Source: a virus. From it: a DNA stretch of 39,679 bases. Position numbers and translations under genes: made by a program. Each line of letters opens with the position of its first letter. The first letter of the stretch is position 1. Under the pieces are notes generated by a model. That model was not told the origin of the DNA. It did no database searches and saw only the letters and a list, made by a program, of their open reading frames with translations. Shown piece after piece: positions 1 to 39,679 of the stretch. The stretch spans positions 1-39,679 of IMG/VR virus record IMGVR_UViG_3300022926_000043, one strand, 5' to 3'.

Positions 1-462
1 TCAATGGGAAGCAGTTTCCAAGGAACCGCAAATCAATGGAACTCAAGCAATCTTGTGGCAACTTCTAACCAAGTTAATTTCTTGTCGAGTACAGATAACG
101 AGTTTTTTGTAACAGGCTGGCAAGTAGAAGCAGGCGATACTGCCACTCCATTCGAACACAGATCATATGGTGAAGAGCTTGCGCTCTGTCAGAGGTATTT
201 TCAAAGAAAAATTGTGCCACAAGATTATAATGACTCTCTCAACAATAGCAGTCAATATAATAGTTTTGACTTAGCAAATACTATGAGAACTGATGGTACA
301 GTTTCAGTGAGGACTCAAATTCGATATTGGAGTTACGGCAATGCTGGAAATGCCTCTCCTACTTTATATGGGAAGCCTGATCATATACTTATGACAGTAA
401 CTGGTTTAAGTGGTGGAAGAGGATGGATTGATGGAGAAGTAAATGTTGATGCGGAGTTATAA
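1..462 (+). CDS. Tail-fibre-like protein, C-terminal part (copy A, cut by the window edge)
   Basis: The reading frame is open at base 1, so the N-terminus lies outside the window. The visible 153 residues carry a block that recurs in the genes at 1407-2465 and 3655-4848: a TGWQVE segment, then ATPFEHRS, then EELALCQRYF, followed by a variable beta-rich region with an MR motif and an acidic-Leu C-terminus. This block is common in tail-fibre or appendage proteins of marine myoviruses. The gene ends in a GGAG-containing sequence that is also the ribosome binding site of the next gene. A receptor-binding or fibre role is inferred from composition and repetition; no enzymatic motif is visible. Confidence 0.6.
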   Translation, partial: SMGSSFQGTANQWNSSNLVATSNQVNFLSSTDNEFFVTGWQVEAGDTATPFEHRSYGEELALCQRYFQRKIVPQDYNDSLNNSSQYNSFDLANTMRTDGTVSVRTQIRYWSYGNAGNASPTLYGKPDHILMTVTGLSGGRGWIDGEVNVDAEL

Positions 463-465
463 GAA

Positions 466-648
466 ATGGAAAATATGAATATTTCAAATGCACAATACAC
501 TCAAATAGTGTCTGGAGAAAATTCTGGAATAAAGGCAACAGTTAATGGAATTGAATTGTTTGTTCCAATCTCAGAAGGCAACCGCCACTATGCAGAAATC
601 ATGCGCCAAGTAGAAGCGGGCGAATTAACCATTGCAGATGCAGAATAA
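466..648 (+). CDS. Small fibre-cassette protein (copy A, 60 aa)
   Basis: This short protein of unknown function has two relatives in the window, at 2467-2664 and 4850-5026. They share the pattern Y-x-E-I-M, then a V-x-x-G-x-L/T-I stretch, and mostly end in ADAE or similar. Each follows a fibre-like gene directly. The GGAG at 453-456 lies inside the last codons of the fibre gene, 9 bases before this start, so translation is probably coupled. Its consistent position behind fibre genes suggests a fibre-associated or assembly role, comparable in placement to T4 gp38 or tail-fibre-assembly proteins. That is inference only. Confidence 0.6.
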   Translation: MENMNISNAQYTQIVSGENSGIKATVNGIELFVPISEGNRHYAEIMRQVEAGELTIADAE

Positions 649-1067
649 TGAAACAAGTTGATATTTTAGATAATGTTTTGGGTATCGTAGATGACCCTAT
701 AGATGTGGTAACAAAGGATGTTACTCCACCTAAACCAGTACTTGTTCCTAAAACAGAGAACAACGAGGCAGACATTGACAATGATTATAAATATCAACGA
801 GAAAACTTTTATAATTTGATTGAAAGAGGACAGGATGCTATTGATGGTATCCTAGACCTTGCAAGAGAAGGTGAACATCCTAGAGCCTATGAGGTTGCTG
901 GAAACTTGATTAAACAGGTTGCAGATGTTACAGAGAAACTTGGTGACTTGCAAGAAAAAATGAAAAAACTTAAAGAGGTTCCTAACACTGGGCCTAAGAG
1001 TGTAACAAATGCATTGTTTGTGGGTTCAACCGCTGAACTGCAAAAGATGTTAAAAGGAAAAGAATAA
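648..1067 (+). CDS. 16: Terminase small subunit, gp16-like
   Basis: The 139-residue protein has a helical centre and the C-terminal stretch NALFVGSTAELQKML, which I recognise from gp16 proteins of marine T4-like phages. gp16 binds the concatemeric genome and regulates the ATPase and nuclease of the large terminase gp17 during packaging. The start codon overlaps the preceding stop (TAATG). In T4, gene 16 directly precedes and overlaps gene 17. Here about 4 kb of fibre-like genes lie between them. The family assignment rests on the C-terminal motif and on overall size and context. Confidence 0.8.
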   Translation: MKQVDILDNVLGIVDDPIDVVTKDVTPPKPVLVPKTENNEADIDNDYKYQRENFYNLIERGQDAIDGILDLAREGEHPRAYEVAGNLIKQVADVTEKLGDLQEKMKKLKEVPNTGPKSVTNALFVGSTAELQKMLKGKE

Positions 1068-1068
1068 G

Positions 1069-1407
1069 ATGCCATTAACAAGAGCAAAATTAGTTGGTGT
1101 AAAACTAGAGGGTGTCGATGTTCCAGCTGGTACAACCGCTCAAAGAGAATCTACGCCCGAAACTGGTACTCTGAGATTTAACACTTCAGATGGACGATTT
1201 GAAGGATACACTGGTTCTGGTTGGGCCTTGGTTGGCGGCGGTGCAACTGGTGGTGGTGCAGATGAAGTATTCATTGAGAACGATCAGACAGTGACCACAG
1301 ATTACACATTGACTGCAAACAAAAACGCAGTAAGTGCTGGTAATATCACAGTGAATAGTGGTGTAACAATAACAGTACCTACTGGTGCTAGATGGGTGGT
1401 AGTATAA
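1069..1407 (+). CDS. Small virion-type structural protein (112 aa)
   Basis: The protein has a short N-terminal segment followed by a fibre-type GTLRFNTSDGRFEGY motif, a glycine-rich linker (GGGATGGGA) near residues 56-64, and a C-terminal beta-repeat region (TVTTDYTLTANKNA, then ITVNSGVTITVP). Such modules are common in marine phage appendage proteins and predict an extended beta structure. It lies one base after gp16 and its stop overlaps the next start (TAATG), so it belongs to the fibre-like block. No specific function can be assigned. Confidence 0.6.
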   Translation: MPLTRAKLVGVKLEGVDVPAGTTAQRESTPETGTLRFNTSDGRFEGYTGSGWALVGGGATGGGADEVFIENDQTVTTDYTLTANKNAVSAGNITVNSGVTITVPTGARWVVV

Positions 1408-2465
1408 TGGCTGTAGTAATTAACGGAACAACTGGTATTGATAAAGTTCAAGACGGTTCCATTGGAACTGCTGATTTGGCATCTGGTGCAGTAACCGCTG
1501 CGAAATTGGATATTGGACAGATTGGTGGTAGGAGAAATCTTATCATCAACGGTGCTATGCAAATATATCAGAGAGGCCAAAGTCATCCATCATCAAACGG
1601 ATACGGCAGTATGGACAGATGGTTTATTTGGGGTGCAAACGGATCATTTTCTAGAACTTCTGCGTCAGCTCCAAGTAATACTGGAATTAGAGATTCATTG
1701 TCTGCTACATCAATGACTGGCGAATATACTATTGCTCAAGGTATAGATTTGGTTTATAATGGAAATGCTGGTATATTTTATAGTGGACAGACAATTACAT
1801 TGAGTTATTATGCAAGAAGCACAAATGCTTCTGATAGTTTGTATAATTTTATTTCATTTAGAGATTCGGTTGGTAGTTCATCAAATCAAGTTGTAATTGA
1901 TAATGATAACACAGATACAAATCAACTCTCGACTACTTGGCAAAGATTTAGTAAGACATATACAATTTCAGTAAGTCCTGTTGGAACAAATACTTGTTTG
2001 GTGGTAATGCCAAGATCTGGTTCAACTCCAGCTGGAGATATTTACATTACTGGTATTCAATTAGAAATTGGCGATATAGCTACTCCATACGAACATGTTG
2101 ATGCCAATGAAGAGCTTCAAAAATGTCAGAGATACTTTTTCAGTAGTATATATGCTAATGGAAATGCCTATGGTAATACTGGAACTGCATTACAGATATA
2201 TCACACATACACTGCTGGGCCAGGGTGGGAATGGGCAACTGCCAATCTGCCAACAACTATGAGATCGACTCCTACTTTTGTGGTATATGATGCCGCTGGT
2301 ACTGCTGGAAAAATTGCTAAATTTACTTCTTCTGCTGGACAGGTGACAAATAACATAACCCCCTATGGGTATGGTGGCAATAGACAAAATGTTTATATAA
2401 ACCTATATAATGATTCTGGTCATTATGGATTTTTTGCTCATTACACAGCAGATTCGGAGTTATAA
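1407..2465 (+). CDS. Tail-fibre-like protein (copy B)
   Basis: 352 residues from the ATG that overlaps the previous stop. An earlier in-frame ATG at 1392 lies inside the upstream gene and is less likely. The N-terminus contains a DGSIGTADLASGAVTAAKL repeat-like segment seen in many phage fibres. It is followed by RRNLIINGAMQIYQRGQ, which is closely matched in copy C (3655-4848). Near residue 215 comes the shared ITGIQLEIGDIATPYEH and EELQKCQRYF block, then a variable C-terminal domain with TTMRSTP. The fold is predicted to be beta-rich. The role as a fibre or host-recognition protein is inferred. Confidence 0.65.
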   Translation: MAVVINGTTGIDKVQDGSIGTADLASGAVTAAKLDIGQIGGRRNLIINGAMQIYQRGQSHPSSNGYGSMDRWFIWGANGSFSRTSASAPSNTGIRDSLSATSMTGEYTIAQGIDLVYNGNAGIFYSGQTITLSYYARSTNASDSLYNFISFRDSVGSSSNQVVIDNDNTDTNQLSTTWQRFSKTYTISVSPVGTNTCLVVMPRSGSTPAGDIYITGIQLEIGDIATPYEHVDANEELQKCQRYFFSSIYANGNAYGNTGTALQIYHTYTAGPGWEWATANLPTTMRSTPTFVVYDAAGTAGKIAKFTSSAGQVTNNITPYGYGGNRQNVYINLYNDSGHYGFFAHYTADSEL

Positions 2466-2466
2466 A

Positions 2467-2664
2467 ATGGAATATACAACAATTACTGATGCAAAATATG
2501 TAAGAGATTTGGATGGCAATAATTCTGGAATTAAAGTCATTGTTGATAACATTCCTACATGGGTGCCTATGGATGAAATGAATAGAACTTATCGTGAAAT
2601 TATGCTTAGGGTGAATGCTGGCGATTTAACAATTACTGCAGCAGATCCATTACCAACAGAATAA
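2467..2664 (+). CDS. Small fibre-cassette protein (copy B, 65 aa)
   Basis: Paralogue of the proteins at 466-648 and 4850-5026, with NNSGIKVIVDN matching NSGIKATVNG of copy A, then YREIMLRVNAGDLTI. The start chosen is the ATG one base after the fibre stop, using the GGAG inside the conserved CGGAGTTATAA junction. A longer in-frame start at 2410 would lie within the fibre gene and lacks that signal. Function is unknown; the context suggests a fibre partner or chaperone. Confidence 0.6.
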   Translation: MEYTTITDAKYVRDLDGNNSGIKVIVDNIPTWVPMDEMNRTYREIMLRVNAGDLTITAADPLPTE

Positions 2665-2690
2665 ATAAAAGAAAATAGGAAAGAATATAG

Positions 2691-3332
2691 ATGAGTAACA
2701 TTGTCCTACAACCGAATGCGAGTGGAACTGGTAGTATCACTATTACCACTCCTAATACGAATACAGATAGAACTCTGAACATTCCAGATGTTGCAGGCAA
2801 TATTGTCACAACTGGTGATAGTGGAACTGTTACTGGAACAATGATTGGTTCACTTCCAGCGGGTTCTATTGTTCAAGTTGTTTCTACAACAAAAACAGAC
2901 CCCTTTTCAGAAAGTGTTGCATCTGGTTCTTCGTCTAGCATCATAACAGGACTAACTGCATCTATTACTCCAAGATCAACAAACTCTAGAATACTAGTTC
3001 ATTTTATGGTTGATTGTGGACAACAAGGAACTTATTTGACTTTATGTGAAAATGGTAGTGCAATAACTGCCGCAACTGGTGATGCGGCCGGTAGTGCCCA
3101 ACGAGTTACTGCAACAAGAGATTTTACTTATAGCACTTTCTATAATCAATCCATTGCTGGAACATTTGTTCATTCACCAGCATCCACAAGCGCATTAACT
3201 TATGGTGTCAAAATTAGTCACTCGTCACAATCTACCAGAACTATGTATGTAAATCAAACACCAGACGGATTGACGGACGATGAACACGGCCGTGCAATAT
3301 CAACTCTGACAGTTATGGAGATACAGGGATAA
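2691..3332 (+). CDS. Fibre-like structural protein (213 aa)
   Basis: The N-terminus contains SGTGSITITTPNTNTDRTL and NIPDVAGNIVTTGD, a repeat motif typical of phage tail-fibre and appendage proteins. The rest is Ser/Thr/Gly-rich with predicted beta strands, resembling a small trimeric tip domain (RILVHFMVDCGQQGTY, then TYGVKISHSS). An AGGAAAG ribosome binding site lies about 9 bases upstream, after a 26-base gap. The stop overlaps the next start. It lacks the QRYF block of copies A-C and so belongs to a different fibre subfamily. No catalytic residues are evident. Confidence 0.6.
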   Translation: MSNIVLQPNASGTGSITITTPNTNTDRTLNIPDVAGNIVTTGDSGTVTGTMIGSLPAGSIVQVVSTTKTDPFSESVASGSSSSIITGLTASITPRSTNSRILVHFMVDCGQQGTYLTLCENGSAITAATGDAAGSAQRVTATRDFTYSTFYNQSIAGTFVHSPASTSALTYGVKISHSSQSTRTMYVNQTPDGLTDDEHGRAISTLTVMEIQG

Positions 3333-3658
3333 TGAAACACAAAGCAATTTATGAATTATATTCAAATGTTGTTAAGATTGATGGTGACATTGCTTATGAC
3401 GCACATGGAGATATAGTTGATATTGATACGGATAGTGTTAATACTAAATTAAACGAGTTAGTAACTGAACAAAAGTTAGAAAATTTGAGAACAGAAAGAA
3501 ACGCTAGACTCAGCGAAACAGATTGGCTTATCACTATGCATAAGGAACTTGGTACAAACATTCCTGCCGCATGGAAAACATACAGACAAGAATTGAGAGA
3601 TATTACAGATACATATACATCATTGGATGATGTGGTATGGCCGGAGAAACCAGAATGA
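3332..3658 (+). CDS. Tail assembly chaperone-like protein (Phage_tail_APC type)
   Basis: 108 residues. The C-terminal half has LRTERNARLSETDWLI, then P-A-A-W-K-T-YRQELRDIT and a Pro-containing end (VWPEKPE). This spacing of R-x-x-R-x-x-L-x-x-x-D-W and W-x-x-YRQ-x-L-R-D-I is the signature of the phage tail assembly chaperone family found behind tail-fibre genes in many phages. It starts on a TAATG overlap and its stop overlaps the next fibre gene (ATGA), so it probably assists folding or attachment of the neighbouring fibre proteins. Family assignment is from memory of the motif. Confidence 0.7.
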   Translation: MKHKAIYELYSNVVKIDGDIAYDAHGDIVDIDTDSVNTKLNELVTEQKLENLRTERNARLSETDWLITMHKELGTNIPAAWKTYRQELRDITDTYTSLDDVVWPEKPE

Positions 3659-4848
3659 GTACAATTCAAGCAAATGCAATTCTAGATGCCTCTGGTGGCA
3701 ATACGACAACCATTAACGGTGTTACTCCTAATACTAATACAGTAAGAGGACGCAATCTTATTATCAACGGTGCCATGCAAGTAGCTCAGAGAGGCACGAG
3801 TCAAACTGCATCAAGTTCATCTGCATTTTGGGGGGTGGATCGTTTTGCCTTTCAAACAAATGCAAATACTAATAGTACTGTTGAACAATCTACTGATGTT
3901 CCTACTAATCAAGGGTTTAAATATTCTTTAAAATTAACAAATGGTTCTGCATACACTCCAACTGGTTCTGATTTTGGAAGAATATATACCAGACTAGAGG
4001 GATATGACGTTAATCATATGAATTTTGGAACTGCATCTTCTTCTGCATTTACGTTGTCTTTTTGGGTAAAATCATCTTTAACTGGAACTTTTGGTGGAAT
4101 TTTTGGTGGGAATGGAAATGGAATTTATGTTTTTAACTATTCAATTTCTGTCTCTAATACTTGGGAGAAAAAAACTATAACAGTTCCAGCAGGAACAATC
4201 ACAACATATAATGGCAATACAACAAATGGCCAAGGTTGGCAAATATCTTGGGATATGGGAGAAGGCCCAGATAGATCTAATACTGCTGGTTGGCATAGTA
4301 ATCAACCAGAAAGTGAAATGGGATTAACTAGTGGAACAAAAGTTGTTTCAACAGCAAACGCAACATGGCAAATCACAGGCGTAAAATTAGAGGTTGGCAG
4401 TGTGGCTACAGAGTTTGATCACAGATCTTTTGCAGAAGAGCTTTCGCTTTGCCAGAGGTATTTCTTTAATCCATTATTCGGACGAACATCTGGAACGATA
4501 TATTATCCAATACATTTTAATCAAGTAAGCACAGGGAACAATGGATTACTTCGTTGGCAAGTAACCTTTCCTGTTTCTATGAGAGCATCACCGTCATTGA
4601 CTCATAGTTTAACGGATGCAAAATTCCAGAGCTCTGGTGCTCCAGATGGAACCGATAACTGGGCGTTTTATAGACAAAATTCTGGATGGTCAGCAAAAGC
4701 GGGAAATTCTAATATAAGTGTATTGAATATTGCACCAAGCGTAAATCAGGCAAATGTAGGTGCTTATTATGTAACACCAAATGATACACTAGCAACAGCT
4801 ATTGGAATTGGTGGTGGTGCAACATTTAATTTTAGTTCGGAGTTATAA
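3655..4848 (+). CDS. Tail-fibre-like protein (copy C)
   Basis: 397 residues from the ATG in the ATGA overlap, with GGAG at 3643-3646 eight bases ahead. An in-frame start at 3637 lies inside the preceding gene. The N-terminus reads RGRNLIINGAMQVAQRGTS, close to copy B, and the centre holds a carbohydrate-binding-like beta domain (FTLSFWVKSSLTGTFGG, NTWEKKTITVP). The conserved ITGVKLEVGSVATEFDHRS and EELSLCQRYFF block follows, then a variable C-terminal domain. The FTLSFWVK/TWEKKTITVP arrangement resembles jelly-roll modules of phage fibres. It probably acts in host recognition; this is inferred. Confidence 0.65.
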   Translation: MSTIQANAILDASGGNTTTINGVTPNTNTVRGRNLIINGAMQVAQRGTSQTASSSSAFWGVDRFAFQTNANTNSTVEQSTDVPTNQGFKYSLKLTNGSAYTPTGSDFGRIYTRLEGYDVNHMNFGTASSSAFTLSFWVKSSLTGTFGGIFGGNGNGIYVFNYSISVSNTWEKKTITVPAGTITTYNGNTTNGQGWQISWDMGEGPDRSNTAGWHSNQPESEMGLTSGTKVVSTANATWQITGVKLEVGSVATEFDHRSFAEELSLCQRYFFNPLFGRTSGTIYYPIHFNQVSTGNNGLLRWQVTFPVSMRASPSLTHSLTDAKFQSSGAPDGTDNWAFYRQNSGWSAKAGNSNISVLNIAPSVNQANVGAYYVTPNDTLATAIGIGGGATFNFSSEL

Positions 4849-4849
4849 A

Positions 4850-5026
4850 ATGCAAATAGATGAAGTAAAAAGAATGCCAGATGGTATGACATTGAAAGTT
4901 GTTAGTGGTGATTTGTTTATGTCTGTGCCAGTAGATTCAGAAAATTCAGATTATCAAGAAATTATGCAACAAGTAGAAAAAGGCACATTAACCATTGGTG
5001 AACTTACAATTGCAGATGCCGAGTAA
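4850..5026 (+). CDS. Small fibre-cassette protein (copy C, 58 aa)
   Basis: Third member of the small family. It shares YQEIMQQVEKGTLTI and the ADAE C-terminus with copy A (MRQVEAGELTIADAE). Its N-terminal half is more divergent (MQIDEVKRMPDGMTLKVV). The start is the ATG one base after the fibre stop, again using the GGAG in the CGGAGTTATAA junction. A longer in-frame start at 4802 falls within the fibre gene. It is the last gene before the large terminase. Function is unknown. Confidence 0.6.
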   Translation: MQIDEVKRMPDGMTLKVVSGDLFMSVPVDSENSDYQEIMQQVEKGTLTIGELTIADAE

Positions 5027-5035
5027 AACTATGTT

Positions 5036-6679
5036 ATGTCAAATTATGAACACTATCTTGGAAATCCACTACTAAAAAAATCTAATGTCCCTGTAGAGTG
5101 GACAAAGGAACAAATTCTTGAATATCAGAAGTGTATGGAAGAACCCCTACACTTTATTCAAAATTATATCAAAATTGTTTCTTTGGATGAAGGACTCATT
5201 CCATTCAAAATGTTCCCTTTTCAAAAGGACATGATTGGAACAATCCACAACAATCGTTTCACAATCTGTAAGATGCCTAGACAGAGTGGTAAGTCTACTA
5301 CTCTGGTGTCTTATATTCTACACTATATTCTCTTCAATCCTAACATGAATGTTGCAATCCTAGCAAACAAGGCTTCGACTGCACGAGACATTCTTTCTCG
5401 TTTGCAACTTGCATACGAAAACCTTCCTAAGTGGTTACAACAAGGCGTTATGTCTTGGAACAAAGGTTCACTGGATTTAGAAAACGGTTCTCGTGTGGTT
5501 GCATCATCTACGTCCTCATCGGCGGTTCGTGGTGGTTCTTACAACATGATCTTCTTGGACGAATTTGCATTCGTTCCTACCAATGTTGCAGAGGACTTCT
5601 TTAGTTCTGTGTATCCTACAATCTCATCTGGTAAGTCTACAAAGGTTATTATTGTTTCTACACCAAATGGTATGAACTTGTTCTACAAACTTTGGGTGGA
5701 TGCAGAGAACGAAAGAAACTCTTACAATGTTATTGATGTACATTGGAGTGAAGTTCCTGGCCGTGATGAGAAATGGAAAGAAGAAACTATTGCAAACACC
5801 TCTAAGGAACAGTTCCAAAGAGAGTTTGAATGTGAGTTCTTAGGTTCTTCTAATACACTTATACACCCATCAAAGATTAAGTCTATGGCCTTCTTTAATC
5901 CTATTCAGTCAAATGCTGGATTGGATATGTATGAAAAACCGAAAGAAGGACATACATACACACTTATAGCAGATGTGTCAAGAGGAACAAACAATGACTA
6001 TTCTGCATTTATTGTGTTTGATGTTTCTACGGTTCCCTATACAATTGTTGCAAAATACCGTAACAATGAAATCAAACCTTTACTTTTTCCAAACGTCATT
6101 CACGATGTAGCCTCTGCATACAACCAAGCATATACACTCATAGAGGTAAATGATATAGGTGAACAGGTTGCAACTTCTCTACAGTTTGACTTGGAGTATG
6201 AGAACCTAATAATGGCAAGTATGCGTGGTCGTGCGGGTCAAGTCGTTGGCGGTGGTTTTAGTGGTGGAAAAGCACAACTTGGGGTAAGGACAACTAAAGC
6301 GGTTAAAAAGATGGGATGTTCAAATCTCAAACAAATCATTGAAACTGACAAACTAATTATCAATGATTATGACTTGATTAACGAATTCTCTACCTTTATT
6401 CTCAAAGGACAATCCTATGAGGCTGAGGAAGGACACACAGATGACCTTGCAATGTGTTGTGTTATCTTTGCATGGTTAGTACAACAAACATATTTTAAAG
6501 AGTTGACAGATGATGACATTCGTGCTAGAATGTTTGCAGAACAACAAAATCAACTAGAACAAGACATGGCACCATTCGGATTTATTGATGATGGTGTGAG
6601 TGATTATGGTGAAACCGTAGTCGATGAGTATGGAACTCGTTGGGCTCCAGTGGTTCGTGCCCATGATACTGATTGGTAG
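5036..6679 (+). CDS. 17: Terminase large subunit, gp17
   Basis: 547-residue DNA-packaging motor subunit: an N-terminal ATPase that pumps DNA into the prohead and a C-terminal RNase H-like nuclease that cuts the concatemer. Visible motifs are Walker A PRQSGKST (81-88), Walker B MIFLDE (171-176), the coupling motif STPNG (208-212), and the nuclease acidic residue in IADVSRGTNNDYS (D313), with GHTDDLAM further on. The length is slightly below T4 gp17 (610). The start lies 9 bases after the preceding gene and has only a weak ribosome binding site. Intact and confidently assigned. Confidence 0.97.
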   Translation: MSNYEHYLGNPLLKKSNVPVEWTKEQILEYQKCMEEPLHFIQNYIKIVSLDEGLIPFKMFPFQKDMIGTIHNNRFTICKMPRQSGKSTTLVSYILHYILFNPNMNVAILANKASTARDILSRLQLAYENLPKWLQQGVMSWNKGSLDLENGSRVVASSTSSSAVRGGSYNMIFLDEFAFVPTNVAEDFFSSVYPTISSGKSTKVIIVSTPNGMNLFYKLWVDAENERNSYNVIDVHWSEVPGRDEKWKEETIANTSKEQFQREFECEFLGSSNTLIHPSKIKSMAFFNPIQSNAGLDMYEKPKEGHTYTLIADVSRGTNNDYSAFIVFDVSTVPYTIVAKYRNNEIKPLLFPNVIHDVASAYNQAYTLIEVNDIGEQVATSLQFDLEYENLIMASMRGRAGQVVGGGFSGGKAQLGVRTTKAVKKMGCSNLKQIIETDKLIINDYDLINEFSTFILKGQSYEAEEGHTDDLAMCCVIFAWLVQQTYFKELTDDDIRARMFAEQQNQLEQDMAPFGFIDDGVSDYGETVVDEYGTRWAPVVRAHDTDW

Positions 6680-6693
6680 AAATCATTAAAATC

Positions 6694-6993
6694 CTACATA
6701 ATATCAATAATATCGTTTTCTAATTTGAGGAAACAGTTTGCACAAACGACTTTGGATTGATTGATTAACCCTACAACTTCTGTTCTAGATTCCTCATTCA
6801 ATCCTTTTCTTTTTGTTAGTTTACGAATTTCCCTCTCGTGAGGATAGAATTGGAGACAGGCGGTTTCAGACTCCCCACAGTAAACACAGGTTTTGTTACC
6901 AAGATATTCATTAATCCATATCTTACGAGCCCTGTAATTTCTTTGGGAAACCTTCTTTATGGTTTCTTTGTATTTCTGATAATGCTCCGACAT
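6694..6993 (-). CDS. Small HNH-endonuclease-like protein with degenerate active site
   Basis: The only convincing gene on the reverse strand (99 aa). It has a zinc-finger-type CVYCG pair near residues 36-40 and a distal CANC near 84-87, the spacing of the zinc-binding HNH fold. The central FHH-type motif reads FYPH, however, and the usual CANCHR..H end reads CANCFLKLEND. Catalytic histidines therefore appear lost, and it may be a DNA-binding or regulatory relic. No ribosome binding site precedes the ATG. A CATAAATA sequence ends 6 bases upstream on this strand, predicting a leaderless transcript. Confidence 0.6.
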   Translation of the reverse strand: MSEHYQKYKETIKKVSQRNYRARKIWINEYLGNKTCVYCGESETACLQFYPHEREIRKLTKRKGLNEESRTEVVGLINQSKVVCANCFLKLENDIIDIM

Positions 6994-6998
6994 ATTAT

Positions 6999-7006
6999 TA
7001 TTTATG
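6999..7006 (-). promoter_or_regulatory. Late-promoter-like CATAAATA on the reverse strand
   Basis: Read on the minus strand the sequence is CATAAATA, one mismatch from the T4 late consensus TATAAATA. With T4 geometry, in which the last A is at -6, transcription would begin at base 6993, the A of the HNH-like gene's ATG. It forms a divergent pair with the late promoter at 7048-7055. Confidence 0.4.
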
Positions 7007-7047
7007 TGTTGCCTAACCTATAAAAAATAAATGAAAAGAAGGTTTTT

Positions 7048-7055
7048 TATAAATA
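7048..7055 (+). promoter_or_regulatory. Late promoter TATAAATA for the sheath gene
   Basis: Perfect match to the T4 gp55/gp45-dependent late promoter, 52 bases before the gp18 start. It overlaps the right arm of an AT-rich inverted repeat (TATAAAAAA at 7019-7027 with TTTTTTATA at 7043-7051) that separates the divergent HNH-like gene from gp18. Confidence 0.8.
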
Positions 7056-7106
7056 TTCGTGTAAGTTTGGAAAACTTAATAATGAATCCATAAAGGAGAA
7101 ACAGAA

Positions 7107-9074
7107 ATGGCATTTCAAGTATCCCCTGGCGTGCAAGTCAATGAGGTTGATCTTACTAATGTTGTTCCTGCTGTTGCTACATCAATCGGTGCGATTGCTG
7201 GCCACTTTACTACTGGCCCAGTATCACAAATCACCGCAATTGGTTCAGAGCAAGAGTTGGTAGCAATTTTTGGTAAACCAACATCAGACAACTATGAAAC
7301 ATGGTTTACAGCCGCCAACTTCTTGCAATACAGTAATGCATTGCGTGTTGTTCGTGCCGACATGGCAGGATCAAAGAACGCAACAGCAGACGGCACTGGA
7401 TTGCAAATTAACAATGATGATGTATATAATGCAAATTATGCTGGTGGGCAGGGTTCTGTAGGTGAGTGGGCTGCAAAGTTCCCAGGCGCTTATGGTAACG
7501 CTCTCGCAGTATCAATTTGTTCAAACGCAACTGCATATGAACAAACTGCTTCATCTACAGTAGATGGTGCTCATATCGTAGGTGCAACAACCCTTGCAGT
7601 TACATCTGGTGCAGACTTTAATGTTGGTGATATCATTTACCTTCAAGAAGCAGACGGACAACAGTATGAAGTTACTGCAATTGCAGTCAACAACCTTACC
7701 ATTCGTCAATTAGATGTTGCTAGTGGTGGTGGACTAAAATCTGCAATGGCTGGTGGCGAAGCAATTCGCAGACGTTGGAGATTCTACGACTTGTTTGATG
7801 GTGCTCCTGGCACATCAACATGGGCCGCAGACAAAAATATCTCAGCAGATGAAATGCACATTGTAGTGTATGACGCAACTGGTGGTATCACTGGTTACGA
7901 CAACGATCTCGCTGGACAAAGAGGAACATCTGTAATCGAAACATATGGTTTCGTATCACAAGCTGCCTCTGCAAGAACCGCACAAGGTGGTTCAAACTTC
8001 TATCCAAATGTAGTCAATACTGGTTCCAGTTATGTTCGTTGGATGGATCACGATTCAACCTTGACAAATGCTGGAACAGACGTTGCATCTGGTAGTTCTT
8101 ATGCATCTACTGCTGGTAAAGCTGGTGTTCTTACAGACACACTAACTGGTGGTACAGATGGTACTGCAAGTCCACTTGCCGCTACAGTTGGTGAACTGGA
8201 TATTGCATATGATAAGTTCTCAGATGCAGACACAGTTGATATCAACCTAGTTATGGCTGGTAAATCACCAAACAGTACAGATGGTGTTACACATGCAACT
8301 AGCATTATCGACCTTTGCGAATTCCGTAAAGATTGCGTTGGTTTCATCTCACCTCGTAGAGCAGACGTTGTTGGTATTACAACAGGTGTTGCACAAACAA
8401 ATAATGTTGTTGGTTTCTTCAACAACCTTGCAAGTTCGTCTTATGCTGTATTCGATAGTGGATACAAGTATATGTACGACAAGTACAACGATGTATATCG
8501 TCATGTTCCATTGAACGGTGATATTGCTGGACTTGCTGCGAATACAGACAATGTTGCTGACCCTTGGTTCTCACCAGCTGGTTACAACAGAGGACAAATT
8601 CGTGGTGCAGTTAAACTAGCATACAACCCAACAAAGGCACAAAGGGATATCCTATATCCTGCTCGCATTAACCCTGTCTGCACATTCCCAGGCCAAGGTA
8701 CAGTTCTGTTTGGTGACAAAACTGCACTATCACGCCCAAGTGCATTCGACAGAATCAATGTTCGCAGATTGTTCCTTGTACTTGAGAAGGCAATTGCTAC
8801 TGCTGCTAAGTTCCAGTTGTTTGAGTTCAACGATGAGTTTACTCAAGCACAATTCCGTAACTTGGTGGAACCATTCTTGAGAGATGTTCAAGGACGTAGA
8901 GGTATCACTGACTTCTCAGTTGTTGCTGACGAAACAAATAACACTGGTGAAGTAATTGATAGAAATGAGTTTGTTGGAGACATCTATGTCAAACCAGCTC
9001 GTTCAATCAACTTCATTAGACTAAACTTCATTGCTGTTAGAACTGGTGTTTCTTTCAGTGAGATTGGCGGATAA
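7107..9074 (+). CDS. 18: Tail sheath protein, gp18
   Basis: 655 residues, close to T4 gp18 (659). The N-terminus (SPGVQVNEVDLT) is the characteristic start of contractile sheath subunits. The C-terminal part includes FVLLE-type and EFVGDIYVKPARSINFI elements that form the conserved sheath handshake region. The protein forms the contractile sleeve around the tail tube. A strong AAAGGAG ribosome binding site lies upstream, in the shared leader AAGGAGAAACA also used before gp23 and hsp20. It is followed 11 bases later by gp19, as in T4. Confidence 0.96.
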   Translation: MAFQVSPGVQVNEVDLTNVVPAVATSIGAIAGHFTTGPVSQITAIGSEQELVAIFGKPTSDNYETWFTAANFLQYSNALRVVRADMAGSKNATADGTGLQINNDDVYNANYAGGQGSVGEWAAKFPGAYGNALAVSICSNATAYEQTASSTVDGAHIVGATTLAVTSGADFNVGDIIYLQEADGQQYEVTAIAVNNLTIRQLDVASGGGLKSAMAGGEAIRRRWRFYDLFDGAPGTSTWAADKNISADEMHIVVYDATGGITGYDNDLAGQRGTSVIETYGFVSQAASARTAQGGSNFYPNVVNTGSSYVRWMDHDSTLTNAGTDVASGSSYASTAGKAGVLTDTLTGGTDGTASPLAATVGELDIAYDKFSDADTVDINLVMAGKSPNSTDGVTHATSIIDLCEFRKDCVGFISPRRADVVGITTGVAQTNNVVGFFNNLASSSYAVFDSGYKYMYDKYNDVYRHVPLNGDIAGLAANTDNVADPWFSPAGYNRGQIRGAVKLAYNPTKAQRDILYPARINPVCTFPGQGTVLFGDKTALSRPSAFDRINVRRLFLVLEKAIATAAKFQLFEFNDEFTQAQFRNLVEPFLRDVQGRRGITDFSVVADETNNTGEVIDRNEFVGDIYVKPARSINFIRLNFIAVRTGVSFSEIGG

Positions 9075-9085
9075 GGAGATAAGAA

Positions 9086-9610
9086 ATGGCTAGCATAGAC
9101 GATTTTAAATCAAACCTTATCGGTGGTGGTGCAAGAGCGAACCAGTATCGTGTCATTATGACAACACCCCCAGCAATCGCTACAGGTTTAGATATAGTAA
9201 GAACACAATATTTGGTTAAGGCAACATCGTTGCCTGGCCAGACAATTCCAGAGGTAACTGTAAACTTTAGAGGACGCCAATTGTTCCTCGCTGGTGACAG
9301 AACCTTTGAAACTTGGACAACAACAGTTATCAACGACACTGATTTCATGGTTCGTAACGCAATTGAGCGTTGGATGAATGGTATCAATGATCTTGAAGAG
9401 AATACAGGACTTGTCAATGTATCTGATTACACTGCTCAGTTGAGAGTAGAACAGTTGGATAGAGATGACAGAATTCTAAAGTCTTACACTCTAAGAAACT
9501 GTTGGCCGACTGTAGTTGCGCCAATTGAATTGTCATACGACACAGTAAGTGATATTGAATCCTTTGATGTAACTTGGAGATACACAAGTTTCTCCGCTAG
9601 TAACGTATAA
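9086..9610 (+). CDS. 19: Tail tube protein, gp19
   Basis: 174 residues, near T4 gp19 (163). The sequence shows the tube-protein pattern: N-terminal FKSNLIGGGARANQYRV, then KATSLPGQTIPEVTVNFRGR, a central WMNGINDLEENTG and the C-terminal beta strand FDVTWRYTSF. These subunits stack as hexameric rings forming the DNA conduit inside the sheath. AAGGAGAT supplies the ribosome binding site directly after the gp18 stop. Order and spacing match the T4 sheath-tube-portal series. Confidence 0.95.
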   Translation: MASIDDFKSNLIGGGARANQYRVIMTTPPAIATGLDIVRTQYLVKATSLPGQTIPEVTVNFRGRQLFLAGDRTFETWTTTVINDTDFMVRNAIERWMNGINDLEENTGLVNVSDYTAQLRVEQLDRDDRILKSYTLRNCWPTVVAPIELSYDTVSDIESFDVTWRYTSFSASNV

Positions 9611-9624
9611 TCCAGTTTTACAAA

Positions 9625-9640
9625 CCGACTAAATAGTTGG
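9625..9640 (+). promoter_or_regulatory. Hairpin containing a variant late-promoter sequence before the portal gene
   Basis: CCGACT and AGTTGG form a 6-bp stem (one G-T pair) with loop AAAT. The middle reads ACTAAATA, matching the late consensus at six of eight positions. It lies in the 53-base gap between gp19 and gp20. It could be a weak late promoter, an RNA processing hairpin, or both; the sequence alone does not decide. Confidence 0.35.
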
Positions 9641-9663
9641 GTAGAACTTAGGAGAATTATAGT

Positions 9664-11187
9664 ATGGCGGAACTTTTTGGTTTCAGAATCACAAGAGCGA
9701 ATCAGGGTGGGAGTGGTGATGGATTCACCTCTCCCTCTACTGATGACGGCACACTTGATATTGTATCAGGCGGTGGACATTATGCGTCTATCCTTGATAT
9801 GGATGGCCGTGATCGTAATGAACTTGACTTAATTCGCAGATATCGTGATATTGCACAACAACCAGAGTGTGACAGTGCAATTGAAGATATTGTAAATGAA
9901 GCGATTGTCTCTGATGAAAGAGATCAATCGGTATCTCTTTCCCTAGACAGACTTGACCTTTCTGCAAACATCAAATCGAAAATCAGAGATGAATTTGATG
10001 AAGTGTTGCGTTTGCTTGACTTTAATGCAAAAGGACATGATATCTTTAGACGTTGGTATGTTGACGGTAGACTTTATTATCATAAGATTATTGATAATAA
10101 AGCGCCTCGCAAAGGCCTTCAAGAACTTAGATATATTGACCCTCGCAAGATTAAAAAGGTAAGAGAACAAAGGAAAGAAGTAGACAAAAAAACAGGATTG
10201 GAAATTGTTCGTAAAGTTGATGATTTCTATCTGTACAATGAAAAAGGAATTGATCAGAATACTGGAACTTCTTCTGGTGTAAAGATTAGTCCTGATGCAG
10301 TTACATATTGTCCATCTGGTTTGGTGGATATGCATAAAGGTACAGTCCTTTCTCATTTAAATAAAGCAATCAAACCTGTAAATCAGTTGCGTATGATTGA
10401 AGATGCGTTGGTTATCTATCGTATCTCTCGTGCGCCTGAAAGACGTATTTTCTACATTGATGTTGGTAACTTGCCTAAAATTAAGGCAGAAGCTTATCTA
10501 AAAGATGTGATGAATCGTTATCGTAACAAGTTGGTGTATGATGCACGAACTGGTGAAATTCGTGACGATAGAAATCATATGTCAATGTTGGAAGATTTCT
10601 GGCTGCCTCGTAGAGAAGGTGGTAGAGGTACAGAAATCACAACCTTGCCTGGCGGTTCAAACCTTGGTGAGATTGATGATATCACATACTTCCAGAAAAA
10701 ACTATACCGTTCATTGAACGTACCAGTATCAAGACTTGCAGAAGAGACAGGGTTCTCTATTGGCCGTTCAGATAACATTACAAGAGATGAACTCAAATTC
10801 ACAAAGTTTGTACAAAGAATTCGTAAGAAATTTTCCGTTCTATTTGCAGACATTCTTAAAACACAACTTGTTCTTAAAGGTGTTATTGCACTGGAAGAAT
10901 GGGATAGTATTAAAGAACATGTTCAGTTTGATTTCCTTGCAGATGGTCACTTTACGGAACTCAAGAATGCAGAAATTCTTAGAGAACGTCTAGACATGCT
11001 TGGACAAATTGAATCTTATGTTGGTACATATTTCTCTAAAGAGTATGTTAAGAAACATATTCTTAGAATGAATGACGAACAAATTGAAGAAATTGAAAAT
11101 CAAATTAAAAATGAAGAAGGTGGTGAAATGGGTGGAGAAGATGATGGAATGTTTGCCCATAATGATCCATCAAAAGGAGATAAATAA
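9664..11187 (+). CDS. 20: Portal vertex protein, gp20
   Basis: 507 residues. It forms the dodecameric portal at the unique head vertex through which DNA enters and leaves, and it nucleates head assembly. Recognisable segments are the YRDIAQQPECDSAIEDIVNEAI region near residues 60-85, an RWYVDGRLYYHKI segment, APERRIFYIDVGNLP, and the C-terminal acidic Gly-rich tail (EEGGEMGGEDDG). It is slightly shorter than T4 gp20 (524). An AGGAG ribosome binding site is upstream and the stop overlaps the start of the gp67-like gene (TAATG). Intact. Confidence 0.96.
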   Translation: MAELFGFRITRANQGGSGDGFTSPSTDDGTLDIVSGGGHYASILDMDGRDRNELDLIRRYRDIAQQPECDSAIEDIVNEAIVSDERDQSVSLSLDRLDLSANIKSKIRDEFDEVLRLLDFNAKGHDIFRRWYVDGRLYYHKIIDNKAPRKGLQELRYIDPRKIKKVREQRKEVDKKTGLEIVRKVDDFYLYNEKGIDQNTGTSSGVKISPDAVTYCPSGLVDMHKGTVLSHLNKAIKPVNQLRMIEDALVIYRISRAPERRIFYIDVGNLPKIKAEAYLKDVMNRYRNKLVYDARTGEIRDDRNHMSMLEDFWLPRREGGRGTEITTLPGGSNLGEIDDITYFQKKLYRSLNVPVSRLAEETGFSIGRSDNITRDELKFTKFVQRIRKKFSVLFADILKTQLVLKGVIALEEWDSIKEHVQFDFLADGHFTELKNAEILRERLDMLGQIESYVGTYFSKEYVKKHILRMNDEQIEEIENQIKNEEGGEMGGEDDGMFAHNDPSKGDK

Positions 11188-11366
11188 TGAACACAGTAAG
11201 AGACTTTGTAGATTCTATTGCAACAGGTGACAACCTTGCCGCAGAAACACATTTTAATTCTGCACTTGCAGCCAAAGTTGGTGACGCACTAGAAACCAAA
11301 AGACAAGATGTTGCAAAAACATTTGTAACACATCACATCCCAGAGGTAGAAGAAGATAGTGAGTAA
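11187..11366 (+). CDS. 67: Prohead core protein, gp67-like (59 aa)
   Basis: A small gene beginning in the portal stop codon (TAATG). Translation gives MNTVRDFVDSIATGDN, then FNSALAAKVGDALETKR and an acidic end (EVEEDSE). Position between gp20 and gp21, small size and the ALAAKVGDALE segment agree with gp67 prohead core proteins of marine T4-like phages. These act inside the assembling head and are normally destroyed by the gp21 protease. Assignment depends on synteny plus this motif. Confidence 0.7.
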   Translation: MNTVRDFVDSIATGDNLAAETHFNSALAAKVGDALETKRQDVAKTFVTHHIPEVEEDSE

Positions 11367-11607
11367 GACTGTTTCTCAACTCAAACAAGAGTTACCAGAG
11401 AAAGATGAACACAAACAATCTAAGGAGTATAAGAAGTTATCTCCTAAGATGCGTAATGCTGTGGATGCTATTTTCAAGGAAATGGATGCGAAACCGTCAG
11501 ATTTCCTAAATACTTTTGACAAAACTATAAATAGTGTTTCAAAAGAGTTTAAAGTTCCGCCAAAGAAACTAATGGACTACTTTGAAACAGAAATGTTATC
11601 AATTTAG
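11359..11607 (+). CDS. 68: Prohead core protein, gp68-like (82 aa)
   Basis: Starts at a GTG overlapping the end of the gp67-like gene by 8 bases. The protein is charged and helical, with KEYKKLSPKMRNAVDAIFKEMD in its centre and a C-terminal KKLMDYFETEML. Size and position (between gp67 and gp21) agree with gp68, a minor prohead core component that influences head length in T4. No catalytic features are seen. The assignment is mostly from synteny, so it remains moderate. Confidence 0.55.
   Translation: MSKTVSQLKQELPEKDEHKQSKEYKKLSPKMRNAVDAIFKEMDAKPSDFLNTFDKTINSVSKEFKVPPKKLMDYFETEMLSI
11526..11533 (+). promoter_or_regulatory. Internal late-promoter-like TATAAATA
   Basis: Perfect TATAAATA inside the gp68-like gene, predicting initiation near 11539 and a leader of about 80 bases before the gene at 11618. 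It could boost the 11618 gene and gp21. Because it lies in coding sequence, chance occurrence is possible in this AT-rich genome. Confidence 0.4.
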
Positions 11608-11617
11608 GAAAAGAGCT

Positions 11618-11863
11618 ATGCAAGTAAAAGGAAATGCAACAGCACTATCTGGAACAACACAGTTTACAGATGCGACTGCTGTTTGGGTATTTAACACTGG
11701 AACTGCTGGTGCTGTGACTGTTAGAAATACTGCCGATGATGGGGATGTTGGAACTATCTATGTTGGTGCTGGTGCTGGCATTGTCATTCACTTGAGTATT
11801 GGTGAAGGCCTTCGTGGTGCAGCTGGTATGCAAGCCACGCAAATTACAGCGACAGGATATTAA
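11618..11863 (+). CDS. Small conserved head-region protein of unknown function (81 aa)
   Basis: The start is the ATG after AGGAAAAGAG; a longer in-frame start at 11582 overlaps the previous gene. The protein is rich in Gly, Ala, Thr and Val (VFNTGTAGAVTVRNT, then IYVGAGAGIVIHLSIGEGL), predicting a compact beta fold. It sits between gp68 and gp21, where marine T4-like phages often carry a small gene of this kind. The compact beta composition would fit a head-decoration or virion protein, but no family is firmly recognised and no function should be inferred beyond head-module membership. Confidence 0.55.
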   Translation: MQVKGNATALSGTTQFTDATAVWVFNTGTAGAVTVRNTADDGDVGTIYVGAGAGIVIHLSIGEGLRGAAGMQATQITATGY

Positions 11864-11867
11864 AACA

Positions 11868-12515
11868 ATGAAACTTATCGCAGAACAGATACAAGAAGTA
11901 GAATACATCACTGAAGAAAAAGACGGTGGTGGTAAAGAAATGAAAATCCGTGGCATCTTTATGCAAGCGGATCAAAAGAATCGTAACGGTAGAGTATATC
12001 CTTTTAATATTCTACAAAAAGAGGTAAACCGTTACAATAAAGAATTTGTTGCTGAAGGTCGTGCATTCGGGGAGCTGGGACATCCAGAAGGCCCTACTGT
12101 CAATCTTGACAGAGTATCGCACATGATTACAAAACTGGAAGCTGATGGAAAGAACTTTGTTGGTGAGGCGAAATTGCTCTCTACTCCAATGGGGGAAATT
12201 GCGAAAGCATTGATTAAAGACGGTGGTAAACTTGGTGTCTCTTCAAGAGGCATGGGTTCACTAGAGTCTAGAAGTGGTGCGAATTATGTGAAAGATGATT
12301 TTTATCTTGCCACTGCGGCAGATATTGTTGCAGACCCATCTGCACCTCAAGCCTTCGTTGAAGGTATCATGGAAGGTAAAGAATGGGTTTGGGATAATGG
12401 ATTACTCAAAGAAGTAGAAATCCAGAAAATCAAGGACGAAATCAATGAGGGTATAAGACGCCGAAACGATAAAGTTTCCGCACTTGCATTCGCAAAGTTT
12501 TTGTCAAAAATTTAA
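11868..12515 (+). CDS. 21: Prohead core protease, gp21
   Basis: 215 residues (T4 gp21: 212). This serine protease of the herpesvirus-assemblin-like fold matures the prohead by cleaving scaffold, core and capsid proteins. The likely catalytic histidine is in GELGHPEG (H72) and the serine in GVSSRG (S125/S126). A conserved Asp lies in VADPSAP (D156). The ATG 4 bases after the preceding stop is preferred over an earlier in-frame start at 11799. Its cleavage rule in T4 is [L/I]-x-E before a small residue, and such a site (FLGE/A) occurs in the gp23 N-terminus here. Confidence 0.93.
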   Translation: MKLIAEQIQEVEYITEEKDGGGKEMKIRGIFMQADQKNRNGRVYPFNILQKEVNRYNKEFVAEGRAFGELGHPEGPTVNLDRVSHMITKLEADGKNFVGEAKLLSTPMGEIAKALIKDGGKLGVSSRGMGSLESRSGANYVKDDFYLATAADIVADPSAPQAFVEGIMEGKEWVWDNGLLKEVEIQKIKDEINEGIRRRNDKVSALAFAKFLSKI

Positions 12516-12519
12516 TCAT

Positions 12520-12527
12520 TATAAATA
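12520..12527 (+). promoter_or_regulatory. Late promoter TATAAATA for the scaffold gene
   Basis: Perfect late consensus in the 44-base gap between gp21 and gp22. Initiation is expected near 12533, leaving a short leader with a CAAGGAG ribosome binding site before gp22. Confidence 0.75.
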
Positions 12528-12559
12528 TGTTAAGATAACAAACTCAAGGAGAAATCCCA

Positions 12560-13780
12560 ATGTCAGAACTAGACAAGACAATTGAGGAACTAGAAGCAGA
12601 AATCGCTGCGGAGCTTGAAGAAGCTGCACAGGATGCCCCTAAAAAGGGTGCTGCTAAAGGTGATTCAATGGAAAAAGTGGATGGTGAAGTTCAAGACACT
12701 GGTACTGCTGTTGTTACCCCAGATGAGAAGAAAGGTGCTGATGCTGCAAAAGCAATCAAACCTGTTAAAGATGCTCAGACTAAGGGTGCAAAAGATGCCG
12801 GTGGAGATACTGAACCAACTAAAATTCAAGAACCTCTTGCCGCTGGTGATCATGTAGATCACGATGGTGAAGAACTAGAAGAAGCTAAGATGACTAAAGA
12901 GATGATGAAGGCAGAAATGCAGAAGAAAATGGAAAGCATGAAAGCCCAAGATCTCAAGGCTGCATACGAAGCAATGTGTAACGGTGAAGGTTACGGTGCA
13001 ACAGAAGAAGATAAGTCAGTTGACGAATCTACTTTGGAAGACCGTCTTTCATCTGTAGATGTATCTGAAGATGTTTCTGCACTTACAGAAGGTGAAGAAC
13101 TATCTGAAGAATTTAAAGACAAGGCTGCTACAATTTTTGAAGCTGCTGTTAAATCTAAACTTCGTTCTGAAGTCGAAAGAATTGAAGAAGCAAAAGTTCA
13201 AGAAATCGCTGAAGAAATCAACAGAGTGCGTGATGAGTTGACTGAAAAGGTTGACGCATACATGAACTATGTCGTAGAAGAGTGGATGAAAGAAAACGAA
13301 ATTGCAATTGAACGTGGTCTCAAAGGCGAGATTGCTGAAGATTTCATTTCAGGTCTTAAATCACTTTTTGAAGAACATTACATTGATGTTCCAGACGAAA
13401 AGTATGACATTCTAGGAACTCAGTCTGAAAAGATTGACGAACTTGAAGCAAAACTCAACGAACAAATTGAAAAGACTGCTGCAATGAAAAAGCAGAATGA
13501 CCAATTGGTTCGTGAATCAGTCTTTGCAGAAGTCGCTTCTGACCTCGCCGACACAGAGGTAGAGAAGTTCAAGTCTCTTGCAGAAGATGTAGATTTTACT
13601 GATGAAGATTCTTTCAGAGGTAAACTCGACACGCTAAAGGAAAGTTATTTCCCCAAGGCAACCACTATCGCTGAATCTGTAGACTCTGAAACTGATGGTT
13701 CAGAGGCCTTCGATACAACTGGTGCAATGGCCGCTTACATGGCTGCGATCAGTAAAAATGTAAAGCGAGCCAAAAGCTAA
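12560..13780 (+). CDS. 22: Prohead core scaffold protein, gp22
   Basis: 406 residues, longer than T4 gp22 (269) but typical of marine relatives. It is strongly acidic and alanine/glutamate-rich, with long predicted coiled coils (ELEAEIAAELEEAA at the N-terminus, a helical region near 190-260, and IDELEAKLNEQIEKTAAMK near 290-310). The C-terminus contains GAMAAYMAAISKNVKRA, a conserved end of the family. It forms the internal core around which gp23 assembles and is then degraded by gp21. Its place between gp21 and gp23 confirms the call. Confidence 0.9.
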   Translation: MSELDKTIEELEAEIAAELEEAAQDAPKKGAAKGDSMEKVDGEVQDTGTAVVTPDEKKGADAAKAIKPVKDAQTKGAKDAGGDTEPTKIQEPLAAGDHVDHDGEELEEAKMTKEMMKAEMQKKMESMKAQDLKAAYEAMCNGEGYGATEEDKSVDESTLEDRLSSVDVSEDVSALTEGEELSEEFKDKAATIFEAAVKSKLRSEVERIEEAKVQEIAEEINRVRDELTEKVDAYMNYVVEEWMKENEIAIERGLKGEIAEDFISGLKSLFEEHYIDVPDEKYDILGTQSEKIDELEAKLNEQIEKTAAMKKQNDQLVRESVFAEVASDLADTEVEKFKSLAEDVDFTDEDSFRGKLDTLKESYFPKATTIAESVDSETDGSEAFDTTGAMAAYMAAISKNVKRAKS

Positions 13781-13817
13781 GGTTGCGGAAAGAAAATCAT
13801 TCCAAAATCATAGTTTT

Positions 13818-13825
13818 TATAAATA
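13818..13825 (+). promoter_or_regulatory. Late promoter TATAAATA for the major capsid gene
   Basis: Perfect late consensus 30 bases before the gp23 start. The predicted transcript begins near 13831 and carries the strong AAGGAGAAACA leader. The 75-base gp22-gp23 gap contains no visible terminator. Confidence 0.8.
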
Positions 13826-13855
13826 TTATTAGAAAACTCAATAAGGAGAAACAAA

Positions 13856-15139
13856 ATGTTCCAAACAGAACATCTACAGGAAAAGTGGCAGCCAGTCCTA
13901 GAGCATAACGATCTTCCAGAGATCAAAGACTCTTATAAGAAGGCTGTAACCACAGTTATCCTAGAAAACCAAGAAAAAGCACTTCGTGAAGATAGAGGTT
14001 TCCTCGGCGAAGCTGCGCCAACTAACGCAACTGGCGGTTCAGTTGACAATTGGGATCCAATTATGATTTCACTTGTTCGCCGTGCAATGCCAAACCTAAT
14101 TGCATATGATATTGCTGGTGTTCAGCCAATGACTGGCCCAACAGGACTTATCTTTGCAATGCGTTCACGTTACTCTTCGCAAACAGGCACAGAGTCAATG
14201 TTCAACGAAGCCGATACAGACTTCTCTGGTGCTGGAACTCATGCCGGTACTAACCCTGCTTTACTTAACGATTCACCAGCTGGTACTTATACTAGTGGTA
14301 CTGGTATGACAACTGCTGCTGCAGAAGCACTAGGTGATTCTGCAAGTAACTCTTTCGCAGAAATGGCGTTCTCAATCGAGAAACAAACCGTTACTGCAAA
14401 GTCTCGTGCTCTTAAAGCAGAATACACAATGGAACTTGCTCAGGATCTTAAAGCCATTCATGGTTTGGACGCTGAGACAGAACTTGCAAACATCCTTTCT
14501 GCTGAAATTCTTGCAGAAATCAACCGTGAAGTTATCCGTACAATCTATGTAACTTCTAAGAAGGGTGCTGCTGTCGATACTGCTAACGCTGGTATTTTCG
14601 ACATGGACGTTGACTCAAACGGCCGTTGGTCAGTTGAGAAGTTCAAAGGACTTATGTTCCAAGTTGAGAGAGATGCAAACGCAATCGCTCAAGATACTCG
14701 TAGAGGTAAAGGTAACGTAATTATCTGTTCTTCTGATGTTGCTTCTGCACTTCAGATGGCCGGTGTACTTGATTACACTCCTGCTCTTAACAACAACTTG
14801 AATGTTGACGATGCTGGTAACACATTTGCTGGTGTTCTTAACGGACGTTACAAAGTGTACATCGATCCATATTCAGCGAACTCTGCTGACAAGCAGTTCT
14901 ACGTTGTTGGTTATAAGGGCACATCACCTTATGACGCTGGTATCTTCTACTGCCCATATGTTCCACTACAGATGGTTCGTGCGGTTGGTGAGAACACATT
15001 CCAGCCAAAAATTGGATTTAAGACACGTTACGGTCTTACTGCTAACCCATTTGCAGAAGGTACAACTGCTGCTCTTGGTGCTCTTAACGCCAATGCAAAC
15101 ACTTACTACAGAAAAGTTCAAGTTACGAACATCATGTAA
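13856..15139 (+). CDS. 23: Major capsid protein, gp23
   Basis: 427 residues (T4: 521, marine homologues shorter). N-terminal helices (EHLQEKWQPVLEH) precede a likely gp21 cleavage site FLGE/A at residues 49-53, which would release a delta domain of about 52 residues. Typical HK97-fold gp23 segments follow: RRAMPNLIAYDIAGVQPM, then GLIFAMRSRYSSQ, and EAFS-like FAEMAFSIEKQTVTAKSRA near 170, with LKAEYTMELAQDLKAIHGL after it. It ends with a KPKIGFKTRYG-like segment. Strong late promoter, strong ribosome binding site and a downstream terminator suit its high expression. Confidence 0.97.
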   Translation: MFQTEHLQEKWQPVLEHNDLPEIKDSYKKAVTTVILENQEKALREDRGFLGEAAPTNATGGSVDNWDPIMISLVRRAMPNLIAYDIAGVQPMTGPTGLIFAMRSRYSSQTGTESMFNEADTDFSGAGTHAGTNPALLNDSPAGTYTSGTGMTTAAAEALGDSASNSFAEMAFSIEKQTVTAKSRALKAEYTMELAQDLKAIHGLDAETELANILSAEILAEINREVIRTIYVTSKKGAAVDTANAGIFDMDVDSNGRWSVEKFKGLMFQVERDANAIAQDTRRGKGNVIICSSDVASALQMAGVLDYTPALNNNLNVDDAGNTFAGVLNGRYKVYIDPYSANSADKQFYVVGYKGTSPYDAGIFYCPYVPLQMVRAVGENTFQPKIGFKTRYGLTANPFAEGTTAALGALNANANTYYRKVQVTNIM

Positions 15140-15167
15140 TAAGAGTTGCTATAAGCAACCAAAACTT

Positions 15168-15196
15168 AGGGGGAGCATTTTTGCTCCCCTTTTTTC
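15168..15196 (+). terminator. Rho-independent terminator after gp23
   Basis: GGGGAGC (15170-15176) pairs with GCTCCCC (15183-15189) around an ATTTTT loop, with an extra A-T and G-T pair at the base and a run of T residues immediately after. A small hairpin GTTGC/GCAAC at 15145-15159 lies just upstream. This is the strongest terminator in the window and isolates the capsid gene from the next late promoter. Confidence 0.92.
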
Positions 15197-15198
15197 TT

Positions 15199-15206
15199 TA
15201 TAAATA
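15199..15206 (+). promoter_or_regulatory. Late promoter TATAAATA after the gp23 terminator
   Basis: Perfect late consensus located directly behind the terminator's T run, predicting initiation near 15212. The gene start follows at 15225, with GGAAG as ribosome binding site. Confidence 0.8.
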
Positions 15207-15224
15207 CTATAAAGGAAGAATAAA

Positions 15225-15812
15225 ATGGTAGCATTTAATCCACTAAAGAGACAACCAGATACACTTGACTTTGCAAATGCAAGTCAGTTTAGGTTTCAAT
15301 TACTTAAAATTCCTAATACTGTGTATTTTACTACATCAGTAAACTTGCCAGGCATTGCGTTTTCTGGTGATGCGATTATGAACAGTAGATTTAAAGCTAT
15401 GCCGTTTATGGGTGACACTTTAGACTTTTCTCCAATGGAACTAACATTTAATGTTAGCGAAAGTCTTTCCAACTATCGTGAAATACACGATTGGATGACA
15501 GGTATTGGATTTCCAAAAGAAACAGACCAGTTCGCAAGTGCTATTAATGCAGAAAAAGATTTGAAGCCGGGTTCTGCCCCACCAACATCTAGAAGAGTTG
15601 GTGCGTCTACAGTCAATCCATCAAACCTTGTTTCTGACGGAACTCTTACTATTCTTTCAAACAAAAACAATCCAGTACTCAATGTAAATTTTAAAGCATT
15701 ATACCCAACATCACTTTCTGGATTACAGTTTAATACCCAAGGTACAGATACAGAACAACTTACTGCAACTGTTACTATGAATTATGATTTGTATGAGTTT
15801 GAAGTTTTATAA
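15225..15812 (+). CDS. Second tail-tube-fold protein (gp19/gp54-like; cyanophage gp3 position)
   Basis: 195 residues. FRFQLLKIPNTVYFTTSVNLPGI and the motif NYREIHDWMTGIGFPKE are typical of the T4 gp19-like tube family, especially the tube-initiator type (gp54), which has IHDWxxGIGFP. The C-terminal VTMNYDLYEFE is a tube-like closing strand. As I recall, marine T4-like genomes have a tail-completion protein annotated gp3 at this position after gp23. It is therefore a tail terminus or baseplate tube component; which of gp54 or gp3 it replaces cannot be decided from sequence alone. Confidence 0.65.
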   Translation: MVAFNPLKRQPDTLDFANASQFRFQLLKIPNTVYFTTSVNLPGIAFSGDAIMNSRFKAMPFMGDTLDFSPMELTFNVSESLSNYREIHDWMTGIGFPKETDQFASAINAEKDLKPGSAPPTSRRVGASTVNPSNLVSDGTLTILSNKNNPVLNVNFKALYPTSLSGLQFNTQGTDTEQLTATVTMNYDLYEFEVL

Positions 15813-15815
15813 ATA
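15808..15815 (+). promoter_or_regulatory. Late promoter TATAAATA driving the candidate structured RNA and uvsY
   Basis: Perfect late consensus overlapping the stop codon of the tube-like gene. With the T4 late geometry (last A at -6) the start site is base 15821, exactly the first base of the closing stem of the candidate RNA. Confidence 0.75.
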
Positions 15816-15820
15816 AGTAT

Positions 15821-15905
15821 GAGCAGAGAAGGTGAACTTGAACAATCATTGTTTGAGTCTCCTCTGTGAGAAAATTTAGAACTGCAAGTTCCAACCAATC
15901 TGCTC
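15821..15905 (+). ncRNA. Candidate structured RNA, about 85 nt, between late promoter and uvsY
   Basis: GAGCAGA (15821-15827) pairs perfectly with TCTGCTC (15899-15905). Inside it GGT (15831-15833) pairs with ACC (15894-15896), and GAACTTG (15834-15840) pairs perfectly with CAAGTTC (15885-15891). The enclosed part holds hairpins AACAA-TCA-TTGTT (15841-15853) and TCTC-CTCTGT-GAGA (15858-15871), giving a three-way junction. A T-rich tract follows the closing stem. It starts at the predicted late start site. No known RNA family is recognised; it could also be a 5' leader of uvsY or a transcript-end structure. Confidence 0.55.
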
Positions 15906-15933
15906 ACTTTTATTATTAGGATGTGAATATAGA

Positions 15934-16362
15934 ATGAATTTAGAAGAACTCCAAAAAGAGGCTGAGAAGGATAGTCAAATTGACGATCTTGCCCTCGACA
16001 TAGAATCCCTCAAAATCCCCAATCTAAAAAGTAAGTGGTTGAGATACCATAGTCACTGGTCACTTCTTGTTAAGAAAACAAAAGGTGATTTCAATGTTCT
16101 GAAACTTAAAAAGACAGAATACTATGGTGGTAAGGCCACTGCTGAAGTTTACAGAGACAATCCATTTGACCATAAAGTATTGAAGGCTGATATTCCTTTA
16201 TACTTGGATGGTGATGAAGATATGAACAATCTTAAAAACAAGATTGCATATTACGAACAGTGTGTTTATGTATGTACAGAGGTTATTACTGAACTTACAT
16301 GGAGACACCAGAATATCAAAAACTCTATTGATTGGAAGAGATTTACAGAGGGAACTCTCTAA
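15934..16362 (+). CDS. uvsY: Recombination mediator UvsY
   Basis: 142 residues (T4 UvsY: 137). The N-terminus MNLEELQKEAEKDSQIDD parallels T4 MRLEDLQEELKKDVFID. SKWLRYHSHW and the K-rich LKLKKTEYYGG segment align with T4 SKWLNKHS and LKARLDYYSG. UvsY loads UvsX recombinase onto gp32-covered single-stranded DNA. AGGA lies about 11 bases upstream, and the stop overlaps the next start (TAATG). Placement just before an oxygenase and uvsW is seen in marine T4-like phages. Confidence 0.9.
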   Translation: MNLEELQKEAEKDSQIDDLALDIESLKIPNLKSKWLRYHSHWSLLVKKTKGDFNVLKLKKTEYYGGKATAEVYRDNPFDHKVLKADIPLYLDGDEDMNNLKNKIAYYEQCVYVCTEVITELTWRHQNIKNSIDWKRFTEGTL

Positions 16363-16916
16363 TGCGTTATGGTAAAATTTATACCACAGTTGATGTTAAT
16401 AAAAATCTCATTGATGCGGCTTTAAACACTGTAAATCGTTCAGAGTTAGAAACTTCCAGAATAGAAAACACCAGTTCCTTTAGTTCCAGAGAATCTAAGA
16501 ATTTTTGGATAAAGGATACTCGTGTCTTACAGATGTTCTTAAATTTTACCAATACTATCAATAAGAATGTTGGGTGGGATTATCATATAGATACGATAGA
16601 ACCACTACAATATACAGAATACAGTTCAGATGTAAAAGGACATTATGATTGGCATTCTGATCAACACCCACAACCTTATAGTGACAACAGAGTTAGAAAG
16701 ATTAGTTTTTCTATTCTATTGAGTGATGACTATACTGGTGGAGAGTTTGATATAGAAACAGGAAACCCAAATATGAAAGACAGAATTGAAACGATCAACT
16801 TACCAAAGTATCGTGCAGTCTTTTTTCAATCAGAATTCTTTCATAGAGTTCGTCCAGTAAATACTGGACTAAGAAAAAGTCTAGTTGGGTGGATATTAGG
16901 GCCTAGGTTTAAATGA
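16362..16916 (+). CDS. 2-oxoglutarate/Fe(II)-dependent oxygenase
   Basis: 184 residues from the TAATG start; an in-frame ATG at 16332 lies inside uvsY. The iron ligands are visible as HSD (H98, D100) and the distal H161 in FFHRVRPV, with R171 in LRKSLVGW placed to bind 2-oxoglutarate. The core resembles prolyl-4-hydroxylase/PiuC-type double-stranded beta-helix enzymes (GGEFDIE, then AVFFQS). Such genes are frequent between uvsY and uvsW in marine T4-like phages. The substrate is unknown; hydroxylation of a host or phage protein, or of a nucleic acid, is possible. All ligands are present, so it is probably active. Confidence 0.88.
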   Translation: MRYGKIYTTVDVNKNLIDAALNTVNRSELETSRIENTSSFSSRESKNFWIKDTRVLQMFLNFTNTINKNVGWDYHIDTIEPLQYTEYSSDVKGHYDWHSDQHPQPYSDNRVRKISFSILLSDDYTGGEFDIETGNPNMKDRIETINLPKYRAVFFQSEFFHRVRPVNTGLRKSLVGWILGPRFK

Positions 16917-18388
16917 CAAAAATTACAAAGAAGAATGACGTATTTCTTCAAGTAAACACAGAACCATCAGTTGCAAGAGCCTTGGCAGACTTTTTTACAT
17001 TTGAAGTGCCAGGCGCTAAGTTTATGCCTGCCTATCGAAATCGTATTTGGGATGGAAAGATTCGGTTATTCTCCCCAGCAACAGGGGAGTTGTATGTAGG
17101 ACTTCTTCCTTATTTGGAAAAGTACCTAAAAGATTATGAAGAAAATTACACAATAAGTGAGGATTTGCAAGATGAAAAAAGAATTGAAAGAGAAGTATTG
17201 GATGGATTCATTAGAGGACTTAGACTTCGATCTAGGGGAAAGTCTATACGACCTCGTGATTATCAAGTTGACGCAGTGGAGTATGGTATTAGAAAACATA
17301 GGGCTCTTCTTCTTAGTCCTACTGCTTCTGGTAAGTCGCTCATTATCTATATAATTGTAAGGTACTACGAACTTCTTCTTAAAGAACAAGAAAACGATAA
17401 GATATTAATACTTGTTCCCACAACATCTTTGGTTGAACAAATGTATTCTGATTTTATAGATTATGGATGGTTGGATGCGTATCTACAACGTGTATACAGT
17501 GGACACGATAGAAATGTTTCAAAGAGAGTAGTCATCTCTACATGGCAGTCTTTATATAAAATGCCTACAAAATACTTTGAACAATTTGGTTGTGTGATTG
17601 GTGATGAAGCCCATTTATTTAAAGCAAAGTCACTTACATCTATTTTGACTAAACTTCATATGTGCAAGTATCGTTTTGGATTGACAGGAACACTAGACGG
17701 AATGCAAACCCATCGTTTGGTTCTAGAAGGTTTGTTTGGTGCTTTAAATAAAGTTATAACCACAAAAGAACTAATTGATAAGAAAACCCTATCCGATTTT
17801 AGAATTAGAGCTTTGGTTCTGACATATCCAGAATCAGAGTGTAAACTTGTGAAGGATATGAATTATCAGGATGAAATAGATTATATTGTCACCCTACCAA
17901 AAAGAAATGAATTCATTCGTGACTTGACATTACAACTAAAAGGTAATACACTAGTGTTGTTTCAGTTTGTTGAGAAACATGGTAGTGTTTTACACGACAT
18001 GATTAAAAACTCTACAGACAGAAGAGTTTTCTATGTATTTGGTGGCACAGACACACAAACAAGGGAAGATATTCGTGCAATCACAGAGAACGAAAAAGAT
18101 GCAATCATTGTGGCCTCGTATGGTACTTTTTCTACTGGTATCAATATTCGCAACCTACACAATATTATATTCTCATCACCAAGTAAATCAAGAATCAGAA
18201 CTTTGCAGTCAATCGGAAGAGGGTTGCGAAAAAGTGAGGGCAAAACTACCGCCACTCTCTTCGATATCAGTGACGATTTTACCTACAAGTCCAAACGGAA
18301 CTTTACAATAAATCATTTTATGGAACGCATAAATATATACAATGAAGAACAGTTTGATTATGAAATCAAAAGGATTAAAATGAAATGA
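16913..18388 (+). CDS. uvsW: RNA-DNA and DNA helicase UvsW
   Basis: 491 residues (T4 UvsW about 500). It is a superfamily 2 helicase with RDYQ Q-motif (115-118), Walker A SPTASGKS (135-142), DEAH box (231-234), motif III TGT (258-260) and motif VI QSIGRGLRK near the C-terminus. An N-terminal domain of about 100 residues, including YRNRIWDGKIRLF, is the nucleic-acid-binding part typical of UvsW. It unwinds R-loops and branched DNA and helps switch replication from origin-dependent to recombination-dependent. The start overlaps the oxygenase stop by four bases. Confidence 0.95.
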   Translation: MTKITKKNDVFLQVNTEPSVARALADFFTFEVPGAKFMPAYRNRIWDGKIRLFSPATGELYVGLLPYLEKYLKDYEENYTISEDLQDEKRIEREVLDGFIRGLRLRSRGKSIRPRDYQVDAVEYGIRKHRALLLSPTASGKSLIIYIIVRYYELLLKEQENDKILILVPTTSLVEQMYSDFIDYGWLDAYLQRVYSGHDRNVSKRVVISTWQSLYKMPTKYFEQFGCVIGDEAHLFKAKSLTSILTKLHMCKYRFGLTGTLDGMQTHRLVLEGLFGALNKVITTKELIDKKTLSDFRIRALVLTYPESECKLVKDMNYQDEIDYIVTLPKRNEFIRDLTLQLKGNTLVLFQFVEKHGSVLHDMIKNSTDRRVFYVFGGTDTQTREDIRAITENEKDAIIVASYGTFSTGINIRNLHNIIFSSPSKSRIRTLQSIGRGLRKSEGKTTATLFDISDDFTYKSKRNFTINHFMERINIYNEEQFDYEIKRIKMK

Positions 18389-18771
18389 CCAATGTAAAGA
18401 TATTAAAGCTTTCAAGTGGTGAAGAAGTTATATGCAATATTAACACTAATAGTAAAGAACACATTAGTATTACTAGGCCCATGAAACTCAATGCCTATCC
18501 TAAACTAACAAAGAATGGATCACTTGAGGAGGCCTTATCATTACAAAAATGGATACACTTTTCTGAAACCGATACATATGATGTGCCGAAATCTCAAATT
18601 ATTGTTGTAACCCAAGCCTCCTATGGTTTGTCTAAGTTTTATGAATTTTGTATTACTAAAGTAAGGATGGAAGAAGAAGATGTGGAACTTCCATCTGATG
18701 AAGAATTACAGGCGATTGAAGAAGAAGATCTCTTTGAGGACTTTTATGTACCATCTAATACAGTACATTAA
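18385..18771 (+). CDS. Small protein with Sm-like N-terminal domain
   Basis: 128 residues beginning in an ATGA overlap with uvsW. The first part, VKILKLSSGEEVICNINTNS then ISITRPMKL, has the strand-turn-strand pattern of Sm/LSm folds (L-x-x-G-E-E-V-x-x-x-V/I). The C-terminal third is strongly acidic (EEEDVELPSDEELQAIEEED), which could mimic nucleic acid or modulate binding. The gene at 32718-33014 shows a comparable N-terminal pattern. An RNA-binding role is an inference from this pattern; no catalytic motif is seen and the family is not firmly recognised. Confidence 0.55.
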   Translation: MTNVKILKLSSGEEVICNINTNSKEHISITRPMKLNAYPKLTKNGSLEEALSLQKWIHFSETDTYDVPKSQIIVVTQASYGLSKFYEFCITKVRMEEEDVELPSDEELQAIEEEDLFEDFYVPSNTVH

Positions 18772-18798
18772 TATCTATTCTTCAAACCCAGCATAGTT

Positions 18799-18827
18799 AA
18801 TATACCACCCTGTCAAGAGATTGTCAA
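18799..18827 (-). promoter_or_regulatory. Reverse-strand sigma-70 promoter (TTGACA, 17 bp, TATATT)
   Basis: Read on the minus strand: TTGACA at 18827-18822, a 17-base spacer, and TATATT at 18804-18799. Transcription would run leftward from about 18792 into the antisense strand of the Sm-like gene and uvsW. No credible gene lies in that direction, so an antisense transcript is the likely product. It is divergent from the gp55 promoter 25 bases away. Confidence 0.6.
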
Positions 18828-18852
18828 CAAGTTTTTGAAATTAAATTTTCTA

Positions 18853-18880
18853 TTGACATTTCGTACATATTGTGTATAAT
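18853..18880 (+). promoter_or_regulatory. Early promoter for gp55 (TTGACA, 16 bp, TATAAT)
   Basis: Both hexamers match the sigma-70 consensus exactly, with a 16-base spacer, 26 bases before the gp55 start codon. It opens the rightward early/middle gene block. The 135-base gap before gp55 holds this promoter and the divergent one at 18799-18827; no terminator was seen in it. Confidence 0.88.
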
Positions 18881-18906
18881 GGGTAGTACAAACAAGTGGA
18901 GTTATT

Positions 18907-19467
18907 ATGGCTAAAAAAACAAAGGGTGTGCATTACGTCAACAACGCACAGTTCCTAGAAGCAATGAAAGAGTGGAAACAACAGTGCAAGGAAGCAGAAG
19001 AACTTGGTGAACCACAACCACCAGTTACCAATTATATTGGTGAATGTTTTCTAAAGATTGCCAACCACCTTTCCTATCGACCTAATTTTATCAATTACAC
19101 ATACAGAGAAGAAATGATTTCTGACGGTATTGAAAACTGTCTACAATACTGTAGCAACTTCAACCCAGAGAAGTCTAACAATCCCTTTGCGTATTTTACA
19201 CAAATTATCTATTATGCATTTATTCGTAGAATCCAAAAAGAAAAGAAACAACAACACGTTAAGCACAAAATTATTGAGAATATGAATGTGGACATTCTCA
19301 TGGATAGTGATGGTGATCAGTCTGTCTTTGTTGATTATTTACAGAAGAACTTTCTACCAGCTGAAGCTGTATATAAACCAAAGAAGAAGAAACCACAACC
19401 AAAAGGACTAGAACTTTTTTATAATGAAGATGGTGAAGAGATAAATGAAGATCGCACTGATTACTGA
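18907..19467 (+). CDS. 55: Late-transcription sigma factor gp55
   Basis: 186 residues (T4 gp55: 185). It binds host RNA polymerase core and, with the sliding clamp gp45 as mobile activator, recognises TATAAATA late promoters like those found in this window. The family pattern is seen in NYIGECFLKIANHLSYRPNF, then EEMISDGIENCLQYCSNF and PFAYFTQIIYYAFIRRIQKEKKQQ, a remnant of sigma region 2. It is read from a consensus early promoter, so late genes follow early expression. Its 3' end overlaps gp47 by 23 bases. Confidence 0.95.
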   Translation: MAKKTKGVHYVNNAQFLEAMKEWKQQCKEAEELGEPQPPVTNYIGECFLKIANHLSYRPNFINYTYREEMISDGIENCLQYCSNFNPEKSNNPFAYFTQIIYYAFIRRIQKEKKQQHVKHKIIENMNVDILMDSDGDQSVFVDYLQKNFLPAEAVYKPKKKKPQPKGLELFYNEDGEEINEDRTDY

Positions 19468-20521
19468 TACACATTTCGGTGCTCGCAATGATAATCTAGC
19501 TTTTAATGATTACTTCTATAAATTTTGGGAAGAAGAGTTCTTTCCTTATATAGATAAACATGACATTAAAACGGTTATCCACCTTGGCGATGTGATGGAC
19601 AGACGCAAGTATGTTTCATACAAAATTGCAAAGGATTTTCGTGAGCGCTTTATTAAACCCCTTGTGGACAGAAAACTAGATGTTCACATGATGGTAGGAA
19701 ACCATGATACCTACTATAAAAATACAAATGAGGTAAACTCTTTGTATGAACTGCTTGGTGGGCCAGGCGAGGAAAAATATCCAAATATCAAATGTTATGA
19801 TGGGCCATGTACTGAAGAGTTCGATGGTGTCGGTATTCATTTCATGCCTTGGATAAATGCAGAAAACTATGAACGTGCAATGAGAAGTATTGAAATGACT
19901 TATGCACAAATCTGTATGGGACACTTAGAACTGAATGGTTTTGAGATGCACGCTGGACATTTCTGTGAGGGTGGTTATCCAAAAGATATGTTCAGAAAGT
20001 TTGACACTGTAATGAGTGGACACTTTCACAAGAAGTCTGATGACGGCCAGGTTTACTATCTTGGCAATACCTATCAGATGACATGGAGTGACCATAACGA
20101 AACCAAAGGTTTCCATATCTTTGACACAGATACAAGGGAACTTGAATACATTCTAAATCCACATACCATATTTGAAAAGGTATATTATGATGACACCACT
20201 ATGGATTATTCTAACTTTAATGTCTTGACATTGAGGGAAAAGTTTGTTAAAATTGTGGTTGTTAATAAGAAAGATTTCTATCAGTTCGATAGGTTTATCG
20301 ACAAGGTTCTATCTGAATCTGGAGCCCATGAAATAAAAATTGTTGAGGACTTTAGTGAACTTGATGCAACAAATGTAGACGATGCAATCATTGAGAATGC
20401 AGAAGATACGATGACGTTGCTTGAGAGATACATTGATGAACTTGATGTTACTTTGGATAAGAAGAGACTCACCAGCATGATGAAGTCTCTCTATGTAGAA
20501 GCGAGTGATTTGGAACTTTGA
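19445..20521 (+). CDS. 47: Recombination nuclease subunit gp47 (Mre11/SbcD type)
   Basis: 358 residues (T4 gp47: 339). Metallophosphoesterase motifs are clear: DTHFG (D8, H10), GDVMDRR (D49), GNHD (N86, H87) and the distal GHFHKK pair. With gp46 it forms the Mre11-Rad50-like complex that resects DNA ends for UvsX-dependent recombination and degrades host DNA. The start lies 23 bases inside gp55, with GAAGAG ahead. The downstream gp46 starts in its stop codon, so the two subunits are coupled. Confidence 0.96.
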   Translation: MKIALITDTHFGARNDNLAFNDYFYKFWEEEFFPYIDKHDIKTVIHLGDVMDRRKYVSYKIAKDFRERFIKPLVDRKLDVHMMVGNHDTYYKNTNEVNSLYELLGGPGEEKYPNIKCYDGPCTEEFDGVGIHFMPWINAENYERAMRSIEMTYAQICMGHLELNGFEMHAGHFCEGGYPKDMFRKFDTVMSGHFHKKSDDGQVYYLGNTYQMTWSDHNETKGFHIFDTDTRELEYILNPHTIFEKVYYDDTTMDYSNFNVLTLREKFVKIVVVNKKDFYQFDRFIDKVLSESGAHEIKIVEDFSELDATNVDDAIIENAEDTMTLLERYIDELDVTLDKKRLTSMMKSLYVEASDLEL

Positions 20522-22227
20522 TTACTTTTAAATATGTACGTTGGAAGAACCTTCTTTCAACTGGAAACCAATTTACTGAAGTGCAGTTGGATAGAAATAC
20601 GACTACACTAATCATAGGCGAAAACGGAGCTGGTAAGTCCACAATTTTGGATGCACTCTGTTTTGGTCTGTTCAATAAACCTTTCCGTAATATCTCTAAA
20701 GGACAACTTGTAAACTCAGTCAACGGTGGTTCTGCTATGGTTGAAGTTGAGTTTACTGCTGGTAATAAAGAGGTAAAAGTTATTCGTGGCATCAAACCAA
20801 ACAAGTTTGAAGTTTGGGTTGGTGGACAAATGATTAATCAAGATGCGAATGCAAGAGATTATCAGAAACATCTAGAACAACAAATTTTGGGATTGAACTA
20901 TCGTTCTTTCACACAGGTTGTTATTCTTGGTTCTTCTACATTTGTTCCATTTATGCAGTTGTCTACCAAAGCCCGCCGTGAAGTGGTGGAAGATATCTTG
21001 GATATCAAGATTTTCTCGTTAATGAATTTTTTGTTGAAAAGTAAAACAAAGGATCTTAATGATGAAATTCGTAATGTGGAATATCAACGAGACTTGACAA
21101 AAGAAAAGATTGTTCTGCAAGAGAAATTTATTAAAGATGTAATTAACAATAAGAGTTCTATTATATCTGAAAATAAAACTAAGGTTAGTGATAATGAAAC
21201 AAACATTGCGGCAAAAGAAGAAAAAATTAAAACTCTCTCTGATGAGAAGGAAAGCTTATCTGTCGATATTGAGGAAAAGACAAGAAGAGAACAAAAACTT
21301 AAAGAACTAACAAGAACCGAATCTGCATTACAAAACAAACGAGGAGAACATGAGAAACAAATCAACTTTTTCCAGAACAACTCAGAATGCCCGACATGTG
21401 AACAGACAATCACAAATTCAACAAAGCAGACGCAGATTGATTCCAGAACAACCAAAATTGGAGAACTCACAGAAGCAATCACCCAAGTCGAATCAATGGA
21501 ACAAAAAGAACAGGATAGACTAAACACTATTTTGATTAATCTGGAAACTATTCGTCAACATGATGTGGAGATTGCAAAAATTCGTGCATCTATTAAAGAA
21601 CTTGAAACCTTTAACTCTCGTTTAAAGAAAGATATTGAAACCTATGAGTCTGGTTCTGTATCAGATGAAGATAAGACAAAGTTAGATGAACTTAAAGGTA
21701 GTCTCAAAGTTATTGAAGAACTACAAACAAAACTTAATGAAGATAAGTTCTATATTGATGTGGCTCGTAATCTTCTACAGGACAGTGGCATTAAAACAAA
21801 GATTGTAAAACAATACTTACCAATTATGAATAAGTTGGTAAATACATATCTCAGTTCAATGGATTTCTTTGTCAACTTTAATATTGATGAAAACTTTCAA
21901 GAAACAATCAAGTCTCGTTTTAGAGATGAGTTTTCTTATGCATCATTCTCAGAAGGTGAAAAGATGCGTATCGACCTTGCACTACTCTTTACATGGAGAG
22001 CTATTGCAAAAATGAAAAACTCAACGAATACAAATCTTCTTATCTTAGATGAGATTTTTGATTCGTCTTTGGATACTGCTGGTACAGATGATTTCTTAAA
22101 GATTTTGGGTACTTTTGATAAACAGAATGTATTTGTTATTTCTCATAAACAAGACATTTTGATTGACAAGTTCAGAAGTGTCATTCAGTTTAAGAAAGAA
22201 AAGAACTTTAGTCATATGGTTGTATAA
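20518..22227 (+). CDS. 46: Recombination nuclease ATPase subunit gp46 (Rad50/SbcC type)
   Basis: 569 residues (T4 gp46: 560). It begins at a TTG that overlaps the gp47 stop (TTGA); the first in-frame ATG is about 70 residues in, beyond the Walker A motif, so TTG is the only plausible start. Walker A GENGAGKST (34-42), a coiled-coil region, the zinc-hook CPTC (291-294), the ABC signature SFSEGEKMR and Walker B LLILDEIFD are all present. It works with gp47 in end resection. Complete, no missing catalytic element. Confidence 0.96.
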   Translation: MITFKYVRWKNLLSTGNQFTEVQLDRNTTTLIIGENGAGKSTILDALCFGLFNKPFRNISKGQLVNSVNGGSAMVEVEFTAGNKEVKVIRGIKPNKFEVWVGGQMINQDANARDYQKHLEQQILGLNYRSFTQVVILGSSTFVPFMQLSTKARREVVEDILDIKIFSLMNFLLKSKTKDLNDEIRNVEYQRDLTKEKIVLQEKFIKDVINNKSSIISENKTKVSDNETNIAAKEEKIKTLSDEKESLSVDIEEKTRREQKLKELTRTESALQNKRGEHEKQINFFQNNSECPTCEQTITNSTKQTQIDSRTTKIGELTEAITQVESMEQKEQDRLNTILINLETIRQHDVEIAKIRASIKELETFNSRLKKDIETYESGSVSDEDKTKLDELKGSLKVIEELQTKLNEDKFYIDVARNLLQDSGIKTKIVKQYLPIMNKLVNTYLSSMDFFVNFNIDENFQETIKSRFRDEFSYASFSEGEKMRIDLALLFTWRAIAKMKNSTNTNLLILDEIFDSSLDTAGTDDFLKILGTFDKQNVFVISHKQDILIDKFRSVIQFKKEKNFSHMVV

Positions 22228-22745
22228 TGGGTAAGCGCAGTGATTTTGAAAGAGTAGAAAGAGATTTCTATCCAACTCCATATGAAGCTGTACTTCCTCT
22301 AGTTGCACACTTGCCAGAGTGGTTCTCCTTTGTTGAACCGTGTGCTGGTGACGGTAGGTTGTACGACCATCTGGTTCTACATGGTGGTGTGTGCAATCAC
22401 CTATCTGATATAGAACCACAACGTCAAGACGTTATGTTGTTGGATGCATTTGATGTAAATGTTAAGAGTGGTTTGATTATTACAAATCCACCTTGGAATC
22501 GAAAAATACTTCATCCACTGATTGAACACTTTGCACCACAAGCTCCAACATGGTTATTGTTTGATGCAGATTGGATACATACAAAACAATCTATTCCCTA
22601 CTTGACAATGTTGAAAAAAGTTGTTAGTATAGGAAGAGTTAAATGGATTGAAGGAAGTAAGAGTGTTGGGAAAGATAACTGTTGTTGGTATCTCTTCCAT
22701 GACACAGAACAAGTAAAACCTATAGAATTTTGGGGAAGAACATGA
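22227..22745 (+). CDS. Small DNA adenine-methyltransferase-like protein
   Basis: 172 residues, starting in a TAATG overlap with gp46. It has FYPTP (14-18), a SAM-binding motif I-like EPCAGDG (37-43), an acidic residue after strand 2 (SDIEPQ, D61), and the catalytic NPPW (87-90) typical of N6-adenine or amino-methyltransferases. No separate target-recognition domain is present, as expected at this length. It may methylate phage DNA to avoid restriction, or it may act on RNA or protein; substrate is unknown. The stop overlaps the deformylase start. Confidence 0.75.
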   Translation: MGKRSDFERVERDFYPTPYEAVLPLVAHLPEWFSFVEPCAGDGRLYDHLVLHGGVCNHLSDIEPQRQDVMLLDAFDVNVKSGLIITNPPWNRKILHPLIEHFAPQAPTWLLFDADWIHTKQSIPYLTMLKKVVSIGRVKWIEGSKSVGKDNCCWYLFHDTEQVKPIEFWGRT

Positions 22746-23272
22746 TATATGAATTATTAAAGCCTACTGAAGAACTTTTGCGTGTGGAATTGCCCAATAT
22801 CACATTTGAAGAATTAAAAGAAAAATATGACTTGACACCAAGAGATTTGTATGATAATATGATAGAATCTATGCAACATCATGGGGGTATTGGTTTATCA
22901 GCGAATCAGTGTGGACTTCCCATTCGTGCATTTGTTATGATTACAGACATGGACAAAAGAGAAGGAACCATCTTCTTCAATCCTAAAATTACATGGGCAT
23001 CAGAAGAGACAGAGTATTTTGTTGAAGGGTGTTTGACATATCCTCATGTGTTCTTGAATTTGAAACGTCCTAAAGTGATTCGTTTTAGTTACTTGGATAT
23101 TGATGGGATTGAAAGAAACGCTGGATTTTCGGGTATAACTGCACGAATCTTTCAACATGAGTATGACCATATGGAAGGTAAGAACTTCACCATGTATGCA
23201 TCTAGACTGAAATTAGATATGGCATTGAAAAAAGCTAAGAAAAAAATAAAAAAAGTTTTAAAAACATCTTGA
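22742..23272 (+). CDS. def: Peptide deformylase
   Basis: 176 residues from the ATGA overlap. The three deformylase motifs are intact: GIGLSANQ (49-56; usual GxGLAAxQ), EGCLTYP (95-101, metal ligand C97; usual EGCLS) and HEYDH (139-143, usual HExDH). The enzyme removes the N-formyl group from nascent proteins at the ribosome exit. Phage deformylases in marine viruses are thought to sustain host or phage protein maturation, for example in organelle-like or photosystem proteins. The C-terminus is Lys-rich (KKAKKKIKKVLK), which might favour ribosome binding. Confidence 0.93.
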   Translation: MIYELLKPTEELLRVELPNITFEELKEKYDLTPRDLYDNMIESMQHHGGIGLSANQCGLPIRAFVMITDMDKREGTIFFNPKITWASEETEYFVEGCLTYPHVFLNLKRPKVIRFSYLDIDGIERNAGFSGITARIFQHEYDHMEGKNFTMYASRLKLDMALKKAKKKIKKVLKTS

Positions 23273-23297
23273 CTTTGTTCCTAAAACAACATATACT
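23269..23297 (+). promoter_or_regulatory. Early promoter (TTGACT, 17 bp, TATACT)
   Basis: The hexamers differ from consensus by one base each and are spaced by exactly 17 bases, 44 bases before the DUF932 gene. The -35 overlaps the deformylase stop codon. A GTTTTA/TAAAAC pair (23255-23260, 23282-23287) flanks the -35 box but is AT-rich and weak. Confidence 0.75.
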
Positions 23298-23341
23298 GTA
23301 TAGGTAAGTTAGGAAAACAACTCGTTAGGAGAGATTATATT

Positions 23342-24301
23342 ATGGCACACGAACTTGAAATCGTAAATGGACAGGCCCAGATGGCCTATGTTGGTGAACT
23401 TCCTTGGCATGGACTTGGTACAAAGGTTGAAGCAGACCTCACACCAGACCAATTCCAGAAAGTTGCTGGACTTGATTGGACAGTCACAAAAGAAAAACTG
23501 ATGACTCCATCTGGTACTGTAGTAAAGAACAAAGAGGCACTTGTTCGTTCCTCTGATGGTTCTATTTTAGATGTTGTTGGTACAGGTTGGAACCCTGTTC
23601 AAAACTCAGAAGCGTTTGAATTCTTCCATGAGTATGTGATGGCTGGTGACATGGAAATGCACACTGCTGGTTCACTGAAAGATGGACAGATTGTTTGGGC
23701 TCTTGCAAAAACCAAAGAATCTTTTGAACTCTTCAAGGGTGATGTAACAGAGAACTACTTCTTGTTCTCAAACCCACACCAGTTTGGTAAAGCGATTAAC
23801 ATTCGTATGACACCAATTCGTGTGGTTTGTAACAACACTCTTACCCTTTCACTTTCACAAAATGCAGACCAAATGGTTACAGTAAATCACCGTAAAGCAT
23901 TTGATGCAGATGAAGTGAAACAACAGATGGGTATTGCTCGTGAGAAAATGGAACAATACAAATCTATGGCAGAATTCCTTGGTGGAAAGCGTTATACTTC
24001 TGATAACGTAATCCAGTACTTCAATGAAGTATTTGGTGCGCCTGCAAAAGAGAAAGTAGACAATGTAGTTCCTTTCACTTCTCGTAACGCAAAGATTGCC
24101 TTTGAGAACTTGGATACCCAGCCTGGTGCTAACTTTGCACAAGGTTCTTGGTGGACTGCCTTTAACTCTGTCACTCACATGACAGACCACCTTCAAGGAC
24201 GTTCTAACGATGGACGTTTGGTTTCATCTTGGTATGGACGTAACCGTAAGGTGAAGTTGAATGCCCTCGACAAAGCGATTGAATACGCTGAGGCTGCATA
24301 A
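23342..24301 (+). CDS. DUF932 / phage-plasmid-like protein (TIGR03299 type)
   Basis: 319 residues. The N-terminus (GQAQMAYVGELPWHGLGTKV) and the later segments VVGTGWNPVQNSEAFEFF, TRMTPIRVVCNNTL-like and QGSWWTAFNSVTHMTDH belong to the family of DUF932 proteins spread among phages and plasmids. The function is not established; a replication or recombination link has been suggested from gene neighbourhoods. It has its own strong early promoter and an AGGAGAG ribosome binding site, suggesting high early expression. Complete. Confidence 0.85.
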   Translation: MAHELEIVNGQAQMAYVGELPWHGLGTKVEADLTPDQFQKVAGLDWTVTKEKLMTPSGTVVKNKEALVRSSDGSILDVVGTGWNPVQNSEAFEFFHEYVMAGDMEMHTAGSLKDGQIVWALAKTKESFELFKGDVTENYFLFSNPHQFGKAINIRMTPIRVVCNNTLTLSLSQNADQMVTVNHRKAFDADEVKQQMGIAREKMEQYKSMAEFLGGKRYTSDNVIQYFNEVFGAPAKEKVDNVVPFTSRNAKIAFENLDTQPGANFAQGSWWTAFNSVTHMTDHLQGRSNDGRLVSSWYGRNRKVKLNALDKAIEYAEAA

Positions 24302-24319
24302 AAAAGTTTGAAAGTGGGG

Positions 24320-24350
24320 TTGAAAAATTCCACTTTCATGCATATATAAT
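24320..24350 (+). promoter_or_regulatory. Probable early promoter before hsp20, -35 inside a hairpin loop
   Basis: TTGAAA at 24320-24325 with TATATA at 24343-24348 (17 bp) or TATAAT at 24345-24350 (19 bp). The -35 box lies in the loop of an 8-bp perfect stem, GAAAGTGG (24310-24317) with CCACTTTC (24330-24337). No T tract follows, so the stem is not a classical terminator. Initiation is expected near 24357. Confidence 0.5.
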
Positions 24351-24356
24351 ATAGGG

Positions 24357-24509
24357 TGCAATTCGTAAGTCGCCCTGATGACACAAAATATACCTACTCT
24401 GTGTCGCAAACTAGGGTTTGTCGGTATCCCCCCAAAAACCGTCATTATAAATAATGGTGATACGCCGAATGGGTATCACACTGTATCTTGCTTAATAAAG
24501 GAGAAACAA
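24357..24509 (+). promoter_or_regulatory. Structured hsp20 leader with ROSE-like SD-occluding hairpin
   Basis: Four successive stem-loops precede the last element: GACACA/TGTGTC (24380-24405), CAAAC/GTTTG (24407-24420), CGGT/ACCG (24422-24441) and GTGATAC/GTATCAC (24457-24479). The final stretch pairs TCTTGCT (24486-24492) with AGGAGA (24499-24504) around a TAATAA loop, leaving one bulged G. This burying of AGGAG by a U-U-G-C-U sequence matches ROSE-type RNA thermometers known upstream of bacterial hsp20 genes. The thermometer role is inference. Confidence 0.45.
24446..24453 (+). promoter_or_regulatory. Late promoter TATAAATA inside the hsp20 leader
   Basis: Perfect late consensus predicting initiation near 24459. 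That would shorten the leader, trimming the upstream stem-loops while keeping the hairpin over the ribosome binding site. hsp20 could therefore be expressed both early and late. Confidence 0.6.
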
Positions 24510-24944
24510 ATGGTAAATACAGCTCTTACAGACCCTTTTGATAGGGTTAAAACCTACTCTGTCGGTTTCGACAGAATGTTTGACAGACTATTTGACGATA
24601 GTTTTGTTACAACAACAAACTACCCACCTTACAATATCGTAAAACTTTCTGATTCTGACTACGCAATTCAGATTGCAGTAGCTGGTTTTGGTAAGGATGA
24701 TATTGAGATTGAAACCAAGGAAAATGTCCTTTCAATCAAAACCAAAGAAAAAGATGAGAGTGAAGTTGTGGACGATGCAACATACCTACACAAAGGTATT
24801 TCAAATCGTGCCTTCAAAAGAACTTTCACCATCTCTGATGATGTGGTAGTAAAAGGTGCAACCTTTGAAAATGGGTTGTTAAACATTGAACTTGAAAGAA
24901 TCATTCCAGAGGAAAAGAAACCTCGCCTGATTAAAATCAAGTAA
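24510..24944 (+). CDS. hsp20: Small heat-shock protein, Hsp20/IbpA family
   Basis: 144 residues (E. coli IbpA: 137). The alpha-crystallin domain runs from about NYPPYNIVKL (37) to the FENGLLNIEL signature (119-128), with the family AVAGF segment at 56-60 and a C-terminal I-x-I motif (IKI, 141-143) used for oligomer assembly. It is a chaperone that holds unfolding proteins, and in phages it may support capsid assembly. The start has the strong AAAGGAGAAACA leader; an in-frame ATG at 24378 lies upstream in the structured leader and is rejected. Confidence 0.93.
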   Translation: MVNTALTDPFDRVKTYSVGFDRMFDRLFDDSFVTTTNYPPYNIVKLSDSDYAIQIAVAGFGKDDIEIETKENVLSIKTKEKDESEVVDDATYLHKGISNRAFKRTFTISDDVVVKGATFENGLLNIELERIIPEEKKPRLIKIK

Positions 24945-24952
24945 AATGTGTG

Positions 24953-24981
24953 AGAGCGCCTCTTGACAGGGGCGCTCTTTT
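24953..24981 (+). terminator. Rho-independent terminator after hsp20
   Basis: AGAGCGCC (24953-24960) pairs perfectly with GGCGCTCT (24971-24978), loop TCTTGACAGG, followed by T residues. It sits 9 bases after the hsp20 stop. The -35 box of the next promoter lies within its loop. Confidence 0.8.
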
Positions 24982-24991
24982 ATGTTATATT
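24963..24991 (+). promoter_or_regulatory. Early promoter (TTGACA, 17 bp, TATATT) nested in the terminator
   Basis: Perfect -35 hexamer, 17-base spacer and a one-mismatch -10 hexamer. It drives the DUF3310 gene and the downstream replication genes. The terminator stem occupies the promoter's upstream flank, -35 loop and spacer. Confidence 0.82.
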
Positions 24992-25020
24992 ATGTGTAAT
25001 TGAACTTAGGATGAAAAACT

Positions 25021-25323
25021 GTGAAAATATATAAAGACTACATAGACTACAAGTATTCAGAAGATTTGATTCTTGCAGAGTTGCAAGATTATATTGATGA
25101 AACATATAGTCAACACTACTCCCACAACAAATTTCAAGCAACAGAATTCATCATGGACTCGGGCCATGGAGAAGGTTTCTGTATTGGTAATATTTTAAAA
25201 TATTCACAACGATACGGAAAAAAAGATGGCAAGAACAGAAAAGACTTGCTAAAGGTGATCCATTATGGTATAATGGCACTTCACAATCACGACACTTATG
25301 GAGAAAATATTGATGAAGCTTAG
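25021..25323 (+). CDS. DUF3310 protein (annotated elsewhere as nucleotide-kinase-like)
   Basis: 100 residues from a GTG start; AGGA lies 9 bases upstream, and an ATG at 25011 is out of frame and soon stops. The conserved pattern YSQHY, then F-I-x-D-S-G-H-G-x-G-F-C-x-G-N-I-x-K-Y, RYGKKDG and DLLKVIHY is that of DUF3310 proteins, which many phages encode. The biochemical role is not established from the sequence; nucleotide-kinase annotations are historical. It overlaps the gp45 start by 11 bases, and an internal promoter for gp45 lies in its 3' part. Confidence 0.8.
   Translation: MKIYKDYIDYKYSEDLILAELQDYIDETYSQHYSHNKFQATEFIMDSGHGEGFCIGNILKYSQRYGKKDGKNRKDLLKVIHYGIMALHNHDTYGENIDEA
25246..25274 (+). 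promoter_or_regulatory. Internal promoter before gp45 (TTGCTA, 17 bp, extended TATAAT)
   Basis: A perfect -10 hexamer is preceded by TGG, giving an extended -10 element, and a fair -35 (TTGCTA) lies 17 bases upstream. It would add clamp-gene transcription from inside the DUF3310 gene, 38 bases before the gp45 start. Confidence 0.5.
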
Positions 25324-25972
25324 TAATGATACTCGTGAAGTTCTAAAGAACTTTTCAACCATTAACCAGAATCTTCTGGTAAAGAATGGTAACACAATTG
25401 GAACAATGTCTGCAATGAAGAACATTGTATCCAAAGCAACTATCCCTGACACATTTAACAATGAATTTGCAATTTATGACTTACATGAATTCTTGTCTGC
25501 ATTGTCCTTGTTTAAAGACCCAATACTATCCTTTGATGAGAAGAGTGTTAGTCTAAATGAAGAGGGTGGTGGAAGTAATCTCACATATATGTTTAGTGAT
25601 CCATCTATTGTGACTGCACCAAAAACAGAAATCACAATGCCTTCTATTGATGTGGAGTTTGTCTTTACTCAAAGCACATTCGATAAAATCCTAAAGGCAT
25701 CTGCTGTCCTTGGTGTTCCAGATGTTGTCTTGACTGGCAAAGCTGGTGGTAAGATTGAATTGACTGTAACTGATCGTAAGAATGATACATCAAACGATTA
25801 TAGTGTTGCAGTTGGGGAAAATTCACCAAATGACTTCACCTACTATTTCAAAGTAGAAAACCTCAAACTTCTTTCTGGTGATTACAAGGTAGAAGTATCT
25901 CAAAAAGGTATCTCACATTTTGTAAATGTGAACAAACCAGTTGAATACTTTATTGCTCTAGAAGCATCCTAA
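25313..25972 (+). CDS. 45: DNA polymerase sliding clamp gp45
   Basis: 219 residues (T4: 228). The start is the ATG with GGAG nine bases upstream (25300-25303); an in-frame start at 25298 overlaps that site. MKLSNDTREVLKNFSTINQNLLVK matches the T4 clamp start, and the DLHEFLSALSLF segment is the typical inner-strand region. The trimeric ring tethers gp43 to DNA and, together with gp55, activates late promoters. It precedes clamp loader genes 44 and 62, as in T4. Confidence 0.95.
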   Translation: MKLSNDTREVLKNFSTINQNLLVKNGNTIGTMSAMKNIVSKATIPDTFNNEFAIYDLHEFLSALSLFKDPILSFDEKSVSLNEEGGGSNLTYMFSDPSIVTAPKTEITMPSIDVEFVFTQSTFDKILKASAVLGVPDVVLTGKAGGKIELTVTDRKNDTSNDYSVAVGENSPNDFTYYFKVENLKLLSGDYKVEVSQKGISHFVNVNKPVEYFIALEAS

Positions 25973-25990
25973 ACCAGAAGGAAATATATT

Positions 25991-26929
25991 ATGAATGATG
26001 TGATGTTGTGGGTGGAGAAATACCGCCCATCGAAAATTGGTGAGTGTATTCTCACTGAAGACCTAAAGAAAACCTTCCAGCAGTTTGTGGATGATAAACA
26101 TATTCCAAATCTACTACTGTCTGGCGGGCCTGGTGTTGGTAAAACAACTGTTGCAAAAGCAATGTTGAATGAAATCGGTGCCACCTTTATGATGATAAAC
26201 GGTTCTGAAGAATCGGGTATTGATGTTCTCAGAAACAAGATTAAGAACTTTGCGTCTACTGTTTCTATGGATGGTAATCGTAAGTTTGTAATCTTGGATG
26301 AGGCAGATTATCTAAATCCTCAGTCCACACAGCCTGCGTTGCGTGGGTTTATTGAAGAGTTCCACAAGAACTGTGGGTTCATCCTTACATGTAACTTCAA
26401 GAACCGTATCATAGAACCTTTGCATAGTCGATGTTCTGTTGTGGAGTTTCGTATTCCAACTTCAGAAAAACCAACACTTGCTGGACAGTTCTTCAAACGT
26501 GTACAGGATATTCTCGCACAAGAAAATGTTCAGTATGAACCAAAGGCTGTCGCTGGTGTTGTGGAAAAACACTTCCCAGACTGGCGTAGGGTTCTGAATG
26601 AATTGCAAAGATATTCTGCATCTGGTATGATTGATGCTGGTATCCTAGTCAATATTTCAGAAACGAATATGAAAGACTTGTCAACTTTTCTCAAAGAGAA
26701 AGACTTCAAGTCTATTCGTAAATGGGTTGCAAACAATCTGGACAATGATCCAGCTCGTATGTATCGTAAAATATATGATACACTCTATGAAGAAGTCCAA
26801 CCAGCCACTGTTCCTCATCTTGTTCTCGCAACAGCAGATTATTCTTATAAGTCTGCATTTGTCGCTGACCAAGAAATCAATATGCTTGCATATATGATTG
26901 AGGTTATGACACAGGTAAATTGGAAATGA
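25991..26929 (+). CDS. 44: Clamp loader large subunit gp44
   Basis: 312 residues (T4: 319). This AAA+ ATPase has Walker A GGPGVGKT (45-52), Walker B with DEAD (103-106), sensor LTCN near 132-135 and the arginine-finger SRC (146-148). It assembles with gp62 to open and load gp45. AAGGAA ribosome binding site; its stop overlaps the gp62 start (ATGA), suiting stoichiometric synthesis. All motifs are intact. Confidence 0.96.
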   Translation: MNDVMLWVEKYRPSKIGECILTEDLKKTFQQFVDDKHIPNLLLSGGPGVGKTTVAKAMLNEIGATFMMINGSEESGIDVLRNKIKNFASTVSMDGNRKFVILDEADYLNPQSTQPALRGFIEEFHKNCGFILTCNFKNRIIEPLHSRCSVVEFRIPTSEKPTLAGQFFKRVQDILAQENVQYEPKAVAGVVEKHFPDWRRVLNELQRYSASGMIDAGILVNISETNMKDLSTFLKEKDFKSIRKWVANNLDNDPARMYRKIYDTLYEEVQPATVPHLVLATADYSYKSAFVADQEINMLAYMIEVMTQVNWK

Positions 26930-27315
26930 CTTATGAACTAAAAGACTATCTTAAATCTCTTAACGAAACAAAGGAACATCTGTTAGAATCAGATGACCCT
27001 ATGTGGGAGAAGAAGTATTCCCCCTATATCATTAACAAGTGCCTGGCACCTTTCAATGACACTATAATGTTAGTTAATGAGATGAATCAACGACACCACC
27101 TAGATTCAAAACTACAATATGACTTTTTACTAAATACTATTAGACCCAAGAAACGATATGCACCTTGGGTGAAAGCCGATAAGTTGAAAAACTTGGAGTA
27201 TATAAAAGAATATTATGGTTATAGTAATGAGAAAGCGAAACAAGCACTATCAATACTAAATGATGACCAGATAACCACTATTAAAAATAGTTTGAATAAA
27301 GGTGGAAGAAAATGA
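26926..27315 (+). CDS. 62: Clamp loader small subunit gp62
   Basis: 129 residues, shorter than T4 gp62 (187) but typical of marine relatives. It is recognised mainly by its position between gp44 and regA and by helical content with YEL-KDYLKSLNETKE and YGYSNEKAKQALSIL. It acts as the non-ATPase clamp-loader arm. The ATG in the ATGA overlap is preferred to a TTG two codons earlier. The stop overlaps the regA start by four bases. Confidence 0.82.
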   Translation: MTYELKDYLKSLNETKEHLLESDDPMWEKKYSPYIINKCLAPFNDTIMLVNEMNQRHHLDSKLQYDFLLNTIRPKKRYAPWVKADKLKNLEYIKEYYGYSNEKAKQALSILNDDQITTIKNSLNKGGRK

Positions 27316-27716
27316 ATGAAATTGAATGGCATCCTGAGAAGATGCTAGAAGTTAAACTTAATGAACCAGATGACTTTTTGAAGGTTCGTGAGACCTTGTC
27401 TCGTATTGGAGTTGCATCTCGTAAAGAGAGAAAACTCTATCAGTCTTGTCATATCCTACATAAACAAGGCAAGTACTACATTGTCCATTTCAAGGAACTC
27501 TTTGCACTTGATGGTAAAGACACTAATCTAAATGAGAACGATATCTCTCGCAGAAATTCAATCGCTGGACTTTTGGGTGATTGGGGTCTGGTAGAAATCG
27601 TTGGAGATTCAGAACCGAAAGCTCCACTATCACAAATTAAAGTTATTGCCTTTAAAGAAAAAGATGAATGGATTTTGGAAACAAAATACAATATTGGTAA
27701 GAAGAGAGAATCGTAA
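27312..27716 (+). CDS. regA: Translational repressor RegA
   Basis: 134 residues (T4: 122). Strong similarity to T4 RegA is visible: PDDFLKVRETLSRIGVAS against PEDFLKVKETLTRMGIAN, LYQSCHILHKQGKYYIVHFKE against LYQSCHILQKKGLYYIVHFKE, and LLGDWGLVEIV against LLEDWGLIEIV. RegA binds near the start codons of many early mRNAs and blocks ribosome loading. An N-terminal extension of about 10 residues relative to T4 is present. Start ATG overlaps gp62. Confidence 0.96.
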   Translation: MNEIEWHPEKMLEVKLNEPDDFLKVRETLSRIGVASRKERKLYQSCHILHKQGKYYIVHFKELFALDGKDTNLNENDISRRNSIAGLLGDWGLVEIVGDSEPKAPLSQIKVIAFKEKDEWILETKYNIGKKRES

Positions 27717-28790
27717 TTGACACAATCTTTTTCAAATTTCATTGTAGAAGAACCAAAAGAACAGAAGTATAAACTTCTTATCCTTTCGCATGACGATCCA
27801 CTAGACCCTAACGAAACAGGGCCTATGATTCGTAAGATTGCATCTAAAATGGGTATTGAAGTGTATCTTGCTGAGTTGTCTGGTTCTTATATGGAATCTG
27901 ATGGAGACAGTAAACTAGTATATTCTTTTGCAGTTAATGATGAAGGTAAGGCAGAACTTCCTACAATGAAGTCAGATGCAGAATACGAAAAACCTTTTAA
28001 GATTAATCCAAAAGACACTCTAGTTATGGCTAGAGGACTTGGTTCTACAACAAAACTTGGAAACCGTTCATGGTGGGTAACTATTAATAATCTTGAACAT
28101 GAAGGTTATACAGTAATCAATTCTACAAGATGCCACGATATCTGTGGAGACAAATGGTTTAACCAAGTTGTGTTTCAAAGAGAAAACTTTAATACCCCCA
28201 AAACAGTTCTAGTAAGACATGCAGAAGGTGCCGAGGCGGCCGCAGAAAAACTAGGAAACAAGTTTCCTATGATTCTAAAAACTTCTACAGGTTCTAGAGG
28301 TGTTGGTGTAATGTGGATTGAGAGTTTAAAATCTCTTCACAGTATTGTACAACTTCTATATAGAGAAGATGAATATGTAGATATCATTCTACAAGAATAT
28401 GTTAAGACAGATTACGATGTTAGAGTTATTGTTGTCGCTGGACAAATATTGGGTGCAATGAAACGCCCTGTTATCGGTGGTGACTTTAGAAGTAATGTTT
28501 CTCAAGGTTCTGAACCAGAGATACATGAGTTGACTGAATTAGAAAAAGAAGAATCAATTCGGGCAGCTAAAGCAGTGGACGGAATGATGGTCGGAGTTGA
28601 CTTTATTCCCGCCAAGAACAGAGATAAAGATAAACCATATCTTATTGAGGTAAATTCTACGCCTGGACTTATGGGTATCGAGGCAGTGTTTAATAGTGCT
28701 GCATCAAAACCATTAATTAAAGATCAGAAAAGAAGTATCACAAAAGAGATATTGTCTATGTTTATGAATAGAAAAAATTGGAGTATATAA
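27717..28790 (+). CDS. RimK-like ATP-grasp ligase
   Basis: 357 residues from a TTG directly after the regA stop; no closer ATG exists and the next Met is residue 37. The C-terminal ATP-grasp domain shows K188 (MILKTSTGSRG), the loop GSRGVGV (192-198), IILQEYVKTDYDVRVIVV, and the metal-binding IEVNSTPGL (E311, N313). This is the pattern of RimK/LysX-type glutamate or amino-acid ligases; RimK modifies ribosomal protein S6. The N-terminus SFSNFIVE resembles a capsid-targeting sequence (see findings). The true substrate is unknown; host translation modification is a plausible but untested idea. Confidence 0.8.
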   Translation: MTQSFSNFIVEEPKEQKYKLLILSHDDPLDPNETGPMIRKIASKMGIEVYLAELSGSYMESDGDSKLVYSFAVNDEGKAELPTMKSDAEYEKPFKINPKDTLVMARGLGSTTKLGNRSWWVTINNLEHEGYTVINSTRCHDICGDKWFNQVVFQRENFNTPKTVLVRHAEGAEAAAEKLGNKFPMILKTSTGSRGVGVMWIESLKSLHSIVQLLYREDEYVDIILQEYVKTDYDVRVIVVAGQILGAMKRPVIGGDFRSNVSQGSEPEIHELTELEKEESIRAAKAVDGMMVGVDFIPAKNRDKDKPYLIEVNSTPGLMGIEAVFNSAASKPLIKDQKRSITKEILSMFMNRKNWSI

Positions 28791-29008
28791 TGCTACTTGA
28801 TGCAATAAGAAAACTAAATGAAGGCAAGATTGCAATGCACAAAGCGAACATTGCAGTCTATCTAAAGAACCCTGCCGGTATTGGTGAACATTCTGATATC
28901 GCAGAGGCTGTAGAAGCAGAACTAATTAAGATTGCCGATGCACAAGATGTGGTTGACATGATTAATAAACATTTCAGTTCAGAGGAACAATTGCCTCTTT
29001 TCTCTTGA
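28790..29008 (+). CDS. Small conserved hypothetical protein (72 aa)
   Basis: Starts in a TAATG overlap with the RimK-like gene; a start four codons earlier lies inside that gene. The sequence is alpha-helical, with MHKANIAVYLKNPAGIGEH then DIAEAVEAELIKIADA and an SSEEQLPLF end. I recall similar small proteins with a NP-x-GIGEH core in marine T4-like phages but no function. It ends inside the -35 box of the gp43 promoter. No motif suggests an activity. Confidence 0.6.
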   Translation: MLLDAIRKLNEGKIAMHKANIAVYLKNPAGIGEHSDIAEAVEAELIKIADAQDVVDMINKHFSSEEQLPLFS

Positions 29009-29033
29009 CACATCCCCTATTTTGTTATATAAT
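29005..29033 (+). promoter_or_regulatory. Consensus early promoter for gp43 (TTGACA, 17 bp, TATAAT)
   Basis: Both hexamers are perfect and the spacer is exactly 17 bases, the strongest sigma-70-type promoter in the window. Initiation is expected near 29040, leaving about 20 bases before the TTG start. The -35 overlaps the stop codon of the preceding gene. Confidence 0.92.
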
Positions 29034-29059
29034 GAGTACAGTTGATAAGGGAAAATGTC

Positions 29060-31588
29060 TTGAATTTCTACACACATGTCGCCCAGTGGGGTAATCAATT
29101 GTTGGTTCGTGCAGTTGAGAACGGTATTCGTTCCAACTTCAAAGTAAAGTACGAACCGACACTTTTTGTACCAGTTCAAAAAGAAACTGGTTGGAAAACA
29201 TTGGACAACAAAAATGTTAGTCCAATGAAGTTCCTTTCTATCAAAGAGGCTAAAGAATTCATATCTGGGTATGAAAATCAACCTCACCTTGCGTATGGTA
29301 TGACTCAGTTCCCATACACTTACATTTCAGAAAAATATTCAAAACAAATTCAATTTGACAGTTCACAGCTTCGTATTATAACAATTGATATTGAAGTTGA
29401 GTGTGAGAATGGTTTTCCATTTGCAGACCAAGCTGTTGAACCAATGTTGTCTATAACTGTTAAAGATCACCAAAGTGGTAACATTACTGTTTGGGGTTTG
29501 CACGACTACCACAATGATAGACAGGATGTTAATTACATTAAGTGTCAGACTGAACGTGAACTCCTTGCTCAGTTCGTTTCTTGGTGGGAGAACGATCACC
29601 CAGACGTTATCACTGGTTGGAACACAGAGTTCTTTGATATTCCATATCTTGTAAACCGTATTAACAAAATCATGGGTGAGGAGGCTGTAAAACGCCTTTC
29701 GCCTTGGGGTGTTGTCAGTTCTCGTAAGGTTGTTTACTACGGTAAAGAAAATCAAGCATATGATATTCTTGGTGTGAACGATCTTGACTACTTACAACTA
29801 TATCGTAAATTTACATATGCATATCAAGAATCTTATCGACTTGATCACATTGCTCTCGTAGAGTTGGGTGAACGTAAAGATGAAAACCCATATGAAACAT
29901 TTCGTGATTGGTACACAAAAGATTATCAGTCATTTCTAGACTATAATATTCAAGACGTTGAACTTGTTGACAAACTAGATGACAAGATGAAACTGATTGA
30001 CTTACTTTTGACTATGACTTATGAAGCAAAGGTAAACATGGCCGATGCATTTACTTCTGTTAAGTATTGGGATGTATTGATTTATAATCATCTTCTAAAA
30101 CGCAAGATTGTAATTCCACAGAAGCCTGGCCGTTCTGCAAAGTCAGAGAAGTATGTTGGTGCATATGTCAAAGATCCACAAGTTGGACAACATAAATGGG
30201 TTCTATCCTTTGACTTGAACAGTCTATATCCACACTTGATTATGCAGTACAATATTTCACCAGAGACTTTGTTGCAACATCAACTTGATCTTGGTGATAC
30301 TGCTGTAGATGACTTGATTGCCCAAGAATACAATACAAGAGACTTAGTTCCTTCAACTGTTACATTCACACCTAACGGTGCGATGTTTAACAAAGATTTT
30401 CAAGGTTTCTTACCTGAGATGATGCAGACAATGTATGATGAACGCACCATCTACAAAAAGAAGATGTTGGAAGCAAAACAACAATACGAAAATACAAAAG
30501 ATCCAAAATATCTAAATGATGTATCTCGTTTTTCTAACATCCAAATGGCACGAAAGATTTCATTGAACTCTGCTTATGGTGCGATTGGTAATGAGTGGTT
30601 TAGATATTATGATTTGAGAATTGCAGAAGGTATTACAACTTCTGGACAACTTTCTATTCGTTGGATTGAGAAATCCCTAAACATCTATCTAAACAAACTA
30701 TTGAAAACTGATGGAGAAGATTATGTTATTGCGTCAGATACGGATTCAGTATACATTACTTTTGACAGATTGGTTGACAGTGTGCTTAAAAAGAGAGATA
30801 ATGAGTCGGAAGATTCATATCGTGGGCGGGCCGTTGACTTCCTTGACAGAGTTGCTAAAGAGAAAATTGAACCTTTTATTGATAACTGTTATCAAGCTCT
30901 CGCTTCGTATGTAAACGCATACGATCAGAAGATGCAGATGAAACGTGAGGTGATTGCAGACAAGGGTATCTGGACTGCAAAGAAAAGATATATCCTCAAC
31001 GCATGGGATGTGGAAGGTGTTCGTTACCAAGAACCACAACTCAAGATTATGGGTATTGAGGCAGTCAAGTCATCAACGCCTGCACCCTGTCGTGAGAAGA
31101 TTAAACAGGCACTAAAAGTTATTATGTCTGGAACAGAGAAAGATGTAAACAACTTCATTCAAGAGTTTCGTGAAGAGTTTATGAAACTCTCCCCAGAAGA
31201 GATTGCATTCCCTCGTTCAGTGAATGGTATTGATAAGTGGAGTGACAGTTCTGGTATTTTCAAGAAAGGTGCGCCAATGCATTGTAAGGGAGCTATTCTT
31301 TATAATCATTATGTTCGCAATCAAAAACTTACTCACAAATATCCTCTTATTCAAGAGGGTGACAAGATTAAGTTTCTCAATATGAGAACACCTAACAAAA
31401 TGCAATCTAATGTAATTTCTTTTATTACAAAACTTCCAAAAGAGCTTGACATTCACCAATATTTAGACTATGATGTACAGTTCGATAAAGCGTTTGTTGA
31501 ACCTTTGGTTTTTATTATGAACCAAATTGGATGGCAAATTGATAGAAGTTATGGAACACAAACTACACTTGAGGATTTCTTTACATGA
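29060..31588 (+). CDS. 43: Family B DNA polymerase gp43
   Basis: 842 residues (T4: 898). The start is the TTG giving MNFYTHVAQWGN, the family N-terminus, with AAGGGA at 29047-29052; a TTG at 29042 is too close to the promoter and lacks a ribosome binding site. The exonuclease motifs are TIDIEVE (D110, E112), NTEFFDIPYL and YNIQDVELV. The polymerase motifs are DLNSLYPHLI (A), KISLNSAYGAIGN (B) and SDTDSVY (C). It is the replicative polymerase with proofreading, tethered by gp45. Complete. Confidence 0.97.
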   Translation: MNFYTHVAQWGNQLLVRAVENGIRSNFKVKYEPTLFVPVQKETGWKTLDNKNVSPMKFLSIKEAKEFISGYENQPHLAYGMTQFPYTYISEKYSKQIQFDSSQLRIITIDIEVECENGFPFADQAVEPMLSITVKDHQSGNITVWGLHDYHNDRQDVNYIKCQTERELLAQFVSWWENDHPDVITGWNTEFFDIPYLVNRINKIMGEEAVKRLSPWGVVSSRKVVYYGKENQAYDILGVNDLDYLQLYRKFTYAYQESYRLDHIALVELGERKDENPYETFRDWYTKDYQSFLDYNIQDVELVDKLDDKMKLIDLLLTMTYEAKVNMADAFTSVKYWDVLIYNHLLKRKIVIPQKPGRSAKSEKYVGAYVKDPQVGQHKWVLSFDLNSLYPHLIMQYNISPETLLQHQLDLGDTAVDDLIAQEYNTRDLVPSTVTFTPNGAMFNKDFQGFLPEMMQTMYDERTIYKKKMLEAKQQYENTKDPKYLNDVSRFSNIQMARKISLNSAYGAIGNEWFRYYDLRIAEGITTSGQLSIRWIEKSLNIYLNKLLKTDGEDYVIASDTDSVYITFDRLVDSVLKKRDNESEDSYRGRAVDFLDRVAKEKIEPFIDNCYQALASYVNAYDQKMQMKREVIADKGIWTAKKRYILNAWDVEGVRYQEPQLKIMGIEAVKSSTPAPCREKIKQALKVIMSGTEKDVNNFIQEFREEFMKLSPEEIAFPRSVNGIDKWSDSSGIFKKGAPMHCKGAILYNHYVRNQKLTHKYPLIQEGDKIKFLNMRTPNKMQSNVISFITKLPKELDIHQYLDYDVQFDKAFVEPLVFIMNQIGWQIDRSYGTQTTLEDFFT

Positions 31589-32712
31589 TACTAAATCGGG
31601 ATGACGCTTTATATGCTGCAAATATTTTTGTAGATTACTTTTCAAACTTTGGTCGTATTGATGATTACTTACGCCGTGTAAAGTTGGAACGTATGTCAAA
31701 CTATCCAATCTCTTTGCCAGGCATGGGGCCTGAAGATGATATGTTTGATAATTTTAACATTCATCCTAATGATATGGAATTTGCAGTAAAAGAAGTTCCT
31801 ACAGAAGTGTTTGTTAATTACTTGGAGATTGTGACTTCACATGCTGTCGAAGCATCAATCCCAGGCAAGTCTCTCAAGTGGATTGTGTACGAAAAGAATT
31901 CAAATAAGATTGTTGGTTTTATTCGATTTGGTTCTCCAACAATTAACTCTAAACCTCGTAATTTGTTTTTGGGTAAACCGTTAGATACCATGAACCCAGA
32001 AGTTATGAAAAGATTTAATGACTCTACAATTATGGGTTTTACTATTGTTCCAACTCAACCATTTGGATTTAATTATCTAGGTGGTAAACTTCTTGCAGCA
32101 ATGTGTTGTTCACATCTCGCAAAAGACACACTGAACAAAAAGTACGGTGGCCCATTCTGCATGTTTGAAACAACATCACTTTATGGTTCATCTAAAAGTT
32201 CTTCTATGTATGATGGTATGAAACCAATTCTGAGATTTAAAGGTTTGACTGAATCTGATTTTGCACCACTTATCAATGATGCTAACTTTCGTAACTTGAA
32301 TGATTGGTTCAAGAAAAGAAATGATGGCGAATCTCTTGTTGATGATGGTGCCTCATCCAGAAAACTTAAAACACAAACTAAGATGGTATCTATTATCAAA
32401 GCCTCTCTCAAAGATGTAGAACCAGAAGAGTATAAAAAGTTTGTTAATGTCTTTGCAGAAGCAAAAGGATTGACAGAACAGAAACGACAGTTTATGTCGG
32501 ATTATGGATATTCAAATGTTAAAGAATATTTGAATTTAGAAACGGATACTTTGGAGAAGAAAGAGAACTATGACAGATTTGAGTTTGATACTCTAGTTGA
32601 TTGGTGGAGAAAGAAAGCAATCAACCGATATGAGTCTCTCAAAGCTGATAATAGAATCAGGACTGAAGTTGAGGTTTGGAATAGAAACGCTGACATTGAT
32701 ATTATAAGGTAG
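31585..32712 (+). CDS. Uncharacterised protein with GNAT/DUF4338-like core (375 aa)
   Basis: It begins in an ATGA overlap with gp43. The middle region resembles DUF4338/GNAT-like proteins: LKWIVYEKNSNKIVGFIRFG (about 97-116), GFTIVPTQPFGFNYLGGKLLA (about 151-171, a P-x-x-x-G-x-x-x-L-G-G-K pattern like an acyl-CoA or nucleotide loop), then KYGGPFCMFETT and SLYGSSKSSSMYDG (187-211). DUF4338 includes the DruA protein of the Druantia anti-phage system, so a counter-defence or nucleic-acid role is possible, but the similarity is by eye only. The C-terminal 100 residues are charged and helical. Function unknown. Confidence 0.5.
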   Translation: MILNRDDALYAANIFVDYFSNFGRIDDYLRRVKLERMSNYPISLPGMGPEDDMFDNFNIHPNDMEFAVKEVPTEVFVNYLEIVTSHAVEASIPGKSLKWIVYEKNSNKIVGFIRFGSPTINSKPRNLFLGKPLDTMNPEVMKRFNDSTIMGFTIVPTQPFGFNYLGGKLLAAMCCSHLAKDTLNKKYGGPFCMFETTSLYGSSKSSSMYDGMKPILRFKGLTESDFAPLINDANFRNLNDWFKKRNDGESLVDDGASSRKLKTQTKMVSIIKASLKDVEPEEYKKFVNVFAEAKGLTEQKRQFMSDYGYSNVKEYLNLETDTLEKKENYDRFEFDTLVDWWRKKAINRYESLKADNRIRTEVEVWNRNADIDIIR

Positions 32713-32717
32713 ATAAA

Positions 32718-33014
32718 ATGGAAAAAGGAACAGTAGTGACACTCGTTTTAAATAACGGTGCAGAAATTGTAGGAAAGTTTGTAGAAGAAACATTCAGTTC
32801 TATTGTAATTAATAGACCAAGAATGGTTCAAGTTACACAACAAGGAGTTGGACTTGTCAATGGTATCTCAATGACAGGTACAGAACCAAAAGGCAATTTT
32901 GATTTTGCTAAAACATCTGTTTTGTATTACATTGAAACATCAGAAGAAGTTGCAAATGGTTGGACTTCACAAACTAGTGGTATTGCTCTTCCACAAAAAG
33001 GACTTGTAAGTTAA
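32718..33014 (+). CDS. Small Sm-like protein (98 aa)
   Basis: AAGG lies about 8 bases upstream. The sequence GTVVTLVLNNGAEIVGKFVEE, then SIVINRPRMVQVT and a further strand GISMTGTEP, shows the LSm strand order (L-x-N-G-x-E-I-x-G-x-F). The C-terminal half is polar. Together with the gene at 18385-18771 this makes two LSm-like proteins. Phage LSm proteins might bind RNA like Hfq. The assignment is by pattern; no family is certain. It is coupled by TAATG to the GMP reductase. Confidence 0.55.
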   Translation: MEKGTVVTLVLNNGAEIVGKFVEETFSSIVINRPRMVQVTQQGVGLVNGISMTGTEPKGNFDFAKTSVLYYIETSEEVANGWTSQTSGIALPQKGLVS

Positions 33015-34081
33015 TGCAAATCGAAGATGATTTCAAACTAGACTTTTCTAATGTACTCATTCGTCCTAAAAGATCAACTCTTAAATCCCGAAAAGATGTT
33101 GACTTAGTACGAATTACTAAATTTAGAAATAGTGGCCTTCAGTATGTTGGTGTTCCTATTATGGGCGCTAACATGGATGGTGTTGGTACGTTTGAAATGG
33201 CTGATGCACTTGCAGAACAAGGTTTGTTTACATGTCTAGTAAAGACATATTCAGTAAACCAATTAGTTAGTTTCTTTGACCCTGATAACCAAGAACTTAA
33301 AGAAACTAGAGTTGAAGGTGTTGCAATGTCAATTGGTTCATCTGATGATGACTATCTAAAATTTAGGAATGTGTATGAACTAAGTGATGGTGCTGTTAAG
33401 TATCTTTGTGTAGATGTTGCAAACGGATACACTGAAATCTTTAGTAACTTCATTTATCAGTTGAGATTAAATCATCCAGAACTTGTTATCATAGCAGGAA
33501 ATGTTGTTACAGGTGATATGACACAGGAGTTGATTTTAAATGGAGCTGATATTGTTAAGTGTGGGATTGGGCCTGGCAGTGTGTGTACTACTCGTATTCA
33601 AACTGGTGTTGGGTATCCTCAGTTATCGTCTGTTATTGAGTGTGCTGATGCTGCTCATGGTTTGGGTGGTCATATTATCGCTGATGGCGGTTGCACATGT
33701 GCTGGAGACATCGCAAAAGCTTTCGGAGGCGGTGCAGATTTCGTCATGCTCGGTGGGATGCTCTCAGGTCACGATGAGGGTGGGGGAGAATATATATTGG
33801 AAGATGACAATCCAGAACCAGTAGGAGTAAAATTCTATGGTATGAGCTCGGAGACTGCAAATGAAAAACATTTCGGTGGACTTAAAGACTACAGAGCCGC
33901 AGAAGGAAAGGAAGTCATTGTTCCCTACAGAGGAAGTATTGTTAATACTGTGCAAACTATTCTTGGTGGAATCAGATCGTCCTGTACTTATGTTGGAGCA
34001 AGACGAATAAAAGACTTGACAAAATGCACAACATTTGTTAAAGTATATAACACTCATAACACTATCTTTGGAGATTTATAA
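33014..34081 (+). CDS. guaC: GMP reductase (GuaC)
   Basis: 355 residues, closely resembling E. coli GuaC (347) along its whole length. Shared segments include LIRPKRSTLKSR, then SGADIVK-like NGADIVKCGIGPGSVCTTR, the long identical-type run VGYPQLSSVIECADAAHG and GGCTCAGDIAKAFGGGADFV. The catalytic cysteine is C191 in GPGSVCTTR. One difference from E. coli is ANMDGVGTF where E. coli has ANMDTVGTF. The enzyme converts GMP to IMP with NADPH, feeding guanine nucleotides back toward adenylate. It is distinguished from IMP dehydrogenase by length, lack of CBS domains and the YRAAEGK segment. Confidence 0.96.
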   Translation: MQIEDDFKLDFSNVLIRPKRSTLKSRKDVDLVRITKFRNSGLQYVGVPIMGANMDGVGTFEMADALAEQGLFTCLVKTYSVNQLVSFFDPDNQELKETRVEGVAMSIGSSDDDYLKFRNVYELSDGAVKYLCVDVANGYTEIFSNFIYQLRLNHPELVIIAGNVVTGDMTQELILNGADIVKCGIGPGSVCTTRIQTGVGYPQLSSVIECADAAHGLGGHIIADGGCTCAGDIAKAFGGGADFVMLGGMLSGHDEGGGEYILEDDNPEPVGVKFYGMSSETANEKHFGGLKDYRAAEGKEVIVPYRGSIVNTVQTILGGIRSSCTYVGARRIKDLTKCTTFVKVYNTHNTIFGDL

Positions 34082-34485
34082 TGGACAACAATTTTCTACT
34101 AGACTATGCTAGATTTGTAGACGCTGTAACTAGTGATGCATCATCTGATCCACAGGCGTTTTCTGATGCATTAGATGTTATTGATGGGTTCGGTGTTTCA
34201 CCAGAACGCATTCTAACCGCTGCAATTGGTATCAGTGCAGAGGGTGGTGAATTTGCAGAAATTGTGAAGAAGTGTATCTTCCAAGGTAAACCTATGGATG
34301 ATGATGCACAATATCACATGAAACGTGAACTTGGTGATATTATGTGGTACATTGTACAAGCTTGTATTGCACTGAATATCTCTTTGGAAGATGTTATAGA
34401 TACTAATATAGACAAATTGGAAGCGAGATATCCTGATGGATTTGAGGCGTTTCGTTCAAACCACAGGAGTGATGGAGACATATAA
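34081..34485 (+). CDS. mazG: MazG-like nucleoside triphosphate pyrophosphohydrolase
   Basis: 134 residues, TAATG-coupled to guaC and to uvsX. The metal-binding pattern of the all-alpha NTP-PPase family is visible: AEGGEFAE with E54, E57 and E60, then KRELGDIMW with E83 and D86, followed by [15 protein letters not shown]. These enzymes cleave (d)NTPs to (d)NMPs and PPi. Marine phage MazG proteins were proposed to affect ppGpp or to prefer dGTP and dCTP. The sequence does not reveal the substrate. All metal residues are present. Confidence 0.9.
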
Positions 34486-35537
34486 TGGATTTTTTAAAAG
34501 ACATTGCCAAGACAGCAGGCAACGAATATGCTGCACTTGTATCAGAAGGCGTTGAAGCTGGAGATGTAAGTTCATTTATTGATACAGGTTCGTATATTTT
34601 TAATGCGTTGTTAAGTGGTAGTATCTATGGTGGACTTCCATCAAATAAGATTACTGCTGTTGCTGGTGAGTCTGCAACTGGTAAGACTTTCTTTGTGATG
34701 GGTATGGTAAAGTCGTTTTTGGATTCAAATCCAGATGCAGGCGTTTTGTATTTTGAATCAGAAAGTGCAATCACTAAACAGATGGTAATTGATAGAGGTA
34801 TCGACCCCTCTCGTATGGTTATTCTTCCAGTGACAACTGTACAAGAGTTTCGTACTCAGTCAATTAAAGTGTTGGATGCATATCTGCAACAGAACGAAGC
34901 AGACAGAAAACCAATGATGTTATGTCTGGATTCACTTGGTATGTTGTCTACAACTAAAGAAGTAGAGGATACTAGTGAAGGTAAAGAAACTCGTGATATG
35001 ACACGGGCCCAAGTTCTCAAGGCTGCATTTCGTGTATTGACATTGAAACTTGGTAAAGCAAAAGTTCCTATGGTTGTAACAAACCATACATATGATGTTG
35101 TTGGTTCTATGTTCCCAACCAAAGAAATGGGTGGTGGTTCTGGACTGAAGTATGCAGCATCATCTATCGTATACCTTTCCAAGAAGAAAGAAAAAGATGG
35201 AACTGAGGTTGTTGGTAATATCGTTCACTGTAAGAATGCTAAGTCTCGTTTGACAATCGAAAACAAGATGGTTGATGTTCGTCTGATGTATGAACGTGGT
35301 CTAGACAGATACTATGGACTACTTGAACTTGCACTGAAGTATGGTATCTTTAAATCTGTATCTACTCGTATTGAGTTGCCGGATGGAACTAAAACATTTG
35401 GTAAAACAATCAATAATGACCCAGAGAAGTTCTTTACTGAAGAAGTGATGGCGCAGTTGGATGAGGCTGCTGGTAAAGAATTTAAATACGGACAGAAGGC
35501 AGTAGTAGAAGAGGTGATTGAAGATGCAGTTGACTAA
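34485..35537 (+). CDS. uvsX: RecA-like recombinase UvsX
   Basis: 350 residues (T4: 391). Walker [10 protein letters not shown] (60-68), Walker B in [12 protein letters not shown], and the L2-type [18 protein letters not shown] region are present, with the RecA core order. It polymerises on single-stranded DNA and promotes strand exchange for recombination-dependent replication with UvsY. TAATG start, and the gene downstream starts inside its 3' end. Complete and confidently identified. Confidence 0.96.
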
Positions 35538-35856
35538 AGTTGATTTGGAAAGATGTTTTGAGTATGTCAGCTCAAAACAAGAGGGTGAAAAGTGGACAGG
35601 TATAAAACTTCTACCAACAGCCCAAGATTATAAAGACATTATCTATAAGTATGGTAAAGTAGAATTTGGTGAAGAGACAGAAAGTGGCGAAATGCCCTTG
35701 ACATTTCATTATGATGTGATATACTCAGGTAAATATACAGAACAAGAATTGCAAGATGATATTAACTTTAAGAATCTCATTGGTGATATTCTCACCATCA
35801 TCTTAGAACGACAGTTAAAGGAAGATAATTTACAATATGTCAATACAGACAATTGA
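35524..35856 (+). CDS. Uncharacterised protein between uvsX and gp41 (110 aa)
   Basis: Start at the ATG 14 bases before the uvsX stop; a TTG two codons earlier is possible. The protein is acidic and helical at its ends, with a central [22 protein letters not shown] and a C-terminal [20 protein letters not shown]. No domain is recognised. It overlaps the gp41 start by 20 bases, so it is part of the uvsX-gp41 expression unit and might be a replication accessory factor, but this is positional inference only. Confidence 0.55.
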
Positions 35857-37249
35857 AAGAACAACACTATCTAATCTCGTAAAGAATGAACCTTATGCTC
35901 GTAAGGTTCTTCCATTTATTAAACCAGAGTATTTTTCAGACCTACACGAAAGAGTTGTGTTTGAAGAGATTTCCAAGTTTATTGAAAAGTATGGAAATCA
36001 ACCAACAAAAGAATCTTTGTCCATTGAACTGGACAATCGAAAAGATTTAACAGAAGAACAATTTAAAAGAGTTGTTGATATCGTTGAAACCCTGTCTGAT
36101 GCAGATGTTGATATGCAGTGGTTGGTGGATACAACAGAAAAGTTTTGTAAGGATAAAGCAGTCTACAATGCTATCCTTAGTGGTATTCAGATTATTGAGG
36201 GAAAGGATAAAACACATACTTCAGAAGCAATACCATCCATCCTATCAGAGGCTTTATCAGTTGCTTTTGATCAGAGTGTTGGACACGATTATGTAGAAGA
36301 TGGTGAGGAACGATTTGAGTTCTACCATAGAAAAGAAGAAAAATTAGAGTTCGACTTGGAATACTTTAACAAGATCACCAAAGGTGGACTCCCACAAAAA
36401 ACTTTGAACATTGCCCTTGCTGGAACTGGTGTTGGTAAATCGTTATTCATGTGTCACATGGCTGCGTCAACCCTCATGCAAGGTAAGAATGTTCTATACA
36501 TCACAATGGAGATGGCAGAGGAACGGATTGCAGAAAGAATTGATGCGAACCTTATGAACATTACTATGGATGACTTACATGAGTTACCAAAGAAAATGTT
36601 TACTGATCGCCTCTCCAAAATTCAAACAAAGACCAACGGAAAGTTGATTATCAAAGAATACCCAACTGCATCTGCTCACTCTGGACATTTCAGAAGTTTA
36701 ATTAAGGAACTGGCTCTAAAGAAGTCGTTCAGACCAGATATTATCTTTATTGATTATTTGAATATCTGTTCATCATCTAGATTTAAGGGGAATGCAAATG
36801 TCGGATCATACTTCTATATCAAGGCGATTGCAGAGGAACTTAGGGGTCTTGCAGTTGAAAATAATGTACCGATTATGTCGGCAACACAAACAACTAGAGG
36901 TGGGTTCGCCAGTTCAGATGTGGGCTTGGAAGATACATCAGAAAGTTTTGGTTTGCCTGCTACGGCTGACCTCATGTTTGCACTTATATCAACAGAAGAT
37001 TTGGAAAGTCTCAACCAGATAATGGTGAAACAACTGAAGAATCGTTACAATGATCCTGGCACCAACAAGAGATTTGTTATAGGAATTGACAGAGCTAGAA
37101 TGAAACTATATGATTGCGAACAGGAAGCACAAAATGACATTATTGACAGTGGACAAGAAGATGACACCCCAGCATTTGATAAAACAACTTTCGGAGTGGG
37201 TCTTGGAAAGAACAAGACTTATGAGAAATTTTCGGACATCAAAGTATAA
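35837..37249 (+). CDS. 41: Replicative helicase gp41 (DnaB family)
   Basis: 470 residues (T4: 475). The N-terminal helical domain (to about residue 150) binds the primase in T4; the RecA-like domain has Walker A AGTGVGKS (195-202), Walker B-type PDIIFIDYLNI, the DnaB-type QTTRGGF motif and an arginine-finger-containing LKNRYNDPGTNKRF. The hexamer unwinds the fork ahead of gp43 and works with gp61 primase, which is not in this window. The start overlaps the preceding gene by 20 bases. Confidence 0.96.
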   Translation: MSIQTIERTTLSNLVKNEPYARKVLPFIKPEYFSDLHERVVFEEISKFIEKYGNQPTKESLSIELDNRKDLTEEQFKRVVDIVETLSDADVDMQWLVDTTEKFCKDKAVYNAILSGIQIIEGKDKTHTSEAIPSILSEALSVAFDQSVGHDYVEDGEERFEFYHRKEEKLEFDLEYFNKITKGGLPQKTLNIALAGTGVGKSLFMCHMAASTLMQGKNVLYITMEMAEERIAERIDANLMNITMDDLHELPKKMFTDRLSKIQTKTNGKLIIKEYPTASAHSGHFRSLIKELALKKSFRPDIIFIDYLNICSSSRFKGNANVGSYFYIKAIAEELRGLAVENNVPIMSATQTTRGGFASSDVGLEDTSESFGLPATADLMFALISTEDLESLNQIMVKQLKNRYNDPGTNKRFVIGIDRARMKLYDCEQEAQNDIIDSGQEDDTPAFDKTTFGVGLGKNKTYEKFSDIKV

Positions 37250-37445
37250 AAGTCCAAAATACTTTGTAAATAAAAATGGTAACAGGTGGGAAGTCGTAGA
37301 GTTTCCATCAAATGATATCGTGTGTTCATTTAATACAAAAGAACAGGCAGAGTTGTTATCAGAACGAATTACTAAAAACAAACCCTTTGGAGACAGGCCT
37401 CTTCCTAAATTTATAAAAGGTAACACTATTGACATTTGTGAATAG
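37221..37445 (+). CDS. Small basic protein of unknown function (74 aa)
   Basis: The chosen ATG overlaps the gp41 end by 29 bases; an in-frame start at 37110 would overlap by 140 bases and is less likely. The sequence is basic, with MRNFRTSKYKSPKYFVN, then NRWEVVEFPSNDIVCSFNT, QAELLSERI and a Pro/Lys-rich end. The WEVVEF...F-x-T-K-x-x-A-x-x-L pattern resembles small beta-beta-alpha proteins, but I do not recognise a family. An early promoter begins inside its 3' end. Confidence 0.5.
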   Translation: MRNFRTSKYKSPKYFVNKNGNRWEVVEFPSNDIVCSFNTKEQAELLSERITKNKPFGDRPLPKFIKGNTIDICE

Positions 37446-37462
37446 TTGTGTTATTATAAATA
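37429..37462 (+). promoter_or_regulatory. Overlapping early and late promoters before the 37.5-kb block
   Basis: The early promoter is TTGACA (37429-37434), 17 bp, TATTAT (37452-37457). The late sequence TATAAATA occupies 37455-37462 and shares three bases with the -10 box. Both precede the gene at 37499, which could therefore be transcribed in both phases from nearly the same start site. Confidence 0.7.
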
Positions 37463-37498
37463 GTATAAACCTATTTGTACTAATGGAAACTGTGCCAC

Positions 37499-38743
37499 AT
37501 GTTAAAATTTTCAAGTTTTCTCACCGAAGATAAAGGTGGGAAAAACCTACACCTAGAACACATAGAGGACGAAATTCTAAATTTCGGAGTTGATGGCGGC
37601 CGAGCTGCTATCAACTTTATTCAGTCTTTGCGTGACATGTTGGCCGGTTCTTCTCGTTCTTCTGTAAACATGACTGTAAAGTGGGATGGAGCTCCTGCTA
37701 TCTTTGCTGGAATTGATCCAGAAGATGGACGGTTCTTTGTTGCAAAGAAATCAGTATTTAATATAGAACCAAAACTTTACAAGTCAAACGCAGAGATTGA
37801 TGCAGACGGATTGTCTGGTGCATTGAACTCTAAGTTTAAGATTGCACTTGCAGAGTTTTCTAAGTTGGGTATCACAGGTGTTCTTCAAGGTGACTTGATG
37901 TTTACTGATGATGTTTCTACAGAAACTATTGATGGTAAATCTTTCCTAACATTCCAACCAAACACAATTGTATATGCAGTTGATGCGAACTCAGAATTGG
38001 GTAAACAAATCAATAATGCAAAGATTGGTGTAGTGTGGCACACCACATATACAGGCAAAACACTCCAAGACATGAAGGCCTCTTTTGGTGCAAATATCAA
38101 AGGATTGCAGAAACCATCTACAGTTTGGATGGACGATGCAACCTATAAAGATGTTTCTGGTAAAGCAACAATGACTGAAAAAGAAACAGAAGTTGTAACT
38201 TCACACTTGTCTATGGCTGGTTCTACATTCAGAAAAATTAATTCCCAACTTCTTACTGGTTTTCTTACAATTCAAAATAGTTTCACTGGTGATTTTTCTG
38301 GTGCTTCTCTCAAGACATACAATAATAGTATGGTGAGAAAGGGACAGAAGATTACTAATCCAAAGAAACATGCTCAAGGATATATTTCTTGGGTTGAAGA
38401 GGTGTTTAATAAAAAGATTGGCAAACTAAAAACTCCTGTTAAAAAACAAGAAGTAGAAAATAATAAAAAAGAAATAGTTCGTGAACTAAAGAAACATATT
38501 GTAAACCTATCTAATATTATTGAGTTTCAAAACCATATCGTAGAAGCTAAGATGGGTATTGTAAAGAAACTAAATACTGTAAAGAGTATTGGAACTTTTA
38601 TTAAAACTGAAAATGGTTTTAAAGTTGTAAACCCAGAAGGGTATGTTGCAATTGATAGAATTTCTGGTAATGCAGTAAAACTTGTGGATAGAATGGAATT
38701 TAGTTTCAATAACTTTACTGCAATCAAGGCGTGGGATAAATGA
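37499..38743 (+). CDS. Uncharacterised protein with ligase-like KxDG motif (414 aa)
   Basis: The sequence MTVKWDGAPAIFAG (58-71) has the KxDG core of covalent nucleotidyltransferases (DNA/RNA ligases, capping enzymes), with K61 as candidate nucleotidyl acceptor. GVLQGDLMF (127-135) sits where motif III (DGEL-type) would be, and MVRKGQKI lies in the C-terminal half. The usual Arg after KxDG is absent. The N-terminus MLKFSSFLTE resembles a capsid-targeting signal. I recall similar proteins annotated only as hypothetical in marine T4-like phages. Nucleotidyltransferase activity is a hypothesis. Confidence 0.55.
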   Translation: MLKFSSFLTEDKGGKNLHLEHIEDEILNFGVDGGRAAINFIQSLRDMLAGSSRSSVNMTVKWDGAPAIFAGIDPEDGRFFVAKKSVFNIEPKLYKSNAEIDADGLSGALNSKFKIALAEFSKLGITGVLQGDLMFTDDVSTETIDGKSFLTFQPNTIVYAVDANSELGKQINNAKIGVVWHTTYTGKTLQDMKASFGANIKGLQKPSTVWMDDATYKDVSGKATMTEKETEVVTSHLSMAGSTFRKINSQLLTGFLTIQNSFTGDFSGASLKTYNNSMVRKGQKITNPKKHAQGYISWVEEVFNKKIGKLKTPVKKQEVENNKKEIVRELKKHIVNLSNIIEFQNHIVEAKMGIVKKLNTVKSIGTFIKTENGFKVVNPEGYVAIDRISGNAVKLVDRMEFSFNNFTAIKAWDK

Positions 38744-39033
38744 GACCACTTTCATTTTTTCTTAAAGAGGGTATTAAGTTACAACTGGTTCGTGGAAAGA
38801 ATCAAGATGTGTTGAAGATGTGGAAAACTGGTGAGAGTAGTTGGGTAGAAGTTAGAGGTAAACCAAATTTTGAAGTGAATTTTGATCCAAAAGATCCACT
38901 TCATAAGGCAATAAAGGCTCTTGGTAAATCTGCAAATATCTCCGATTTTGTAAATGGTGATATTGTAAATATTAATCCAAAGCACCCAAATGCAAAGAAG
39001 GCGTTAGATACAGCAAAGGCTTTAATGAAATGA
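38740..39033 (+). CDS. Uncharacterised small protein (97 aa)
   Basis: Begins in an ATGA overlap with the preceding gene. The N-terminus MRPLSFFLKEGI resembles a capsid-targeting sequence with a possible gp21 site FLKE/G. The remainder (LVRGKNQDVLKMWKTGE, then WVEVRGKP and NPKHPNAKKALDTAKALM) is basic and mixed alpha/beta. No domain is recognised. The tight coupling to its neighbours suggests a shared role. Confidence 0.6.
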   Translation: MRPLSFFLKEGIKLQLVRGKNQDVLKMWKTGESSWVEVRGKPNFEVNFDPKDPLHKAIKALGKSANISDFVNGDIVNINPKHPNAKKALDTAKALMK

Positions 39034-39425
39034 AAACATTTGACGACCTAATGTTAGAACTTATTGAGAGAAAAGCTTTGTCTGTTTCTCAACGAAGAAA
39101 AATGGGTTTGCGAATGAAAAAAATGATGAAGAACCCTGCTGTTCAGGCAAAAATTGCCAGATCAAAAAAGAAGTTGGCGACTAATTCAAAAATTCAACAG
39201 AGAGCAAACAAAGCTGCGAAACAGATAATTATTAAAAAGTTTGCTGGTATGGATAAACAGGATTATGCAAATCTTCCTTTAATGCAAAGACAGGCACTTG
39301 ATGATAGAATTGTTTCTAAGAAGGGTGCTGCGATTAAAAAGATTGCAAAAAAACTTATTATAAAGTTAAAGAAGGATGAGTTGGAAAGACTTAAAAAGGC
39401 AAGAGAATTGGGTAGTGAACAATGA
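39030..39425 (+). CDS. Highly basic protein of unknown function (131 aa)
   Basis: Overlaps the preceding stop by four bases. It is extremely Lys/Arg-rich (RRKMGLRMKKMMKN, SKKKLATNSKIQQRANKAAKQIIIKK, KKIAKKLIIKLKKDEL), predicting helices that bind nucleic acid. I recall comparable basic proteins of unknown function in cyanophage genomes. The N-terminus MKTFDDLMLELIE fits the family of targeting-like starts seen in the neighbours. A DNA-condensing or internal-head protein is an attractive idea given its charge, but it is inference. Confidence 0.65.
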   Translation: MKTFDDLMLELIERKALSVSQRRKMGLRMKKMMKNPAVQAKIARSKKKLATNSKIQQRANKAAKQIIIKKFAGMDKQDYANLPLMQRQALDDRIVSKKGAAIKKIAKKLIIKLKKDELERLKKARELGSEQ

Positions 39426-39679
39426 AAACTTTTAAGGACATTAGAGAGGCTCGTGGGGATACTTGTGTATTCACTTTTGGTAGATTCAATCCACCAACCA
39501 CAGGGCATGAAAAACTATTAGAAGCTGTTGCGACACAGGCAAAGAAGAACCCCGGCGCACCTTACTATGTGTTCGCAAGTCACTCTGAAAACGCAAAGAA
39601 AGATCCACTACCGTATTCTAAAAAAGTTGCATATATGAAGAATATGTTCCCAAAACATTCACGGAACATTGTTGTAGAC
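39422..39679 (+). CDS. Nucleotidylyltransferase-like protein (N-terminal part, cut by the window end)
   Basis: The open frame runs off the window after 86 residues. FTFGRFNPPTTGHEKLL (17-33) is the HxGH-type nucleotide-binding motif (here TTGH) of the cytidylyl/adenylyltransferase superfamily that includes NMN adenylyltransferase. A VFASHSENAKKDPLPYSKKV segment follows in the expected strand position. The N-terminus MKTFKDIREA matches the neighbours' targeting-like start. Overlaps the previous stop (ATGA). Substrate is unknown; NAD metabolism is possible. Lack of the C-terminal ISSTxxR-like motif here reflects truncation by the window. Confidence 0.75.
   Translation, partial: MKTFKDIREARGDTCVFTFGRFNPPTTGHEKLLEAVATQAKKNPGAPYYVFASHSENAKKDPLPYSKKVAYMKNMFPKHSRNIVVD

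Follow-up and report, generated by a model that had tools for sequence, protein, structure and literature searches.

The closest described counterparts of the locus analyzed here are proteins carried in the head of phage T4. The T4 internal proteins IPII and IPIII begin with the capsid-targeting sequence (CTS) MKTYQEFIAE/A, and T4 has the prohead protease gp21 and late promoters of the type TATAAATA, the T4 late-promoter sequence. T4 Alt, a packaged ADP-ribosyltransferase that is processed by gp21, is ejected into the host. Mutagenesis of IPIII showed that residues 4 and 7 govern targeting and residues 8 and 10 govern processing (PMC9026906). Enzymes have also been found repeatedly in the virions of cyanophages, where a reason for their presence has been lacking and contamination is a standing worry. 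These include the cytidylyltransferase/NMNAT-like proteins S-SM1 GC190, S-CREM2 ORF154 and S-SZBM1_140, all found by mass spectrometry, for which the respective papers offer no loading signal. A further likeness is to the ejection proteins of SPN3US and phiKZ, in which many head-loaded proteins are cut by a prohead protease (PMC5694885, PMC10052503); those are giant phages with propeptides of their own, and the likeness is one of description.

In this study, the window is the whole stretch of DNA that was analyzed, the 39,679 nucleotides (39.7 kb) of virus record IMGVR_UViG_3300022926_000043, which derives from a T4-like marine phage. It holds the head genes gp20, gp21, gp22 and gp23 and a replication module, and after gp41 there are four genes up to the contig end, each overlapping the next by 4 nt. 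We consider it highly probable that this cluster, at 37499-39679, forms an operon within the replication module that is transcribed late and encodes head cargo, each protein bearing a CTS of 9-13 residues. The features on which this reading draws are as follows.

11799..12515, + strand: gp21 prohead protease homologue, from sequence and a match to the Melnitz 'prohead core serine protease'
13856..15139, + strand: gp23 major capsid protein with maturation site FLGE/A, from sequence
27717..28790, + strand: RimK-like ATP-grasp protein, TTG start, N-terminus MTQSFSNFIVEEP, CTS-like MTQSFSNFIVE/E, PF08443 (1e-34)
37455..37462, + strand: T4-type late promoter TATAAATA, 44 bp upstream of the tagged gene that opens the cluster at 37499
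37499..38743, + strand: DUF6267 protein, 414 aa, N-terminus MLKFSSFLTEDK, CTS MLKFSSFLTE/D with F4, F7, L8 and E10, PF19782 (2e-106)
37499..37528, + strand: capsid-targeting-like sequence of the DUF6267 protein, from the tag profile and an alignment of relatives
38740..39033, + strand: basic protein of no known family, 97 aa, pI 9.9, N-terminus MRPLSFFLKEG, CTS-like MRPLSFFLKE/G
39030..39425, + strand: very basic protein, 131 aa, pI 10.6, charge +23, N-terminus MKTFDDLMLELIERK, CTS-like MKTFDDLMLELIE/R, phrog_23027
39422..39679, + strand: 5' part of the gene for a cytidylyltransferase-like protein, truncated by the contig end, N-terminus MKTFKDIREARGD, short-form CTS MKTFKDIRE/A, PF01467

A sequence-only reading of this DNA had claimed that the four clustered genes and the RimK-like gene start with CTS-like sequences. 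All five N-termini were recovered letter for letter and all begin in a T4-like manner, although the 38740 protein has leucine rather than an aromatic residue at position 4. The accompanying statement that IPI, IPII and IPIII all begin MKTYQEFIAE held for IPII and IPIII (MKTYQEFIAEA) and failed for IPI, as the T4 ORF that we recognize as, and presume to be, IPI begins MKTFKEFTST. The gp21 homologue and a gp23 site of matching specificity, FLGE/A, were both found in the same window as had been stated; the true start of gp21 is probably near 11868 (MKLIAEQIQEVEYITE), and the corresponding gp23 site of Methylophilales phage Melnitz is FLSE/A. Melnitz has the closest relative of the DUF6267 protein in the phage collection, with 75% identity to the window protein.

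Pfam profiles upheld the nucleotidylyltransferase-like label (PF01467, 25.2 bits against a cut-off of 21, with 86 residues available) and the ATP-grasp label (PF08443, 120 bits against a cut-off of 21). No family was found for the 38740 product in Pfam and PHROG searches, and its homologues occur in only L011 and L047 among the loci searched; the 39030 product had a PHROG match only. For the 37499 product the DUF6267 profile scored 356.9 bits against a cut-off of 27. Its domain begins at residue 16 and residues 1-18 are disordered in the predicted structure, and the tag is therefore an extra piece attached to the folded domain. The description of this protein as 'ligase-like' on account of its KxDG stands at the level of motifs. 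Among the covalent-nucleotidyltransferase motifs (I, KxDG; IV-like, EGxV; V-like, K), residues K61, D63, G64, E380, G381 and V383 are invariant and K394 is kept in at least 90%, but the fold and profile tests gave no confirmation: the fold search against the PDB returned no significant match (the RNA-editing ligase 1xdn ranked sixth with E=1.6, and model confidence was low around motif IV), a PDB sequence search found nothing meaningful, and hhalign detected no relation to T4 RNA ligase 2 (Rnl2).

The tags share with the T4 CTS an aromatic residue at position 4, a large hydrophobic residue at 7, [IL] at 8, E at 10 and often A at 11. They lie within approximately the first 10-19 residues, have aromatic or hydrophobic residues at positions 4 and 7, and are closed by an [LI]-x-E site whose glutamate is invariant by family at position 10, 9 or 13. 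In four families the tag anchors stay fixed among relatives while the filler residues drift, and the anchors that are kept are the positions that T4 mutagenesis marks for targeting and processing. In the DUF6267 relatives F4 and E10 were each present in 33/33 sequences, as was [LI]8; where the alignment extends to sequences with as little as 23% identity to the window protein, few columns stay invariant, and F4 and E10 are two of these, alongside the KxDG motif. The cytidylyltransferase tag has a form shorter by one residue, F4-x-x-[IL]7-x-E9/A, with F4 and E9 in 28/28 relatives, I/L7 in 27/28, and nine different residues at position 8. In the 39030 family L7, L11 and E13 are invariant in 13/13 unique N-termini, whereas position 10 varies (E/D/S/N), and the cut is therefore likely to be after E13. 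The shorter form and the L11-x-E13 form are both differences from IPII and IPIII. A further difference is that the cargo here extends beyond small basic proteins to conserved enzymes with orthologues across marine T4-like phages. Similarly, the enzymes of the window are head-carried candidates in the manner of Alt, but have no sequence relation to it, being of the nucleotidyltransferase, DUF6267 and ATP-grasp types.

These N-termini are not a product of chance. A tag profile identified four window N-termini scoring at least 7.5, compared with 0.23 expected from shuffled sequences, with the window sequences being part of the training set; a fixed regular expression matched two, compared with 0.08 expected. 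In ten pooled T4-like genomes, a strict regular expression matched 20/2132 N-termini, whereas for Met positions inside proteins the count was 9/7997 (p=4e-8). In a search of 211 T4 proteins with the DUF6267 profile, IPII ranked second (residues 1-13, E 0.017) and IPIII sixth (residues 1-11, E 0.041), a result that is weak alone. The tag profile had no match in N4 and cyanosiphovirus PSS2, phages without the T4 head system, and few clean tags were seen in HTVC008M and S-PM2. As a genome-wide classifier the tag regular expression by itself was rejected, its power being modest (seven or fewer matches per genome). A side observation concerns T4 gp61.1 (L216:467-631; NC_000866 18966-19130, minus strand), annotated as hypothetical, which begins MKTFKEFIKED and has a profile score equal to that of IPII and IPIII; by this resemblance it is a candidate for an unrecognized T4 internal protein.

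The window contains nine exact copies of TATAAATA, all on the + strand, relative to 2.35 expected, and none of 100 shuffles reached nine. The copy at 37455 sits inside the replication module, and others are located 26-61 bp before gp18, gp22, gp23, gene 15225 and hsp20. In Melnitz such a promoter likewise precedes the first of the tagged genes (at 12203), by 47 bp. At 120 loci from environmental contigs with the tag pattern, among the matches listed, ATAAATA, the core of this sequence, preceded 55/123 tagged genes at a distance of no more than 150 bp and did so for 8/108 replication genes, although the p-value of 4e-11, like the others here, is too small and overstates the evidence because the loci and genes share descent. 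At the same loci the sequence was upstream of 22/79 structural genes, and in the antisense orientation it was found at 0 tagged versus 1 replication gene. The promoter sequence at 37455 and those of the relatives thus point to synthesis at late times for the cluster, though not for RimK. In passing, the start of the hsp20-like ORF at 24378-24944 is probably at 24507 (MVNTALTDPFDRV) rather than 24378, with a late promoter at 24446, 61 bp earlier.

Published virion proteomes contain tagged homologs. In the study by Sullivan et al. 2010, the cytidylyltransferase T4-GC190 was among the proteins detected when S-SM1 virions were purified (PMC3037559), and the gene for it begins MKKFSAFLNEA. The S-SZBM1 virion list contains the cytidylyltransferase _140 (PMC9146016), whose tag is MRFRQFIIEA, and the adjoining DUF6267 protein S-SZBM1_141 has no tag and is absent from that list. 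For S-CREM2, 52 virion proteins are listed (PMC10665884), of which ORF6 (MKDFDSFLEE, S-AdoMet lyase), ORF13 (MKDLHSFLTE), ORF14 (MKRFDAFLTE, a kinase), ORF136 (MQTFSMFFSE) and ORF154 (MKNFSSFLTE, cytidylyltransferase) are tagged; ORF15 has the short tag form MNFSEFNES. The cytidylyltransferase homolog is therefore present in the virions of three cyanophages and tagged in all three, with the same kind of tag as the 39422 protein to which it is related. The DUF6267 proteins of the cyanophages S-SM1, S-SZBM1 and S-PM2 are without a tag, and those of the window and Melnitz are tagged.

With a profile trained without S-CREM2, six of the eight top-scoring non-structural S-CREM2 proteins were positive by mass spectrometry (hypergeometric p=8e-5), the top three were virion proteins, and five proteins scored at least 10 compared with 0.23 from shuffles. 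A simple regular expression gave 5/8 versus 21/185 (p=0.0013), but was written when the S-CREM2 N-termini were already known, whereas the profile training set excluded them. Enrichment was confined to the top of the ranking: taken across the whole set of S-CREM2 non-structural proteins, a rank test did not reach significance (p=0.11), many of the positive hypotheticals being tail-region proteins that lack the tag. For S-CREM2 we used the starts as annotated, since a simple gene caller recovered only 157/219 of them exactly. Virion proteins without a tag include S-SZBM1_139 and S-CREM2 155/156. Two S-CREM2 proteins are of separate interest. ORF6 (L142:3837-5081), the CTS-tagged S-AdoMet lyase in the virion (PF23780, 2e-19), is a possible pre-loaded anti-restriction protein. 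ORF12 (L142:7704-10313), a virion protein annotated as Cas9/Csn1, contains the sequence RFASFMAEA, which resembles the tag; it has no Pfam match, which makes the Cas9 label doubtful, and an alternative start at L17 was discarded because the codon is CTG, leaving the tag at residues 18-26 of the annotated protein.

The pattern is not restricted to these genomes. When 2.9 million viral contigs were scanned at the DNA level, the pattern M-K-x-F-x-x-F-[hydrophobic]-x-E-A had at least 124 matches and, among the matches listed, 123/124 were at ORF starts, in contrast to 10/54 for a permuted control pattern that had 54 matches in the whole collection. Genes of the T4 core were found on 87/120 tag contigs, among the matches listed, versus 4/54 control contigs. 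The tagged proteins, again among those listed, form at least 35 clusters unrelated beyond the tag, with members that include cytidylyltransferases, DUF6267, DUF5661, DUF192, DUF6321, zeta-toxin-like kinase, GNAT and DPBB. On balance, it seems probable to us that a portable N-terminal address code is common to T4-like phages of water bacteria, and that it brings a large and changing set of pre-made effectors into the head, from which they are injected: an anti-restriction S-AdoMet lyase, kinases, nucleotidyltransferases, an acetyltransferase, a zeta-like kinase and dozens of unknowns. If so, the injected effectors of uncultured phages could be listed by sequence alone. One contig (L238:3736-4529) has two adjacent tagged genes, one matching a GNAT acetyltransferase and the other, with no Pfam match, having a YHGTxxxxADKI start that looks ADP-ribosyltransferase-like.

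The reading of the tags as packaging signals has to be weighed against the prospect that they are short amphipathic extensions that share ancestry or composition, with no packaging role, and that the virion matches are contamination. Carry-over in mass spectrometry is possible, as the S-CREM2 authors themselves note for CsCl preparations (PMC10665884), and some tag-like proteins (S-SZBM1_191, S-CREM2 16 and 32) went undetected in virions. Such an origin is nevertheless very improbable given the number of unrelated clusters that share the tag, its placement at ORF starts relative to the permuted pattern, anchors that are invariant while their neighbors vary, the enrichment of virion proteins in S-CREM2, a genome left out of the profile, and the late promoters. 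It is also unlikely, if less so, that the tags target proteins to the prohead core for a structural role, as a scaffold or DNA-condensing core in the manner of IPIII or gp68, with injection incidental. The 38740 and 39030 proteins are small and very basic, and IPIII affects head morphology in T4 (PMC9026906), but a role as scaffold is not obvious for the majority of the tagged proteins, which resemble enzymes or have known domains (nucleotidyltransferase, S-AdoMet lyase, kinase, GNAT, zeta-like kinase).

Among the five tagged candidates the case is weakest for RimK, its tag being conserved and a late promoter lacking. That it is an ordinary cytoplasmic enzyme, with an N-terminus resembling the tag by chance or as a relic while the operon proteins are packaged, is a real though not the favored possibility. 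The gene at 27717 is directly behind regA, and a late promoter was found at 0/25 RimK loci. Conversely, the tag persists in divergent homologs (MTESFSQFITEE, MEKFKSFITEE and, in Mosig, MQVQPFKNYLEEA), in which TTG and GTG starts are also retained. The RimK-like protein of YerA41 is annotated 'structural protein', as is that of a second Yersinia phage, vB_Yru_GN1 (hits H66 and H67), and the list of YerA41 particle-associated proteins includes a ribosomal protein modification protein, but that list also has many replication enzymes.

We prefer the reading in which a T4-type CTS directs these proteins into the head. The position-specific conservation of the T4-critical residues, the published mass spectrometry of tagged homologs and the late promoters all speak for it; it is on this agreement between several different kinds of evidence, not on the p-values, that the argument rests. 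The sequence-only reading is supported with respect to targeting. For the proteins of the 37499-39679 cluster both packaging and trimming are likely, trimming being predicted from the conserved [LI]-x-E sites together with the presence of gp21, and the enzymes probably travel in the particle and reach the host together with the DNA, as the analogy with T4 would have it. The late promoter in the replication module, the step with sequence evidence, would cause the tagged proteins to be made while proheads assemble. The tag, laid out as M, one or two polar or basic residues, an aromatic residue at 4, a large hydrophobic residue at 7 and then [LI]-x-E, may dock them on the prohead core, after which gp21 would cut behind the Glu and leave the enzyme free in the head. 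As for T4 proteins, those freed would stay in the head and exit with the DNA into the host, where they may act early in infection, probably in nucleotide or NAD metabolism and restriction evasion; the first of these roles is what the cytidylyltransferase/NMNAT type would suggest.

Packaging by means of a CTS is known from T4. As far as our literature search shows, its application to conserved enzymes in marine T4-like phages is new, and so are the variant spacings, the link to late promoters inside a replication module and the explanation of the cyanophage virion enzymes; neither CTS surveys in marine phages nor papers linking those enzymes to a CTS were found in the literature searched, with subscription papers and most preprints outside its scope. 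A tag that predicts such enzymes supplies a mechanism and a test for their presence. Where the T4 capsid-targeting system had covered a few small coliphage proteins, it now takes in conserved enzymes of abundant marine phages. Candidates for injected proteins of host takeover and anti-defense can, moreover, be sought from sequence alone, and there is the suggestion that 'auxiliary metabolic' genes in some cases act at time zero, from the particle, and not after expression.

Two minor observations relate to Melnitz. The annotated start of its DUF6267 gene (L002:13272-14528) is three codons early (MLTLINFSKYITED), and a start at 13281 gives MINFSKYITED, as in relatives. At 65855-66523 (L003:15855-16523) Melnitz encodes a zeta-toxin/AAA_33-like P-loop kinase with the tag MKTFAELQEG, the apparent HTVC008M counterpart of which begins MIPFILKEG.
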